Assembly: GCA_021733945.1 (NCBI GenBank)
Contig: JAIPJX010000013.1
Span: forward strand, 1-53,686
Source: Verrucomicrobiota bacterium
GTDB lineage: Bacteria > Verrucomicrobiota > Verrucomicrobiia > Limisphaerales > SIBE01
Direction of reading: 5' to 3'
Length of the DNA: 53,686 nucleotides
Shown: positions 1 to 53,686 of the stretch, one piece after another
Position numbering within the stretch: the stretch's first letter is position 1
Layout: the number at the start of each line of letters is the position of its first letter
Made by a program: the position numbers and the translations under genes
Notes under the pieces: model-generated
What the model was told of the DNA's origin: nothing
Databases searched by the model: none
Seen by the model: the letters and a program-made list of their open reading frames with translations, nothing else

Positions 1-2520
1 GGCACCCTGATCTCCCGCCAGGCTCACCTCCCCGGCCTTGAGCCCGGTGACCCCATCCGGAAACCGCAACTCCAGCTTGACCGGTTCCGAAAACCCAAAA
101 AGACGTTCCACCGCGACGGACACCCCCTGTTTGCCTCCCGACCGCATTTCCACGGCACCCGGCGGCACAACCATCCGGATCGGATGTTGCGCAACCCGCA
201 ACCGGATCAACGGAGAATAGGCGGTCACCGATGTTTCGCTGGGCTGCACGCCCTTCAATGCCTCCCGTGCTTTCTTTGTCGCTTCCTCGTCCCCAGCTTC
301 TTCAGCGGTTTTTACTGCCGCTTCAAGCGTTGCCACCCGATCCGCCGAGGCCCTCTGGTATTTGCCATTGGTCTGCCCAAAAAAATGGAATGTGAACTCT
401 CCGACCGGCACTTTCAAATCGGTCAGATTCAGCTGCGTCATTGCATTGGTTTCGCCCGCCTTGACTTGAAACTCCCTGAGCTTGGCAATCCTGGAATCGC
501 CTCCCGCCAGCATTTTGATCTCCCCATTGAAGTCTCCCCTCCGAATCACAGTGACCGGAATTTCAAGAACACCGCCCACCCAGCTTTCCCGAAGCGTGGC
601 GGGCTCCACCCGAATCTCAATCGGCGCGGCTTCCACTTCGCTGACACCAAGAACCACCTCCCGTGTCGATCGGGACTTCACGGATTCCGCATTATAATCC
701 CCTACCGTCCAGATCACTCCGGCCCCGGAAGCCTCCCTCACCTGTTCAACATCGCCAACACGCCCCCGTCCGACAATACGCACCGGTCCCGCGTATCCCG
801 ACGCGCCCTCCTCCGCGCTCAGCATCAGCGTGGCGCTCGTCTCACCCGGGGGAACAATTGCTTCCCGGCAACTGACACCCGGGGGAAGTCCCTCTGCGTT
901 CACCAGGATTTCGCCATCAAAGCCATCCCTCCGCATCGCCACCACCCGGACCGGAAGGTTCCCACCTTTGCGGATGAAGGGTGTCCATTGAGGGACATCC
1001 TTGCGATCGGCCGGCCCGGGCGAAACCGGCATCGCGACAAGATCAAATCCGGGGTTTTCCCTCCGGATCACCAGACGGTATTCCAGCCGTGCATCCGCTC
1101 CCGAATGCCGGAAGAGATCCCGCACCTCCACCCGATAGGAACCCTCTTCGCCGACCTGAAACCGCCATTGCGGATCGCGGCTCCGGGTGTCGAACTCGCG
1201 CCCCCCCGCATTCGTATCCGATTGATACAATTCCTGAACATCCACATACGAGCTCCCGCCCTCCCCGCCGGGCTTCACACGTTGCACCAGCACGAAGGGA
1301 TTGGTTGGTCGCCCCAGTCTGTGGGATTGAATTTCAATCCAGAACACCTCCCCTTTCGTTGCATCAAATCCGACCCAATCCCGGTCGTTGGCCGGGAACA
1401 ACCGGCCGGACACCTCGCAGGGCACCGGAACCCTATTGGCGGACTCGGGGTTGTCGTTGGGTTCCTGTTCGATCACCACCGGATCCCTCGCCAACCCGAT
1501 GAACACGGGATTCGAAATTCGCGCCGTTTCACCGCCAAAACGATGTCGATAGGGCACCCCGACCAACGGCAGGGACGCGGGCTCGCGAAGGAACCTCCCG
1601 GTCCGCCCCGGTTCCGATTCCTGCGGCAAACGGATCTCGACCTCCAACGTCTCCAGCGGATTCCCGTTCACGGTGTATTCGGAGGGAATCGAGCCGGGAA
1701 GATTTCGCCCGTGAATCTGGTACAGAGCGGTTGACCCCGGAGCACCGGCTGCCGGCACCACAAAATCAATCCAGGGTCCGGTGCTGACGCACAGCCGATA
1801 GGCATACGCCTCGCCGCCGCGGAACAACTGATCGTGCACCTGGACCGTAAACTCTCCGGCGTCCGGAGCCGTGAAATCAATCAGCGAATCGGTCCCATTG
1901 CGGGCAACCTCTCGTCCCTTCGAATCAAAGACCACCACCACCGCGGTCATCCGTGAATCGATGGGAGCCGTCTCACAACGAATCACCAGGCGCCGTGCCG
2001 ACGCAACCTTGAATATGAAAAAATCGGACTGCCGTTCCTCCGCTCGTCCCGAGATCACGGTGTCCAGCGGAATATCCATCGCACTGGACGCCTCGTGATG
2101 ATCCCCCGACTCGACCATCGCGGGCAGATCACCCACTTCAAATGCCCGGGCATTGGAAATACCAAACCGGCCTGCCACCCGAACATCGTAAATTCCCGGA
2201 AGCGTTGCTTCACCGACGGTCACCAGGAACTTTCCCTCCAGGATCTTTCCGGAACTGAGAACCGGTTCCGCCGTGATGCCAGAATCCGTAAAACGAAGTT
2301 CCTGAGCTTCCTCAAGGTCATTTCCGGAGACGGTTACCTCGATCTGCGTTCCCACGGTTCCTCCCGGTGGGAAAATCGAATTGAGCCGGGCCAGAGGCAA
2401 TTCGGCACGCGTGATGCCGGGCAGTGCCCAGCCCAGGCAAAGCGCAACGAGAAACAGGGCGGAACACCGGCGCGAGGGCGTGCTTTTCCCGGAGGGGCAC
2501 ACTTGAAATTCTGCGGGCAT
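1..2520 (-). CDS. Secreted PPC-domain protein (3' end outside window)
   Basis: An uninterrupted reading frame of 840 codons runs from an ATG at 2520 off the left edge, so the C-terminus is missing. Residues about 20-46 form a signal peptide (hydrophobic FLVALCLGWALPG, then A-R-A). After it comes a TIG-like stretch (IFPPGGTVGTQIEVTVSG), then at least two beta-rich blocks resembling bacterial pre-peptidase C-terminal (PPC) domains, for example DFFIFKVASARRLVIRCET and GRLFPANDRDWVGFDATKG. These domains are known on exported proteins of Planctomycetota and Verrucomicrobiota, often beside DUF1549/DUF1553 genes. Here the gene starts 14 bp downstream of such a gene and on the same strand, so the two are probably co-transcribed. 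I see no catalytic domain in the visible part. A surface or periplasmic adhesion or binding role is inference. Confidence 0.8.
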   Translation of the reverse strand, partial: MPAEFQVCPSGKSTPSRRCSALFLVALCLGWALPGITRAELPLARLNSIFPPGGTVGTQIEVTVSGNDLEEAQELRFTDSGITAEPVLSSGKILEGKFLVTVGEATLPGIYDVRVAGRFGISNARAFEVGDLPAMVESGDHHEASSAMDIPLDTVISGRAEERQSDFFIFKVASARRLVIRCETAPIDSRMTAVVVVFDSKGREVARNGTDSLIDFTAPDAGEFTVQVHDQLFRGGEAYAYRLCVSTGPWIDFVVPAAGAPGSTALYQIHGRNLPGSIPSEYTVNGNPLETLEVEIRLPQESEPGRTGRFLREPASLPLVGVPYRHRFGGETARISNPVFIGLARDPVVIEQEPNDNPESANRVPVPCEVSGRLFPANDRDWVGFDATKGEVFWIEIQSHRLGRPTNPFVLVQRVKPGGEGGSSYVDVQELYQSDTNAGGREFDTRSRDPQWRFQVGEEGSYRVEVRDLFRHSGADARLEYRLVIRRENPGFDLVAMPVSPGPADRKDVPQWTPFIRKGGNLPVRVVAMRRDGFDGEILVNAEGLPPGVSCREAIVPPGETSATLMLSAEEGASGYAGPVRIVGRGRVGDVEQVREASGAGVIWTVGDYNAESVKSRSTREVVLGVSEVEAAPIEIRVEPATLRESWVGGVLEIPVTVIRRGDFNGEIKMLAGGDSRIAKLREFQVKAGETNAMTQLNLTDLKVPVGEFTFHFFGQTNGKYQRASADRVATLEAAVKTAEEAGDEEATKKAREALKGVQPSETSVTAYSPLIRLRVAQHPIRMVVPPGAVEMRSGGKQGVSVAVERLFGFSEPVKLELRFPDGVTGLKAGEVSLAGDQGA

Positions 2521-2534
2521 CAGGACTCTTGGTC

Positions 2535-5141
2535 TCAGTGATTAAAGAGGAACTCCTTGGTGTTCACCAAAGCCCAGACAATATCCTCATAAGCCTCGCG
2601 TTTGGCGGCCTGAGGATCCCCTTCCTGCCCCACGCGCTCCATCTTTCGGCTGATATGCGCATTCGCCAGCACATACTCCTCTGCCTTGGGCTCCCGCGCA
2701 AACGCCAGGAGATACAGCTCGCGCAGTTTCTGCTCGTCGCTCCGCTCCGTGTCCTTTGCCAGCAGGGCGGGCCGCCCCGAATCGCTGGAAAGTTTCTCCT
2801 GAATATCCTTGGCGTTGAGCAGATGGAGGCTTTGCGCGAGGCTGGCATCCTGGGAACGCTCGCATTCGCAGGCGCTCGACATATCGGGCCGCCCAAAAAC
2901 CGTCAGGAAATAGGAACCCTCGTTGTAACTGTTGTCCGGGAGTTGCACCGCCCGGGTACCGTCCGGCAACCCTTTAAAAGGGGTCTGAGCGTTGGCAAGA
3001 CGATTCACCGAGTCCAACAACACCTCCGCCGTCAACCGTTTGGGGTAGTATCGGGAGAAATTCTGACGGTCCACGCCGTTGTGTTCATTGGGAATGGCAC
3101 TCAACTGATAGGTACTGGAACGGCAGATGGTCCGCACCAGGTCCTTCAGATCAAATCCACTCTCGGCAAAATGCCTCGCCAGCGCTTTCAGCAGATCCGG
3201 ATTGGTCGCCGGGTTGGTCTCGCGCATGTCGTCCTCCGGCTCGACCAGGCCACGATTAAAAAAGTGTTTCCAATACCGGTTGACCAACGACGGCGCGAAG
3301 AATGGGTTCTCGGGATCGGACATCCAATCGGCAAGCGCCCCCCGTGGATCATCATCCGGTGACAACTGGAAAGGCGCAGCGCCCAGTCCTGCCGGGCGCA
3401 CCTTGGACTTGGTTTTGATGTTCACCGCTTCGGCCACACCCCGCCTGTGAAAGATCATTTCTTCACCGGGTTCAATCCCACCCTTGCGCCCCACCTGGCT
3501 GAAAAACGCCGCGAAGCCATAATAATCCTGCTGACTCCAGCGTTCATACGGATGGTGATGACACTGCGCACATTTCAACCGCGTTCCCAGGAACAGCTGC
3601 GCCGTGTCCTCCAACTGCGCGGTCGAGTCACGGGTCTGCCGATACCAGGCCACCGGAGGGTTTTGATCGATCTGACCCGAGGCAGCCACGATTTCCCGTG
3701 CAAACTGGTCAAACGGTTTGTTGTCATACAACCCATCCCGGATCCAGGAATAAAACGCGAAGGTCCCGCGGGCGTGGGTGTCATTCGAGCGTTTGTTCCT
3801 CAGGAGCGCGCTCCATTTGTTGGCAAAAAAATCGGCATACCCACCGTCCTGCAACAACCGGTCAATGCACCGATCCCTCCTGGATGCGTCTGATTGCGCC
3901 AGAAACTCGGCGGTTTCCGCAGGCGTCGGCAGCCGCCCGGTGATATCCAGCGTGACACGCCTGAGAAAGGTTTCATCGTCACACACCGGGGAGGGCGGCA
4001 TGCCGACCGTTTTGAGCTTCCCGAAGACCAGTTCATCGATGAAATTTCGAACCGGAGGCAGATCCACCACCCCGGCACCCAGGGGGACCGTTGCCCGAAA
4101 AACCGCCACCTTGGCCTGGTAACGCACCATGACCGCCACGTCCCCGGGCTGCGAAAACAACCGGACATGTCCCTGGGAATCCACCTCGGCCATCTCCTTG
4201 TCGTTTGGTTCATACAATGCGCTGCGGGTCACGTCTTCACGCGACCCATCCGAATAAAGCGCCGTAACCACAAGTTGTTGAGGACTTTCCATCGGCATGG
4301 TCCGCTGCTTGGGCACCACGTCAATCCCCACCACGGTTGGGTCGCTTGCTTTGCCGAACGGCATGCCCTGCCGAATCCAGCGTACCAGCAACCGGTAATC
4401 GTCCGAATCCGATTCAATGCGTTTCCCACCACCGTGAGGCAGGGTGCCCACCGCTTTGAGCAGCAAAAGGCTGTTCTCCGGCGCGGCCGGAAAGAGGCGT
4501 CGTCCCCGCGCTTCCTTCACCAGATGTTCGAAGTCTTCAGCGGGCTCGAATCCAAGAAGGGAGAGTCTGAACCCGTTCTGCCCCCCGGATTTGCCATGGC
4601 ACCCGCCGCCGTTGCAGCCCGCCTTGGTAAACACAGGAACAATCTGATTGGCGAAATTCACCGGAGTGACCGATTCGACGTCCTCCACGGTCACCTCGAT
4701 TGAGGCCTCCAAGCCGGGCGCACTTGCCACAATCCGCGCTTTTCCGTTCGCCACTGGAGTGACCATGCCTCCGGCATCGACCCGGACCCGATCTTCCGGT
4801 TCGACCCGAAAAACAACCGATCGCGTCAGATCCCGCAAACCACCCGAAACCAGCATCGCGGAAACCAGGATCTGCTGCCTGGCGTCGCTGCCCCTGAGAT
4901 GAAGCCCTTCTGACGGATCGGAGGCTTCGAGGTCCTTGTAATGAATCCTAAGCTCAACCACGTCGGTTGCCTGATCCGCCACTGCGCCCAACGACAGCGG
5001 AAGGATCCAGCACATGACCCAACTCACAAGCAACCAGGCACCCGGCGGGCCCAACCGCGGTCTTCTCAATCCGCGCGTCTTCGAAGGCGCCCCTGCCCTC
5101 TGCTCACCCGGTTGAGGCTGAAGTCCAAAAAACGTTCGCAT
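2535..5141 (-). CDS. Secreted DUF1549/DUF1553 (PSD1-type) cytochrome-like protein
   Basis: 868 residues. The N-terminus has a long basic region followed by a hydrophobic signal segment (about 35-55). A later Met inside that segment is an alternative start. Residues about 60-155 resemble a bacterial Ig-like group 2 domain. Residues about 160-265 resemble a PSCyt1 domain, but the haem-like motif is CNGGGCH (176-182), with four residues between the cysteines instead of two. A second Ig-like stretch follows. DUF1549 begins near 365 (FIDELVFGKL) and carries a canonical CAQCH at 524-528. DUF1553 covers about 590-850 (NPFFAPSLVNRYWKHFFNRG). This architecture is characteristic of Planctomycetota and Verrucomicrobiota. 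The biochemical function is unknown, and electron transfer or polymer breakdown in the periplasm is only suggested. The gene is followed at once by the PPC-domain gene. Confidence 0.9.
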   Translation of the reverse strand: MRTFFGLQPQPGEQRAGAPSKTRGLRRPRLGPPGAWLLVSWVMCWILPLSLGAVADQATDVVELRIHYKDLEASDPSEGLHLRGSDARQQILVSAMLVSGGLRDLTRSVVFRVEPEDRVRVDAGGMVTPVANGKARIVASAPGLEASIEVTVEDVESVTPVNFANQIVPVFTKAGCNGGGCHGKSGGQNGFRLSLLGFEPAEDFEHLVKEARGRRLFPAAPENSLLLLKAVGTLPHGGGKRIESDSDDYRLLVRWIRQGMPFGKASDPTVVGIDVVPKQRTMPMESPQQLVVTALYSDGSREDVTRSALYEPNDKEMAEVDSQGHVRLFSQPGDVAVMVRYQAKVAVFRATVPLGAGVVDLPPVRNFIDELVFGKLKTVGMPPSPVCDDETFLRRVTLDITGRLPTPAETAEFLAQSDASRRDRCIDRLLQDGGYADFFANKWSALLRNKRSNDTHARGTFAFYSWIRDGLYDNKPFDQFAREIVAASGQIDQNPPVAWYRQTRDSTAQLEDTAQLFLGTRLKCAQCHHHPYERWSQQDYYGFAAFFSQVGRKGGIEPGEEMIFHRRGVAEAVNIKTKSKVRPAGLGAAPFQLSPDDDPRGALADWMSDPENPFFAPSLVNRYWKHFFNRGLVEPEDDMRETNPATNPDLLKALARHFAESGFDLKDLVRTICRSSTYQLSAIPNEHNGVDRQNFSRYYPKRLTAEVLLDSVNRLANAQTPFKGLPDGTRAVQLPDNSYNEGSYFLTVFGRPDMSSACECERSQDASLAQSLHLLNAKDIQEKLSSDSGRPALLAKDTERSDEQKLRELYLLAFAREPKAEEYVLANAHISRKMERVGQEGDPQAAKREAYEDIVWALVNTKEFLFNH

Positions 5142-5220
5142 AAACTTGCAGGCATCCTGCCATTTTCGATCAACGGTTGTGGAACAATTCGAGATTCGAA
5201 CTCCCCAAGTACGAAGTCAA

Positions 5221-5256
5221 GCCTCGATGCGGGGACCGTGCCTCGATGCGGGGACC
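5221..5256. repeat. Short tandem direct repeat, 17 bp x 2
   Basis: The 17-base unit gcctcgatgcggggacc occurs at 5221-5237 and again at 5240-5256, separated by gt. It lies between the divergent DUF1549 gene and the small exported protein gene, 41 bp upstream of the latter's ATG. A TTGACA hexamer follows at 5263-5268, but I cannot find a convincing -10 at the right distance. It could be a regulator binding site in direct-repeat arrangement or simple slippage. Confidence 0.75.
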
Positions 5257-5296
5257 TGTACATTGACAATATTCTGAAATATGATCGAGTTGAAGA

Positions 5297-5638
5297 ATGA
5301 GAACCCAGCTCCTGTATATACTGTTCGGCCTTTCGTTGGCGATCCCGGCTGCAGCACAGGACACCGCACGCACCAAAACCGAACTCCAAACGAGGACCAA
5401 CCAAAAAGGTGCCGAGTTGCTCGCGCAACCACGCTCCAAGACTGCCCCCAATCTCACACCCAAACGATCCAAGGTATCGGCCGGAGGCGTCATCGGGGAA
5501 CTGATCAAATTGCGCCACCCGGTAACCGTGCTTGGGCAGCCCGAGGATACGCCGACGGCTGCGCCAACGGATCAAGTCTATCGGGACCCCGCCACGGAAC
5601 AACCAAAGGGTTTCGTCCTGCTTTCCATTCGATTCTGA
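5297..5638 (+). CDS. Small exported hypothetical protein
   Basis: 113 residues with a clear Sec signal peptide (MRTQLLYILFGLSLAIPAAA followed by QDTA, cleavage expected after AAA near residue 20). The mature part is about 93 residues, polar, basic and proline/threonine-rich in the middle, with a hydrophobic C-terminal end (GFVLLSIRF). I do not recognise a family. It is divergent from the DUF1549 gene, with 155 bp between the two starts. It is more likely real than chance because a signal peptide sits exactly at the start codon and no better frame opposes it. It is followed by a 223-bp gap before cheR. Confidence 0.55.
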   Translation: MRTQLLYILFGLSLAIPAAAQDTARTKTELQTRTNQKGAELLAQPRSKTAPNLTPKRSKVSAGGVIGELIKLRHPVTVLGQPEDTPTAAPTDQVYRDPATEQPKGFVLLSIRF

Positions 5639-5737
5639 AGCAAACGCCCCCGGTTCCTGATCGGCGCCGCTCGATTGTCCATCCCCGAGTGCCTGCGCAC
5701 ACGAATGGAGGCTTGCAATCCGAGTCACAATACCAGA

Positions 5738-5800
5738 TAACCGCAAGGTGGTTACAGCGTTTTTGGGAGTAAAAGCCGATGCCCCGTTCGTATGGGGCAT
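5738..5800 (+). other. Two small hairpins in the cheR upstream region
   Basis: Two inverted repeats lie close together upstream of cheR: TAACC/GGTTA (5738-5742 and 5750-5754) and ATGCCCC/GGGGCAT (5779-5785 and 5794-5800, 8-base loop). The second has no T-run after it, so it is not a canonical intrinsic terminator for the small gene that ends at 5638. They may form leader RNA structure. I cannot match them to a known riboswitch class. The rest of the 5639-5861 gap shows no gene. Confidence 0.35.
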
Positions 5801-5861
5801 TCTGACCCCGAATCCACCGGAAACGAAGTTGCCCGATAGATACTAAAAACCGGCAAACCGA

Positions 5862-6689
5862 ATGCCCATCAACGAACCCGAGTTTGAATACGTGAGGGAG
5901 CTGACGCGCTCCCGTGCGGGTGTCGTTCTGAAGGAGAAGGAACGTTTTCTGGCCGAGGCACGACTCACCCCGCTGGCCAAACAGAACGGCCTCGGATCGG
6001 TCAGTGAGTTCATCGGGCTCCTCCAGAACGGCGAACCCAACGGTTTGCACGACCTGGCGCTGGATGCCCTGCTGCCCAAGGACACGGCGTTCTTCAGAGA
6101 CACCCATCCGTTCGAACTGCTCCGCACCCACTTGATACGCAATCTGGAGATGCGTCGATCGCACGAAAACCGACTCCGGATCTGGTGCGCGGGTTGTTCA
6201 AGCGGCCAGGAACCGTATTCGATCGCCATGGTGATCGGACGCTATTTCTCCCAGCTCCTGAAATGGGACATTGAGATATACGGCACGGACATCTCTACCG
6301 AAGCCCTCGAGATTGCGCAACGCGGCAGCTACAACAAGATTGAGGTCAATCGAGGCGTGCCCTCCAATTACCTCAAGGAATTTTTTCATTCAGACGAAAA
6401 CAACTGGGCCTTGAACGACGATCTGAAGAAGGTGGTGGTCTTCGAACCCCTCAACCTCTGCCAGGACTGGCCGGAATTGGAGAAGATCGACATGATTTTC
6501 ATGAGGAATGTCCTGGAACACCTCACCCCGGAACGCAGAAAATTCATTCTTGAGAATGTAAGAAGAATCATCAAACCCGATGGATACCTGTTCCTGGGAT
6601 CCCGCGAAACGCTGGAAGAATCTGACATCGGCTTTCAAATGGTGCCTGCCGAGAAATCCGTCTACTTCCAACCCACCGGAGGATTCTGA
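5862..6689 (+). CDS. CheR-type protein-glutamate O-methyltransferase
   Basis: 275 residues, the normal size for a CheR catalytic unit. CheR transfers a methyl group from S-adenosylmethionine to glutamates of chemoreceptors. The N-terminal helical domain ends in KDTAFFRD (about 73-80, matching the usual NETxFFRD). The SAM-binding motif IWCAGCSSGQEPYS lies near 106, YGTDIS near 142, and NVLEHLTPERR near 214 replaces the common NVLIYF. No receptor, CheB, CheA or tetrapeptide-repeat tail is nearby. The next gene on the same strand is an HDOD protein 192 bp downstream. The substrate is therefore unknown: it may be a distant receptor or a non-chemotaxis signalling protein. Confidence 0.92.
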   Translation: MPINEPEFEYVRELTRSRAGVVLKEKERFLAEARLTPLAKQNGLGSVSEFIGLLQNGEPNGLHDLALDALLPKDTAFFRDTHPFELLRTHLIRNLEMRRSHENRLRIWCAGCSSGQEPYSIAMVIGRYFSQLLKWDIEIYGTDISTEALEIAQRGSYNKIEVNRGVPSNYLKEFFHSDENNWALNDDLKKVVVFEPLNLCQDWPELEKIDMIFMRNVLEHLTPERRKFILENVRRIIKPDGYLFLGSRETLEESDIGFQMVPAEKSVYFQPTGGF

Positions 6690-6881
6690 ACCATCGACAT
6701 CCCTTTCGCGCCCCAAACCCGTGCCACCCAAACCCAAATACCTCGTCCGAGAACACCTGGAGCGCCTGCCGGGCAACTCCCTTCCCTTCATGAGACTGAC
6801 GACATCCCGCAAACGCAAGACCCGGCCCTGGACGCCGATCGCCCACAAACAAAGCATCAATCAGGACTTCTCAGCGGCCCT

Positions 6882-7733
6882 ATGCAACTAATCGACCTGA
6901 ACGAACTCGTCGCAAAAGCCGACGAGCTCCAACCGCTGCCCGCCAGCGCCACAAAACTGGTCTCCCTCATCAACAGCGGTGAGGCCGATGTGGATGAAAT
7001 CACCAAGATCATCAGCCTCGACCCGGCAATGACCGTGCGATTGCTCCGCGCGGCAAACTCCGCATTCGCAGGTTCCGCCATGGTGATCAGCACCATCAGC
7101 GAGGCTGTTTCCAGGCTCGGCACCCAGCGCATCCTTTCTCTCGCTGTGGCTTCCCATGCCCGCTCCATGATGCGCACGGAAATGACCGCCTACGGACTCA
7201 ATGAAGGGGACCTTTGGCGCCACTCGGTCATTTCAATGATCGCTGCCGAAACATCGGCCAAATTCTGCAAATCCGTCGTGCCTCCGGCCGCCTACACCGC
7301 CGCGCTCCTGCACGACATCGGCAAACTGGTCATGGCGAGGTTTCTTACGGAGGACATTCTGCTTCTTCTGGAGCAGGCTCGCGACGAGGGCAACCTCCCC
7401 CCGCTGGAAGCCGAGGCAAGAATCCTCCAGGTACATCATGGCGAACTCGGCGGCTTGATCGCCCAACACTGGGAACTGCCCGAAAACATCGTCAAGGGCA
7501 TTACGTTCCACCACAATCCGGACGATGGAGACGACCTGATCTGCGATGCGGTTCATCTGGCCAATGCCGTAGCCAAACGGGTCGCGAATGAATCTGACAC
7601 CGAACTACCCACAACGGATGTCGAACCCGGTGCCGTCAAACGTCTGGGATTTGACATGAAGAGATTTGACGAGCTCTGCGAAAAGGCGAAAGCCGCCTTC
7701 GAGAAAATCAGCGCTCTGTACGGAACCGGTTAG
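6882..7733 (+). CDS. HDOD domain signalling protein
   Basis: 283 residues made almost entirely of one HDOD domain (about 15-215). HDOD is a relative of the HD phosphohydrolase fold in which the metal-binding residues are usually incomplete, and it is found in bacterial signal transduction proteins. Recognisable segments are LPASATKLVSLIN near 18, DPAMTVRLLRAANSAF near 47, AVSRLGTQRILSLAV near 73, ALLHDIGKLVM near 140 and LPENIVKGITFHHNP near 203. The C-terminal 60 residues are helical and unassigned. The gene follows cheR, suggesting a shared signalling role. A second HDOD protein, fused to a receiver domain, is encoded at 44960-46192. Confidence 0.88.
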   Translation: MQLIDLNELVAKADELQPLPASATKLVSLINSGEADVDEITKIISLDPAMTVRLLRAANSAFAGSAMVISTISEAVSRLGTQRILSLAVASHARSMMRTEMTAYGLNEGDLWRHSVISMIAAETSAKFCKSVVPPAAYTAALLHDIGKLVMARFLTEDILLLLEQARDEGNLPPLEAEARILQVHHGELGGLIAQHWELPENIVKGITFHHNPDDGDDLICDAVHLANAVAKRVANESDTELPTTDVEPGAVKRLGFDMKRFDELCEKAKAAFEKISALYGTG

Positions 7734-7824
7734 TTCGATCTCACAACCTCCCCCGTGCCCCCCACTCAGGAGGCAAGCCAGGGAGGTTTAACAGGCGGCA
7801 ACCCTCTTGACTGGAACTGAACTC

Positions 7825-9078
7825 ATGGCTGAACCCATTCCGAGAATCCCTCGCGCCCTGATCGAATCGCAGGTCACCTCCGCCGTGGCTTCCACGACCG
7901 CCTACGACATTCATACCCATCTCTACGATCCGGCCTTCGGGAACCTGCTCCTTTGGGGAATCGATGATTTGCTGGTTTACCACTATCTGGTGGCCGAGGT
8001 GTTTCGAGTCACCGACCTCCCAACCGAGACGTTCTGGAAGTTGTCCAAGACCCAGCAGGCCGACCTGATCTGGAACGAACTTTTTATCCAAAACTCTCCC
8101 ATCTCGGAAGCGTGCCGCGGTGTTTTGACCACTCTCAATCTCCTCGGACTCGACGTCCGACGCAGGGATCTCCCCGCATTACGGGCCTGGTTCAGCCAGT
8201 GGAAACTCGACGATTACGTCACCCGCTGCATGGAGCTCGGAGGCGTCCGGAAGATCTCGATGACCAATTCCCCCTTCGATCCGGAAGAACGGGCGGTTTG
8301 GGAACAGGGCTTCGGCAGGGACGACCGGTTCACAGCAGCCCTTCGGATCGATCCCCTGCTCCTGGAATGGCCCAAAACCTCGGGGCAACTCGCCGGGTGG
8401 GGGTATTCGGTTGAACCCGGATTGAACGACACAACCATTTCAGAAATCCGACGGTTCCTGGCCGACTGGACACGAAAGTTCAACGCCCAATACCTCATGG
8501 TGTCGTTGCCACCTGATTTTATGTTCCCCGGTCCCGGCCCGGAAGCGGTGCTCATCGAAAAAGCAATCCTCCCCCATTGCCGGGAACACGGCCTTCCCTT
8601 CGCCCTGATGATCGGGGTGCAGCGGGCCCAGAACCCAAGTTTGAGGCTCGCCGGAGACGGTTCCGGCCGATGCGATCTGACCGCCCTGGCCAATCTCTGT
8701 GCCGGTGCCCTCGAGAACAAATTCCTGGCCACCGTTCTCTCCCGGGAAAACCAGCATGAACTGGCGGTGCTCGCCCGCAAGTTCGGCAACCTGCACATCT
8801 TTGGCTGTTGGTGGTTCATGAACATTCCCTGGGTGGTGGAGGAAATGACCCGGATGCGCATCGAGCTCCTGGGGCTCAGCTTCACTCCCCAGCACTCCGA
8901 CGCACGCGTCCTGGACCAACTGATCTACAAATGGAGCCATTCCAGGCAGATCATCACCAAGGTCCTGGTTGAAAAATACGACGCACTCGCGGCAACCGGC
9001 TGGGAGCCCACCCAGAACGAAATCGCCCGCGATGTAAACAATCTCCTGGGTGGTGCCTTCGAGTCCTTTTGCAGGTGA
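7825..9078 (+). CDS. Uronate (glucuronate) isomerase-like amidohydrolase
   Basis: 417 residues from the ATG at 7825. An in-frame TTG at 7807 is possible but less likely. The protein resembles UxaC-type uronate isomerases of the amidohydrolase superfamily: AYDIHTHLYDPAF near residue 25 has the metal-binding HxH, LRIDPLLLEW lies in the middle, and GCWWFMNIPWVVEEM near 328 matches the GSAWWF region of UxaC, followed by SFTPQHSDARVL. UxaC interconverts glucuronate and fructuronate in hexuronate catabolism. It is shorter than E. coli UxaC (about 470) and divergent, so the exact sugar substrate is uncertain. A cupin gene lies just downstream on the opposite strand. No other uronate genes (UxaA/B, UxuA/B, KdgK) are in the window. 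Confidence 0.7.
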   Translation: MAEPIPRIPRALIESQVTSAVASTTAYDIHTHLYDPAFGNLLLWGIDDLLVYHYLVAEVFRVTDLPTETFWKLSKTQQADLIWNELFIQNSPISEACRGVLTTLNLLGLDVRRRDLPALRAWFSQWKLDDYVTRCMELGGVRKISMTNSPFDPEERAVWEQGFGRDDRFTAALRIDPLLLEWPKTSGQLAGWGYSVEPGLNDTTISEIRRFLADWTRKFNAQYLMVSLPPDFMFPGPGPEAVLIEKAILPHCREHGLPFALMIGVQRAQNPSLRLAGDGSGRCDLTALANLCAGALENKFLATVLSRENQHELAVLARKFGNLHIFGCWWFMNIPWVVEEMTRMRIELLGLSFTPQHSDARVLDQLIYKWSHSRQIITKVLVEKYDALAATGWEPTQNEIARDVNNLLGGAFESFCR

Positions 9079-9136
9079 CCCCGGCCCGCCGGCTCGTGGG
9101 GTTCGCTCCCGGCCTCCCGGCTCCCTCACCGAACGT

Positions 9137-9478
9137 TTAATCAAACCATTCGTCCGCGGGATCAAACGCCGGAATCACAACGTTGAGGATCGTCATTCGG
9201 CCGACCGCCCGATGCCGACATCCCGGTTTGATCAGAATCGAGGTCATCGGCCGAATCGGAATCAGCTCCCCGTCCAACTCCATCGAACCCTCGCCCTCAA
9301 GCACCACATAGATTTCCGTCAGCGTCTTGTGGTAGTGAGTCCGGGCATCCTCCTGAATCTCGACCCGATGCACGGTTGCCAGAGGGTTGTCCGCCCCTCC
9401 AAAGGCACGCCGCGTGATTCCGCAGGGACATTGCTTCGGATCGATGGTGTCCAACTGTGAAACAAGATAATTGGCCAT
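9137..9478 (-). CDS. Small cupin-domain protein
   Basis: 113 residues from the ATG at 9478 (MANYLVSQLD). In-frame starts further upstream (9490, 9547) are possible. It is a single-domain cupin_2 fold: RTHYHKTLTEIYVVLEGEGS supplies the HxH and the E of motif 1, and LIKPGCRHRAVG supplies the motif 2 His. These residues normally bind a divalent metal. Such proteins often act as sugar isomerases, oxygenases or metabolite binders. It sits tail to tail with the uronate-isomerase-like gene (58 bp apart), which fits a carbohydrate role but does not prove one. It contains a CPC motif near residue 17. Confidence 0.78.
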   Translation of the reverse strand: MANYLVSQLDTIDPKQCPCGITRRAFGGADNPLATVHRVEIQEDARTHYHKTLTEIYVVLEGEGSMELDGELIPIRPMTSILIKPGCRHRAVGRMTILNVVIPAFDPADEWFD

Positions 9479-9564
9479 GCCCACAATCATGCAGGAATCC
9501 AGGATCCCGGCGCAAACCTTCTCGCTGACCGACCCAATCCCCGCCAATCCGGATCAACGGGGGC

Positions 9565-10530
9565 TCATTCGCTCCTTTTACCCGGGTCGGACCGCCCGGA
9601 TTCACCCTCGGGAACGGTCACGACCCCTGTCGCGGGATCATAAGGAAAACTTTTTCCGGATACCGGATCCAGCGGTACCCCGGCCAAATACCCCGGCACC
9701 AGATCCAGGAGTGTTCGAGGTGGAGCCCCCGTTTCCAGGGTGTGGGCGTGTACCGCCAGTTTCAGGATCACAGACCGGAACACCTGGGTGTGAACCTCTT
9801 GCTTGGACCGGAAATTGTCCAGGACGGGTTTGATGGCCTGGGGCATGAGTTTTGCCACCAATCGCTGCCACCAGGGAAACAGGCGACGTACATACCGTCG
9901 TTCGTTCCCGAGCGTGTCCTCCGCAGACTCGGCGTCCGCTTCCACCTCCTCCAGGGCTCGGACCAGGTGCCGGGTCTGGGATGCATCCAACTCTGGTTGC
10001 ATGGCGTCCAGGTGGTTTAAGCCGATTCGTTCGAGTGCAAACCCAACCAATCGATCCATCATCGACCCGCCCCGCGAACAGGCCTGCCCGAACCGAACGC
10101 ACTCCAGATGATGCCGCACCGCGTCCGCGGGGCGTCCCTCCGATGCGGCAATCAATCCCTCGGCCACCAGCCCCCGCCCCAGCATTTTGAAGGCTTTCAC
10201 CTCCGCAAGATGTTGGGTCGCGTGGGTCGTCGCATCGACACCGGTTGGAAACACCACCATGGATTCCAACATGAGACCCTCGCGAATCAACCGAAAAGCC
10301 TCCTGATTGGACCGCACAAACTCCCGGGTTTCCGCGCCGGAACCCTTCATTTCATCGGGCAGTTGCCCCACCAGGGCATTGCCCGCCTCCAGAAACCGTT
10401 CGTAACCATTGGGAACCGGGGGAGGCGATTGATCCGCCCCCCCGTTCAAAACCACCATGGCAACCCCCACACCGAAGGCCAGAACGACCGTCATCCACTT
10501 GAGAGCTCCTGAGAAACCAGCGCCTTGCAT
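9565..10530 (-). CDS. Membrane-anchored hypothetical protein
   Basis: 321 residues with one N-terminal transmembrane segment (about 12-30, MTVVLAFGVGVAMVVL) and a large helical domain predicted to be outside the membrane. The last 60 residues contain LDLVPGYLAGVPLDPVSGKSFPYDP, which resembles the C-terminal 'PLDPWGxPYxY' end of type II secretion pseudopilin-like proteins and is also common in large Verrucomicrobiota hypothetical families. No enzyme motif is seen. It is divergent from the cytochrome-FGE gene with 134 bp between starts and may share a promoter region with it. Confidence 0.72.
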   Translation of the reverse strand: MQGAGFSGALKWMTVVLAFGVGVAMVVLNGGADQSPPPVPNGYERFLEAGNALVGQLPDEMKGSGAETREFVRSNQEAFRLIREGLMLESMVVFPTGVDATTHATQHLAEVKAFKMLGRGLVAEGLIAASEGRPADAVRHHLECVRFGQACSRGGSMMDRLVGFALERIGLNHLDAMQPELDASQTRHLVRALEEVEADAESAEDTLGNERRYVRRLFPWWQRLVAKLMPQAIKPVLDNFRSKQEVHTQVFRSVILKLAVHAHTLETGAPPRTLLDLVPGYLAGVPLDPVSGKSFPYDPATGVVTVPEGESGRSDPGKRSE

Positions 10531-10664
10531 GCTTCCCGTTTACACCCGGAGCCCCTCCGCCGCGATTATAAAACACCCCGCCCGATTCCAATGAATCCGC
10601 ACATAGATTTTGACATCCCGGGACCCGTTGTGAAACAGTACCGAAAGTCCCTCCGGGATACACC

Positions 10665-12398
10665 ATGAAATTACAGTCGAATTATTTACACAAAGGCTTT
10701 CTCCTCGCATCGGGATGTTTCGTAGCGCTCGCACAGGCGGCTGAACGGGTCGATTTTGAGAAGGAAATCAAACCAATTCTGGAACTCCAGTGCCTCAGCT
10801 GTCACGGCGCGGAAAAACCCAAGGGCGACCTTCGGTTGGACACTCGTGCAAACGCGATGATCGGGGGCGAAAACGGCCCGTCCATCGTGGTTGGCAAACC
10901 CGAAGAAAGTTCCCTTTTCACCCTCACGGTGTTGCCGCCTGACGATGACGACATCATGCCACCCAAGGGCGAGCCTCTTTCCAAACAGCAGACCGACGCG
11001 CTGCGCCACTGGATTGAACAGGGTGCCATCTGGCCCGAAGACCTCGTCCTGACCGGTGTCCGGAAAATCGATTTCGTCAAGGACATCCAGCCGATTCTCG
11101 AGTTTTCGTGCGTGTCCTGCCACCGGGAAGGCCATGCGGACGGCGACCTCCGTCTGGACGACGCGGAATTTGCCTTTCGCGGCGGATCGAGCGGACCGTC
11201 CATCATTCCCGGCAAAGCCCTCGCCAGCATGGTCTACACGACCACCGTGCTCGATTCCGACCACGAGTATCTCATGCCGCCCAAATCAAAGGGCGGCCCC
11301 CTGCCCGTCGAACAAACCGATTTGCTGTGGGACTGGATCAATCAGGGTGCCGTCTGGCCAAAGGACCTGAAACTGCTTCCCCGCAAAGTCGCTGCCGCGG
11401 TTGAACAGGCACTCAAAACCGCCACCTTGATCCACGGCCAGTTGATCAGCAAACTCGATGTGCGCACTGTGGCCGAGATGAAGCCATACTCCGAACTGAT
11501 TCCAGGCACCCGCGTTGAGTTTGGGATGGTACCGCTGCCCGGTGGCGAATTCGTCATGGGCAGCCCTCAGGATGAAGACGGTCGGGCACCGGACGAAGGC
11601 CCCCAACACAGGGTGGCGATCGAACCGTTCTGGATGGGCACCCACGAGGTCACCTGGAGCGAGTACGAAATGTTCATGTATCCCACGGAAGAGAAAAAGA
11701 TCCGCCAACAGCACGAGTACAATGAGGATCTCTACCCCGGTGCAGACGCGGTCAGCCGCCCCACATCCCCCTATGTCGAAATGAGCTTTGGCATGGGCAA
11801 GGACGGCTATCCGGCCATCAGCATGACACAGCATGCGGCCAACAAATACTGTGAATGGCTCAGTGCCAAGACCGGGCATTTTTACCGGCTCCCGACCGAA
11901 GCCGAATGGGAATACGCCTGCCGTGCCGGAACCACCACGGCTTACTCGTTCGGAAACGACCCATCGGCTCTGGAGGACTACGCGTGGTTCGCGGACAACA
12001 GTGACTACAAATACCAGAAAATCGGGACCAAGAAACCCAATCCCTGGGGGTTGTACGACATGCACGGAAACGTGGCCGAATGGACTCTGGACCAATACTC
12101 CGAGGATTATTACGCCCAGTTCAAGGACACTCTGGCCCGGGAACCATGGAACAAAGCCACAAGACCCTACCCACACACCGTCCGGGGTGGATCCTGGGAC
12201 GATGACGCGGAGGCGCTCCGCAGCGCTGCCCGCCGGTACTCCGACAAATCGTGGAAACAGCAGGACCCCCAGCTTCCCAAGAGCATCTGGTACCTCACCG
12301 ACGCCCAGTTTATTGGCTTTCGTGTGATCCGTCCCCTGGTCGTGCCCTCCGCAGAGGTGCTATCTAAGTATTGGACAAGTGGCGTGGAAAATGAGTAA
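10665..12398 (+). CDS. Exported double cytochrome (PSCyt1) fused to FGE/SUMF1-like domain
   Basis: 577 residues with a signal peptide (cleavage near AQA, residue 24). Two consecutive PSCyt1-like modules follow, each with a haem-binding motif: CLSCH near 42 and CVSCH near 148, and each ending in a MPPK segment that can donate the distal Met. Residues about 285-557 form an FGE/sulfatase-modifying-factor-like fold (MVPLPGGEFVMGSP, LPTEAEWEYACRAGT near 408, WGLYDMHGNVAEW, VRGGSWDDD, GFRVIRP). The copper-binding cysteines of true formylglycine-generating enzymes are not evident near GGSW, so a binding or structural role is likelier than formylglycine formation (inference). It lies 110 bp upstream of a Tat-exported Gfo/Idh/MocA oxidoreductase and probably forms an operon with it, ending at the terminator near 13900. 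Confidence 0.9.
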   Translation: MKLQSNYLHKGFLLASGCFVALAQAAERVDFEKEIKPILELQCLSCHGAEKPKGDLRLDTRANAMIGGENGPSIVVGKPEESSLFTLTVLPPDDDDIMPPKGEPLSKQQTDALRHWIEQGAIWPEDLVLTGVRKIDFVKDIQPILEFSCVSCHREGHADGDLRLDDAEFAFRGGSSGPSIIPGKALASMVYTTTVLDSDHEYLMPPKSKGGPLPVEQTDLLWDWINQGAVWPKDLKLLPRKVAAAVEQALKTATLIHGQLISKLDVRTVAEMKPYSELIPGTRVEFGMVPLPGGEFVMGSPQDEDGRAPDEGPQHRVAIEPFWMGTHEVTWSEYEMFMYPTEEKKIRQQHEYNEDLYPGADAVSRPTSPYVEMSFGMGKDGYPAISMTQHAANKYCEWLSAKTGHFYRLPTEAEWEYACRAGTTTAYSFGNDPSALEDYAWFADNSDYKYQKIGTKKPNPWGLYDMHGNVAEWTLDQYSEDYYAQFKDTLAREPWNKATRPYPHTVRGGSWDDDAEALRSAARRYSDKSWKQQDPQLPKSIWYLTDAQFIGFRVIRPLVVPSAEVLSKYWTSGVENE

Positions 12399-12508
12399 CC
12401 TGATGCCCGATCCCGCACCGTCGCCCGGCAGAACCGCCCCATCCCGTTCTGCGTGGCAGTCGTGAGCGCGGGACACTCCGGACATCGGTAGGAAAACTAA
12501 AAAACGCT

Positions 12509-13873
12509 ATGACCAACGAAAACAAAAAATATTCCAGCGGTGATGTCTCACGGCGGGATTTCCTCAGAACGAGCTCCCTCGCGGTGGGCGGTGCCGTCAT
12601 TGGCAGTCTGTCAGCCGAACGGGGCGCACACGCCGCCAGTGATGACACCATCAAGGTGGCCCTGATCGGATGCGGCGGCCGGGGAACCGGCGCGGCCAGC
12701 CAGGCCCTCTCCACCGAAGGCAGCGTGCGCCTGATCGCCATGGCCGACGTATTCGACGGCCACCTGCAGAGCAAACTGGAAGTTTTGCAGAAAGAGGCCA
12801 AGGATAAGGTGGACGTGCCCAAGGACCGTCAGTTCATCGGGTTCGACGCTTACAAGGACGCCATTGCCCTTGCCGATCTCGTCATTCTCACCACGCCTCC
12901 GGGCATTCGCCCGATTCATTTCGAGGAGGCCGTGCGCCAGGGAAAAAACATCTTCATGGAAAAACCGGTCGCCGTCGACGGCCCGGGCATCCGGCGGGTG
13001 ATTGCAGCCGCCCAGGAAGCCAAGAAGAAGAACCTCAAAATCGGTGTCGGCCTGCAGCGCCGCCACGAGACCCCCTATCTGGAGACCATCAAACGCCTTC
13101 ACAACGGGGCCATCGGTGACATTACCTCGATGCGCTGCTACTGGAACGGCAGCACACCCTGGGTCCACACCCGGGAGTCCCTCGCGAAACAATTTGGACG
13201 GCCCCTCACCGAGATGGAATATCAGTTGAAAAACTGGTACTACTTCGTCTGGCTCTGCGGCGATCACATCGTCGAACAACACATCCACAATCTGGACGTG
13301 ATCAACTGGGTGAAGAACGGATACCCCGTCAAAGCCCGTGGCATGGGTGGATGCGAAGTGCGCAAGGGCAACGATTACGGCGAAATCTTCGACCATCACT
13401 CGGTCGAATTTGAATACGCCGATGGATCGATCCTCCACAGCATGTGCCGTCATCAACCCGGGTGCTGGAACAGCGTTTCCGAACACGTCGTCGGCACCAA
13501 GGGCCGCTGCCATGTCGGCGGCGACCGCGGCGGACACCGGATCGAGGGCGAAAACGCCTGGAGTTTCCCGCGTGGCACCCCCACCAAGAACCCATACCAG
13601 CAGGAACACGACGATTTGTTCGCGGCCATCCGGGACGACAAACCCTACAACGAGGCCGAACGTGGCGCCATGAGCACGCTCACGGCGATCCTTGGTCGCA
13701 TGGCGACTTATTCGGGCAAGGAAATCACATTTGACCAGGCCCTCAATTCACAGGTGGATCATCTGCCGAAGATCTTCGCCTGGGACGCACCCGCACCGGT
13801 GCAACCCAATCCCGATGGCTCCTACAACCTTCCGATTCCCGGAAACGCGGAGTGGCTCAAGAAAATCGTGTAG
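12509..13873 (+). CDS. Tat-exported Gfo/Idh/MocA family oxidoreductase
   Basis: 454 residues. The N-terminus carries a twin-arginine signal (SRRDFLRTSS, 14-23) with a hydrophobic stretch and an AHA-A cleavage site near 43. The Rossmann nucleotide-binding motif VALIGCGGRGTG starts near 49, and MEKPVAVDG near 149 contains the EKP motif typical of the family. GDHIVEQHIHNLD near 250 supplies the conserved D/H residues of the C-terminal domain. Family members oxidise or reduce sugars and cyclitols with a tightly bound NAD(P). Tat export implies the cofactor is inserted before transport. The upstream cytochrome-FGE protein could be an electron-transfer partner (inference). A weak AGGA lies 5' of the ATG. 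An intrinsic terminator follows directly. Confidence 0.92.
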   Translation: MTNENKKYSSGDVSRRDFLRTSSLAVGGAVIGSLSAERGAHAASDDTIKVALIGCGGRGTGAASQALSTEGSVRLIAMADVFDGHLQSKLEVLQKEAKDKVDVPKDRQFIGFDAYKDAIALADLVILTTPPGIRPIHFEEAVRQGKNIFMEKPVAVDGPGIRRVIAAAQEAKKKNLKIGVGLQRRHETPYLETIKRLHNGAIGDITSMRCYWNGSTPWVHTRESLAKQFGRPLTEMEYQLKNWYYFVWLCGDHIVEQHIHNLDVINWVKNGYPVKARGMGGCEVRKGNDYGEIFDHHSVEFEYADGSILHSMCRHQPGCWNSVSEHVVGTKGRCHVGGDRGGHRIEGENAWSFPRGTPTKNPYQQEHDDLFAAIRDDKPYNEAERGAMSTLTAILGRMATYSGKEITFDQALNSQVDHLPKIFAWDAPAPVQPNPDGSYNLPIPGNAEWLKKIV

Positions 13874-13891
13874 TTGCACCGTACGCTCTCA

Positions 13892-13922
13892 AGCCCGCAT
13901 CGGATCCCGATGCGGGCTTTTT
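13892..13922 (+). terminator. Intrinsic terminator after the oxidoreductase gene
   Basis: A perfect 12-bp stem, agcccgcatcgg (13892-13903) and ccgatgcgggct (13907-13918), with a 3-base loop, is followed by a T-run through 13922. It begins 19 bp after the stop codon. It ends the plus-strand unit 10665-13873 and lies between this gene and the convergent clpB gene. Confidence 0.93.
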
Positions 13923-13988
13923 GTTGCCAGTCACCGCCCGGCAAGCCCAGCTCAATCACGACTGTCATTCCCGACGAATCAGGATTTC

Positions 13989-16595
13989 TCAGGATTTCTC
14001 CAACTGCAATCCCGAGTCCCCTGCCGAAACCCGGATCTCATCTCCCGCCGCAAAAGTTCCGTCCAACAACCGCAATGCCAGCGGATCCAGAAGATGCTCC
14101 TGGATGGCCCGCTTGAGGGGACGCGCTCCGAAATGGGGATCATACCCTTCCCTGGCCAGGTAACCTTTTGCAGATTCATCCAACTCGAGCCGAAGCTCCC
14201 GGTCGGCCAGGCGCTTGCGAACTCGCTCCAACTGGATGTCCACGATCGTTACCAACTCCTCCTGAGTCAGATTGTGAAAGACAATGCTGTCATCCACCCG
14301 GTTGAGAAACTCCGGCCGAAACTGTCCCTTCATCTCGGCCCGGACCCTGACCTCCATCTGGGCCGTCGCTTCCTCGGAGAGATCCCCGCGATCGGCGTAT
14401 TCCTGAATGATGGCCGATCCGATGTTGCTGGTCATGATGATAATCGTGTTCTTGAAATCGATGGTGCGGCCCTGTCCGTCGGTCAACCTGCCGTCATCCA
14501 GCACCTGGAGCAACACATGGAACACATCGTGGTGCGCCTTCTCAATCTCATCAAACAACACCACGCAGTAGGGATGCCGACGCACCGATTCGCTCAACTG
14601 ACCGCCCTCCTCATAGCCCACATAGCCTGGAGGTGCCCCGATCAACCGGGCAACGGCGTGTTTCTCCATGTATTCACTCATGTCGATACGAATCATCGAC
14701 CCCTCGTCATCAAACAGGAATTCCGCCAATGCCCTGGCAAGCTCTGTTTTTCCGACACCCGTCGGGCCCAGAAAAATGAACGAACCCATCGGTCGATCCG
14801 GATCCTGCATTCCGCTCCTGGCCCGACGCACTGCGTTGGAAACCGCCCTGATCGCTTCAGACTGACCCACGACACGATTCTGGAGGCGTTCCTCCATCTT
14901 CACCAGCTTCTGACGTTCACCTTCGAGCATCCGGTTCACCGGCACTCCGCTCCACAGTGAAACCACCTTGGCAATGTCGTCCTCGGTCACCTCCTCATTG
15001 AGCAACCGCTGACCTGCCGGTCGCTCATGAAGCAGTTGCTGCGCCGCCGCAAACTGTTTCTGCAGTTCGGGCAGGCGCCCGTACTGGATCTGCGCCGCGG
15101 TGCTGAGATCCCCGTTGCGCTGGGCCTTCTCCTGTTCCTGCCTCAACGCCTCAATCTCGCCGCTGATCTTGCTCACCGAATTGATCGAATCCTTTTCATT
15201 CTGCCACTGTGCCTTCAAATGGGCCGATTGCTCCTTGAGATTCGCCAGCTCCCGCTCAATTTTCTTGAGACGTTCCCGGGAAACCTCATCCTTCTCCTTT
15301 CGCAGAGCCGTCTGCTCGATCTCCAGCTGCATCACCTGCCGATCCAATTGATCAATCTCCACCGGCATCGAATCCAGTTCCATCCGTAGTCGGGACGACG
15401 CTTCGTCCATGAGATCAACCGCCTTGTCGGGAAGAAACCGATCCGTGATGTACCGGTGCGAAAGCCGCGCCGCCGCCACCAGGGCCGCATCCTGTATCCG
15501 AATTCCATGGTGCACTTCGTAGCGCTCCTTCAATCCCCGGAGAATCGCAATGGTACCTTCCACACTCGGTTCATTGACCATGACCGGCTGAAACCGACGC
15601 TCCAACGCCGCATCCTTTTCGATGTACTTGCGGTATTCATTCAGGGTCGTTGCTCCGATGCACCGCAATTCGCCGCGCGCCAACTGCGGTTTGAGCATGT
15701 TCGCGGCGTCGGCCGAACCTTCCGCAGCGCCCGCCCCCACCAGCGTGTGCAGCTCGTCGATGAAGAGAATCACGTTTCCCGCACTCGAACTGACCTCCTT
15801 TAGAAACGCCTTGAGCCGGTCTTCAAATTCGCCCCTGTATTTCGCCCCGGCGATCATGGCCCCAAGATCCATCGAAACCAGGCGCTTGTTCCTGAGGGAT
15901 TCGGGGATGTCACCGCCAACGATGCGCCGCGCCAACCCCTCGGCAATCGCCGTCTTTCCCACCCCGGGTTCACCAATCAACACCGGGTTGTTCTTGGTCC
16001 GGCGGGTCAACACCTGCATCACCCGGCGTATTTCTTCGTCCCGCCCGATCACCGGATCGATCTTTCCAGCGCGCGCCGCGGCGGTGAGATCCCGCCCGTA
16101 TTTTTCCAGGGCCTGAAATTTGTCCTCCGGATTGGGGTCCGTCACCCGCTGATTGCCCCGAAGCTCGGCCAGGGCCTTCAGCACGATGTCGCGCTTGAGC
16201 CCATGGGCACCGAGGATTCGCGCTATGGAGCGCCCCCCCGCGTCGATCAGGCCGAGAAGAAGATGTTCCGTGCTCACATATTCATCCTTGAGCTTGCGAG
16301 CCTCCGCCTCGGCGGCGTCGAATGTCTTGCGCAGGTCTGCGCTCGCAAACAGTTCACGAGCCCCCTCGCCATGCACCTTCGGGCGACGAGCGAGTTCCTG
16401 CTCCGTCTCTTCGGCGAGTTTGGAAACCGCCACCCCCAGTTTTTGAAGGATCGATGGAATCAGGCTTTCCTCCTGCCGAACCAGAGCCAAAAGCAGGTGT
16501 TCAGCGTCCAACTCCTGATGCGCGCGGTCCCGGGCGAGAGCCTGCGCCGCCTGAATCACCTCCTGTGCCTTGATCGTCAATCGTTCGTTTCGCAT
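13989..16595 (-). CDS. clpB: ATP-dependent disaggregase ClpB
   Basis: 868 residues from the ATG at 16595 ([12 protein letters not shown]), which matches the usual ClpB start. In-frame codons further upstream would add a non-homologous leader. The order is: N-terminal double Clp repeat (about 1-145), AAA1 with Walker A GEPGVGKT at 208-215, a coiled-coil middle domain (about 400-520) that sets ClpB apart from ClpA/ClpC, and AAA2 with GPTGVGKT near 600 and sensor residues. No ClpP-binding loop is expected. ClpB rescues aggregated proteins with DnaK/DnaJ/GrpE in the cytoplasm. It is monocistronic here. No clear heat-shock element (CIRCE inverted repeat) is visible upstream, and there is no strong Shine-Dalgarno. 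Confidence 0.97.
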
Positions 16596-16734
16596 GAATA
16601 TCAGATAATCTACTTTCCCGTTTTTACAAGTGAAGCCGCTATCGCGCCCTTTGTCGATCACGCCACCCGGATTTCCGGAACGAAAGAATCTGGAAATCGC
16701 AGCCAACTCAGGGCTTACTGGAGTGAGCATTCAC

Positions 16735-18156
16735 ATGAATCACTACAAGTCCCATCGCAATTTGCCGGCGCTGGCGGGGTTGTGCCCGATGACCGAGGCC
16801 ATGAAACCAGGACTCCCGGTCGATCAATGCGTCGCCCGCCTCAAACGGCTCCATTACGCGTTCAAGAGACTGCATCACATCCTCACGGCGCGACTGACCG
16901 CCGAACCGATCTACGAATTAAAATCAGCCTTCAGCCTTCATGCGCATCTTTGCGCCGAGCAGGTGACCGCCCTTCGCAAACGAGTCGGCGAAATGCGCGA
17001 ACCGCCCCTCGGACTCGATGCGATTCCGGATGCGAACCTGGAGGTTTTCTTCGACGAAATCCTCGCCGCACCGGCAACGGAGGAGCTGGTCGCGGGACTG
17101 TACCAAATGGCATTTCCCGCCCTGAAAGAGGCGGCGGTTCGGTATCTCGGAGAAACCAATCCTCTGGTTGATCAACCAACCGTGCGCCTGGGCCGGATCA
17201 TGCTCATGGATTTGGACGACATTCTGATCTTCGGCGCCAAAGCACGCGAGTGCCTGGCACCCGAAGGCTGCCATCAAGTATCCACCGACTGGCTTGGCCT
17301 CCTCCAGCGCTGCCTCACCGCCGCCGGGGGATTGCACGGCACCGATCCCCGGGACTCGGGCACGGTGGCACGCCACCATTCCCTGACTCCCTACGGCTAC
17401 GATCCAACCCCGCGGCGCGATGATCGGTTTCCGGACCCCTACAACATGGGCGTGAATGCGGAGGTCTTCCTCTACGAACCGAAATTTCCAGCATCCGCCA
17501 AAACGCTGATGATGTATTACAAACGGCTCCGGGAAATCGATGTGCCCGAAATGATGGCCAGCATCATTGTCGAGACTCCGGACAAACCCTGGGATTATTA
17601 CCGGGACATGAGCCGGCAACTCTGGGACGAGGCCCGGCACGCCATGATGGGAGAAGTCGGATTCGTGCATCTGGGCATCGACTGGCGCACGGTCATGGTG
17701 AACTTCACCTGGTCCCTGGCCTTGAATACCCAGCTGAAGCCGATTGAACGCCATGCGGTCCTGTATTTCATCGAACAAGGTTTGATGCCGAAAACCGGCA
17801 AACGCTACGAGTGGGAGGTCGGCAAAGCTTCGGGCAACCCGCTGGCGGCGTTGTTCCAGGATTTCGACTGGGCCGACGAGGTGCTCCATGCGCGGATCGG
17901 ACGCGACTGGTATCTCAAAGAATTCACCAACAGCCAGGAGGGCGTGGCTTATGGCGACACCTGCTGGTCCCGAGTCCTCATGGGCTGGGAGACTTGGCGG
18001 GCACAGGGACTGACCAAACACCGGAACTGGTGGCCCGACCTTTACCGCGAAGCCTGCTCCCTCTGGAAAACAGAACCCGACCCCGATGTCCTGGCTTTTT
18101 CGACAAGCTATCAATCCGTGCGAGCCGACCTGAAAGACATCTCGGCATCGGGTTGA
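16735..18156 (+). CDS. Ferritin-like diiron-fold hypothetical protein
   Basis: 473 residues from the ATG at 16735, supported by GGAG about 11 bases upstream. An earlier in-frame start at 16630 would overlap the clpB upstream region. Helical segments carry the ligand pattern of a ferritin-like four-helix bundle: ELKSAFSLHAHLCAEQ near 60, DEARHAMMGEVGF near 297 and DEVLHARIGRDW near 380, the last two with ExxH-like spacing. Long family members of this sort occur in Verrucomicrobiota and Planctomycetota without a proven function. Oxygen, iron or radical chemistry is inference from the fold. The membrane-fused spermidine-synthase-like gene follows 58 bp downstream on the same strand. Confidence 0.68.
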   Translation: MNHYKSHRNLPALAGLCPMTEAMKPGLPVDQCVARLKRLHYAFKRLHHILTARLTAEPIYELKSAFSLHAHLCAEQVTALRKRVGEMREPPLGLDAIPDANLEVFFDEILAAPATEELVAGLYQMAFPALKEAAVRYLGETNPLVDQPTVRLGRIMLMDLDDILIFGAKARECLAPEGCHQVSTDWLGLLQRCLTAAGGLHGTDPRDSGTVARHHSLTPYGYDPTPRRDDRFPDPYNMGVNAEVFLYEPKFPASAKTLMMYYKRLREIDVPEMMASIIVETPDKPWDYYRDMSRQLWDEARHAMMGEVGFVHLGIDWRTVMVNFTWSLALNTQLKPIERHAVLYFIEQGLMPKTGKRYEWEVGKASGNPLAALFQDFDWADEVLHARIGRDWYLKEFTNSQEGVAYGDTCWSRVLMGWETWRAQGLTKHRNWWPDLYREACSLWKTEPDPDVLAFSTSYQSVRADLKDISASG

Positions 18157-18214
18157 CCGATTGGCGAACCGAATATGGTTGCCCCGCAATCATCGGTCGT
18201 TACCCTTTTTGGCA

Positions 18215-21200
18215 ATGAAGCCCTCGGCACGTTTGGTATTCGGGATCGTCCTGTTCTGTTTTTTCGTCTCCGGGGCGGCAGGGTTGGTCTATCAGATCGT
18301 CTGGTCCCGTTACCTGGCCCTGTTCCTCGGGCATACCAGCTACGCCATCGTGGCTGTTCTGGTCTCGTTCATGGGAGGATTGGCGATCGGAAATGCCTGG
18401 TTTGGTCGGCTGGCCGATCGCGCCGAACGTCCCCTGGCGCTGTACGGGTTGCTGGAGATCGGCATCACGCTCTATGCCATTGTCTTCCCCCACTATTTCT
18501 CCCTGTGCCACGACGCCTACCTTGCCCTGGGTAAATCCGTTGCCCCCGGCAGTGGCACGCTCCTGCTCTTCAAGTTTGTTTTTTCCATCTTAACCATCGT
18601 GCTTCCCACGATCATGATGGGGGCCACCTTTCCCGTGCTCACCCGATTCGCCACACGATCCCTTTCCGAACTTCGGGAGCGGGTCGCGGCCCTTTACAGC
18701 ATCAACAGCGCCGGAGCCGTGATCGGTGTCTTCATCGCTCAATACTGGTGGGTTCCGGCGATCGGCCTGGAAATGACCGTTTACGCGGCTGCCGGACTCA
18801 ACCTGGTTGCCGGAATCGCCGCCCTCTACCTCAGCAGCAGGGTCCGGGAAGGCAGGCCCTCTCCCAAAATCGAGCCGGCTCCAACCCCCGGTTCCGTGGA
18901 GGGGTTTTCCAACCACGAACTCCGCCTGGCGATCGTGGCCATCGGTCTCTCGGGGTTTGTCGCGATGCTGTACGAAGTGGCCTGGACCCGACTGTTGGCC
19001 CTGGCTCTCGGTTCGAGCACTCATGCGTTTTCCCTGATGCTGGTGACTTTCATCACCGGCATCGCCTTCGGATCGTGGCTGGTCTACCGATGGAAATCCT
19101 CACGCAACACCCTGGACGCATTTGCCTGGGCCGAACTTGCCCTGGCGGGTTCATTGCTGGTCTCCCTGTTCCTGTATGAATACCTTCCCTACTGGTTCGC
19201 CCATCTGGCAGATCAGCTCAGCCGGAAGCCCGGCAGCTATGCTTCGTTCCAGTTCCTTCAAGCAATGGTCTGTTTCGGCGTGATGTTTGTTCCCACCGTC
19301 TGCCTCGGTGCCACCCTCCCCCTGGCCAGCCGCATCGCCACCTCCGAATTTGCCTTCACCGGAAGTTCCGTCGGACGCGTCTTCTGCGTCAATACCGTGG
19401 GAACGGTTCTCGGAACCATCATCACCGGGCTTTGGCTGCTTCCCGCCGTCGGACTCGCGCAGACCTTCGCCATCGGCATCGCCTTCAATGCGCTCATCGG
19501 CCTGGCCCTTCTCAAACGTGCCGACCTCACCTATCAACGCTCCTTCGCTGCCCTCGGAATTGCCGCCGTGTTTGTCTGGTTGAGCGGAACCATTCTCGAC
19601 GACACCTGGAAACGGGCCTTCTCCATCGGGCTCTGGCGCAGTCTTTCCCCACCGGAAGACCTCGCTGCCTACCGTACGATCATTAACAATGAAAACCTCA
19701 TCTACCACCGTGACGGCGCGGGTTCCACGGTCTCCGTGATTCAATGGAGAAGCGCCGCGAACGAGTCGATCGGATTAAAAGTCAACGGCAAACCCGACGC
19801 CAGCACCGAACTGGATGTCATCACGCAGCGCCTCCTGGGCCATATTCCAATGCTTCTGCACCCCGAATCCAGGGACACCCTGGTGGTCGGCCTCGGCAGC
19901 GGGATGACCTGCGCCAGCGTCGCCCGGCATCCCTCGGTGGAACGGGTCGATGTCGTGGAAATCTCACCGGAGGTGGTTGAGGCCGCCCGTTTTTTCAAGG
20001 ATTACAACGACGCTGTCCTCGACAATCCAAAACTGCACCTCACCGTCGAGGATGCCAAATCATTCCTCAAGCTCACCCAACGCAGTTACGACATCATCAT
20101 CAGTGAACCGTCCAACCCATGGATGGCCGGTGTGGCCGGTGTTTTCTCGCTCGAATATTACGAGAACTGCCGGGAGAAGCTAAAACCGGGAGGGTTGATG
20201 GCGCAGTGGGTTCAGATTTACGAATCCTCGGAAGAGATGCTGGACATGGTCATCCGGACCTTCTCGGAAGTGTTCCCACACACCAGCATTTGGAGAACGG
20301 CCGTGGGCGACCTCCTGTTGATCGGCACCCTGGAACGTCACGAGACCGATCTGGATCAGTTGGTACAACGGTTCCACGTGCCGGCCGTGCAGCAGGATCT
20401 CGAGAGCGTGGGCATCGTGACGGTGCCCGTCCTTCTGGCCTGCCAAATCGTTTCCCAGGAGAACGGCCGCTTCGTACCGGGCCCGACCGCTGCCATGCAC
20501 AGCGATTTCTTTCCTTCGCTCGAACGCCTCGCTGAAAAGGCGTTTTTTGTAAAAAGGGAGACTCTCCGATGGATCCAATACGAGGAGAACCAACTCACAC
20601 GCCCCAGAACCCTCCTGAAGCAGTACCTTGATGACCACGGCCTGACCGATGCCGACTACAAGGCATTCGGCCGGTTCTACCTGGACAACCGGATTCCCGA
20701 GGCCGGGCTCTTCCGTTCCCTCGTGATGCGCTGGCAACGGGAACAGCCGGAGGCCACCCTGCCCATGGAGATGATGGCCCAGGTGACGGCCCCTCCGTTA
20801 AACGCCGAACTGGAGGCCCTGCGCCTGGCACCCCTGCGCGATGTCCTCGTCGAGCGCGCGGCCACGGACCCCGAACCCCTGCGGATGTACACCTCCTACC
20901 TCATGCAGACGTACCGATACCACCGCTCGGTGTTCAACCAACCGCCAACCGACGAACTCAAAACGCTGCTGGAACGTCTGCTGGAAACCAACCCGCGGAA
21001 CCAGCGGATCTACAAACTGCACCTCGCTGAAATCGCCTGGGATCTTGGTGACGACAATCGCTGTTTCGAACTCGCCCAATCCGCACTCGATCCGAACATC
21101 GCTCTCGGGGGGCGAATCTCCTTCGCCCTGGATCAGAGCGCACCCAGGATTGTGCTGGCAAGAATGGCCGAAAGCCTTTGGCATGCCGGAACCGTGGCGC

Positions 21201-21349
21201 AAGCCTGGGCCGTGTGCGAAAGCGCCATCGAAAACCGGTACACCGGTAGCTACCCGCTCCTGGATCTGACCTGTCGAAAAATCGAGGCCGCCGTCCTCGC
21301 CGCTCCGGGCACCATCCGCCCCCAACCGCAGACACCGCCCGCACCTTGA
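18215..21349 (+). CDS. Membrane-fused spermidine synthase-like protein
   Basis: 1,044 residues from the ATG at 18215. A TTG at 18161 is an alternative. The first half has about twelve or more hydrophobic transmembrane segments arranged as a transporter-like domain (AAGLVYQIVWSRYLALFLGH near 20, typical of the 'fused MFS/spermidine synthase' family). From about 500 to 730 comes a spermidine-synthase/methyltransferase Rossmann fold: VVGLGSGMTCASVARHPSV near 553, VDVVEISPEVVEAARFF, and DIIISEPSNPWMAGVAGVFS near 628. The last 250 residues are helical and TPR-like. True aminopropyl transfer has not been shown for many fused members, so the reaction is uncertain. It sits in a plus-strand run with the ferritin-like gene and nhaC. 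Confidence 0.85.
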   Translation: MKPSARLVFGIVLFCFFVSGAAGLVYQIVWSRYLALFLGHTSYAIVAVLVSFMGGLAIGNAWFGRLADRAERPLALYGLLEIGITLYAIVFPHYFSLCHDAYLALGKSVAPGSGTLLLFKFVFSILTIVLPTIMMGATFPVLTRFATRSLSELRERVAALYSINSAGAVIGVFIAQYWWVPAIGLEMTVYAAAGLNLVAGIAALYLSSRVREGRPSPKIEPAPTPGSVEGFSNHELRLAIVAIGLSGFVAMLYEVAWTRLLALALGSSTHAFSLMLVTFITGIAFGSWLVYRWKSSRNTLDAFAWAELALAGSLLVSLFLYEYLPYWFAHLADQLSRKPGSYASFQFLQAMVCFGVMFVPTVCLGATLPLASRIATSEFAFTGSSVGRVFCVNTVGTVLGTIITGLWLLPAVGLAQTFAIGIAFNALIGLALLKRADLTYQRSFAALGIAAVFVWLSGTILDDTWKRAFSIGLWRSLSPPEDLAAYRTIINNENLIYHRDGAGSTVSVIQWRSAANESIGLKVNGKPDASTELDVITQRLLGHIPMLLHPESRDTLVVGLGSGMTCASVARHPSVERVDVVEISPEVVEAARFFKDYNDAVLDNPKLHLTVEDAKSFLKLTQRSYDIIISEPSNPWMAGVAGVFSLEYYENCREKLKPGGLMAQWVQIYESSEEMLDMVIRTFSEVFPHTSIWRTAVGDLLLIGTLERHETDLDQLVQRFHVPAVQQDLESVGIVTVPVLLACQIVSQENGRFVPGPTAAMHSDFFPSLERLAEKAFFVKRETLRWIQYEENQLTRPRTLLKQYLDDHGLTDADYKAFGRFYLDNRIPEAGLFRSLVMRWQREQPEATLPMEMMAQVTAPPLNAELEALRLAPLRDVLVERAATDPEPLRMYTSYLMQTYRYHRSVFNQPPTDELKTLLERLLETNPRNQRIYKLHLAEIAWDLGDDNRCFELAQSALDPNIALGGRISFALDQSAPRIVLARMAESLWHAGTVAQAWAVCESAIENRYTGSYPLLDLTCRKIEAAVLAAPGTIRPQPQTPPAP

Positions 21350-21448
21350 ACTCCGGAGGCAACCTCCCTCCCAACCAGAATCGCAACGCGGCTCCCCAAC
21401 CTGCGCTTGACACCCGGGGCGATTCAACAAACCCTTCGCGAACAATCG

Positions 21449-22876
21449 ATGGCCGAACCGAAACAAGCCCCCCTTCCGGATCCCGCTGTGCGCCCGGCAC
21501 GGCTGTGGGAAGCCCTGATCCCCGTCCTGTCCCTGATCGGAATGATATTTGTCAGCGTACTTCAGTACGAAGCCTCTGCGCATATCGCCCTGATCCTTGC
21601 CACCGCAGTGGCGTCCATGGTCGGCCTGCGGATGGGCTATTCCTGGAAATCGGTGGAGACCGGACTCATCGACGGAATCGCCATCGGTCTCAAGCCGATC
21701 CTCATCCTGCTGGTGATCGGCATTCTGATTGCCACCTGGATTCAGAGCGGCGTGGTGCCCACGATGATCTATCATGGATTGAACCTTCTCTCCCCCGGGA
21801 TCTTCCTCCCGGCGGCGTGTGTGATCTGCTGCATCGTCTCCATCTCGACGGGCAGTTCCTGGACCACCGCCGGGACCGTCGGCGTGGCACTCATCGGGGT
21901 GGGTCAGGGTTTGGGATTGACCCTGCCGATGGTGGCCGGAGCAATCATCTCGGGCGCCTACTTCGGAGACAAACTGTCTCCTCTGTCCGACACCACCAAC
22001 CTCGCTCCAGCCGTCGCCGGATCCGAATTGTTCGATCATGTGCGCTACATGCTGCACACCACCATCCCGGCACTCGTGATTTCGCTCGGTTTGTACTGGT
22101 TGATCGGACGGAACTCGGGCGGCACCGCCTCGGCCGACACCGTCGAACAAATCCGGTCGTCGATTGACACAAATTTTAAACTGCATCCACTCCTTCTGGC
22201 ACCGCCTCTCCTGATCATCCTCACGGTGGTCCGACGCCTGCCCGCCCTGCCCGCCCTCGTGGGAGGAGCGTTTCTAGGCACCGTCCTGGCGCTCTGGCAA
22301 CAGGAGGCAACGCTGAAATCGGTCATCGAAGTGGCTTTCGACGGATACGTTGCCAAAACTGGAAACACCTCGGTGGATGAACTTCTGTCGCGGGGTGGAC
22401 TCATGAGCATGATGAACACGGTCGCGCTCATCATCACCGCGCTGAGTTTCGGGGGGGTGATGGAGTCCACCGGTCAGTTGACGGCCCTGGCGGCTGCCGT
22501 GCTTCGGTTTGCCAAAACAACCGGATCCCTCGTCGCAGCCACGGTATTAACCTGCTTCGGCATGAACCTCCTGGCTCCGGATCAATATCTTTCCATCGTG
22601 ATCCCGGGCCGGATGTACCGATCGGCTTACGCAAAAGCCGGACTGCATCCAAAACTACTGTCCCGCACCTTGGAAGACGCCGGCACCCTGAGTTCGCCCC
22701 TCATCGGATGGAACACGTGCGGCGCATTCATGAGCAGCACTCTGGGGGTCTCCGCCCTTGCCTACGCGCCCTACGCTTTTCTCAACATTCTCTGCCCCGT
22801 CATCGCGATTGTTCTCGCCAGCTTCGGATGGGGAATTGCGCGGATCAACAAGGGCGCAAACCACCCGACCCCATAG
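21449..22876 (+). CDS. NhaC-family Na+/H+ antiporter
   Basis: 475 residues from the ATG at 21449 (MAEPKQ). A TTG at 21407 is possible. The protein has about eleven or twelve hydrophobic segments. Diagnostic NhaC regions are STGSSWTTAGTVGVALIGVG near 132, SGAYFGDKLSPLSDTTNLA near 168 and APDQYLSIVIPGRM near 380. NhaC-type carriers exchange sodium for protons at the cytoplasmic membrane (some relatives exchange malate and lactate). It lies 99 bp after the spermidine-synthase-like gene and 6 bp before a small membrane protein gene, so the latter two are probably co-transcribed. Confidence 0.9.
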   Translation: MAEPKQAPLPDPAVRPARLWEALIPVLSLIGMIFVSVLQYEASAHIALILATAVASMVGLRMGYSWKSVETGLIDGIAIGLKPILILLVIGILIATWIQSGVVPTMIYHGLNLLSPGIFLPAACVICCIVSISTGSSWTTAGTVGVALIGVGQGLGLTLPMVAGAIISGAYFGDKLSPLSDTTNLAPAVAGSELFDHVRYMLHTTIPALVISLGLYWLIGRNSGGTASADTVEQIRSSIDTNFKLHPLLLAPPLLIILTVVRRLPALPALVGGAFLGTVLALWQQEATLKSVIEVAFDGYVAKTGNTSVDELLSRGGLMSMMNTVALIITALSFGGVMESTGQLTALAAAVLRFAKTTGSLVAATVLTCFGMNLLAPDQYLSIVIPGRMYRSAYAKAGLHPKLLSRTLEDAGTLSSPLIGWNTCGAFMSSTLGVSALAYAPYAFLNILCPVIAIVLASFGWGIARINKGANHPTP

Positions 22877-22882
22877 GCAGCG

Positions 22883-23419
22883 ATGCCACCGCCAACCTCC
22901 TCCGATCCGGCCCTGCGCCGGGTGATCCTCGTTTCACGACTCAACGGCTGGAGCGTGGCCTTGTTCGCGGGATTCGCGGCGGGGATCAGCCTGCTCCTGG
23001 GTGATCTGACAGGGGTTGTGGTCTCGCTCTTCGGCCTGGTTTCCGGAACGATCGAAATTCGGGGGAACCGGATGCTGCAACGGCACGATCCCGCTGGAAC
23101 CAGGTCGATCATCGGCGCGCAACTGCTCCTCCTGGCCGTGATCGTCATCTATGCGGTGGGCCGCATCGCGACGTTCGACACCAACGAGATTCTGACGACG
23201 CTCGAGCCTCTGATGAAAGAAGCGATTCAAGGCCTCGACCTCGCGCCGGAAGAGCTGCGCCGGCTCATCAACATGCTCGTCTGGGCATTTTACGGAAGTC
23301 TGATCCTTGCCTCCTGTTGCTATCAGGGCGGACTCGCCTTCTACTACGGCCGCAAGCAGGCCGCAATCACCCGGGCCCTCGCATCGCCTCCGGCCCTGGA
23401 ACCCTGCAATCCCCGCTAG
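22883..23419 (+). CDS. Small multi-pass membrane protein, unknown function
   Basis: 178 residues. There are about four hydrophobic segments: VALFAGFAAGISLLLG and GVVVSLFGLVSGTI (about 25-58), AQLLLLAVIVIYAVG (about 79-93) and MLVWAFYGSLILASCCYQ (about 130-147). A polar loop with acidic residues (about 98-128) lies between the last two. It starts 6 bp after nhaC, so it may be translationally linked to the antiporter. No family is recognised. Its TAG stop overlaps the TAG stop of the convergent gene within the palindrome CTAG (23416-23419). Confidence 0.8.
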   Translation: MPPPTSSDPALRRVILVSRLNGWSVALFAGFAAGISLLLGDLTGVVVSLFGLVSGTIEIRGNRMLQRHDPAGTRSIIGAQLLLLAVIVIYAVGRIATFDTNEILTTLEPLMKEAIQGLDLAPEELRRLINMLVWAFYGSLILASCCYQGGLAFYYGRKQAAITRALASPPALEPCNPR

Positions 23420-24606
23420 TCAACCACCCGTGTCCTGATCCGAAACAGTTCGCCGTCGCCGGCCCCCAATACAAAAGTAAACCCCACGTAGGACGTGCTT
23501 GAAATCAACTGCCATTCGGCCGTTTGTTTGTTCAGCTTTTCGATCGCGTAATGATAGTCCTTTCGTTTGTGCCACGGGGCGATTCCCAACCACCTCGACT
23601 GAAGCCGTACCGTCACACTCTGGCTCATCTGATAATCGCGGTTGACCACCATGGCGTAATCGCCGCCCCCGTCATCCTCGAACATCCCAAGCACAAGACC
23701 ATCCCGGCTCGGCTCGCCAATCAGCTGCACCCAGTGTTCCCGAGGCGCGGCGCGGGTGCCCAGACTGAGGGGCGGCGTGTGGAAGACATCGAGCGACCGG
23801 AGCCCGATCAAATGGGGTCCAAGGCGCTTCAACTCGCGATTCAGGCTGGCGACGTCCCGACCGGATTGCGTGAGCCGCGCGCTCCCGGTTTCAAACAGAA
23901 GATCGCTGGAAAACCATTCCACCACCTTCACACCATAAGCCAGGTTCGTGTAAAGACTCTGTCGGAGCTTCCGAGCGTTGTCAGGAAGATAGCTCCTGTC
24001 GCCCCGCTCCACCCCGGGGTTCGCCGACGCCTCAATGCAGCTGGCCAGCGGGATGCCCGCCAACCGAGCCTGTTCCCGAAACTGTTCGAGTTTCTCAAAG
24101 TACCGGTCACCACCCCACCACCACTGATAATAGTCAAAGCTGAGAAGATCCGGCCGAACAACACGCATATACTCCCTGAGAAACGGCCCCGTGGTCGAGA
24201 GCATGTTCACAAATCCGATACCTCCCGGTGCCCCCCGCCGCAGCGTCTCGATGCTCTCCGCCAGAGCCGGAAACTCGGATTCAGGGTAGGGCTCGTCAGC
24301 CAGATGGTACCCCCACACGGTCGGGCTGGCACCGAGGCCCGGAGGCACCTCGCCCGATGATTTCCGGATCATGGCCTTGAGACCGTGCCGGGCGAGCACT
24401 TCGAGCTGGTCCGGCTCCCAATCGACCACGGTCATCCCCGCAGCCGCCAGCGCCGCAGCCCGATCGTCCAGATCATCCACTCCGGGCACCCCCCAAAGAT
24501 AAACGGCGAATTCGGGGAGGGTCGGTGCCGCACCCAGAGGCGTTGCCCAGCACAAGGCCATCATACACGCCACGGCCCAGCTTAGTCTTGAATTCGAATC
24601 GTTCAC
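23416..24606 (-). CDS. Secreted glycosidase-like (TIM-barrel) hypothetical protein
   Basis: 396 residues if translation starts at the GTG at 24606. That start is favoured because GAGAGAGG lies a few bases upstream and a signal peptide (SWAVACMMALCWATPLGAA) follows directly. An ATG at 24657 is the alternative. Sequence features suggest a beta/alpha barrel like those of glycoside hydrolases: WGYHLADEPYPES near 100 (a DEP segment as in GH42-like and DUF4434-like proteins), DLLSFDYYQWWWGG, and a C-terminal beta domain. No family can be assigned with confidence. Polysaccharide breakdown or glycan recognition in the periplasm is inference. It overlaps the convergent neighbour by the CTAG stop. Confidence 0.72.
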   Translation of the reverse strand: MNDSNSRLSWAVACMMALCWATPLGAAPTLPEFAVYLWGVPGVDDLDDRAAALAAAGMTVVDWEPDQLEVLARHGLKAMIRKSSGEVPPGLGASPTVWGYHLADEPYPESEFPALAESIETLRRGAPGGIGFVNMLSTTGPFLREYMRVVRPDLLSFDYYQWWWGGDRYFEKLEQFREQARLAGIPLASCIEASANPGVERGDRSYLPDNARKLRQSLYTNLAYGVKVVEWFSSDLLFETGSARLTQSGRDVASLNRELKRLGPHLIGLRSLDVFHTPPLSLGTRAAPREHWVQLIGEPSRDGLVLGMFEDDGGGDYAMVVNRDYQMSQSVTVRLQSRWLGIAPWHKRKDYHYAIEKLNKQTAEWQLISSTSYVGFTFVLGAGDGELFRIRTRVVD

Positions 24607-24778
24607 AAATCGCCTCTCTCTCCCTTCTGGATTACCAGCCAGCCGCTGAATGATCAATTCGTATTCGATCGGAACTTCTTGGATTCTACGGCGCTTGCGA
24701 CTACACTCGCGCCATCATCAAACCCTGACAAGGGGTCACTTCCTGGTATTGATTCTGCAAAGAAAACGTGGCGGCGTC

Positions 24779-25018
24779 AGCTTAGAGACGCATATCGATT
24801 CGAGGGGTTTGTTCCAGGTGCGACGGTAATTGGTGTTTTTGGTGACCCCAGAGCGCGCGTGCTCGCGCTTGGGCGTGGCCGAAAAAAACGGCATGTGGGG
24901 TGTGTGGCTGTTGGCAGGGGAGCTATTACGACAAGAAGGTCCGCCGTGTTCGGGATCTTTCCTGTGGCGACACTGAGATTTACCTGGAAGTAGAGGTGCG
25001 TCGGGTGGCGTGCAGGCG
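24779..25018 (+). pseudogene. ISL3-type transposase N-terminal remnant (frameshifted)
   Basis: Two frames together resemble the N-terminus of ISL3-family transposases. The first part (to about 24842) reads ...YRFEGFVPGATVIGV. After a frame change near 24843 the text continues as TACGVCGCWQGSYYDKKV, RRVRDLSCGDTEIYLEVEVR and RVACRRY, which fits the family zinc-finger region (CxxCG...YDrr...wRdL...yLe.evrRv.C). The catalytic DDE part is absent: the reading frame runs directly into an unrelated oxidoreductase tail. It marks the left edge of the accessory island. Terminal inverted repeats and a target duplication were not found. Confidence 0.6.
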
Positions 25019-25178
25019 TTACAGCAAACCGATGCGGGTGCATGATCAAGCCTGCGTGATCGTGAGTCAGTCACCCATGCTGGTGTTGGCCGGCGATGCC
25101 TTTGCCGGACCGAAAGTCGAGGGTGCGGCGCTCTCGGGTTGGGCGGCCGCCGAAGCCATTTTGAAATCCAGGGCATGA
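25019..25178 (+). pseudogene. C-terminal fragment of a FAD/NAD(P)-dependent oxidoreductase
   Basis: In frame with the transposase remnant, the last ~45 codons read HDQACVIVSQSPMLVLAGDA and FAGPKVEGAALSGWAAAEAI. The GDAFAGPxVEGAALSGxAAAE signature is the FAD-binding C-terminus of renalase/amine-oxidase-like FAD-dependent oxidoreductases. The rest of the enzyme (about 280 residues, including the N-terminal Rossmann motif) is missing. The 127 bp to the ABC ATPase gene hold nothing I can identify. Confidence 0.6.
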
Positions 25179-25305
25179 AGCCCAAAGCCGGCCGACATTT
25201 TCCCAGGCAACGGTTGTTAATGACAAATAGGGAAGCTCATTCAGAGCTTGATTCTGCGGGATCGCCGCCCCAGGGTGAAATCAAGCAATTCAAACCGTCG
25301 CCCGC

Positions 25306-26031
25306 ATGATTACGTCTTCGCCATCCGACCCACGCTCGAGCCCAACCGGAAACGGCCGGCTGGTGTTGGAGGTGTGCGGCGTTTCCAGATCCTATGCTGG
25401 CCGGCTGGTGCTGCAGGACGCGTCGTTTCGACTTCACGCCGGGCAGCGGCTGGCGCTCACCGGCCCTTCGGGTAGCGGCAAGACCACGTTGCTCAATTGC
25501 CTGGGCGGGGTGGATCGTCCTGACTCCGGCTCGATTGTTTTGCACGGCGAAGCGCTGGAAAAACTTTCCAGCGATCAACTCGCGCGGGTTCGCCGTCAAC
25601 GGGTCGGCACGGTGTTTCAATTCTTTCATCTGCTGCCGACGCTGACGGCGTTTGAGAATGTCGAGTTCCCCCTGCAATTGATCGGAGTGCCGCCGGACCA
25701 GCGGCGTCAGCGCGTGGAATCGTTGCTCGAACGCGTCAATCTCACCGCGCGCGCCCGGGCGTTTCCCGCGCAACTTTCCGGCGGTGAAATGCAGCGGGTT
25801 GCCATCGCGCGGGCGCTCATCCATCAACCCGACCTCATCCTCGCCGACGAGCCGACCGGCAATCTGGATTCGGCCAACGGCGAGAACATCCTCGCGCTGC
25901 TGCACGATCTCACGGAAGAAACGCACACGGCGCTGGTGCTCGTGACGCACAGCCTTGAAGCGACCCGCATCTGCCATCGCACGATTCGCTTACGCGACGG
26001 CGCGGTGGTCTCGGAGACGGTGCATTCCTGA
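25306..26031 (+). CDS. ABC transporter ATP-binding protein (AttE/LolD/MacB-like)
   Basis: 241 residues, the usual size for a stand-alone nucleotide-binding domain of the MacB/LolD class. Walker A is GPSGSGKTTL near 51-60, the Q-loop lies around FQFFHLLP near 105, the signature is LSGGEMQRVAIARAL near 157, and Walker B plus the D-loop is LILADEPTGNLD near 176. These ATPases drive extrusion or mechanotransmission through FtsX-type permeases rather than classical import. The gene ends 4 bp before the permease gene and forms the first gene of a three-gene module with an AttH-like lipocalin protein. Alanine codons are often GCG, unlike the flanking chromosome. Confidence 0.93.
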   Translation: MITSSPSDPRSSPTGNGRLVLEVCGVSRSYAGRLVLQDASFRLHAGQRLALTGPSGSGKTTLLNCLGGVDRPDSGSIVLHGEALEKLSSDQLARVRRQRVGTVFQFFHLLPTLTAFENVEFPLQLIGVPPDQRRQRVESLLERVNLTARARAFPAQLSGGEMQRVAIARALIHQPDLILADEPTGNLDSANGENILALLHDLTEETHTALVLVTHSLEATRICHRTIRLRDGAVVSETVHS

Positions 26032-26035
26032 CCGC

Positions 26036-28690
26036 ATGGATGCTGCCCCTGCCAGCGGGTTGACGGCCACACTGCTGCGAAAGTTCGCGCTGCGACATTG
26101 GCGGGCCGAACCCCGGCAGTCCGCCTTGCTGGTGCTGATTCTGGCGCTCGGCATCGCGGTCTTCTTCTCCATCCGCCTGGCGAATCGCGCGGCGCTGGCC
26201 AGCTTTCAAAACTTCACCGACCTGATCACTCAGGAGAGCGATTGGCTCATCAGCGCCCCTGCGGGCCTGTTATCGGAATCCCTGCTGTCCGAATTGCGGG
26301 AACGGCTGAACCCGCAACCCGTCAACATCATCCCCGTCTTCGAAACCACGGCAGCGCGACCCCAAACCGATCCGGACGAAGCCATCGGATCACGCGAGAC
26401 TTTTCAACTGCTCGGCGTGGACCTGATTGGGGTGCAAAATATCGCGGCCCGACGCGTTCAGGATCTCTCATGGTTTGGGCAGGCCAGCTCTTCTGCGGCA
26501 GGGGCAGGAAACGCGGAAAGTTTTTGGCAGGTCTTTCGCAACCCGCGTGCGGTCTTCATCAGCGCGGCGCTGGCGACGCGTGACCAACTGAAACCGAGCG
26601 ACCCGTTGACGCTGGTCGTGAACGAGAACTTCGTAACGCTCGAAGTCGCCGGCATCATCCCCACAACCGCAGAAGGCCCGCGCGCTCCGGCCACGCTGCT
26701 GGTCATGGACCTGCCCGCGCTCCAGAATCTCACCGGCCAGGCAGGCTCGCTTAGCCGCATCGAATTTGTCGTGGAACAAGGCCCGGAGGTCGAAGCGCAG
26801 CGCGCACGTCTGCGCGAACAGCTCGAAAGTTGGAGCGGGGAACGCTGGCTCGTCTCCTCGCCCGCCGATCGCCGGGCGAGCGCTGCCACGATGACCCGGG
26901 CCTTTCGGGTCAACCTGACCATTCTTTCGCTGATCGCTTTGCTTGTGGGACTCTATCTCATCTTTCAGGCCCTGGACGGGGCGGTCGTCCGGCGGCGGGA
27001 AGAGATCGGAATTCTGCGATCGCTGGGAGTGGAGGAATATCTGATTCGACGCGTGTGGTTGCTGGAGGCGGCGCTGTTGGGGCTGATGGGTGGAGCGCTT
27101 GGTGCGGTCCTCGGCTGGGCCGGCGCGCAGTTCTCGGTGCGCCTGGTGGGCCGCACCGTAAACGCGCTTTATTACTCAACCAGCGTTGACGCCGCCCGAC
27201 TCGAATGGAGCGAACTGGCGGCGGCGCTTTCCCTGGCGGTGGCCAGCAGTCTTCTGGCCGGCTGGCTTCCGGCGCGCGCCGCCGCGCGAACGCCTCCGGC
27301 GCAAATTCTCGTCCGCCACGCACTCGCGCCGCCGGGCCTGCAATTCTGGCGCAAGAAATCGCTGGGCGCACTCCTGGTCCTGGCGGGATTTGCTTTGGTG
27401 CTGCTGCCGCCGCTGCGCTTTTCGGGTGGAGTGCGCTTTCCGCTGGCCGGCTATTTCGCGGGGCTGTGCTGGATCATCGGCGGCGGCATCCTGAGCGGTG
27501 CGACGTTGCGAACTCTGGCACGGTTGGTCCGGCCGTTGGGGCGCTGGTTGATTCCGGTGAAGATCGCCGCAGGCCACCTGATTCAACCGTCGGGTCGGCA
27601 TCGGCTCGCCGTAGCCGGATTGGTCTGCGCCATCGCCATGACCGCGGGCATGACGATTCTGGTCGCGAGCTTCGATACCACCATGCGCGGTTGGGTCGAA
27701 CGGACCTTCCAGGCGGACCTCTACATCTCCAGCAGTGGTGCGCAGAGTGCCACCACGGAAAACCGCATTTCGCGTGACACCTGGAAAAGCATTCTCGCTC
27801 ACCCCGCCGTCGCCGACGTGAACCTGGTGCAAACGTGCGATGTGGAACTCCCGGAAGGGAAAACCATGTTGAACGGCGCGGAATTGGCGGTGATGCAGCG
27901 GCGGACCTCCGTGTCCTGGATGCAACCCCCGCTTTCGGACGACGTTTTCGCCTTCGAAAAAAATTCCGGGCTCGCACTGGTCAGCGAGAGCTTCAGCGAG
28001 CGTTTTTCGCTGCGACGGGGTGACCGACTCACGCTCCCGACACTGCAGGGCAAAAAGGAACTCACGATTGCCGGAGTCTTCTCCGATTACGGAAACGAAC
28101 GCGGCTCGATTCAGGTGGATCGGGGCCATTTCGCCGCTTGGTTTCAAAACGAACAGGTGTCGGGCCTGATGGTCTTTCTCCGGGATGGCTTCCCGGCGGA
28201 GTCGCTGCGGGCGGAATGGCTGGCGCGTTATCCCGGACTGCGGGTGTTCAGCAACGCCCATTTACGCGTGGAAATTCTCCGCATCTTCCGGCAGACCTTC
28301 GCGATCACTTACGCCCTAGAAGTCATCGGGGTGCTGGTGGCCGTGATCGGATTGGGCCTGACTCTGGTGAGTGTGCTCCTGGAACGGCGGGCGGAACTGA
28401 CAACGCTCCGCGCCTTGGGACTGAATCGCGGCGAGATCGCCCAGGCCACCGCTGGCGAAGGGCTGGTCCTGGCCGTGGCCGGAGTCACCGTGGGCGTGGC
28501 CGTGAGTCTGGCGCTCGGCTGGATGTTGATTTTCGTGATCAATAAACAAACCTTTGGCTGGACGCTGGGTTTCGACGTGCCGTGGGGGCAAATCGCGGGA
28601 CTGGCGTTCCTGGTGACAAGCGTCGGCACCGCCGTGGCCTATGGCGTTGGCCGTTGGGGCGCGGCTCTACCGGCGGATCAGGAGGAATAG
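26036..28690 (+). CDS. ABC transporter permease with two FtsX domains
   Basis: 884 residues from the ATG at 26036, 4 bp after the ATPase stop. The architecture is: TM1 near 30 (LLVLILALGIAVFFSIRL), a MacB-type periplasmic domain, a first FtsX core (about 300-445; ILSLIALLVGLYLIFQAL and EIGILRSLGVEEY), two further TMs near 450-500, a second periplasmic domain, and a second FtsX core (about 755-880; LRALGLNRGEIAQATAGEGL). It corresponds to a fusion of the two permeases of AttEFGH-like systems. It probably forms the membrane channel for the ATPase upstream and hands substrate to the lipocalin-like protein downstream (inference). The gene ends 3 bp before that gene. Confidence 0.9.
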   Translation: MDAAPASGLTATLLRKFALRHWRAEPRQSALLVLILALGIAVFFSIRLANRAALASFQNFTDLITQESDWLISAPAGLLSESLLSELRERLNPQPVNIIPVFETTAARPQTDPDEAIGSRETFQLLGVDLIGVQNIAARRVQDLSWFGQASSSAAGAGNAESFWQVFRNPRAVFISAALATRDQLKPSDPLTLVVNENFVTLEVAGIIPTTAEGPRAPATLLVMDLPALQNLTGQAGSLSRIEFVVEQGPEVEAQRARLREQLESWSGERWLVSSPADRRASAATMTRAFRVNLTILSLIALLVGLYLIFQALDGAVVRRREEIGILRSLGVEEYLIRRVWLLEAALLGLMGGALGAVLGWAGAQFSVRLVGRTVNALYYSTSVDAARLEWSELAAALSLAVASSLLAGWLPARAAARTPPAQILVRHALAPPGLQFWRKKSLGALLVLAGFALVLLPPLRFSGGVRFPLAGYFAGLCWIIGGGILSGATLRTLARLVRPLGRWLIPVKIAAGHLIQPSGRHRLAVAGLVCAIAMTAGMTILVASFDTTMRGWVERTFQADLYISSSGAQSATTENRISRDTWKSILAHPAVADVNLVQTCDVELPEGKTMLNGAELAVMQRRTSVSWMQPPLSDDVFAFEKNSGLALVSESFSERFSLRRGDRLTLPTLQGKKELTIAGVFSDYGNERGSIQVDRGHFAAWFQNEQVSGLMVFLRDGFPAESLRAEWLARYPGLRVFSNAHLRVEILRIFRQTFAITYALEVIGVLVAVIGLGLTLVSVLLERRAELTTLRALGLNRGEIAQATAGEGLVLAVAGVTVGVAVSLALGWMLIFVINKQTFGWTLGFDVPWGQIAGLAFLVTSVGTAVAYGVGRWGAALPADQEE

Positions 28691-28693
28691 AGC

Positions 28694-29887
28694 ATGAGAT
28701 CAAATCCAATCTTCCAGCGATGCGTACCGACGCATGGTTTCCGCGCGCCGATTCTGGCGGCGGCGGTTTTAAGTCTGCTCTTGCCGTTGCCAGGCGCTGA
28801 ATTTCAGCCACCGTTAAAAACGACAGATGGCTTCGCGGTGCCCCAACCGGGGCGGGGCTTTGAGTTCCCGCGCGATCACGGAAGCCATCCCGAGTTCAAG
28901 ATCGAGTGGTGGTACGTGACGGGACATTTGCTCGGCGAATCGGATCGACGTTTCGGTTTTCAAGCAACCTTCTTCCGCCGCGCCGGGCCGCAACTCACGA
29001 ATGAAAGCGCCATCCCGGCCACTTCCGCCGCCTTTGGCAACGACGAGTTGCACCTTGCGCACATGGCGCTTCTGGATGTGCCGGGAGGACGGTTCATGCA
29101 CGAGGAACGGTTGAACCGCGCGGGCTGGGACGCCGGATCGATTACGAATACGCTGGCGGTGCACAACGGCAACTGGTTTTTGCGCCTGGGCACGAATGCC
29201 GGCAGCGATTTTGCCCTGCAGGGTTCCATTCGCGGTGTGGCCAGCTTTTCGCTCGCGCTCACCCCGACCAAGCCCCTCGTCGTCTTTGGTGAGAATGGCG
29301 TTTCCCGCAAGGGCGCTGGGTCGACGGCGTCAAGCCACTACCTGACGTTCTCGCGGCTGGCGGTCGAAGGCGAGCTGTCGCTGGCGGGCCGAAAGCAATC
29401 CGTCCGCGGGTCGGCCTGGATGGATCACGAGATCAGCAGCAGCCAGCTGGACGAAGATCAGGCAGGTTGGGATTGGGCCAGTCTGCAACTCAACGATGGC
29501 CGGGAAATCATGGCGTATCGGTTGCGCAAGCAGGACGGCAGCACCGACCCTTTCTCCCGACTGGCCTGGGTGGACGCGGTGGGGGTCGTCACGAATTTCA
29601 ACAGCACGCAATTCACGTGGTCAGCCGTGCGGACGTGGAAAAGCCCCGCCACGGGCGGCGTTTACCCAGTGACTGTGAAGCTGGCCACAACCGATCCCGC
29701 CAGCGGACAACCCGTGACCTTCACGCTGGAGCCGATCCTTTTGGACCAGGAGTTGAGTGGCGGGCTGGGGGGCATTCCCTATTGGGAAGGTGCCTGCCAT
29801 GTGCTGGATGACAAGGCGGAGAAAGTCGGATCTGCTTACCTGGAACTGACGGGCTACGTGGGAAGTCTGGCCGACCGTTTCAAATGA
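28694..29887 (+). CDS. CrtC/AttH-type lipocalin-like secreted protein
   Basis: 397 residues. An N-terminal signal peptide is visible (FRAPILAAAVLSLLLPLPGA, cleavage near 36). The body matches the carotenoid 1,2-hydratase/AttH two-lipocalin fold: FKIEWWYVTGHL near 71, FQATFFRR near 93, AWMDHEISSSQL near 240 and GWDWASLQLNDGREIM near 257. CrtC hydrates carotenoids, but members encoded with an ABC ATPase and FtsX permeases are AttH-like and of unknown substrate. It probably binds a lipid or hydrophobic ligand in the periplasm. It is the last gene of the module: only 3 bp separate it from the permease. Confidence 0.87.
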   Translation: MRSNPIFQRCVPTHGFRAPILAAAVLSLLLPLPGAEFQPPLKTTDGFAVPQPGRGFEFPRDHGSHPEFKIEWWYVTGHLLGESDRRFGFQATFFRRAGPQLTNESAIPATSAAFGNDELHLAHMALLDVPGGRFMHEERLNRAGWDAGSITNTLAVHNGNWFLRLGTNAGSDFALQGSIRGVASFSLALTPTKPLVVFGENGVSRKGAGSTASSHYLTFSRLAVEGELSLAGRKQSVRGSAWMDHEISSSQLDEDQAGWDWASLQLNDGREIMAYRLRKQDGSTDPFSRLAWVDAVGVVTNFNSTQFTWSAVRTWKSPATGGVYPVTVKLATTDPASGQPVTFTLEPILLDQELSGGLGGIPYWEGACHVLDDKAEKVGSAYLELTGYVGSLADRFK

Positions 29888-29949
29888 ATACGAGCGTGAG
29901 GGTGTATCTGAAATTGCTGTTCAAATACCGCCATCATCGCACCAGGAAA

Positions 29950-30102
29950 TGGGCGATGGCGGCGTGACGGTGCCAAGGTGTATTTGCCCGTGGCCACGTA
30001 AGGTTTGCGCAGCGTTTCAATTTCGGTCACGTCCTCCCGTTAGGCCACGTAGTAGAGCGGCTTGGCGCGCTCGCCATAGATGGAATAGCAATACCAGTTC
30101 AT
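29950..30102 (-). pseudogene. Possible small broken gene with internal stop
   Basis: Reading leftwards from an ATG at 30102 with a good Shine-Dalgarno (GGAG, 9 bases upstream), the frame gives MNWYCYSIYGERAKPLYYVA, then a TAA (30042-30040), then REDVTEIETLRKPYVATGKY continuing open. The stop may replace a CAA/CAG glutamine codon. I do not recognise the family. The remainder of the 29888-30366 gap shows only the short frame listed next. Confidence 0.28.
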
Positions 30103-30169
30103 GAGGATACTCCAATTCTCCCTGCCAGTTCCCCGTTAGCATCGCCGGATCTTCGCCTTCGGCGCGCAT

Positions 30170-30295
30170 TTAGGGCGCTGGGTCGGGTCGATCGCGCTCT
30201 GCCGGTGATGAGCCAGACTCCTGCGGGAAGCGTCCGCACGAAACAAGATCCAACGCGGCGATGGCGAGGGCGATTGGGACGTGCAGGGTTTTCAT
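30170..30295 (-). CDS. Possible 41-residue exported peptide
   Basis: A short frame from an ATG at 30295 begins MKTLHVPIALAIAALDLVSC, a lipoprotein-like or Sec-like signal ending in a cysteine, followed by a proline/acid-rich tail (about 20 residues). No homologue is recognised and no strong ribosome site is visible. It may be a remnant of a longer lipoprotein gene in a decaying region, or chance. Confidence 0.25.
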   Translation of the reverse strand: MKTLHVPIALAIAALDLVSCGRFPQESGSSPAERDRPDPAP

Positions 30296-30366
30296 CCTGA
30301 GTGGTCTAATATGCTCGTGATCGGTTGTCAGTAGTGCACGCAGAATCGATGCGTTGGCAATCACGG

Positions 30367-31620
30367 TCAAGGAGTAATCGGCGCGCCTGACCACTGGAAC
30401 ATGGAGAGCGCATTCAACTCACGAACAAAGAGTTCGTCGCCCGCGACCGCGAGGTGTGCCCAGGTCTCGTCATTGGAAACCTTGCGTTTGTCGAGCAGGT
30501 CGAAGTTCTGCTGGTTTGCGTGGAACAAAAACAACTGTCCTCGCTGGTCGAGCGCGAGGATTCGGTCGGCGCGCGCGACCAGACTCATATACTTGCCGAA
30601 GGATTGATCACTTGTCCACAGCTCGCGGCCAGTCTCGACTTCGACGGCCATCATGCGCTGGCTTTTGAGATGGGTGTAGGCCACGCCGCTGATCACGACG
30701 GGCGTGCTCATGTAGCCTTGCGCCTTGTGCTTCCACGATTCGGTGATGGTGAACTTGCCGTCAGCTTGCGCGACCTTGAATCCAATCGTCTTGCCGCCGT
30801 AGGTACTGGAGAAAAGCGTGTCCTTGTACGCGACCGGGGTGAGGATGTTCATGCCGCGAAAAGCTTCGACGGGTTGCTCCCACAACACCTTCCCATCCGC
30901 TGGATCGACGCCAGCGAGTTTCTCCCGCGTCTGCACCACGAGCTGCCGCCGACCGGCCAGCTCGGCGAAGATGGGCGACGAGAAAACACTACCCCACATC
31001 CCGCCCTTGTCGGCGAGTATGCGCCAGATCCGTTCACCGGTGCGCTTGTTGAGCTTCACAAAACTCGCGCCGGCCTGCACGTAAAGGAACTCGCCCTCGA
31101 CCAGCGGCGAACAGACGAAGCCGAAATCGGGAACGGGTGCCCCGAGCTTCTTCACGAAGTCAAACCGCCATCGCTCCTTCCCGGTCCTTGCGTCAAGGCA
31201 TACCAGCACGTCGCGCATCCCGGCGACATACAGGCTTTCGCCATCACAAGCCGGCGTGGCGCGAATCCAATCGCCATTCGCCTTGGCGAAGAACGGCACG
31301 GTCATCGCGCCTTCCCACTGCGTGCGCCACAACTCCTTCCCGGTCTTGCGGTCGAAGGCGGTGACGACTTCAAACTTCTTGTCCCTAGACTCCGTGGTGA
31401 AAACACGGTCGGCGATGACAACCGGACCGGAGTAACTCGGGCCCAACTCGACGCGCCACACACCCTGAAGATGATTGGTGTCAAGTTTGTTGGGCCAGGT
31501 TGGTCCGGCGAACTGGCCATCCCGCGCCGGTCCGCGCCATTGGGGCCAGACTGATTCGCCGGCGTGAGCAATCGTCGCAAAGAGGGACAGCAGGCAGAGG
31601 AGTTCCGAAGGTCGTTTCAT
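30367..31620 (-). CDS. Exported PQQ-type beta-propeller protein
   Basis: 417 residues from the ATG at 31620 (MKRPSELLCLLSLFATIAHA), whose first 20 residues are a signal peptide. A start at 31683 would add a non-signal leader. WPQWRGPARDGQF near 27 is the WRG-x-x-DG opening common to PQQ-binding-like propeller proteins of Planctomycetota and Verrucomicrobiota. Repeated blades of the type GKELWRTQWEG, GKERWRFDFVKK, GERIWRILADK, GKVLWEQPVEA and GRELWTSDQSFG follow. Quinone binding and dehydrogenase residues cannot be confirmed, so it may be a non-catalytic propeller. It lies in the accessory island, 83 bp from a truncated SDR gene on the same strand. Confidence 0.88.
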   Translation of the reverse strand: MKRPSELLCLLSLFATIAHAGESVWPQWRGPARDGQFAGPTWPNKLDTNHLQGVWRVELGPSYSGPVVIADRVFTTESRDKKFEVVTAFDRKTGKELWRTQWEGAMTVPFFAKANGDWIRATPACDGESLYVAGMRDVLVCLDARTGKERWRFDFVKKLGAPVPDFGFVCSPLVEGEFLYVQAGASFVKLNKRTGERIWRILADKGGMWGSVFSSPIFAELAGRRQLVVQTREKLAGVDPADGKVLWEQPVEAFRGMNILTPVAYKDTLFSSTYGGKTIGFKVAQADGKFTITESWKHKAQGYMSTPVVISGVAYTHLKSQRMMAVEVETGRELWTSDQSFGKYMSLVARADRILALDQRGQLFLFHANQQNFDLLDKRKVSNDETWAHLAVAGDELFVRELNALSMFQWSGAPITP

Positions 31621-31703
31621 GGGATGGCGATGGGCTGAGTTTTCGTTATTGGGTTTCCGTGACTGCGGCGCGATTCGAGTCACGGAGTTTCAGTTTAGGT
31701 TTC

Positions 31704-32219
31704 TCACGAGGCGGGCTGGGTTCGCGGTTGCACCGTGCTCAGTCCGCCGTCCACCGCGAGCACCTGACCCGTGACCCAGCTATTCTCCCGGGAAAAGAAC
31801 CAGCGAATGGCGTTGGCCACTTCATCGGGCTCGCCGATGCGCCCCAACGGATGCAAGGACGCGGAGAGTTTGAGCGAGGCATCGTTTTTCGTGAGCGCCT
31901 GCGTCAGCGGTGTGCGCGTGAGGCCGGGCGCGACACAATTGAAGCGGATGTTGTAGCGCGCGTAGGTGGCCGCCGCCGACAGCGCCAGGCCCGCGACGCC
32001 GGCTTTGGCGGCGGCGATGGCTCCATGGTTGACCATGCCGCGCTGGGCGACTGCGGAGGACATAAACACAATCGAACCGCCGCCGGTCTTCATCATCCGC
32101 GCCGTGGTGGACCGCAGAATATGGAAGGCAGATTCGATGAGCCGGCGTTGGGCGACTTTTGCGTTTGTCTTCCGATGTTCACGTTTTGTTTTCACCTTCA
32201 ACTTGCCGCAAAACAGCAT
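31704..32219 (-). pseudogene. N-terminally truncated short-chain dehydrogenase/reductase
   Basis: An open frame of 171 codons, but only the C-terminal two thirds of an SDR are present. Homology starts near residue 27 (RLIESAFHILR), and the N-terminal nucleotide-binding GxxxGxG segment (about 90-100 residues) is missing. Remaining features are GGGSIVFMSSAVA, NHGAIAAAKAGV at the active-site position (His instead of the usual Tyr in YxxxK, as in some divergent SDRs), NCVAPGLTRTPL and VTGQVLAVDGGL. The first ~25 residues (MLFCGKLKVKTKREHRKTNA) are unlike any SDR and probably derive from the rearrangement junction. It is probably non-functional. Confidence 0.75.
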
Positions 32220-32402
32220 TGAAATCTTTTAGAGTGTGTCTAGGATTTGTTGAGTTGTCAATTGTTTGTCTAAAACACATTCGGTTACCGCCATTTCTGC
32301 TTTCTGGAGCAATAGCAGAGTGGTGCATGCCCGGCTTTGAGCTGGCAACCCATGAAAAAAAAAAGTGATCAGGGCGTCAACAACCGACAATTGATACAGA
32401 CT

Positions 32403-33467
32403 ATGACCACCATGAATCCTGCGAGTGATGAGAAGCGCGCGGGCGCGATTTGGGGCACCTTGATCGGCGACGCCCTCGCCATGCCGGTGCACTGGTAGTA
32501 CGACCGCTCCGCGCTGCACCGCGACTACGGCGTGGTGCGGTATTACGTGACCCCAAGGAATCCGCACCCGGACAGCATCCTCTGGCGCTTGAGCTACACG
32601 CCGCTCAACCAGCGCGGCGACATCCTGCACGAGCAGGCGCAATACTGGGGTCAGCGCGGAATTCACTATCACCAATTCCTGCGCGCGGGCGAGAACACGC
32701 TCAATCTCCAACTCGGCCGTGTGCTCACCGAATCTCTCATTGCTCGCGGTCGCTATGACGCGGAGGATTACCTTCGGCGGTATCTCGAGTTCATGCTCAC
32801 CCCGGGCCGCCACCGCGATACCTACGCCGAGGAGTGTCACCGGAAGTTCTTCACCGCTTACGCCCGCGGCAGCGACCCGCGGAAGTGCGGCGGAAGCGAC
32901 ATTCACATTGGCGGCCTGGCCCATGTCGGCGTGCTCTGCGCGTTCCTGGGCGGTGGAGCTGAGGCGACGCGGAGAGTCGTGCGCGAGCATGTGGAACTTA
33001 CTCATCGTGCCCCGGAAGTGTTGAATGCCGCCGACGGCCTGGTTCGGATTCTTGCCGCAGTGCTCGACGGCGGCGGGCTGCGCGAGGCGATCTTCGCGCA
33101 GGGCAGCGATTGGCTTTCGCGGCGCACCGCTGAGAAATGGTCGCGCGAGCCGGATGACGTCGTCATCGGCCAACGGGTCAGTCCCGCCTGTTACATTGCC
33201 GACGCCTTTCCCGCATCGCTCTACCTCGCGTGGAAGTATGCGGACGACTTCGAGGCGGGCCTGGTCGCCAATACGAACCTCGGCGGGGACAACTGCCATC
33301 GCGGTGCGGTGGTCGGAGCGCTGCTTGGAGCTGCTGCGGGAATAACCCGGATACCGGCAAGGTTATGCCAGGGGCTCCACACCGCCGCCGCCTTGGGTCG
33401 GCAGGTCAACGGTCTGGCCGCGACGCGGACCGAACACTTGCCTACCAGCACTCGCGCATTACTTTAG
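32403..33467 (+). pseudogene. ADP-ribosylglycohydrolase-family gene with in-frame amber stop
   Basis: From ATG 32403 the frame reads GAIWGTLIGDALAMPVHW, then TAG (32496-32498), then YDRSALHRDYG and an open frame to 33467. The family usually has MPVHWYYD here, so the TAG most simply replaces a tyrosine codon (TAT/TAC). Apart from this the gene looks complete: GDA near the start, a GGSDIHIGGLAHVG segment, and NTNLGGDNCHRGAVVGALLG near the end, as in ADP-ribosylglycohydrolase relatives that bind Mg2+ and remove ADP-ribose from proteins or small molecules. Re-initiation at GTG 32532 would lose the N-terminal metal motif. It is a single-mutation pseudogene, unless the stop is read through or is a sequencing error. 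Confidence 0.8.
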
Positions 33468-33479
33468 GGAACTTTATGA

Positions 33480-33710
33480 CAAGATCCGCAGACCGCATTT
33501 TTCGGGAATTCTGCCTGTCACGACTACTCAAAGTCTTTCGGGTGCGGACGGCAAACCGACACTATCGAGGAGGCCAGAGCATATCAGTGCCTTGTTGGTG
33601 AGCACCGGCACGGGATTCAGATCGCTGGCGTGCGCCTCAGTGGAGAACACATATATTTGCCCCGACTGCAAAGAGGCCTCATGGAACTGCTGGCAGAGTC
33701 GGGGTTTTGA
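33480..33710 (+). pseudogene. Unidentified C-terminal gene fragment
   Basis: An open frame without a start codon ends at the TGA at 33708-33710. Its second half reads like a genuine folded protein end: EARAYQCLVGEHRHGIQI, AGVRLSGEHIYLPRLQRG, LMELLAESGF. I do not recognise the family. The 5' part is degenerate and preceded by stops, so this is more likely a gene remnant than an expressed protein. The rest of 33468-33847 shows no other gene. Confidence 0.3.
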
Positions 33711-33847
33711 AGAAAGCCAAGTAACTCACTTTACTCGTTGTAGAAAGACCGTGACTTTTGAGCGGAACTTCTTGGTTTCTGCAACGGGTCCAACTAGACT
33801 TCGCGGGTGATCATGCCCCGATCGGCTCGCGAACGCTCTAGCAATTC

Positions 33848-34252
33848 ATGAAACTGACTGAACAACGGATTTTTGTATATTCCGGCCTGCTTTCGATGGA
33901 CCTCGCCGCTTTCATCGCGGCGGCAGCCTACCTGCCGCTCAACGATTCGGCGGCCGATGGGGGTGGCTTCAGCTCTCTGATCGCTTCCCGGAGCCACTGG
34001 GAGATTCCCTGGATCGTGCTGCTGGCGGCCATTCTGCTGTCGGCGGGCATTGCCCTTCTGTTCGAGGGTTTCGGCAAGTTCCAGCAGGCACGCCGGGACA
34101 ACCGCCCTCCGATTCCCCGTCCCCCGCGCCAACACGAAGGCGAGGACCGGTCCGAGGGATTTCAGGGCAACCGCAACCGCCGTCAGGACCGCTGGCGCCC
34201 CCGGCAACCCAGAAGGCAGGACGGGCGACCGCCCTCTCCCGCTCAGGAGTAA
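33848..34252 (+). CDS. Small membrane protein with Arg/Pro-rich tail
   Basis: 134 residues with two probable transmembrane helices (about 10-30, VYSGLLSMDLAAFIAAAAYL, and about 57-76, WIVLLAAILLSAGIALLFE). The last ~55 residues are strongly basic and proline/glutamine/arginine-rich (QARRDNRPPIPRPP, RRQDRWRPRQPRRQ), suggesting a cytoplasmic nucleic-acid- or membrane-surface-interacting tail. Codon use resembles the core genome rather than the island, so it marks the right edge of the accessory region. An overlapping antisense frame exists but has no membrane or domain logic. No family is recognised. Confidence 0.55.
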   Translation: MKLTEQRIFVYSGLLSMDLAAFIAAAAYLPLNDSAADGGGFSSLIASRSHWEIPWIVLLAAILLSAGIALLFEGFGKFQQARRDNRPPIPRPPRQHEGEDRSEGFQGNRNRRQDRWRPRQPRRQDGRPPSPAQE

Positions 34253-34398
34253 CCGCTCAGAGCGTGTCTGAAAAGTAGGAGCCGACGTAAGAAGGCTCAC
34301 TTAAGGCTTACTTCCTCAACCGCCAAACCGGGCGATTTTCAAGGATTTGGAGCCTCGTCACCTCGGCGCCTACCATCGGATTAGAGTTTGTGGAGCTC

Positions 34399-37300
34399 TC
34401 AGGAGGCATCCCCCCCGACCGGACCGTGGGCGATCCACTTCGTGATTCGTATGATCAATTCGCGAAGGTCATCAAACAGCGTGTAGAAGACCGGCACCAC
34501 GAGCAGGGTCAGGATCGTGGCCGTGGTCATGCCGCCAATCAGGGTCAGGCCAAAACTTTTATAGCTCATGCCCATGTCACTGGGCTGGCTGACCGTGAGC
34601 GGGATCATCCCGATGATGGTCGTCAAAGCCGTCATTGCAATCGGCCGGAAGCGTCGGTCTGCCGCCCTGAGGAGGGCCGAACGGCGATCCATGCCCTCCG
34701 CCCGAAGGCGAATCACATAGTCGATCAGGACGATTCCATTGTTGACCACCACGCCAATCAACAGAATCGTTCCAACGACTCCAAGAAAATCGAGGTCTTT
34801 GCCAAAGATGAAATGAATCCACACCACCCCCAACCCGGCCAGGGGGATGGTGAGAATGATCGAGAGCGGCAGCACGAAACTCTCAAACAGAAAACCCATC
34901 AGCAGATAGATAAACACCACGGAGAGCCCGGCTGCCATTTGCATGTTGGCCATGTCCCCGTTGAACGACTCGAACTGAGACTCGTCAAACGACACTCCCT
35001 TGGGAAGGACAACATCCCGCTGCAGTGCCATGAGCGCCTCCCTCGCCCGCATCGCCTCCTCCTTGCGCAACTCGACGGTGAGCGTTTCCGTGATTCTCTT
35101 GTTTGATCGGAATATTCCCTTCGGACTGTTCAAGACCGTCGCGTGAGTCAGGGCAGAGATCGGCAGGGTCCCCCCTGTGTTCATCGGCACCCGGAACGCG
35201 GACAAATCGGACAACGTTTCACGGTCCGATTCCTGGAACCGGATTCTTACCGGGATTTCCCGTCCGCCGTCATTGTACTTCGGCAGGGCACTGCCACGCA
35301 GCGCATAGCCGACCATCCCGGCGATGACATCCGGATTGACCCCGCTTGCGCTGGCCCGGTCCCGGTCGATCACCATGGCCATCTCGCTGGGCACCGGATC
35401 ATCCCCACCCCGGATGCCAACCACTCCCGGCACCGCCAGGATCCGGGGCCTCAACCCGTCCGCCACCTCCTCAAGCTCCGTTGCATCATCCCCGAACAGC
35501 CGTACAACCCAGGCAGTGACTTCCTTGGCATCCTCGGAATGATTCTCTCGGCCGAAGAACAGGTCGATCCCGGGACGGGTGGGAACTTCCTTCAACAGTC
35601 GATCGCCCACCTCGCGAGCCCCCAGCTTCCGGGGACCATCGGTTTCCAGCCATCCGTTGATCCGACCTCCGCGCGACATGTAAAAAACGAAATACCCCTT
35701 GAGTCCGTAGTCCTCCTTGCGTCGTTTGAGCACCCCTTCCACCTGGGCGAAATATTCGGCCACTTCCTCGAAGCTGTACTCGTTGGAAACCTCCACGCCG
35801 ATTTCGAACCGGGATCGATCCTCCTCCTGCTGCGGCACCACATTTAATTTCTTGTAGGCCAGGAAATAACTCGCGCTGTAAACGATCAACAACAGAAGAA
35901 TCAGATCCAGCCGTCGGTTCAGAAAAAAACCCAGGCTCCGACCGTAGACATGATTAAATCGCTCAAAGGTCAGCTCATAAACACGCCGGAGCACCGCGTT
36001 GATCTGTTCGTGACGGCGGTGCACCCACGACCCCTCGTAACCGCCGCCACGAACCGGCAGGGTGAGGTAGACACTCAATGGGATAAAGATCAGGGCGACA
36101 AACAGGGATGAAATCAGCGAGACGGACAGGGGAAGCGCCAGCCGGATCAGGAAGAACTGGCCCTGCCCTTCCACCAGCGCCACCGGAAGGAAAACAACCA
36201 CCGTGGTCAGTGTCGCCATGGTGATGGCCAGGGCGATTTCCCCCGCCCCCTGGATGCAGGCCTGGCGGCGGGAATATCCCTCCCGGTGATGCCTGTGGAT
36301 GTTCTCGGCCACCACGATCGAATTATCCACCAACATGCCCACCCCGATCACGAGCGCCAGGATCGTGAGCACGTTCAGCGATTCACCCCAGAAAAACATC
36401 ACGATCAACGCCATCAGGATCGACAGCGGAATGGCGAACGTGATGATCGCCGTCAACCGCACCCGACGCAGGAATACAAACAGAACCACCGCAGCGAGCA
36501 GGCCGCCCATCAATCCGCCTTGAACCAGTTGGTCAAGCGACTCAACCACCACCGCGCCCTGATTAAACATGAGATTGATCTCCAACCCGGCCAGTCTGGG
36601 GTTTTTCTGAATGGCCTCCACCGCCACTCGAACCCGTTCGGACACTTCCACAGTGTTGGCTTCGCCCTCCTTGAGAATGACCAGCCCGACCGCGGGCAGA
36701 CCGTCAATCCGCACCGCAAACCGCTTGTCCGGTGCCTCGTAACGGATGGCAGCGATGTCCTTGAGTCGAATGTTCGGGGTAATGCTCCTGTTCTCCAATT
36801 CGTCAAGGGTCCGATACGTCGCCACGGACCGGAGCAGCCATTTCTTTCCCGAATCCCGCACCGTTCCGCTGGCCATTGAGAAATTGTCCTGCCCCAGATC
36901 CCGGGCCAGTTGATACAGATTGAGTCCGCTGGCCTCGGCCAGGCGTTTATCGACCTCGATCAAAATCTCGCGCTCCTCCAACCCGTCGGCCCGCACGGTG
37001 GCAACCCCGTCCAAACGCTGCAGCGGCTGAACCAATTCCCGCTGGATCAACGTATAGGAATCCACCAGATCCGGATCGACCCCGACACCGACCACCGCCA
37101 CGGGTATGCCCGATGCATCCTCCTTGCGAATGAACACCCGATCAATGTCGTCGGGAAACAACACCCGGGCCCGTTCCACACGGTCGCGCACCTCCCGATA
37201 CGCAATGTCCATGTCGGTCCCCTGCTTGAAATTGAGAAACACGGTGCTCCCTCCAACCCGCGACTGCGAATTGACACGTCGCAGGCCGCGCACGGTGCCA

Positions 37301-37551
37301 AGTTCGTCCTCCAGCGGACGTGTGATCTTGTCCAGCACCTCCTGGGTGGGTGCGTTCTGCCAGGGCACGTACACAATGAGGTTCTGGCCCGTAAAACCGC
37401 GGGGAAAAAGCTCCACCGGAATTCCCACCGCGGCCACGAACCCAACCACCACGATGGACATCAGCAACACCAGAACCGTGACACGGCGTTGGAGTGAGAA
37501 CCGGGTCAACCGCTCGGCCAGAGGCACAGATGGATCGTCGGTTGCATCCAT
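34399..37551 (-). CDS. RND efflux permease (second of a tandem pair)
   Basis: 1,050 residues from the ATG at 37551, 10 bp after the upstream permease stop. An ATG-type start at 37605 would overlap that gene. It has the usual RND layout of 12 TM helices and two large periplasmic loops: TM1 near 20 (VTVLVLLMSIVVVGFVAAVG), a porter domain (QNAPTQEVLDKITRPLEDEL), TM4 with GVGMLVDNSIVVAENIHRHH, in which the usual double Asp of proton-coupled HAE pumps is D-N, and TM10-12 near the C-terminus (GVVGTILLIGVVVNNGIVLI). It is driven by the proton gradient and exports hydrophobic compounds with the adaptor encoded by the first gene. The operon ends here. No outer-membrane factor gene is adjacent. Confidence 0.93.
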   Translation of the reverse strand: MDATDDPSVPLAERLTRFSLQRRVTVLVLLMSIVVVGFVAAVGIPVELFPRGFTGQNLIVYVPWQNAPTQEVLDKITRPLEDELGTVRGLRRVNSQSRVGGSTVFLNFKQGTDMDIAYREVRDRVERARVLFPDDIDRVFIRKEDASGIPVAVVGVGVDPDLVDSYTLIQRELVQPLQRLDGVATVRADGLEEREILIEVDKRLAEASGLNLYQLARDLGQDNFSMASGTVRDSGKKWLLRSVATYRTLDELENRSITPNIRLKDIAAIRYEAPDKRFAVRIDGLPAVGLVILKEGEANTVEVSERVRVAVEAIQKNPRLAGLEINLMFNQGAVVVESLDQLVQGGLMGGLLAAVVLFVFLRRVRLTAIITFAIPLSILMALIVMFFWGESLNVLTILALVIGVGMLVDNSIVVAENIHRHHREGYSRRQACIQGAGEIALAITMATLTTVVVFLPVALVEGQGQFFLIRLALPLSVSLISSLFVALIFIPLSVYLTLPVRGGGYEGSWVHRRHEQINAVLRRVYELTFERFNHVYGRSLGFFLNRRLDLILLLLIVYSASYFLAYKKLNVVPQQEEDRSRFEIGVEVSNEYSFEEVAEYFAQVEGVLKRRKEDYGLKGYFVFYMSRGGRINGWLETDGPRKLGAREVGDRLLKEVPTRPGIDLFFGRENHSEDAKEVTAWVVRLFGDDATELEEVADGLRPRILAVPGVVGIRGGDDPVPSEMAMVIDRDRASASGVNPDVIAGMVGYALRGSALPKYNDGGREIPVRIRFQESDRETLSDLSAFRVPMNTGGTLPISALTHATVLNSPKGIFRSNKRITETLTVELRKEEAMRAREALMALQRDVVLPKGVSFDESQFESFNGDMANMQMAAGLSVVFIYLLMGFLFESFVLPLSIILTIPLAGLGVVWIHFIFGKDLDFLGVVGTILLIGVVVNNGIVLIDYVIRLRAEGMDRRSALLRAADRRFRPIAMTALTTIIGMIPLTVSQPSDMGMSYKSFGLTLIGGMTTATILTLLVVPVFYTLFDDLRELIIRITKWIAHGPVGGDAS

Positions 37552-37561
37552 GACGCGCAGC

Positions 37562-40500
37562 CTAGGAGACCCCTCCGGTTTCTTCGCCCGGGTCCGCAGG
37601 GGCAAAACGTTCCATTCCGGTTGTGCAGAAATAATAGATCACCGGCAGAACCACCAGGGTCAACACGGTCGAGGCCACCAATCCGAAAATCACGGTCAAC
37701 GCCATCGGCGTGCGGATTTCGGCACCATCGCCAAGACCCAGGGCCATCGGGAGCAGCCCCAGCACCGTGGTCGCCGTGGTCATCAAGATCGGGCGCAACC
37801 GAACACCCCCGGCTGCGATGACCGCCTCACGCGTCTCCATGCCGCGGCTTTTCAGGCGGTTCGCGTAATCGACCAGAACAATGGCGTTGTTCACCACGAT
37901 GCCCGCGAGCATGATCAGCCCCAGGAACACCACGATCGAGAGACTGGCATCGAACAGGAGCAATCCCAAAAAACTTCCGAAAAACGCGAGCGGGATTGAG
38001 AACATGATGATCAACGGTTGAACCAACGATTCAAACTGGGAGGCCATGATCACATACACCAGGAAAAGACTCAGGCCAAGCGCCAGAAACAGGCTGCCCC
38101 GGCTGCGTTCCCACTCCTCGTTCTGGCCCGTGATCTCAAAACGCATGCCCGCCGGCCATTGAATTCCATTCTCGAGCGCGGCCTGGATCTGCCGCACCGC
38201 GCCACCCAGCGACCCGGTCCCGATGTTGGCCTGGATCAACGCCACCCTCTGCGCATCGACCCTCCGGATCTCACTGGGACCTTCCCCCATTTCCAGCCTG
38301 GCCACGGATCTCAGTGGGATCGGCTCACCGGCACCGGCATTCACCACCAGGCCGGCAATGTCGTCCAACCGTTCCCGCTGCGGCTCATCCAGCCTCACCA
38401 CGATCGGAATGCGCCGGTCCTTCATGTTGAAGCGTGTTGCTTCATAGCCCTTCACCAGATCGCGAACCTGCGTGGCCACCGTACCGATATCGAGTCCGTA
38501 CAAAGCCAGCTTGTGCCGGTCATACGAGACCTGAATTTCCGGCGCTCCCGAGCGCAGGCTCGATTCAACATCGACCAGGCCCGGAATCCGCGCCATCCAC
38601 ACCGCTGCCTGCCGCGATATCTCCTTGAGACTGTCCAGATCGTCGCCCTGCACCTCCACCACGATCGGTGCCTTGGAACTGAACAGCACCGGACGCACCA
38701 CACGCACCTCCAGATCCGGGATGTCCACAAATAACTTCCGGATGCGCCCCAGCACCTCCGCTTCCGTTTTCTTGGGATCCCCGCGATCCTCAAGCAGAAG
38801 CTTGAACCGGGACGAATGTTCGCCTTCATCCGATCGTTTGATGTTGGTCACATCGAAACCATAGCTGACGATCAAAGCCTGCAGACCGGATCGATTGTCC
38901 AGGATCGCCTTCTCCACGCGCTCCAGGATGCGGCTCGTTTGCTCAATCGGCGTGCCGATCGGAAGGTTCGCTTCAAAAGTGACCTCGCGTTGATGCACCT
39001 CGGGCAACAGTTCGGTCTCAAGCGACGTCGCCGCACTCCAGGTGATCCAGCCGGCAGCCACCACGCCCATGGCGATGACTCCAGGATGCCGCAACGCCCA
39101 GTCGATCACCCTGGGATACCCATCGTTCACCCCCTGAAAGACCCGCCCAAAAACACGAGCCGCCACACCGAAAACCATTCCTCCCGCAATCCGGCACACC
39201 GGTGCCAGAACCCGCATCAGCAGCCACACGGTCGCGATGAACAGCGCCAACAACACCTTGCCGATCAACTCAAGAACCAGAGACACCCCCCCCCGCAGGC
39301 ACGCATAGGGGAAAACCCACAGTCGGCTCACCCCCTGGCTCACCCGGAAAGTTCGGACCATCATTTCCAGCGATTCGAACCGGTGCCACTCCGGCTTGCC
39401 GCCCCGTACATTCTCGAACCGGAGTGCCCTTCGGCTCGCGAGCATCGGCACAAAATAAACCGCCACCACCAGCGAGGCGATCAGCGATACCACCACCGCC
39501 ATGCCCAGGTCGCTGAATGCCTGCCCCGCGATTCCCTCCACAAAAACCATCGGAAAGAACACGGCCACCGTCGTGAGCGTGGACGCCACAACGGCACTCT
39601 TCACCTCCTGGGTCCCACGGATTGCAGCCATCACCAGGTCATCCCCCTCCTCACGACAGCGGAATATCGATTCCAGCACGACAATCGAGGAATCGACCAG
39701 CATACCGACCCCCAGCGCCAGCCCGCCCAAGGACATGATGTTCAGCGTCACACCGGCCAGATTCAACGGCGCAAAAGTGATCAGGAGTGAGATCGGGATG
39801 CTCGCACCAATGATGGCCGTGGTTTTGACGTCGGAAAGAAACAGGTACAACACAAGCACCGCCAGCAATCCTCCCAGGATCGCCGTGTTGCGGACTTCGC
39901 GAATGCTGCTTTCGATGAACTGGGATCGATCCGCCACCACAGCCAGCGTGGCTCCCTCCTCCTGAAACAACCGCGCAGCGAGACTTTTCCCCGGTTGCAT
40001 CGAGGCCGGCATGGAAAATCCGAACCGGGTCGTCGGCGCTTGTTCGATCGTGCTCCCGACCCCCTGCTTCACCGCCGCAGCCACCGCAACAATGTTGGCA
40101 TCCGCCTCCTTGTAGATGTCTATCTGCACACTCTCCGCACCGTCCGTCCGGGTGATCATCTCCCGTTCCTTGTGCGCGCGTTCGACACGCCCCAGATCCT
40201 GAATGCGCACCTCCCGGTCCTGGAAACGGACCACCACGGTCTGCGCGATCTGTTCCATGTTCTCAAATTCGTTGAGCGTGCGGATCATGTATTCCGAACG
40301 CCCCTCCTTCAACGTACCCCCTGCCACATTGATGTTCTCCTGCCGCAGCCGGTCGATGACGTTTTGCACCGAGAGTCCGGTGCGCACCAGTTTCGATTTA
40401 TCCAGGATCACATGGAACTGCTCCTCCAGACCACCGCGGATCCGGACCGCAGCCACGCCCACGATCGGCTCAAGCTGGCGTTTGATCTGGAGATCGGCAA

Positions 40501-40990
40501 TCCACCTGAGCCGGCGCAACCCTTCCGGTCCCGAAAACCGGTCGGACGATCCGGAAAAACTCAGCTCCATGATCGGATCGAGCGCGGGATCAAAATGCAG
40601 GATCAGGGGGCGCTCCACTTCGCGTGGCAGAAACACCAGATCCATCTTTTCCAACACCTCCTGGGTGGCTTTGGACATGTCCGTGCCCCAGTTGAATTCG
40701 AGCACCACATCGCTCAAACCCGCACGGCTGATGCTGCTGATCTTGTTCAATCCCCCGATCACCCCCAACGCCTCTTCAATCCTCCGACTGACCTCGTTCT
40801 CCACCTCTTCGGGCGCAGCCCCGGGATATTCGGAACGCACCGTCAGGGTCGGGTAGTTCAGTTCCGGCATCAGCGTCACCGGAAGCCGTTTGAGCGAGAA
40901 GAAACCGAACACCACCGCCGAGAGGAATACCATCAGCACGGCAACCGGCCGATGGGTCGTGAAATGCGAATTCGGCGCGCCGTTTTGCAT
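37562..40990 (-). CDS. RND efflux permease (first of a tandem pair)
   Basis: 1,142 residues. The ATG at 40990 overlaps the adaptor's TGA stop (TGATG), indicating translational coupling. A GTG one codon earlier is possible. Signature regions are HRPVAVLMVFLSAVVFGF (TM1), YPGAAPEEVENEVSRRIEEA, TM4 ALGVGMLVDSSIVVLESIFR (D-S in place of D-D) and LIMLAGIVVNNAIVLVDYANR near the C-terminus. It is about 90 residues longer than the second permease because of an extra hydrophobic insertion around residues 560-640 (LVLELIGKVLLALFIATVWL and following). The two permeases differ strongly in sequence, so a heteromeric pump like MdtBC is possible, though unproven. Confidence 0.94.
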   Translation of the reverse strand: MQNGAPNSHFTTHRPVAVLMVFLSAVVFGFFSLKRLPVTLMPELNYPTLTVRSEYPGAAPEEVENEVSRRIEEALGVIGGLNKISSISRAGLSDVVLEFNWGTDMSKATQEVLEKMDLVFLPREVERPLILHFDPALDPIMELSFSGSSDRFSGPEGLRRLRWIADLQIKRQLEPIVGVAAVRIRGGLEEQFHVILDKSKLVRTGLSVQNVIDRLRQENINVAGGTLKEGRSEYMIRTLNEFENMEQIAQTVVVRFQDREVRIQDLGRVERAHKEREMITRTDGAESVQIDIYKEADANIVAVAAAVKQGVGSTIEQAPTTRFGFSMPASMQPGKSLAARLFQEEGATLAVVADRSQFIESSIREVRNTAILGGLLAVLVLYLFLSDVKTTAIIGASIPISLLITFAPLNLAGVTLNIMSLGGLALGVGMLVDSSIVVLESIFRCREEGDDLVMAAIRGTQEVKSAVVASTLTTVAVFFPMVFVEGIAGQAFSDLGMAVVVSLIASLVVAVYFVPMLASRRALRFENVRGGKPEWHRFESLEMMVRTFRVSQGVSRLWVFPYACLRGGVSLVLELIGKVLLALFIATVWLLMRVLAPVCRIAGGMVFGVAARVFGRVFQGVNDGYPRVIDWALRHPGVIAMGVVAAGWITWSAATSLETELLPEVHQREVTFEANLPIGTPIEQTSRILERVEKAILDNRSGLQALIVSYGFDVTNIKRSDEGEHSSRFKLLLEDRGDPKKTEAEVLGRIRKLFVDIPDLEVRVVRPVLFSSKAPIVVEVQGDDLDSLKEISRQAAVWMARIPGLVDVESSLRSGAPEIQVSYDRHKLALYGLDIGTVATQVRDLVKGYEATRFNMKDRRIPIVVRLDEPQRERLDDIAGLVVNAGAGEPIPLRSVARLEMGEGPSEIRRVDAQRVALIQANIGTGSLGGAVRQIQAALENGIQWPAGMRFEITGQNEEWERSRGSLFLALGLSLFLVYVIMASQFESLVQPLIIMFSIPLAFFGSFLGLLLFDASLSIVVFLGLIMLAGIVVNNAIVLVDYANRLKSRGMETREAVIAAGGVRLRPILMTTATTVLGLLPMALGLGDGAEIRTPMALTVIFGLVASTVLTLVVLPVIYYFCTTGMERFAPADPGEETGGVS

Positions 40991-42105
40991 CACTCGCGCC
41001 CGGCGGTTTCCCCCGTGTTCCCCAAACTCGGAACGTCGGCTTCCCCTGTCACCAGCACGCGCACACGGGCTCCGTCCTTTAATCCGGACTGACCCGCCAC
41101 CACGATCAAATCCCCGACCGCAAACCCGGACACCGGTTCCACATTCTCCTCCTCCACAAGATTCGGTGCCAGTCGGACCCGCTCGACAACGTCCCCGTCC
41201 TTCAATCGAAAAACGAACATCTGCTCGCCGTCGTACACGATCGCCCGTTTCGGAATCAGGATCGCGTCCGGACGTTTTGCGGTGACAATGTCGACGGTGA
41301 CATACATGCCGGGACGCAGCCCGGCCACGTCATGAAACCCGACCGTGACCTTGACGGTGCCACTGCGGGACTCAACGACAGGGGCAATTCGTTTGACGAA
41401 CCCATCGAACACCTGGTCGCCGGCAGCCGTGCTGACGACCCGCGCGGGCTGCCCCACGGCGATTCGCGGCATCTCCTGTTCGGGCACATAGATTCTCGCG
41501 ACGAGGGAGGACATATCGACCAGGTCAAACAGATGCTGGTTCAGACTGACCAGATCCCCGAGATTGACCAGGCGTGCGGCGATCGTTCCGGAAATGGGTG
41601 CCCGGACCTGGGTGTAATCGAGGTCGCGGCGGGCATCCTCAAGCGCCAGTTCAAGCTGGCGCAGTTCAAACTGGGCGTTCTTATAAACCTCCTCGCTGAT
41701 CAGGCTCTGATCGAAGAGGCTTTTCTGCCGGGTGTATTCCTCACGGGCTTTATCCACCCGCACCTGCGCCTTCTCGAACTGGGTCCGCTGAATTCCATCC
41801 TCCAGCTGCGCCAGAAGTTGCCCCGACTCGACCCTGTCTCCCTCCTCCACCAGCAGCTTCACCACCCGGTTCGAGGTCCGGGAGAGCACTTTCACGTTCT
41901 CTTCGGCTTCGAGATAGTAGGCACTGCGAACCGTCGCTTCAATTTCCCCCAATCGCACCGGTGCCACCTCCACCGGAACGGCACCGTCCTTCTTGTCCCC
42001 ACCCACGGCACCCGGCTCCACCGAGGGGGCTCGTCCACATCCGGTGCCCATCCCGAGACACCACATCAGGAGAACGATCGCTCCAAACCGTGAATTCACA
42101 CTCAT
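40990..42105 (-). CDS. RND efflux periplasmic adaptor (MFP) lipoprotein
   Basis: 371 residues from the ATG at 42105. A GTG at 42126 is an alternative. The signal sequence (GAIVLLMWCLGMGTGC) ends in a cysteine and suggests a lipoprotein, though the lipobox is imperfect (GTGC). The body shows the adaptor order: barrel-sandwich half (VLSRTSNRVVKLLVEEGDRVESGQLLAQLED), alpha-hairpin (QFEKAQVRVDKAREEYTRQK ... ISEEVYKNAQFELRQLELA), the second lipoyl half (YTQVRAPISGTIAARLVNLG) and the beta-barrel (VARIYVPEQEMPRIAVGQPA). It links the two permeases to an outer-membrane channel encoded elsewhere. It is the first gene of the operon. Confidence 0.93.
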   Translation of the reverse strand: MSVNSRFGAIVLLMWCLGMGTGCGRAPSVEPGAVGGDKKDGAVPVEVAPVRLGEIEATVRSAYYLEAEENVKVLSRTSNRVVKLLVEEGDRVESGQLLAQLEDGIQRTQFEKAQVRVDKAREEYTRQKSLFDQSLISEEVYKNAQFELRQLELALEDARRDLDYTQVRAPISGTIAARLVNLGDLVSLNQHLFDLVDMSSLVARIYVPEQEMPRIAVGQPARVVSTAAGDQVFDGFVKRIAPVVESRSGTVKVTVGFHDVAGLRPGMYVTVDIVTAKRPDAILIPKRAIVYDGEQMFVFRLKDGDVVERVRLAPNLVEEENVEPVSGFAVGDLIVVAGQSGLKDGARVRVLVTGEADVPSLGNTGETAGRE

Positions 42106-42285
42106 AATCAAAAACCCAGGACTCACCTCGCGTCATTGGTATGGAGGGATGTGGGGAGATCCACGACTCCCACACGATACTGTCCCCAGGATCAGCGCTC
42201 AGCTTGTTTGAAAAAGTCGTGGGATACCACCCAAACGCGGGAGGGATCAGGTCCCCGCGTCGGCCACACCACCGTCCGGATCGGT

Positions 42286-43167
42286 TCACGCCCAAGCCGG
42301 TTTCTCAGGCAGGCAGGCGTCGAACTCCCGCACCAGCTCGGACTCATAGTCGCCAGCATAGGTACCCGCAAAGAACCGCTCCAACGCTTCTTCAAAGAAC
42401 CGTTTCCACGAAAGCTCCTCCCTGCCAGGATTGATGGGATAGAACAAGGCACCGTTGCCCTTGCTTGCCTTGAAATCACCGGGAGCATCCCCGATCATCA
42501 GGATCTTGGCGTCGGGATATTTCCCCTTGGCGGCGAACTTGATATGTTCGGTCTTGGTCCCCATCTCCTGTCCCGCAATGATCCGGACCAGTGACTCAAT
42601 GCCGTGCTCGGACCACTCGCGTTTGAGCGCGTCAACCGGCGTCTGGGAAACGACCAGGGTATCGGCACGCTCGTTCATCTTGAGCAGGCTCTCGCGGAAA
42701 AGCGGAAACGGCGGGACCCCTTCCACAATGTCTGCCACCTGGACATTCACCGCGTCGGACCAACGTTTGACCTGTTCGAGGGAACGGTTGCCTCCAGCAA
42801 CCTCAGCCGCGAGGGTCGCATTGCCCAACTTGCTCTCGCGCGCCACCCATTCGTCCACCGCCTTCGAGTCGGGCACAGTCACCTTCCGTGCGATGACCTG
42901 AGGGCGTTCCCGAAGCAGGTTCAGGGAACGGGACAAGGCGGGAAACCGGTTGGCACCCCGGGTTTTGGAATACAGATTCACGAACTCCCACGTTTCACGG
43001 GCGTATTTGCTGACCGCCTGAAGGCCGAAATGTTTGATGAACATCGGCACGAAACACTCCTTGTGTTTGATTTCCATGGAATCAAACACACAACCATCGG
43101 AGTCGATCCCGATGAAGAACTCTTTCTGCGGAGTAAAATCGCGCAGAGCTTGGGCTGGATCACTCAT
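42286..43167 (-). CDS. HAD-family phosphatase-like hydrolase
   Basis: 293 residues from the ATG at 43167 (MSDPAQALRDF). Longer upstream readings are out of character. HAD motif I is GIDSDGCVFDSMEIKH near 20 (nucleophile Asp and the general-acid Asp two residues on), and motif IV is MIGDAPGDFKASKGNGALFY near 230-250 (GDxxxD). The cap is helical (about 40-190). HAD phosphatases of this type often dephosphorylate sugar phosphates. The gene lies 32 bp downstream of 6-phosphogluconate dehydrogenase on the same strand, so a pentose-phosphate or sugar-phosphate substrate is plausible, but the substrate is not shown. Confidence 0.85.
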   Translation of the reverse strand: MSDPAQALRDFTPQKEFFIGIDSDGCVFDSMEIKHKECFVPMFIKHFGLQAVSKYARETWEFVNLYSKTRGANRFPALSRSLNLLRERPQVIARKVTVPDSKAVDEWVARESKLGNATLAAEVAGGNRSLEQVKRWSDAVNVQVADIVEGVPPFPLFRESLLKMNERADTLVVSQTPVDALKREWSEHGIESLVRIIAGQEMGTKTEHIKFAAKGKYPDAKILMIGDAPGDFKASKGNGALFYPINPGREELSWKRFFEEALERFFAGTYAGDYESELVREFDACLPEKPAWA

Positions 43168-43199
43168 AACACGTGCCTGGGCCTGTAAACAGAACGGGG

Positions 43200-44654
43200 T
43201 TAAACCGTGTAGGTTCCCGACGAGACGTCTCCGCCGCGCCCGGTCCAGTTGGTGTGAAAAAATTCCCCGCGCGGCCGGTCGAGCCGTTCGTAGGTGTGCG
43301 CCCCGAAATAATCGCGCTGGGCCTGGAGCAGGTTTGCAGGCAGACGGGCACTCCGGTAAGAGTCGTAAAACGCCAGGGCCGTGCTGAACGCCGGTGTGGG
43401 AATTCCCTTCTTGGCTGCCATCGCCACCACATTCCGCCAGGACCGCTGGCAATCCTTGATCGCTTTGCGGAAAAACGGATCCAGCATCAGATTGGAGAGC
43501 CGTTTATTCTTGTCGAACGCTTCCTTGATCTTGCCCAGGAACCGGCTTCGGATGATACACCCGCCCCGCCACATCAGCGCGATGCCGCCGTAGTTCAGGT
43601 TCCAGCCGTACTCCTGCGCCGCCGCCCGCATCAGCATGTAGCCCTGGGCGTAGCTCACGATTTTCGAGGCGTAAAGCGCCTGCCGGATGGCTTCCACAAA
43701 TTTCGCCCGGTCACCGCCAATTGCAGGACGCGGTCCCTTCAATCGCTTGGAGGCGGATACCCGCCCATCCTTCAACGCCGAGACACACCGCGAGTAAACC
43801 GCCTCCGCCATCAGCGTGATCGGGATCCCCAGCTCCTGCGAGTTCATCACGGTCCATTTGCCGGTACCCTTCTGTCCGGCGGTATCAAGAATCTTGTCCA
43901 CCAGCGGTTCGCCGTCCGTGTCCTTAAACGCCAGGATGTTGGCGGTGATTTCGACCAGGAAGGAATCCAGATCCCCCTTGTTCCAATCGGCGAACACTTC
44001 GTGCATCTCATCCGCCGTCATTCCCAACCCATCCTTCATGAGGTGATACGCCTCACAGATCAGTTGCATGTCGCCGTATTCAATTCCGTTGTGAACCATC
44101 TTCACGTAGTGGCCCGCACCATTTTCCCCCACCCAATCGCAACAGGGAACATCGTCCTCCACTTTCGCGGATATTTTCTGGAAGATTTCCTTGATGAACG
44201 CCCAGGCCGAGGGGGACCCGCCGGGCATCAACGAAGGACCATGCCGGGCACCCTCTTCGCCACCGGACACACCACTTCCGACAAACAGGAACCCTTTTCC
44301 TTCCAAATACTTCGTGCGCCGGACACTGTCCTGAAACAGCGAATTCCCACCATCGATGATGATATCGCCAGGTTCCAGATGCGGCAGCAGCTGTTCAATA
44401 AACTCGTCCACGGCGTTGCCCGCCTTGACCAGCATCATCACGCGCCGCGGCCGCTTGAGATGAGACACCAGTTCCTCAATCGAGTGCGCCCCAATGACTT
44501 TCGTGCCCCTGGCTTCCTTGTTCAGGAAATCATCCACCTTGGACACGGTCCGGTTGTAAACTGCGACGGTGAATCCGTGATCGTTCATGTTGAGGACAAG
44601 GTTTTGTCCCATGACCGCCAGGCCTATCAGTGCAATATCCGCTGTTGGTTCCAT
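43200..44654 (-). CDS. gnd: 6-phosphogluconate dehydrogenase, decarboxylating
   Basis: 484 residues, the normal length for Gnd. It oxidises 6-phosphogluconate to ribulose 5-phosphate and CO2 with NADP+ in the oxidative pentose phosphate pathway. Motifs include the N-terminal nucleotide fold [24 protein letters not shown] near 34, the substrate loop [20 protein letters not shown] near 127, [20 protein letters not shown] near 183, and GQKGTGKWT near 258. It lies upstream of the HAD hydrolase and probably starts the unit. It is divergent from the response regulator-HDOD gene, with 305 bp between them in which I see no further gene. Confidence 0.96.
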
Positions 44655-44959
44655 CAGAAAATTTGTTTAAAAGTTGGATAACGATACAAAAGCCACAGGG
44701 TAGCGCCAGAAGTATTTTCCCAAAACCAGTTGCCAGCCAGCTCTTCAACCAAACGCACCCAAACTCCCGAGACCCAATTCCATCGGGGTTGCATCTCCCC
44801 GGGGCGCGTTCCCATCCCCGTGAGAAACCGGGATCGATAGGCAGAACGTCCATCCACCCGGTCAACGCAATGGACCTGTTGCCCTTTATGTTTCAACGTT
44901 TTTTCCGTGACTTCCTGTCACCCGGGTCTCATGATTGACAACAGGTCGAAATTCCATCC

Positions 44960-46192
44960 ATGAATTCTAATCCTGAAGGCGGCTTTGCAATGGTGCCCCG
45001 AATTCTCTTCGTCGATGATGAACCGCTGATTCTCAGCATGATTCCTCATGTGATCACGCATTTTCGTGGGAATTGGCAGATTGAAACCGCTTCCAGTGGG
45101 CAGCAAGGTCTGGATCGCCTTGCAAACACCTCATTCGACATCCTTGTCTCGGATTTGAGCATGCCGCAAATGAACGGCATGGAATTCCTCAGTCGGGCCA
45201 GGGACCTTTGCCCGGGAGCCACCCGGATCATGTTCTCCAGCCATTCGGATCGCGAATCCGTGCTCAACTGCTCGCCCTTGATCCATCAGTTCCTTCCCAA
45301 ACCGTCTTCGAACGAACTCCTGATAGCCACCCTAGAACGTGCGGCGATGGTCCGGACCTTCCTTCCGGAGACGCAAATACGCGATCAGGTCTCCCGACTG
45401 GAGGGAATCCCAAGCATGCCCGGCGTTTATGCCGAGCTGATGGAACAGCTCCAATCTCCGGATACCGACATCAAGGATGTTGCTGCCATTGTCTCCAGGG
45501 ACTTCGGCATGACCTCCCAAATCCTTAGGACGGTCAATTCAGCCTACTTCGGACTGCGTCGGCCCACGTCGAACATCAGCGATGCCATCAGCCACCTTGG
45601 CATCGAGACGATCAAATACCTGGCCCTGACCGCCGGGGTCTTCAAGGAATTTCGAACTCGGGAGCTCGGGGGCCTGCGGGTGGAGCCCCTTTGGCGCCAC
45701 TCCCTGGAAACGGCACGCCTCGCCCGCGAACTCGCCAACCGGGAACGCGCGGGATCAAAGGTCGCAGAAGACTCATTTGCCGCCGGACTCTTGCACGACC
45801 TTGGCAAGCTCGTACTGGCCGGAAGTTTTTCGGAACGTTATGCAATGGCTGGCCAAATGGCGCGCTCCGAGCTCCTCCCCTGGATCACGGCCGAGCGAAA
45901 TACATTCAACTGCGACCACGCCGAGGTCGGAGCCTATTTGCTCGGCCTCTGGGGACTGCCCAAGCCCGTTGTGAACGCCGTCCGATGGCATCATTTCCCT
46001 CTCAACGACGGCAACGACACGTTCACACCCCTGACCGCTGTGCACGCGGCCAATGTGCTCTCCCAGAGCGGTTCAAAAGCGCCCATCGAGGTCGCGCGAC
46101 CGGAAATCGATTTCCTTTACATCATGAAGAACAGCACCGCCGGTTCTTGGAACGCTTGGCGTCGTGAATACGCCGAACCCGTCGAGGCCTGA
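44960..46192 (+). CDS. Response regulator receiver-HDOD fusion
   Basis: 410 residues from ATG 44960. A second ATG at 44990 (MVPRILFVDDEP) has a better purine stretch (GAAGGCGG) before it and may be the true start. Residues about 12-130 are a receiver domain: ILFVDDEP (acidic pocket), DILVSDLSMPQMNG with the phosphoacceptor Asp, and QFLPKP with the conserved Lys. Residues about 155-360 are an HDOD domain (GIPSMPGVYAELMEQLQ, DFGMTSQILRTVNSAYFGL, LLHDLGKLV, RWHHFPLN). Such proteins relay a histidine-kinase signal to downstream effectors of largely unknown type. No cognate kinase is adjacent. Confidence 0.92.
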   Translation: MNSNPEGGFAMVPRILFVDDEPLILSMIPHVITHFRGNWQIETASSGQQGLDRLANTSFDILVSDLSMPQMNGMEFLSRARDLCPGATRIMFSSHSDRESVLNCSPLIHQFLPKPSSNELLIATLERAAMVRTFLPETQIRDQVSRLEGIPSMPGVYAELMEQLQSPDTDIKDVAAIVSRDFGMTSQILRTVNSAYFGLRRPTSNISDAISHLGIETIKYLALTAGVFKEFRTRELGGLRVEPLWRHSLETARLARELANRERAGSKVAEDSFAAGLLHDLGKLVLAGSFSERYAMAGQMARSELLPWITAERNTFNCDHAEVGAYLLGLWGLPKPVVNAVRWHHFPLNDGNDTFTPLTAVHAANVLSQSGSKAPIEVARPEIDFLYIMKNSTAGSWNAWRREYAEPVEA

Positions 46193-46249
46193 CCTCGCCT
46201 GGGCGCCCCTCCGCCAGAGAATCTTCATCCGACCCGAAGAGCCTGGACC

Positions 46250-46957
46250 TCATTCCGGCTTACCCCTGCCTTTCGCATACACCCGGCGCAGGAGGATCAC
46301 CAGGATAAACCCCAGAACCATGGCCATCGGCACAAACGACCCATAGCCCTCGACCAGGCTATGGAGTTTTTGAATCAAGAGCGCCCATGCCAGAATGGCC
46401 AGACACGTGCCGGACAGCACCACCGTCAAACTCACCCAGGATCGAAGCCCAATCAGAAATCCGATGATTGCCCCCACCACCGGACCGGTCATCCAAAACG
46501 GAATCCACACAAAAATGAACAAACCAATGATTCCGTATCTCTGAATCACCCGCTTTTTCTTCTCCGCGGCACTGTGCATCCGGCTCATGAACTCCTTCAA
46601 CGGACGGATGTCCAGGAGATGCTTCCAGCTCAGAACGAAAAGAGGATAAATCACGAGCACCTGGATAACTTCGAGCAGCATGTTGGCCAGAACCACCACC
46701 GAATTCCCCAGACCGCCCGCGATCCCAAATGACAATCCCGCCGCACGCCCAAACAGAATGTTGGTTGTCGTCATCGCCATCAGCACACGCCCTTTTTCGG
46801 GTTCCTTCAGGAACACCCAGCCCAATGCCAACAGGTAAAGCAACGCCGTGGAAAAACCGAGGAACAGGATCAAAGCTTCCGAATCGCCCCGCCCACCGTC
46901 ATCCGGCGGGGCTGGGCCGTTCCCTTCGATTGATTCTTTTATTTCAGGATGATCCAC
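46250..46957 (-). CDS. Small multidrug-export-type membrane protein (PF06695-like)
   Basis: 235 residues with about five or six hydrophobic helices. The region RYGIIGLFIFVWIPFWMTGP followed by VVGAIIGFLIGL (about 138-170) is the hallmark of the 'putative small multi-drug export' family. A soluble acidic N-terminus (about 1-25) precedes TM1 (ALILFLGFSTALLYLLALGW), and a charged loop (LKEFMSRMHSAAEKKKRVIQ) precedes the signature. True drug export is not demonstrated for this family. It is convergent with the receiver-HDOD gene. A perfect FNR/CRP-type palindrome (47042-47055) lies about 90 bp upstream of the start, suggesting oxygen- or redox-responsive control (inference). Confidence 0.83.
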   Translation of the reverse strand: MDHPEIKESIEGNGPAPPDDGGRGDSEALILFLGFSTALLYLLALGWVFLKEPEKGRVLMAMTTTNILFGRAAGLSFGIAGGLGNSVVVLANMLLEVIQVLVIYPLFVLSWKHLLDIRPLKEFMSRMHSAAEKKKRVIQRYGIIGLFIFVWIPFWMTGPVVGAIIGFLIGLRSWVSLTVVLSGTCLAILAWALLIQKLHSLVEGYGSFVPMAMVLGFILVILLRRVYAKGRGKPE

Positions 46958-47041
46958 TGAACACCTTCGCCTCGTTTCGATTCATCGGACAGTCCTGATT
47001 TTCGCCAACAAACCCGGCAGTGGCAACCCCGTTCCCGGGCC

Positions 47042-47055
47042 TTGATCCAAATCAA
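47042..47055. promoter_or_regulatory. Candidate FNR/CRP-family operator
   Basis: The sequence TTGATCCAAATCAA is a perfect match to the FNR/ANR-type palindrome TTGAT-N4-ATCAA, and the palindrome extends by two more base pairs to CCTTGAT/ATCAAGG (47040-47057). Its centre lies about 91 bp upstream of the start codon of the minus-strand membrane protein gene. No clear -10 element is visible at the class II spacing, so class I activation or chance cannot be excluded. The rest of the 46958-47360 gap holds the long palindrome described separately and no gene. Confidence 0.5.
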
Positions 47056-47188
47056 GGCGCGCCCCACTGTGCTTCGTTTAAGGGGCGGGGATGTCCACGT
47101 TGAGGATTTCGAGGTTCCTCACGGCTTGCAGTTGAACGGACAGGGATCCTGATGCGGAGTGAGTGGGTTTGCCTCTTCGGGCAGGACC

Positions 47189-47256
47189 AAAGCGGCGTCG
47201 GCGCTGCGCTCTGCCACACGCACTCCAAAACACCGTCGTTCTTCCGACGCCGCTTT
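47189..47256. repeat. Long palindromic (REP-like) intergenic element
   Basis: Perfect 13-bp inverted repeats, aaagcggcgtcgg (47189-47201) and ccgacgccgcttt (47244-47256), flank a 42-base GC-rich loop. The arms begin and end with AAA/TTT, so a transcript in either direction would form a hairpin ending in a short U run. It lies between two convergently oriented intervals, downstream of the YheT-type gene (stop at 47361) and upstream of the membrane protein gene. It could be a terminator for the former or a copy of a dispersed palindromic repeat family. No second copy was noticed in this window. Confidence 0.65.
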
Positions 47257-47360
47257 GCCGATACCCTGTGAAAACCGACAAAAAGGAATCTCCAAACCAA
47301 TTGCAGCAGGCCAAAGCTCAACTCTTCCGGCTCATGCGGCACAAAAACCATGCCCATCCG

Positions 47361-48326
47361 TCATCCGCAACCTGAGATGAACTCGAACGCGCGACGTTCG
47401 CTGTAAAACTCGCCCGGGAACTCGCCGCTCCCGACGAAACCCACATGGCCGCCGTGATCCGGCACCTCGAGATGCACCCATCGATGCCCGGCCGCAAGCT
47501 CCGTTGGAAAACAACGTTCGGCCAGGAACGGATCATCCGCAGCATTCAACAGCAGAGACGGGCGACGGATCCGATCCAGGAAACGTCGACAACTCGACTG
47601 CTCCCAATAATCTTCGGCATCGCGAAAACCATGCAGCGGTGCCGTGTATCGATCATCAAAATGCCGAAAGGTCCGGATGGCACCGTAGTTGGAATCATCC
47701 AGCTGCCCTGGGAACTGCACCTGTTTCAAACGGATCTTCCGATGCAGATCGCGAATAAAGCGCCCCATGTAGAGCCGGTTCGCTGAGCTGCCCATCAATT
47801 CGGACGAAGACCTGAGGTCACACGGAACCGACACCCCAACCCCTCCCCCCAGCCAATCGGGTCCCTGATCCCCGAGTTCGCCCAGGAGTTTCAGCGTTAC
47901 ATTTCCGCCCAGACTGAATCCAACCAGATCCACGCGTTCGTACCCTGAGACCGCTACATGCTGTGCAACCTCCCAAAGATCTTCCGAAACACCACTGTGA
48001 TAAAACCGGAGCAACCGGTTCGGTTCGCCACTGCACCCCCTGAAATTCAGCGCCACCGCATCCCATCCCCGACGATTAAACGCGCGGACCATTCCCCGGA
48101 CATAACTCCTCCGGGAACTGCCCTCCAGCCCGTGAGCCACGATCACAACCCGGGTTCCCCCCACCCTCGACCAATCGAGATCCATAAAATCTCCATCGGC
48201 CATCACGAACCGTTCCCTTCGATACACCACGTTGGAAACAATCCGAAACAGCGCCGGATAGATCGTGTGAACGTGCCCGTTCCTCAAGAACCGGGGAGCC
48301 TGGTAGGATGAAGCAATGACCGGCAT
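47361..48326 (-). CDS. YheT-type alpha/beta hydrolase
   Basis: 321 residues from the ATG at 48326 (MPVIASSYQAP). An upstream in-frame start at 48407 would read into the rlmN 3' end. It is an alpha/beta hydrolase of the YheT/ABHD1-3 group: FLRNGHVHTIYPALFR near 12, IVAHGLEGSSRRSYVRGM near 58 (oxyanion region), DLVGFSLGGN near 133 (nucleophile Ser), NAADDPF near 260 (Asp) and DHGGHVGF near 292 (His). Bacterial members are esterase-like with unknown physiological substrate. It begins 29 bp after rlmN on the same strand, so the two are probably one operon. Confidence 0.9.
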   Translation of the reverse strand: MPVIASSYQAPRFLRNGHVHTIYPALFRIVSNVVYRRERFVMADGDFMDLDWSRVGGTRVVIVAHGLEGSSRRSYVRGMVRAFNRRGWDAVALNFRGCSGEPNRLLRFYHSGVSEDLWEVAQHVAVSGYERVDLVGFSLGGNVTLKLLGELGDQGPDWLGGGVGVSVPCDLRSSSELMGSSANRLYMGRFIRDLHRKIRLKQVQFPGQLDDSNYGAIRTFRHFDDRYTAPLHGFRDAEDYWEQSSCRRFLDRIRRPSLLLNAADDPFLAERCFPTELAAGHRWVHLEVPDHGGHVGFVGSGEFPGEFYSERRAFEFISGCG

Positions 48327-48355
48327 CGGACCTGTGACTCCACCCCACCCCTCCG

Positions 48356-49465
48356 TTATTCCACACGTTTTCCGACGGCACCGGCCCGGGACCGCAATTG
48401 GCCACATCCGGCGGCCACATCAATGCCCCGACGCTGCCGGGTGGTGCATGCAAACCCAGCCTCCTGAAGAATCGATTTAAACAGCGCCGCGGCGGATGCC
48501 TCGCTCGCGCCCGCACGGAACTGATCCGTAGGATTTAAATGAATCAGATTGACGTGCGCGTCGAGCCCCTTCAACAACGCAACAAGCTGTCGGGCGTGCT
48601 CCGGCGTGTCGTTGATCTTCTCCATCAGGGTCCATCCAAAAAATATCTTTCGCGATGTCTTCGCGGAATAAATCCGGCATGCGTCGAGCAGGCTCGCGAG
48701 CGGCCACCTCTGATTGACCGGCACCAGGGCGGTTCGCTCCTCGTCATTGGTGGCATGCAGGCTCACAGCCAGGGGATAGGGCTGATTCTCCTCTGCAAGC
48801 CGGAGGATCCCCGGCACAACCCCCACCGTGCTGATCGAAATGCGCGAGGGCGAAATATTCGCACCCCGGGAATCCGAGACGATTCGCAACGCCTGAATCA
48901 CCGCATCATAGTTGGCCAGCGGCTCCCCCATGCCCATGAGCACCAGATTCCTCAACCCGGCGTCTCCGCTGTCCCGGAGCATACGCTGCGCAGCCAGCAC
49001 CTGGGCCACAATCTCACCCGGCCGCAGGTTCCTCACGAACCCCATCTGCCCCGTCGCGCAAAACACACAGCCCATGGCGCAGCCAGCCTGAGTGCTCACG
49101 CAGGCGGTGTACCGACCCGGGTATCCCATGACCACCGTTTCCACTTCCTGCCCGTCCTCCAGTCGCAGCAGCAGCTTCCGGGTGGCACCATCGGTGCTCA
49201 CCAAAGCCTCGGAAACCGTCGGACAATCCAGCCGCATCCCCTGGCTTAACTGCGAATCCAGCCATCTCCGCACAGGGGGCAGGAAATCGTGCTCCGGTCC
49301 GAGGTCGGTCGCCAATCCGCGGTGAAGCACACGCCATACGCTTCCGGCGTGGATCGGGCGCACCCCGTCGGCCTCGAGCATCCGTTCGAGGTCCGCAAAG
49401 GTCAGATCGTGGACCGACCCAAATGGATCCATCGCGAATCGCGGCTTGTGCGCCGGGCTCTGCAT
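48356..49465 (-). CDS. rlmN: 23S rRNA (adenine-2503-C2)-methyltransferase RlmN
   Basis: 369 residues from the ATG at 49465. A GTG at 49480 is an alternative. It is a radical-SAM enzyme that methylates A2503 of 23S rRNA (and A37 of some tRNAs). The Fe-S motif is CAMGCVFCATG near 128 (CxxxCxxC). The other typical segments are MGMGEPLANYD (SAM binding), SISTVGVVPGI, LAVSLHATNDEERTALVPVN, and the C-terminal RQRRGIDVAAGCGQL with the methyl-carrying Cys. The spacing of all motifs is normal, so the enzyme should be active. It is followed by the YheT-type gene and is divergent from a SUI1 homologue. Confidence 0.96.
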   Translation of the reverse strand: MQSPAHKPRFAMDPFGSVHDLTFADLERMLEADGVRPIHAGSVWRVLHRGLATDLGPEHDFLPPVRRWLDSQLSQGMRLDCPTVSEALVSTDGATRKLLLRLEDGQEVETVVMGYPGRYTACVSTQAGCAMGCVFCATGQMGFVRNLRPGEIVAQVLAAQRMLRDSGDAGLRNLVLMGMGEPLANYDAVIQALRIVSDSRGANISPSRISISTVGVVPGILRLAEENQPYPLAVSLHATNDEERTALVPVNQRWPLASLLDACRIYSAKTSRKIFFGWTLMEKINDTPEHARQLVALLKGLDAHVNLIHLNPTDQFRAGASEASAAALFKSILQEAGFACTTRQRRGIDVAAGCGQLRSRAGAVGKRVE

Positions 49466-49533
49466 CGTTTCAATAGCCACAGTGAATTCAGCAAACGACT
49501 AAATGAACGGTTTGGCTATCTCAATTTCAGTCC

Positions 49534-49935
49534 ATGAAACCTTCCAAACGCATCCCAACCGACGCCACTCCCGATCTTACCCAGAACCCGTTCGCTGCCC
49601 TGGCTCTTGAGGGCCTGCCCGAAGGCCCCTCCCAACCCATCGAACCCACCCCTGCGGAGCCGACGGGCCGACGGGCCAAAAAGAACAAAAACAGAGGACG
49701 GGTGGACATCCTTCGGCAAACCGCCCATCGCGGCGGAAAAACCGTAACGGTCGTCACCGGTTTCGTCGGAATCGGCCTGCCCGAAAAGGAGGAACTCGCC
49801 AAGACCCTGCAGCGAGCCTGCGGCACCGGGGGCACTGTCAAAGAGGGACGCATCGAGATTCAGGGAGACAAACGAACGGAAGTCGCCCGCATTCTCACCG
49901 AAGCCGGTTTCCGACCGGTGTTTGCGGGGGGATGA
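49534..49935 (+). CDS. SUI1/eIF1-like translation factor homologue (YciH type)
   Basis: 133 residues. The first ~55 are a low-complexity, proline-rich and then basic linker (GRRAKKNKNRGRVDI). Residues about 57-130 match the SUI1/YciH fold: ILRQTAHRGGKTVTVVTGF, followed by LAKTLQRACGTGGTVKEGRIE (about 90-110) and EIQGDKRTEVARILTEAGF. Bacterial SUI1 homologues are distant relatives of eIF1 that influence start-site selection weakly; their role is poorly defined. It is divergent from rlmN (68 bp between starts), which fits an RNA/translation neighbourhood. The following 289 bp to the ThuA gene contain only a candidate promoter. Confidence 0.88.
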   Translation: MKPSKRIPTDATPDLTQNPFAALALEGLPEGPSQPIEPTPAEPTGRRAKKNKNRGRVDILRQTAHRGGKTVTVVTGFVGIGLPEKEELAKTLQRACGTGGTVKEGRIEIQGDKRTEVARILTEAGFRPVFAGG

Positions 49936-50181
49936 CGCCCGCTGCGATCTGCACAGGACGAATGATACACCCGGTTGCGTGGTCCAGCGGGAAACATGGC
50001 GGTTACCGGGCCTTTCGCCGAACACGGACGCGCCCTCGACGCGAAACCGACAGAGCACGCGGAGGAGGATTGTTAGAAATACGCTTGCCGACCGTGTTCC
50101 TCAAAGTGTCCTCGTTGTCCCATCAAACCAGGCAACCATTCACGGACAAGATCTGCACGGGAAGCCGGTCCGGGTTCTGGG

Positions 50182-50209
50182 TTGTCAATCAGCCCGATTC
50201 AGGTATTAC
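50182..50209 (+). promoter_or_regulatory. Candidate sigma-70-like promoter of the ThuA gene
   Basis: TTGTCA (50182-50187) and TATTAC (50204-50209) are separated by 16 bp, matching the consensus -35 and -10 at five and four positions. The implied start site near 50216 is just upstream of the coding start, leaving a very short leader. Confidence 0.35.
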
Positions 50210-50224
50210 TGAAGACCGACACCA

Positions 50225-51226
50225 ATGAACGGTCCAATGACCAACACAACATTCAGAATTCGTATGCGAATCTATCCCACTCTGGCGGCGCTGCTCATGC
50301 TGATATCCGCCACTTCCACTACCGAAGCGGCCTGGAAGGCGCTCATCGTCGATGGTCAGAACAACCACGGCATGTGGCCCAAAACCACGGCCATGATGAA
50401 ACAGTATCTGGAGGAATCCGGCCTGTTCGAGGTGGACATCGCACGAACCGCCTTTACCTGGCAGGGCGATGATCTGGTGAAGGCATACCCCCTTCCCGAT
50501 GGAAGAACAACCGTCGCTCTCAAGGAAGCGAAAAGCGATCCGGATTTTAAACCTGATTTTTCGAAATACAATCTCGTGGTCACCAACTTTGGCTGGGGTG
50601 CCGCACCCTGGCCCGCGGAGACCCAGGTCGCATTTGAGAAGTTCGTCAGCGAAGGCGGGGGCCTGGTGGTGGTGCATGCCGCCGACAATTCATTCGCCGA
50701 TTGGCCCGCATACAACCGCATGATCGGCCTGGGAGGCTGGGGCGATCGCGACGAAAAAAGCGGTCCGTATGTCTACTACAATGACGAGGGCAAGCTGGTC
50801 CGTGATCCGTCTCCGGGCCGCGGAGGTTCCCACGGCTCCCAACACGAGTTCCAGATCCAGATCCGGAATCCCGACCACCCCATCACCCGGGGCATGCCGC
50901 CGGTCTGGCTGCACGCACAGGATGAACTCTACGACCGGTTGCGTGGTCCGGCCGAAAACATGGAGGTTCTGGCCACCACCTTTTCAGACAAATCCAAGAA
51001 CGGCACCGGACGTCACGAACCCATGCTCATTACGGTGGAATACGGCCGGGGCCGGGTTTTTCATACTCCCATGGGCCACGCCGACTATTCGGTGGAGTGC
51101 GTCGGTTTCAGGGTCTGCTTCTTAAGGGGGGCTGAATGGGCCGTCTGCGGCACCGTTCAGGACAAATCCGTTCCGAAGGATTTCCCGACCCCTGATCAAT
51201 CGAGTCGGCGTCCGTTCGGCAAATAA
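50225..51226 (+). CDS. Exported ThuA-like (trehalose utilisation family) protein
   Basis: 333 residues with alternative Met starts at 50237 and later. A signal peptide follows (IYPTLAALLMLISATSTTEA, cleavage near residue 36). The body has the ThuA glutamine-amidotransferase-like fold: ALIVDGQNNHGMWPKTTAMM near 40, YNLVVTNFGW near 118, FEKFVSEGGGLVVVHAADN near 140 (nucleophile-elbow position, without a catalytic Cys) and NPDHPITRGMPPVWLHAQDE near 222. ThuA proteins are linked to sugar metabolism (3-keto-trehalose or 3-keto-glycosides) and are often encoded with Gfo/Idh/MocA genes in this phylum. Here the nearest Gfo/Idh gene is far away, at 12509-13873. Confidence 0.88.
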   Translation: MNGPMTNTTFRIRMRIYPTLAALLMLISATSTTEAAWKALIVDGQNNHGMWPKTTAMMKQYLEESGLFEVDIARTAFTWQGDDLVKAYPLPDGRTTVALKEAKSDPDFKPDFSKYNLVVTNFGWGAAPWPAETQVAFEKFVSEGGGLVVVHAADNSFADWPAYNRMIGLGGWGDRDEKSGPYVYYNDEGKLVRDPSPGRGGSHGSQHEFQIQIRNPDHPITRGMPPVWLHAQDELYDRLRGPAENMEVLATTFSDKSKNGTGRHEPMLITVEYGRGRVFHTPMGHADYSVECVGFRVCFLRGAEWAVCGTVQDKSVPKDFPTPDQSSRRPFGK

Positions 51227-51267
51227 CCGTTCGCCCGAGCCCTGCCCTCCAGCCGTTGCGGCACGGG

Positions 51268-51729
51268 TCAGAACCCCTGCTTGCTCAACTGCTGCTGAAG
51301 CTGCGTCTGGAAGGACATGACGTCTTCCTCGGAGGGTTTGTATCCGGGGGTGGAAGGCACCAAACCGAGCCGCCCCATCTGGTCGAGATACCATTCCGAG
51401 CCAACGCCGTCGCTGAACGTAACCCGGCCGCTGACAACCGATCCGGGTCGCGTCACATGATCCACACTCACCGAGACACCGCCCAGACCGGCGGGCGCTT
51501 CCCCGGCATCCGGGGGCTCCCCTGCCGTTTGGGCGGCTGCAGCGGGCTCCTCGGGTGGCGGCACCGGGTCAACAGGCTTCAAGCTCAGGTCATCCATCAG
51601 GAATCGCACCTCCATGTAGGTCATGCGAACCCCGAATTCGGCGTCCAGTTTGTTCTGAATTTCCGAGAGTTTCATGCCATCGGCAATCCACTCCGCCACC
51701 CGCTGCTTTTGTGCGTCTTCCAGTATCAT
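51268..51729 (-). CDS. Conserved hypothetical protein with helix-turn-helix-like N-terminus
   Basis: 153 residues. The first ~50 residues (QKQRVAEWIADGMKLSEIQN, followed by KLDAEFGVRMTYMEVRFLMD) are helical and look like a small helix-turn-helix or 'winged' segment. A proline/alanine-rich linker (about 55-85) precedes a compact C-terminal domain (VSVSVDHVTRPGSVVSGRVT, with FSDGVGSEWYLDQMGRLGL) and a Gln-rich tail. This two-part layout recurs in Verrucomicrobiota hypothetical proteins, but no function is known to me. It lies 48 bp downstream of the VOC gene on the same strand and could be co-transcribed with it. Confidence 0.7.
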   Translation of the reverse strand: MILEDAQKQRVAEWIADGMKLSEIQNKLDAEFGVRMTYMEVRFLMDDLSLKPVDPVPPPEEPAAAAQTAGEPPDAGEAPAGLGGVSVSVDHVTRPGSVVSGRVTFSDGVGSEWYLDQMGRLGLVPSTPGYKPSEEDVMSFQTQLQQQLSKQGF

Positions 51730-51777
51730 GTTTGCACAGTGTTAATGCGGGGCCGCGCGGTAAAAGGCAAGCTTCGA

Positions 51778-52155
51778 CTACGGAGGACTTCCCGGAGGCG
51801 TGAATAACTCGATGGAATGCCCGTCCGGATCCGTGACGTAGGATTGCCAGGCACCGTCCGGACGCTGACGCCGCGGACGATACCCCGCACCCACCTTTCG
51901 GAAATGACTCTCCCATTCCACCAACGAATCGACCCGGAGCGCAAAATGATTTCCACGATTGCCCGCATACACCGGACGATTGCGCTCCCCAATCAGATGC
52001 AGCTCCTGATCGACCCCGAGTCGAAACCAGGCCCCTGGAAACGGAAAATCCGGCCGGACAATCGGCTCCAACAGCAGGACCTCCCGGTAAAACCGGCAGC
52101 TCGCTGCCACGTCCTTCACATGGATCGCAACGTGGTTCAGTTCAAAATGACGCAT
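51778..52155 (-). CDS. VOC (glyoxalase/dioxygenase) family protein
   Basis: 125 residues, a single vicinal-oxygen-chelate module with two beta-alpha-beta-beta-beta repeats. The metal ligands expected of the fold appear as His in LNHVAIHVKDVAAS, the ELHLIGE strand, HFALRVDSL and Glu in GHSIELFTPP. The substrate class (glyoxalase, fosfomycin-type or extradiol) cannot be told from one module. The gene ends 48 bp before the helix-turn-helix-like hypothetical gene and starts 28 bp after the SMP-30 gene, all on one strand, so it may belong to one unit. Confidence 0.88.
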   Translation of the reverse strand: MRHFELNHVAIHVKDVAASCRFYREVLLLEPIVRPDFPFPGAWFRLGVDQELHLIGERNRPVYAGNRGNHFALRVDSLVEWESHFRKVGAGYRPRRQRPDGAWQSYVTDPDGHSIELFTPPGSPP

Positions 52156-52183
52156 GGGAAGATTCGATGGATGCTACGAATGG

Positions 52184-53299
52184 CTAGCAGATGTGGGCAC
52201 CCTGCGTCTCCACATACACCGCGTAGAGAGACTGGCTGGCCGTCATAAAAAGGCGATTCCGGCGGGTTCCTCCGAAACAAACATTCGAACAGATCTCGGG
52301 AAGCAGGATTTGCCCGATCCTCCGGCCATCCGGAGCAAAGACATGCACCCCATCATAGCCATCCCCCACCCATCCGGCACTGGCCCATATGTTTCCGTCT
52401 ACATCGGCGCGAATTCCGTCCGCCAGCCCCGCCCCCTTCCCCTCGAGTTCCATGGATGCAAATTCTTTTCCCTTGCCGAGGCGGACCCCGCCCAACACAT
52501 CGAACACCTGAATATTCTTGGGCGCATCCGGGTAATGGCTCGCTCCGGTGTCGGCGACATAGAGCTTCTCGTAATCGGGAGAGAAACAAAGCCCGTTGGG
52601 TTTGTACAACGCATCGGTGACTTTGCTGATGGCGCTGGTCCTCGGATCAATCCGATACACAGCCTCCTTGATGTAGAGTTCCCCCTTGTTCCCCTCGTAG
52701 TTCTGCAGACTGCCGTAGCCGGGGTCGGTGAACCAGATTCCTCCGTCCGGATGCACCACCACATCATTCGGCGCGTTAAACGGTTTTCCCTCCCACTTGT
52801 CGGCAAGCACGGTCACCGTACCATCCCATTCGTACCGGACCATCCGCCGGGTGCCATGCTCGCAGGAGATCTGTCGCCCCTCCCAATCGAAGGTGTTGCC
52901 GTTGCTGTGCCCGGCAGGGCTCCGCATCTGGCTCACATGCCCGTCTTCTTCAAGCCATCTCATCTGCCGGTTGTTCGGAATGTCACTCCAAAGCAGGTAC
53001 CGCCCGGTTCCGTTCCAGGCGGGCCCCTCCGCCCAGAGCGTGCCGGTTTGCAGTCGTTGAATCGGCGCGTTTCCCAATTTGTATTTCGCGAACTGCGGAT
53101 CGAGAACCAGAACATCCGGGTCGGGATACCGCACCGGACGATTCCCACTCCAATCCCGTTCCGCTGCCGAAGCCAGTGGCCTCATGGCAAGTCCCGCCGC
53201 CGAAGCCGCCAGCGTCCCCAGGAACGCCCTCCGTTCCAACTGCCCGGAGGCTTCTCTGACTGGACTCGATTCGTTCGCTTGCTTTCCTTGATTCTTCAT
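52184..53299 (-). CDS. Tat-exported SMP-30/gluconolactonase-like protein
   Basis: 371 residues from the ATG at 53299 (MKNQGKQANESS). A longer upstream reading lacks signal logic. A twin-arginine motif (ERRAFLGTLAAS, about 23-34) and a hydrophobic region ending in ASA precede the mature protein. It is a six-bladed propeller of the SMP-30/gluconolactonase/LRE group: LWAEGPAWNGTG near 86 supplies the metal-binding Glu, FNAPNDVVVHPDG near 175 the Asn, and NGLCFSPDYEKLYVADTGAS near 235 the Asp. These enzymes hydrolyse sugar lactones with a divalent metal. It is divergent from nrdR and likely the first gene of the unit with VOC and the hypothetical. Confidence 0.92.
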   Translation of the reverse strand: MKNQGKQANESSPVREASGQLERRAFLGTLAASAAGLAMRPLASAAERDWSGNRPVRYPDPDVLVLDPQFAKYKLGNAPIQRLQTGTLWAEGPAWNGTGRYLLWSDIPNNRQMRWLEEDGHVSQMRSPAGHSNGNTFDWEGRQISCEHGTRRMVRYEWDGTVTVLADKWEGKPFNAPNDVVVHPDGGIWFTDPGYGSLQNYEGNKGELYIKEAVYRIDPRTSAISKVTDALYKPNGLCFSPDYEKLYVADTGASHYPDAPKNIQVFDVLGGVRLGKGKEFASMELEGKGAGLADGIRADVDGNIWASAGWVGDGYDGVHVFAPDGRRIGQILLPEICSNVCFGGTRRNRLFMTASQSLYAVYVETQGAHIC

Positions 53300-53466
53300 G
53301 ACAATGACACTGCCGTTGGTTGAGTGTGAGACCGCACACTGCCTTTCCGGCGCTCGGATTTCAAGCATGATTCGGAGCTTCGCAAGTGGTGCGCCCCCAC
53401 CCTTCACGACCCTGCCTCTCCGGTCGTTTGAAAACGAGAAACGCTCAAACAATCGAGCAGAGCTGC

Positions 53467-53520
53467 TTGACTCCACTACATTTAGTATGTTATTAGCTGG
53501 TAAACCACAGCGGGCGGTAG
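53467..53520 (+). promoter_or_regulatory. nrdR promoter with NrdR-box-like sites
   Basis: TTGACT (53467-53472) and TATTAG (53491-53496), 18 bp apart, form a plausible promoter. Between them ccactacatttagtat (53473-53488) matches the published NrdR-box consensus ACACWAYATMTWGTGT at 13 of 16 positions by eye. A second, weaker CCAC...GTAG sequence (53505-53520) follows 32 bp downstream, close to three helical turns, as in tandem NrdR boxes. The centre of the second site is GC-rich and matches poorly. Confidence 0.4.
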
Positions 53521-53533
53521 TTTACATTAAGAT

Positions 53534-53686
53534 ATGCGCTGCATTAAATGCGGATGCGAAGAGGACAAGGTAATTGATTCGCGAACGTCTCGAGAGGGAG
53601 TGACGATTCGACGGCGACGCGAATGCCTTGCCTGCGGTTACCGGTTTACCACTTACGAAGCGATCGAGCACGAGGGGTTCATGGTA
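53534..53686 (+). CDS. nrdR: Transcriptional repressor NrdR (3' end outside window)
   Basis: 51 codons are visible from the ATG at 53534 to the right edge. The N-terminus is a rubredoxin-like zinc ribbon with [17 protein letters not shown] and [19 protein letters not shown]. The CxxC...CxxC ligands and the invariant VIDSR and RFTTYE segments are diagnostic of NrdR, which binds NrdR boxes and represses ribonucleotide reductase genes according to the ATP/dATP level. The ATP-cone is beyond the window. The candidate promoter and NrdR-box-like site lie 45-65 bp upstream, suggesting autoregulation (inference). Confidence 0.95.

Follow-up and report, generated by a model that had tools for sequence, protein, structure and literature searches.

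Frameshifting is an established way for insertion sequences (IS) to produce a transposase, and the available part of PMC5009743 names IS1, IS3, IS5 and IS630 as families that use such an event. For the sites themselves, the available part of PMC3711429 assigns A_AAA_AAA to ribosomal shifting and A-runs of more than seven (n > 7) to transcriptional realignment, and it reads the occurrence of both shift directions within one family as a sign of transcriptional realignment. ISL3 is not mentioned in the available parts of either source, and ISL3 frameshifting is undescribed in those of PMC6211511, PMC9569102, PMC5644110, PMC10214660, PMC4133298 and PMC8547433. No report of it was found in the literature searched, to which ISfinder did not belong, so that single members may already have been annotated there. 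The ISL3 subgroup described here resembles the frameshifting families in having two overlapping open reading frames (ORFs), the second mostly in the -1 frame, and a poly-A slippery run, and it would likewise make an N-terminal product and a transframe transposase. It differs from them in belonging to another transposase family, in lacking a detectable Shine-Dalgarno-like or structural stimulator, and in being split just ahead of the zinc ribbon.

The window analysed here is a stretch of 53,686 nucleotides from a Verrucomicrobiota bacterium (contig JAIPJX010000013.1), in which a piece of such an element is joined to a piece of an unrelated gene. The element belongs with the ISL3 family (NF033550; PF14690 and PF01610; IS204/IS1001/IS1096/IS1165) by its zinc ribbon, by the full transposase profile found in a complete relative, L095, and by a left-end motif of the GGGTCTTC...GAGTGGGT type that is present in relatives; unlike a complete member of that family, the window copy is a remnant that has neither the DDE domain nor the element ends. 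The partner gene belongs with the amine-oxidase-type FAD oxidoreductases (PF01593), its tail being homologous to a 370-aa member in a same-family relative of the source genome (G005), with hydroxysqualene dehydroxylase HpnE as a distant match, but the last ~55 codons are all that is left of it in the window. The features of the region are as follows.

24732-24767, + strand: 36-bp stretch adjoining the transposase remnant, 86% identical to C43:16683-16718; two copies only in the assembly
24768-25014, + strand: ISL3 transposase remnant (PF14690), truncated at both ends; left limit inferred from where similarity to C43 stops
24787-24888, + strand: transposase N-terminal domain (DAYRFEGFVPGATVIGVFGDPRARVLALGRGRKK), 0 frame; same domain in the family loci
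24882-24888, + strand: A7 run, heptamer A_AAA_AAA between the 0 and -1 frames; conserved in relatives
24885-25016, + strand: ISL3 zinc ribbon, -1 frame; PF14690 at 31.5 bits, above cut-off
24900-25178, + strand: fusion ORF, 92 codons from GTG; probably without function
25007-25021, + strand: fusion joint, inside a patch of similarity between the two parents: TGC-CGG/AGG-xxx-TGC-GGC-AA(G/A) in the transposase family, GCTGGCGTTACAGCAAA in the oxidoreductase (by eye)
25012-25178, + strand: 3' end of an amine-oxidase-type FAD oxidoreductase gene, last ~55 codons; 85% DNA identity to L018:11495-11328 (L018 is a stretch of G005)
25306-26031, + strand: ABC transporter ATPase (PF00005, 6.8e-37), the next gene downstream of the oxidoreductase both here and in G005
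29890-29970, + strand: tail of a polyketide-cyclase/SRPBCC gene, body missing; 90% identity to L018:7129-7049

A preliminary description of this DNA had presented the fusion ORF as an ISL3 zinc finger that runs in frame into the tail of a FAD oxidoreductase, and the profile matches on one side and the intact G005 gene, at 85% DNA identity, on the other bear this out. The N-terminal part of the ORF matches PF14690 (Zn_ribbon_ISL3) over residues 2-39 (E 4.2e-5; 24.3 bits, just below the cut-off of 25.5, the ribbon being cut at GTG 24900) and NF033550 (ISL3 transposase; 1.6e-5), and translation from 24885 brings the ribbon to 31.5 bits. Profile searches with the separate halves, which had been proposed as a check, thus recovered ISL3 on the one side, but the match of the C-terminal part to the end of PF01593 (Amino_oxidase) was weak (E 0.0062, below cut-off). 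The two homologies meet at 25012-25016 in a single frame, and both halves sit in their native frames. The start region of neither parent is present, the FAD-binding part is missing, and one zinc cysteine pair is broken at the joint, with CRRY in place of CxxC. A DNA search of 58 genomes, own included, with at most nine candidates scored per genome, found the whole fusion in none of the 57 others. A single family spanning the entire fusion, the outcome that had been named as speaking against the first account, was looked for and not seen; the three other genomes that matched the fusion DNA did so on the oxidoreductase side alone.

The zinc finger had also been taken for the start of the transposase. 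It is indeed the ISL3 zinc ribbon, but an N-terminal domain precedes it at 24787-24888 in another frame. The remnant lacks the left inverted repeat, an ATG at the usual position and the DDE domain, and the left-end motif of the subgroup has no match in the window at up to three mismatches, the best candidate near the remnant carrying seven. Since the ISL3 DDE domain PF01610 is nowhere above cut-off in the genome, the window copy was filed as a remnant rather than as an element. A 79-aa read-through query of the remnant matched 4 of 387 genomes of the window's phylum, own included; one record in a search of plasmid records covered at least 80% of the query, and a decayed relative in another genome (G378, locus L086) retains the A7 run with its frame disturbed. 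Near the C43 copy of the 36-bp stretch, C43:16518-16578 matches window positions 47187-47249 in inverted orientation (63 bp, 82%), possibly as part of a small repeat family.

Three contigs of the assembly break at the same ISL3 3' end (C118:1-139, C67:1-136 and C193:41721-41856; loci L081, L082 and L083), which consists of the last ~36 codons and a right end ...CCGGAAATCCCGGAAGAGGC (compared by eye). These breaks point to a multi-copy ISL3 element, apparently of another subgroup, that was collapsed in assembly. Descent of the window remnant from this element was considered and is less likely, as its C-terminal residues differ from those of L095; its N-terminus is unassembled, so the matter is unproven.

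To the right of the joint, the sequence is most simply native. Window positions 25012-25179 share 85% DNA identity with the 3' end of the intact oxidoreductase gene of G005, and the tail is 79% identical over 57 aa to its protein, which matches PF01593 (3e-17) and the NAD(P)/FAD-binding profile PF13450 (4.6e-14) and has the N-terminal FAD-binding motif and the full length that are absent from the window gene. The order of oxidoreductase and ABC transporter gene in G005 is collinear with the window (168 bp at 85%, then 203 bp at 78%), and further along in G005 there follow, in the same relative order, matches to the SRPBCC tail, a PQQ-repeat gene and a short-chain dehydrogenase of the window. 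Because G005 keeps an intact oxidoreductase gene, the ABC gene and the later genes in order, the oxidoreductase tail is most simply read as the native neighbour of 25306-26031, on the intact order in this one relative. The tail was matched in 7 of 58 related genomes, own included (E up to 0.01); for two relatives, G040 and G049, no match to the window ABC gene was found in 20-kb stretches around the oxidoreductase, the best ABC match lying on another contig. Matches to the left neighbour, the gene at 23419-24657, occur in 14 of the 56 genomes, the window's own among them; the left half of the window was otherwise compared with relatives by DNA.

The native cluster is itself decaying. Its SRPBCC remnant, 4.7 kb past the fusion, amounts to 81 bp (the last 26 codons) directly after a CrtC-like lipocalin gene (28694-29887). 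With the oxidoreductase and SRPBCC genes both cut to their tails, the region reads as an eroding cluster and the fusion as one of at least two truncations. Neither the photolyase-related gene of G005 nor its second FAD oxidoreductase gene (L018:7522-8766) has a DNA match in the window genome at E up to 0.001, with 40 of the 45 candidates having been scored, and a 431-bp match of C52 to the G005 stretch falls where G005 has a different small gene. In G005 itself (L018, on G005:C137, at 10412-11053), the ABC ATPase gene is cut off, and the adjoining ORF looks transposase-like by eye, so mobile elements may have struck this cluster in two lineages.

The preliminary description had further placed the boundary of an island at the fusion, and this part of it finds no support. 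The right side is native by comparison with G005 and is itself eroding, a second native gene being likewise truncated; there is no clear step in G+C around the joint (0.603 before, 0.609 across and 0.641 after), and no tRNA lies in the window. GC skew shifts from about -0.1 to about 0 over the 10 kb after the joint.

At the joint, the window reads GTG GCG TGC AGG CGT TAC AGC AAA. At this place GTG/GTC xxx TGC xxx xxx TGC GGC AA(G/A) is common in the transposase family, the codons that follow TGC including CGG or AGG; the counterpart in the G005 oxidoreductase is GGC TGG CGT TAC AGC AAA. By eye, the parents are alike over roughly ten bases, which makes illegitimate recombination at a short similarity the simplest route. 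Adjacent deletion by a transposase starts at the end of the element and not within its gene; here the break falls inside both genes, and both partners are truncated. In the sequence of events that we propose, a copy of an ISL3-type IS would once have stood upstream of the FAD oxidoreductase gene in the same orientation, with the ABC transporter gene after it. Recombination between the CRxCGK codons of the transposase and the GWRYSK codons of the oxidoreductase would then have deleted the catalytic part of the transposase, the intervening DNA and about 315 oxidoreductase codons. The reading frame would have been kept by chance, as is expected in one case of three, and the product should be functionless.

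A deletion between an IS and a neighbouring gene had been suggested from the start, and the evidence agrees with it: the tail is collinear with the ABC gene as in G005, the break lies inside both genes, and the missing 5' part of the oxidoreductase has no copy elsewhere in the assembly (best other match E 2.8e-4 at 30% identity). As neither this part nor a DDE domain was found, deletion is favoured over translocation, short of proof because the assembly is a metagenome-assembled genome that is 90% complete. That incompleteness, together with the 225 contigs into which the assembly is divided, is what speaks for a translocation or inversion, in which the lost halves would still lie elsewhere in the organism, in unassembled DNA; the ISL3 3' end at three contig ends, although of another subgroup by its C-terminal residues, shows that the assembly does break at IS copies. 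Neither the reciprocal joint nor either missing half occurs in the assembly, however, and we regard such a rearrangement as rather unlikely. The joint could also stem from a chimeric contig. That the fusion ORF encodes a small protein with a new function is barely conceivable: its 92 open codons and the native frame of both halves would suit one, but the parental start regions and the FAD-binding part are gone, CRRY breaks one zinc cysteine pair, and no other genome of the 57 searched carries the fusion. The product of 24900-25178 is probably functionless and the gene dead. We therefore hold it highly likely that the locus is a chance fusion by deletion, in which the spread of the transposase piece over two frames at the A7 run is inherited from a conserved design of its IS subgroup, with a -1 shift at A7/A8.

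That design is found intact elsewhere. The complete relative L095 (CP114560.1, a Candidatus Manganitrophus plasmid), the single relative given to the profile search, matches NF033550 at 1.7e-90 and has the same two-frame layout as the window. Genome contigs were scanned with its second ORF, and the best 80 of the 145 stretches that encode relatives, with L095, gave 81 loci. The frame relation was read from two fixed templates, one matching the N-terminal domain and the other the ribbon, in the 65 loci that allowed it; the other 16, several of which begin at a contig end, were set aside with an anchor that was missing, weak or misplaced, and among them L156 and L158 are in the -1 layout and L145 is in the +1 layout. 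Joining the two parts requires a -1 shift in 58 of the 65 analysable loci, a +1 shift in six and none in one (L152), which has both parts in one frame and no A-run. The longest A-run in the 58 -1 loci is A7 in 31 and A8 in 22, with A6 in three and A5 and A4 in one each. At least 315 codons past the zinc-ribbon anchor are retained in 51 of these 58 loci. The left-end motif, which was picked by eye in the same loci, stands 126-157 nt upstream in 55 of the 60 loci with enough upstream sequence, so many of them look like whole elements. By contrast with this subgroup, which splits its transposase across two frames at A7/A8, the single-ORF ISL3 relatives L087 and L088 have about 40-50 residues in frame ahead of the ribbon, and neither has an A-run of five or more before it. 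In many of the loci L096-L175, inspection by eye also shows a word resembling TGGCATGAT some 6-10 nt ahead of the ATG of the first ORF (OrfA); it could serve as an extended -10 promoter, and the transcript would then be almost leaderless.

The coding constraint changes frame at the A-run. In 53 loci with identical spacing, 51 once near-copies were removed, mean column entropy ahead of the run, read in the 0 frame, is 0.87, 0.71 and 1.56 at codon positions 1, 2 and 3; past the run, read in the -1 frame, it is 0.70, 0.56 and 1.36. In 36-nt windows, the most variable position changes phase from the window beginning 72 nt into the domain to the one beginning at 84 nt, at the location of the run. 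Codon choice within the run is constrained as well: across 56 loci, 108 of the 112 cells for its two codons hold AAA and not one holds AAG, whereas AAA makes up 472 of the 1675 lysine codons of the second ORF (OrfB) overall. This excess persists in each of three G+C classes (low, middle and high). Lys-Lys pairs outside the run are AAA-AAA in 3 of 96 cases, and the first 950 nt after the zinc-ribbon anchor hold no further A7 run in any of the 51 sequences. In 47 of 58 loci, the first ORF continues beyond the run for exactly 47 codons. Its stop is a TGA that overlaps a GTG valine codon followed by A in 50 of 56 loci. At this place 54 of 56 loci use GTG, whereas elsewhere GTG accounts for 366 of 929 valine codons. 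AAA run codons and the GTG/TGA constraint would not be expected if either the slip or the end of OrfA were without importance; the loci share ancestry, so p-values overstate their independence. The two-frame layout with a -1 shift at the A-run is conserved.

The layout is also widely distributed. A quick tree was made of 60 proteins, comprising 58 subgroup members of at least 290 codons (52 in the -1 and six in the +1 layout) together with L087 and L088 from the window's phylum. Only -1 rows occur on its earliest branches, each of the six +1 members stands alone as a tip, and seven changes of the frame label are required over the whole tree; support is poor for 25 of its 56 inner branches. Among the -1 rows 13 phylum labels are represented, and one +1 row adds a fourteenth, these being soft labels from the titles of mostly metagenome bins.

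Two other readings of the layout have to be set against recoding. The frame change at the A7 run might be decay or sequencing error in single copies of what is otherwise an ordinary one-ORF ISL3 transposase. The window copy is after all a dead fragment, homopolymer indels are common, and the opposite shift in six of the 65 loci occurs at single tips of the tree. Random damage of this kind is exceedingly unlikely to account for the same -1 arrangement in 58 of 65 loci, the earliest-branching rows of the tree included, with both frames conserved, with run codons of AAA in 108 of 112 cells and never AAG, with the GTG/TGA constraint, with at least 315 codons past the anchor in 51 of 58 loci and with the left-end motif in 55 of 60. 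The other possibility is that OrfA and OrfB are separate proteins, OrfB arising by internal or coupled initiation in the overlap and no fusion protein being made. An ATG, GTG or TTG does stand ahead of the first zinc cysteine in 19 of the 58 -1 loci, and the annotated CDS of CP114560.1 begins at such an ATG inside the overlap, without the N-terminal domain. Yet no start of these three kinds lies between the last stop of the zinc-ribbon frame and that cysteine in the remaining 39, and 53 of the 58 have no ATG there; moreover, L087 and L088 carry their 40-50 residues in frame before the ribbon, L152 joins both parts in one frame without an A-run, and initiation of OrfB alone would not demand AAA over AAG. 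Separate synthesis is thus very unlikely.

On this sequence evidence, a -1 slip, either ribosomal frameshifting or transcriptional slippage, is very probably how the ISL3 subgroup produces its transposase. The heptamer of the A7 run, A_AAA_AAA, is known to be slippery. The short N-terminal ORF would end at the conserved TGA, and a -1 shift at the A7 or A8 run would join the first ~45 residues to the zinc ribbon and the DDE domain. By analogy with other IS families, an abundant short OrfA protein and a rare predicted transposase would be expected. Sites for classical stimulators were searched around the run: downstream RNA folding was no better than in shuffled sequence at three window lengths (mean z -0.04, 0.24 and 0.05), and Shine-Dalgarno-like words occurred in 3 of 51 sequences, more rarely than in the control (mean fraction 0.19). 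Slippage at long A-runs needs no stimulators. The lack of visible stimulators and the few +1 members lean towards slippage, while many of the runs are A7, below the n > 7 named in the available part of PMC3711429, which counts against it; we give the two mechanisms about even odds.

The fusion itself is ordinary genome decay, and the lasting result is the conserved frameshift layout of the ISL3 subgroup. We think it likely that a widespread ISL3 subgroup can express its transposase only by -1 recoding at a conserved A7/A8 run, with no help from classical stimulators, and that the OrfA product (about 90 aa, its TGA hidden in a Val-Lys codon pair) is a separate, probably regulatory DNA-binding protein, so that ISL3 would join the recoding IS families. 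The layout matters for annotation, since the CDS of CP114560.1, the single annotated complete copy among those examined, is annotated from an ATG inside the overlap and misses the true N-terminus. If this reading is true, ISL3 would be one more IS family that limits its transposase by recoding, and its short natural A7/A8 site, with no visible stimulators, would be one at which ribosomal and transcriptional slippage can be distinguished.
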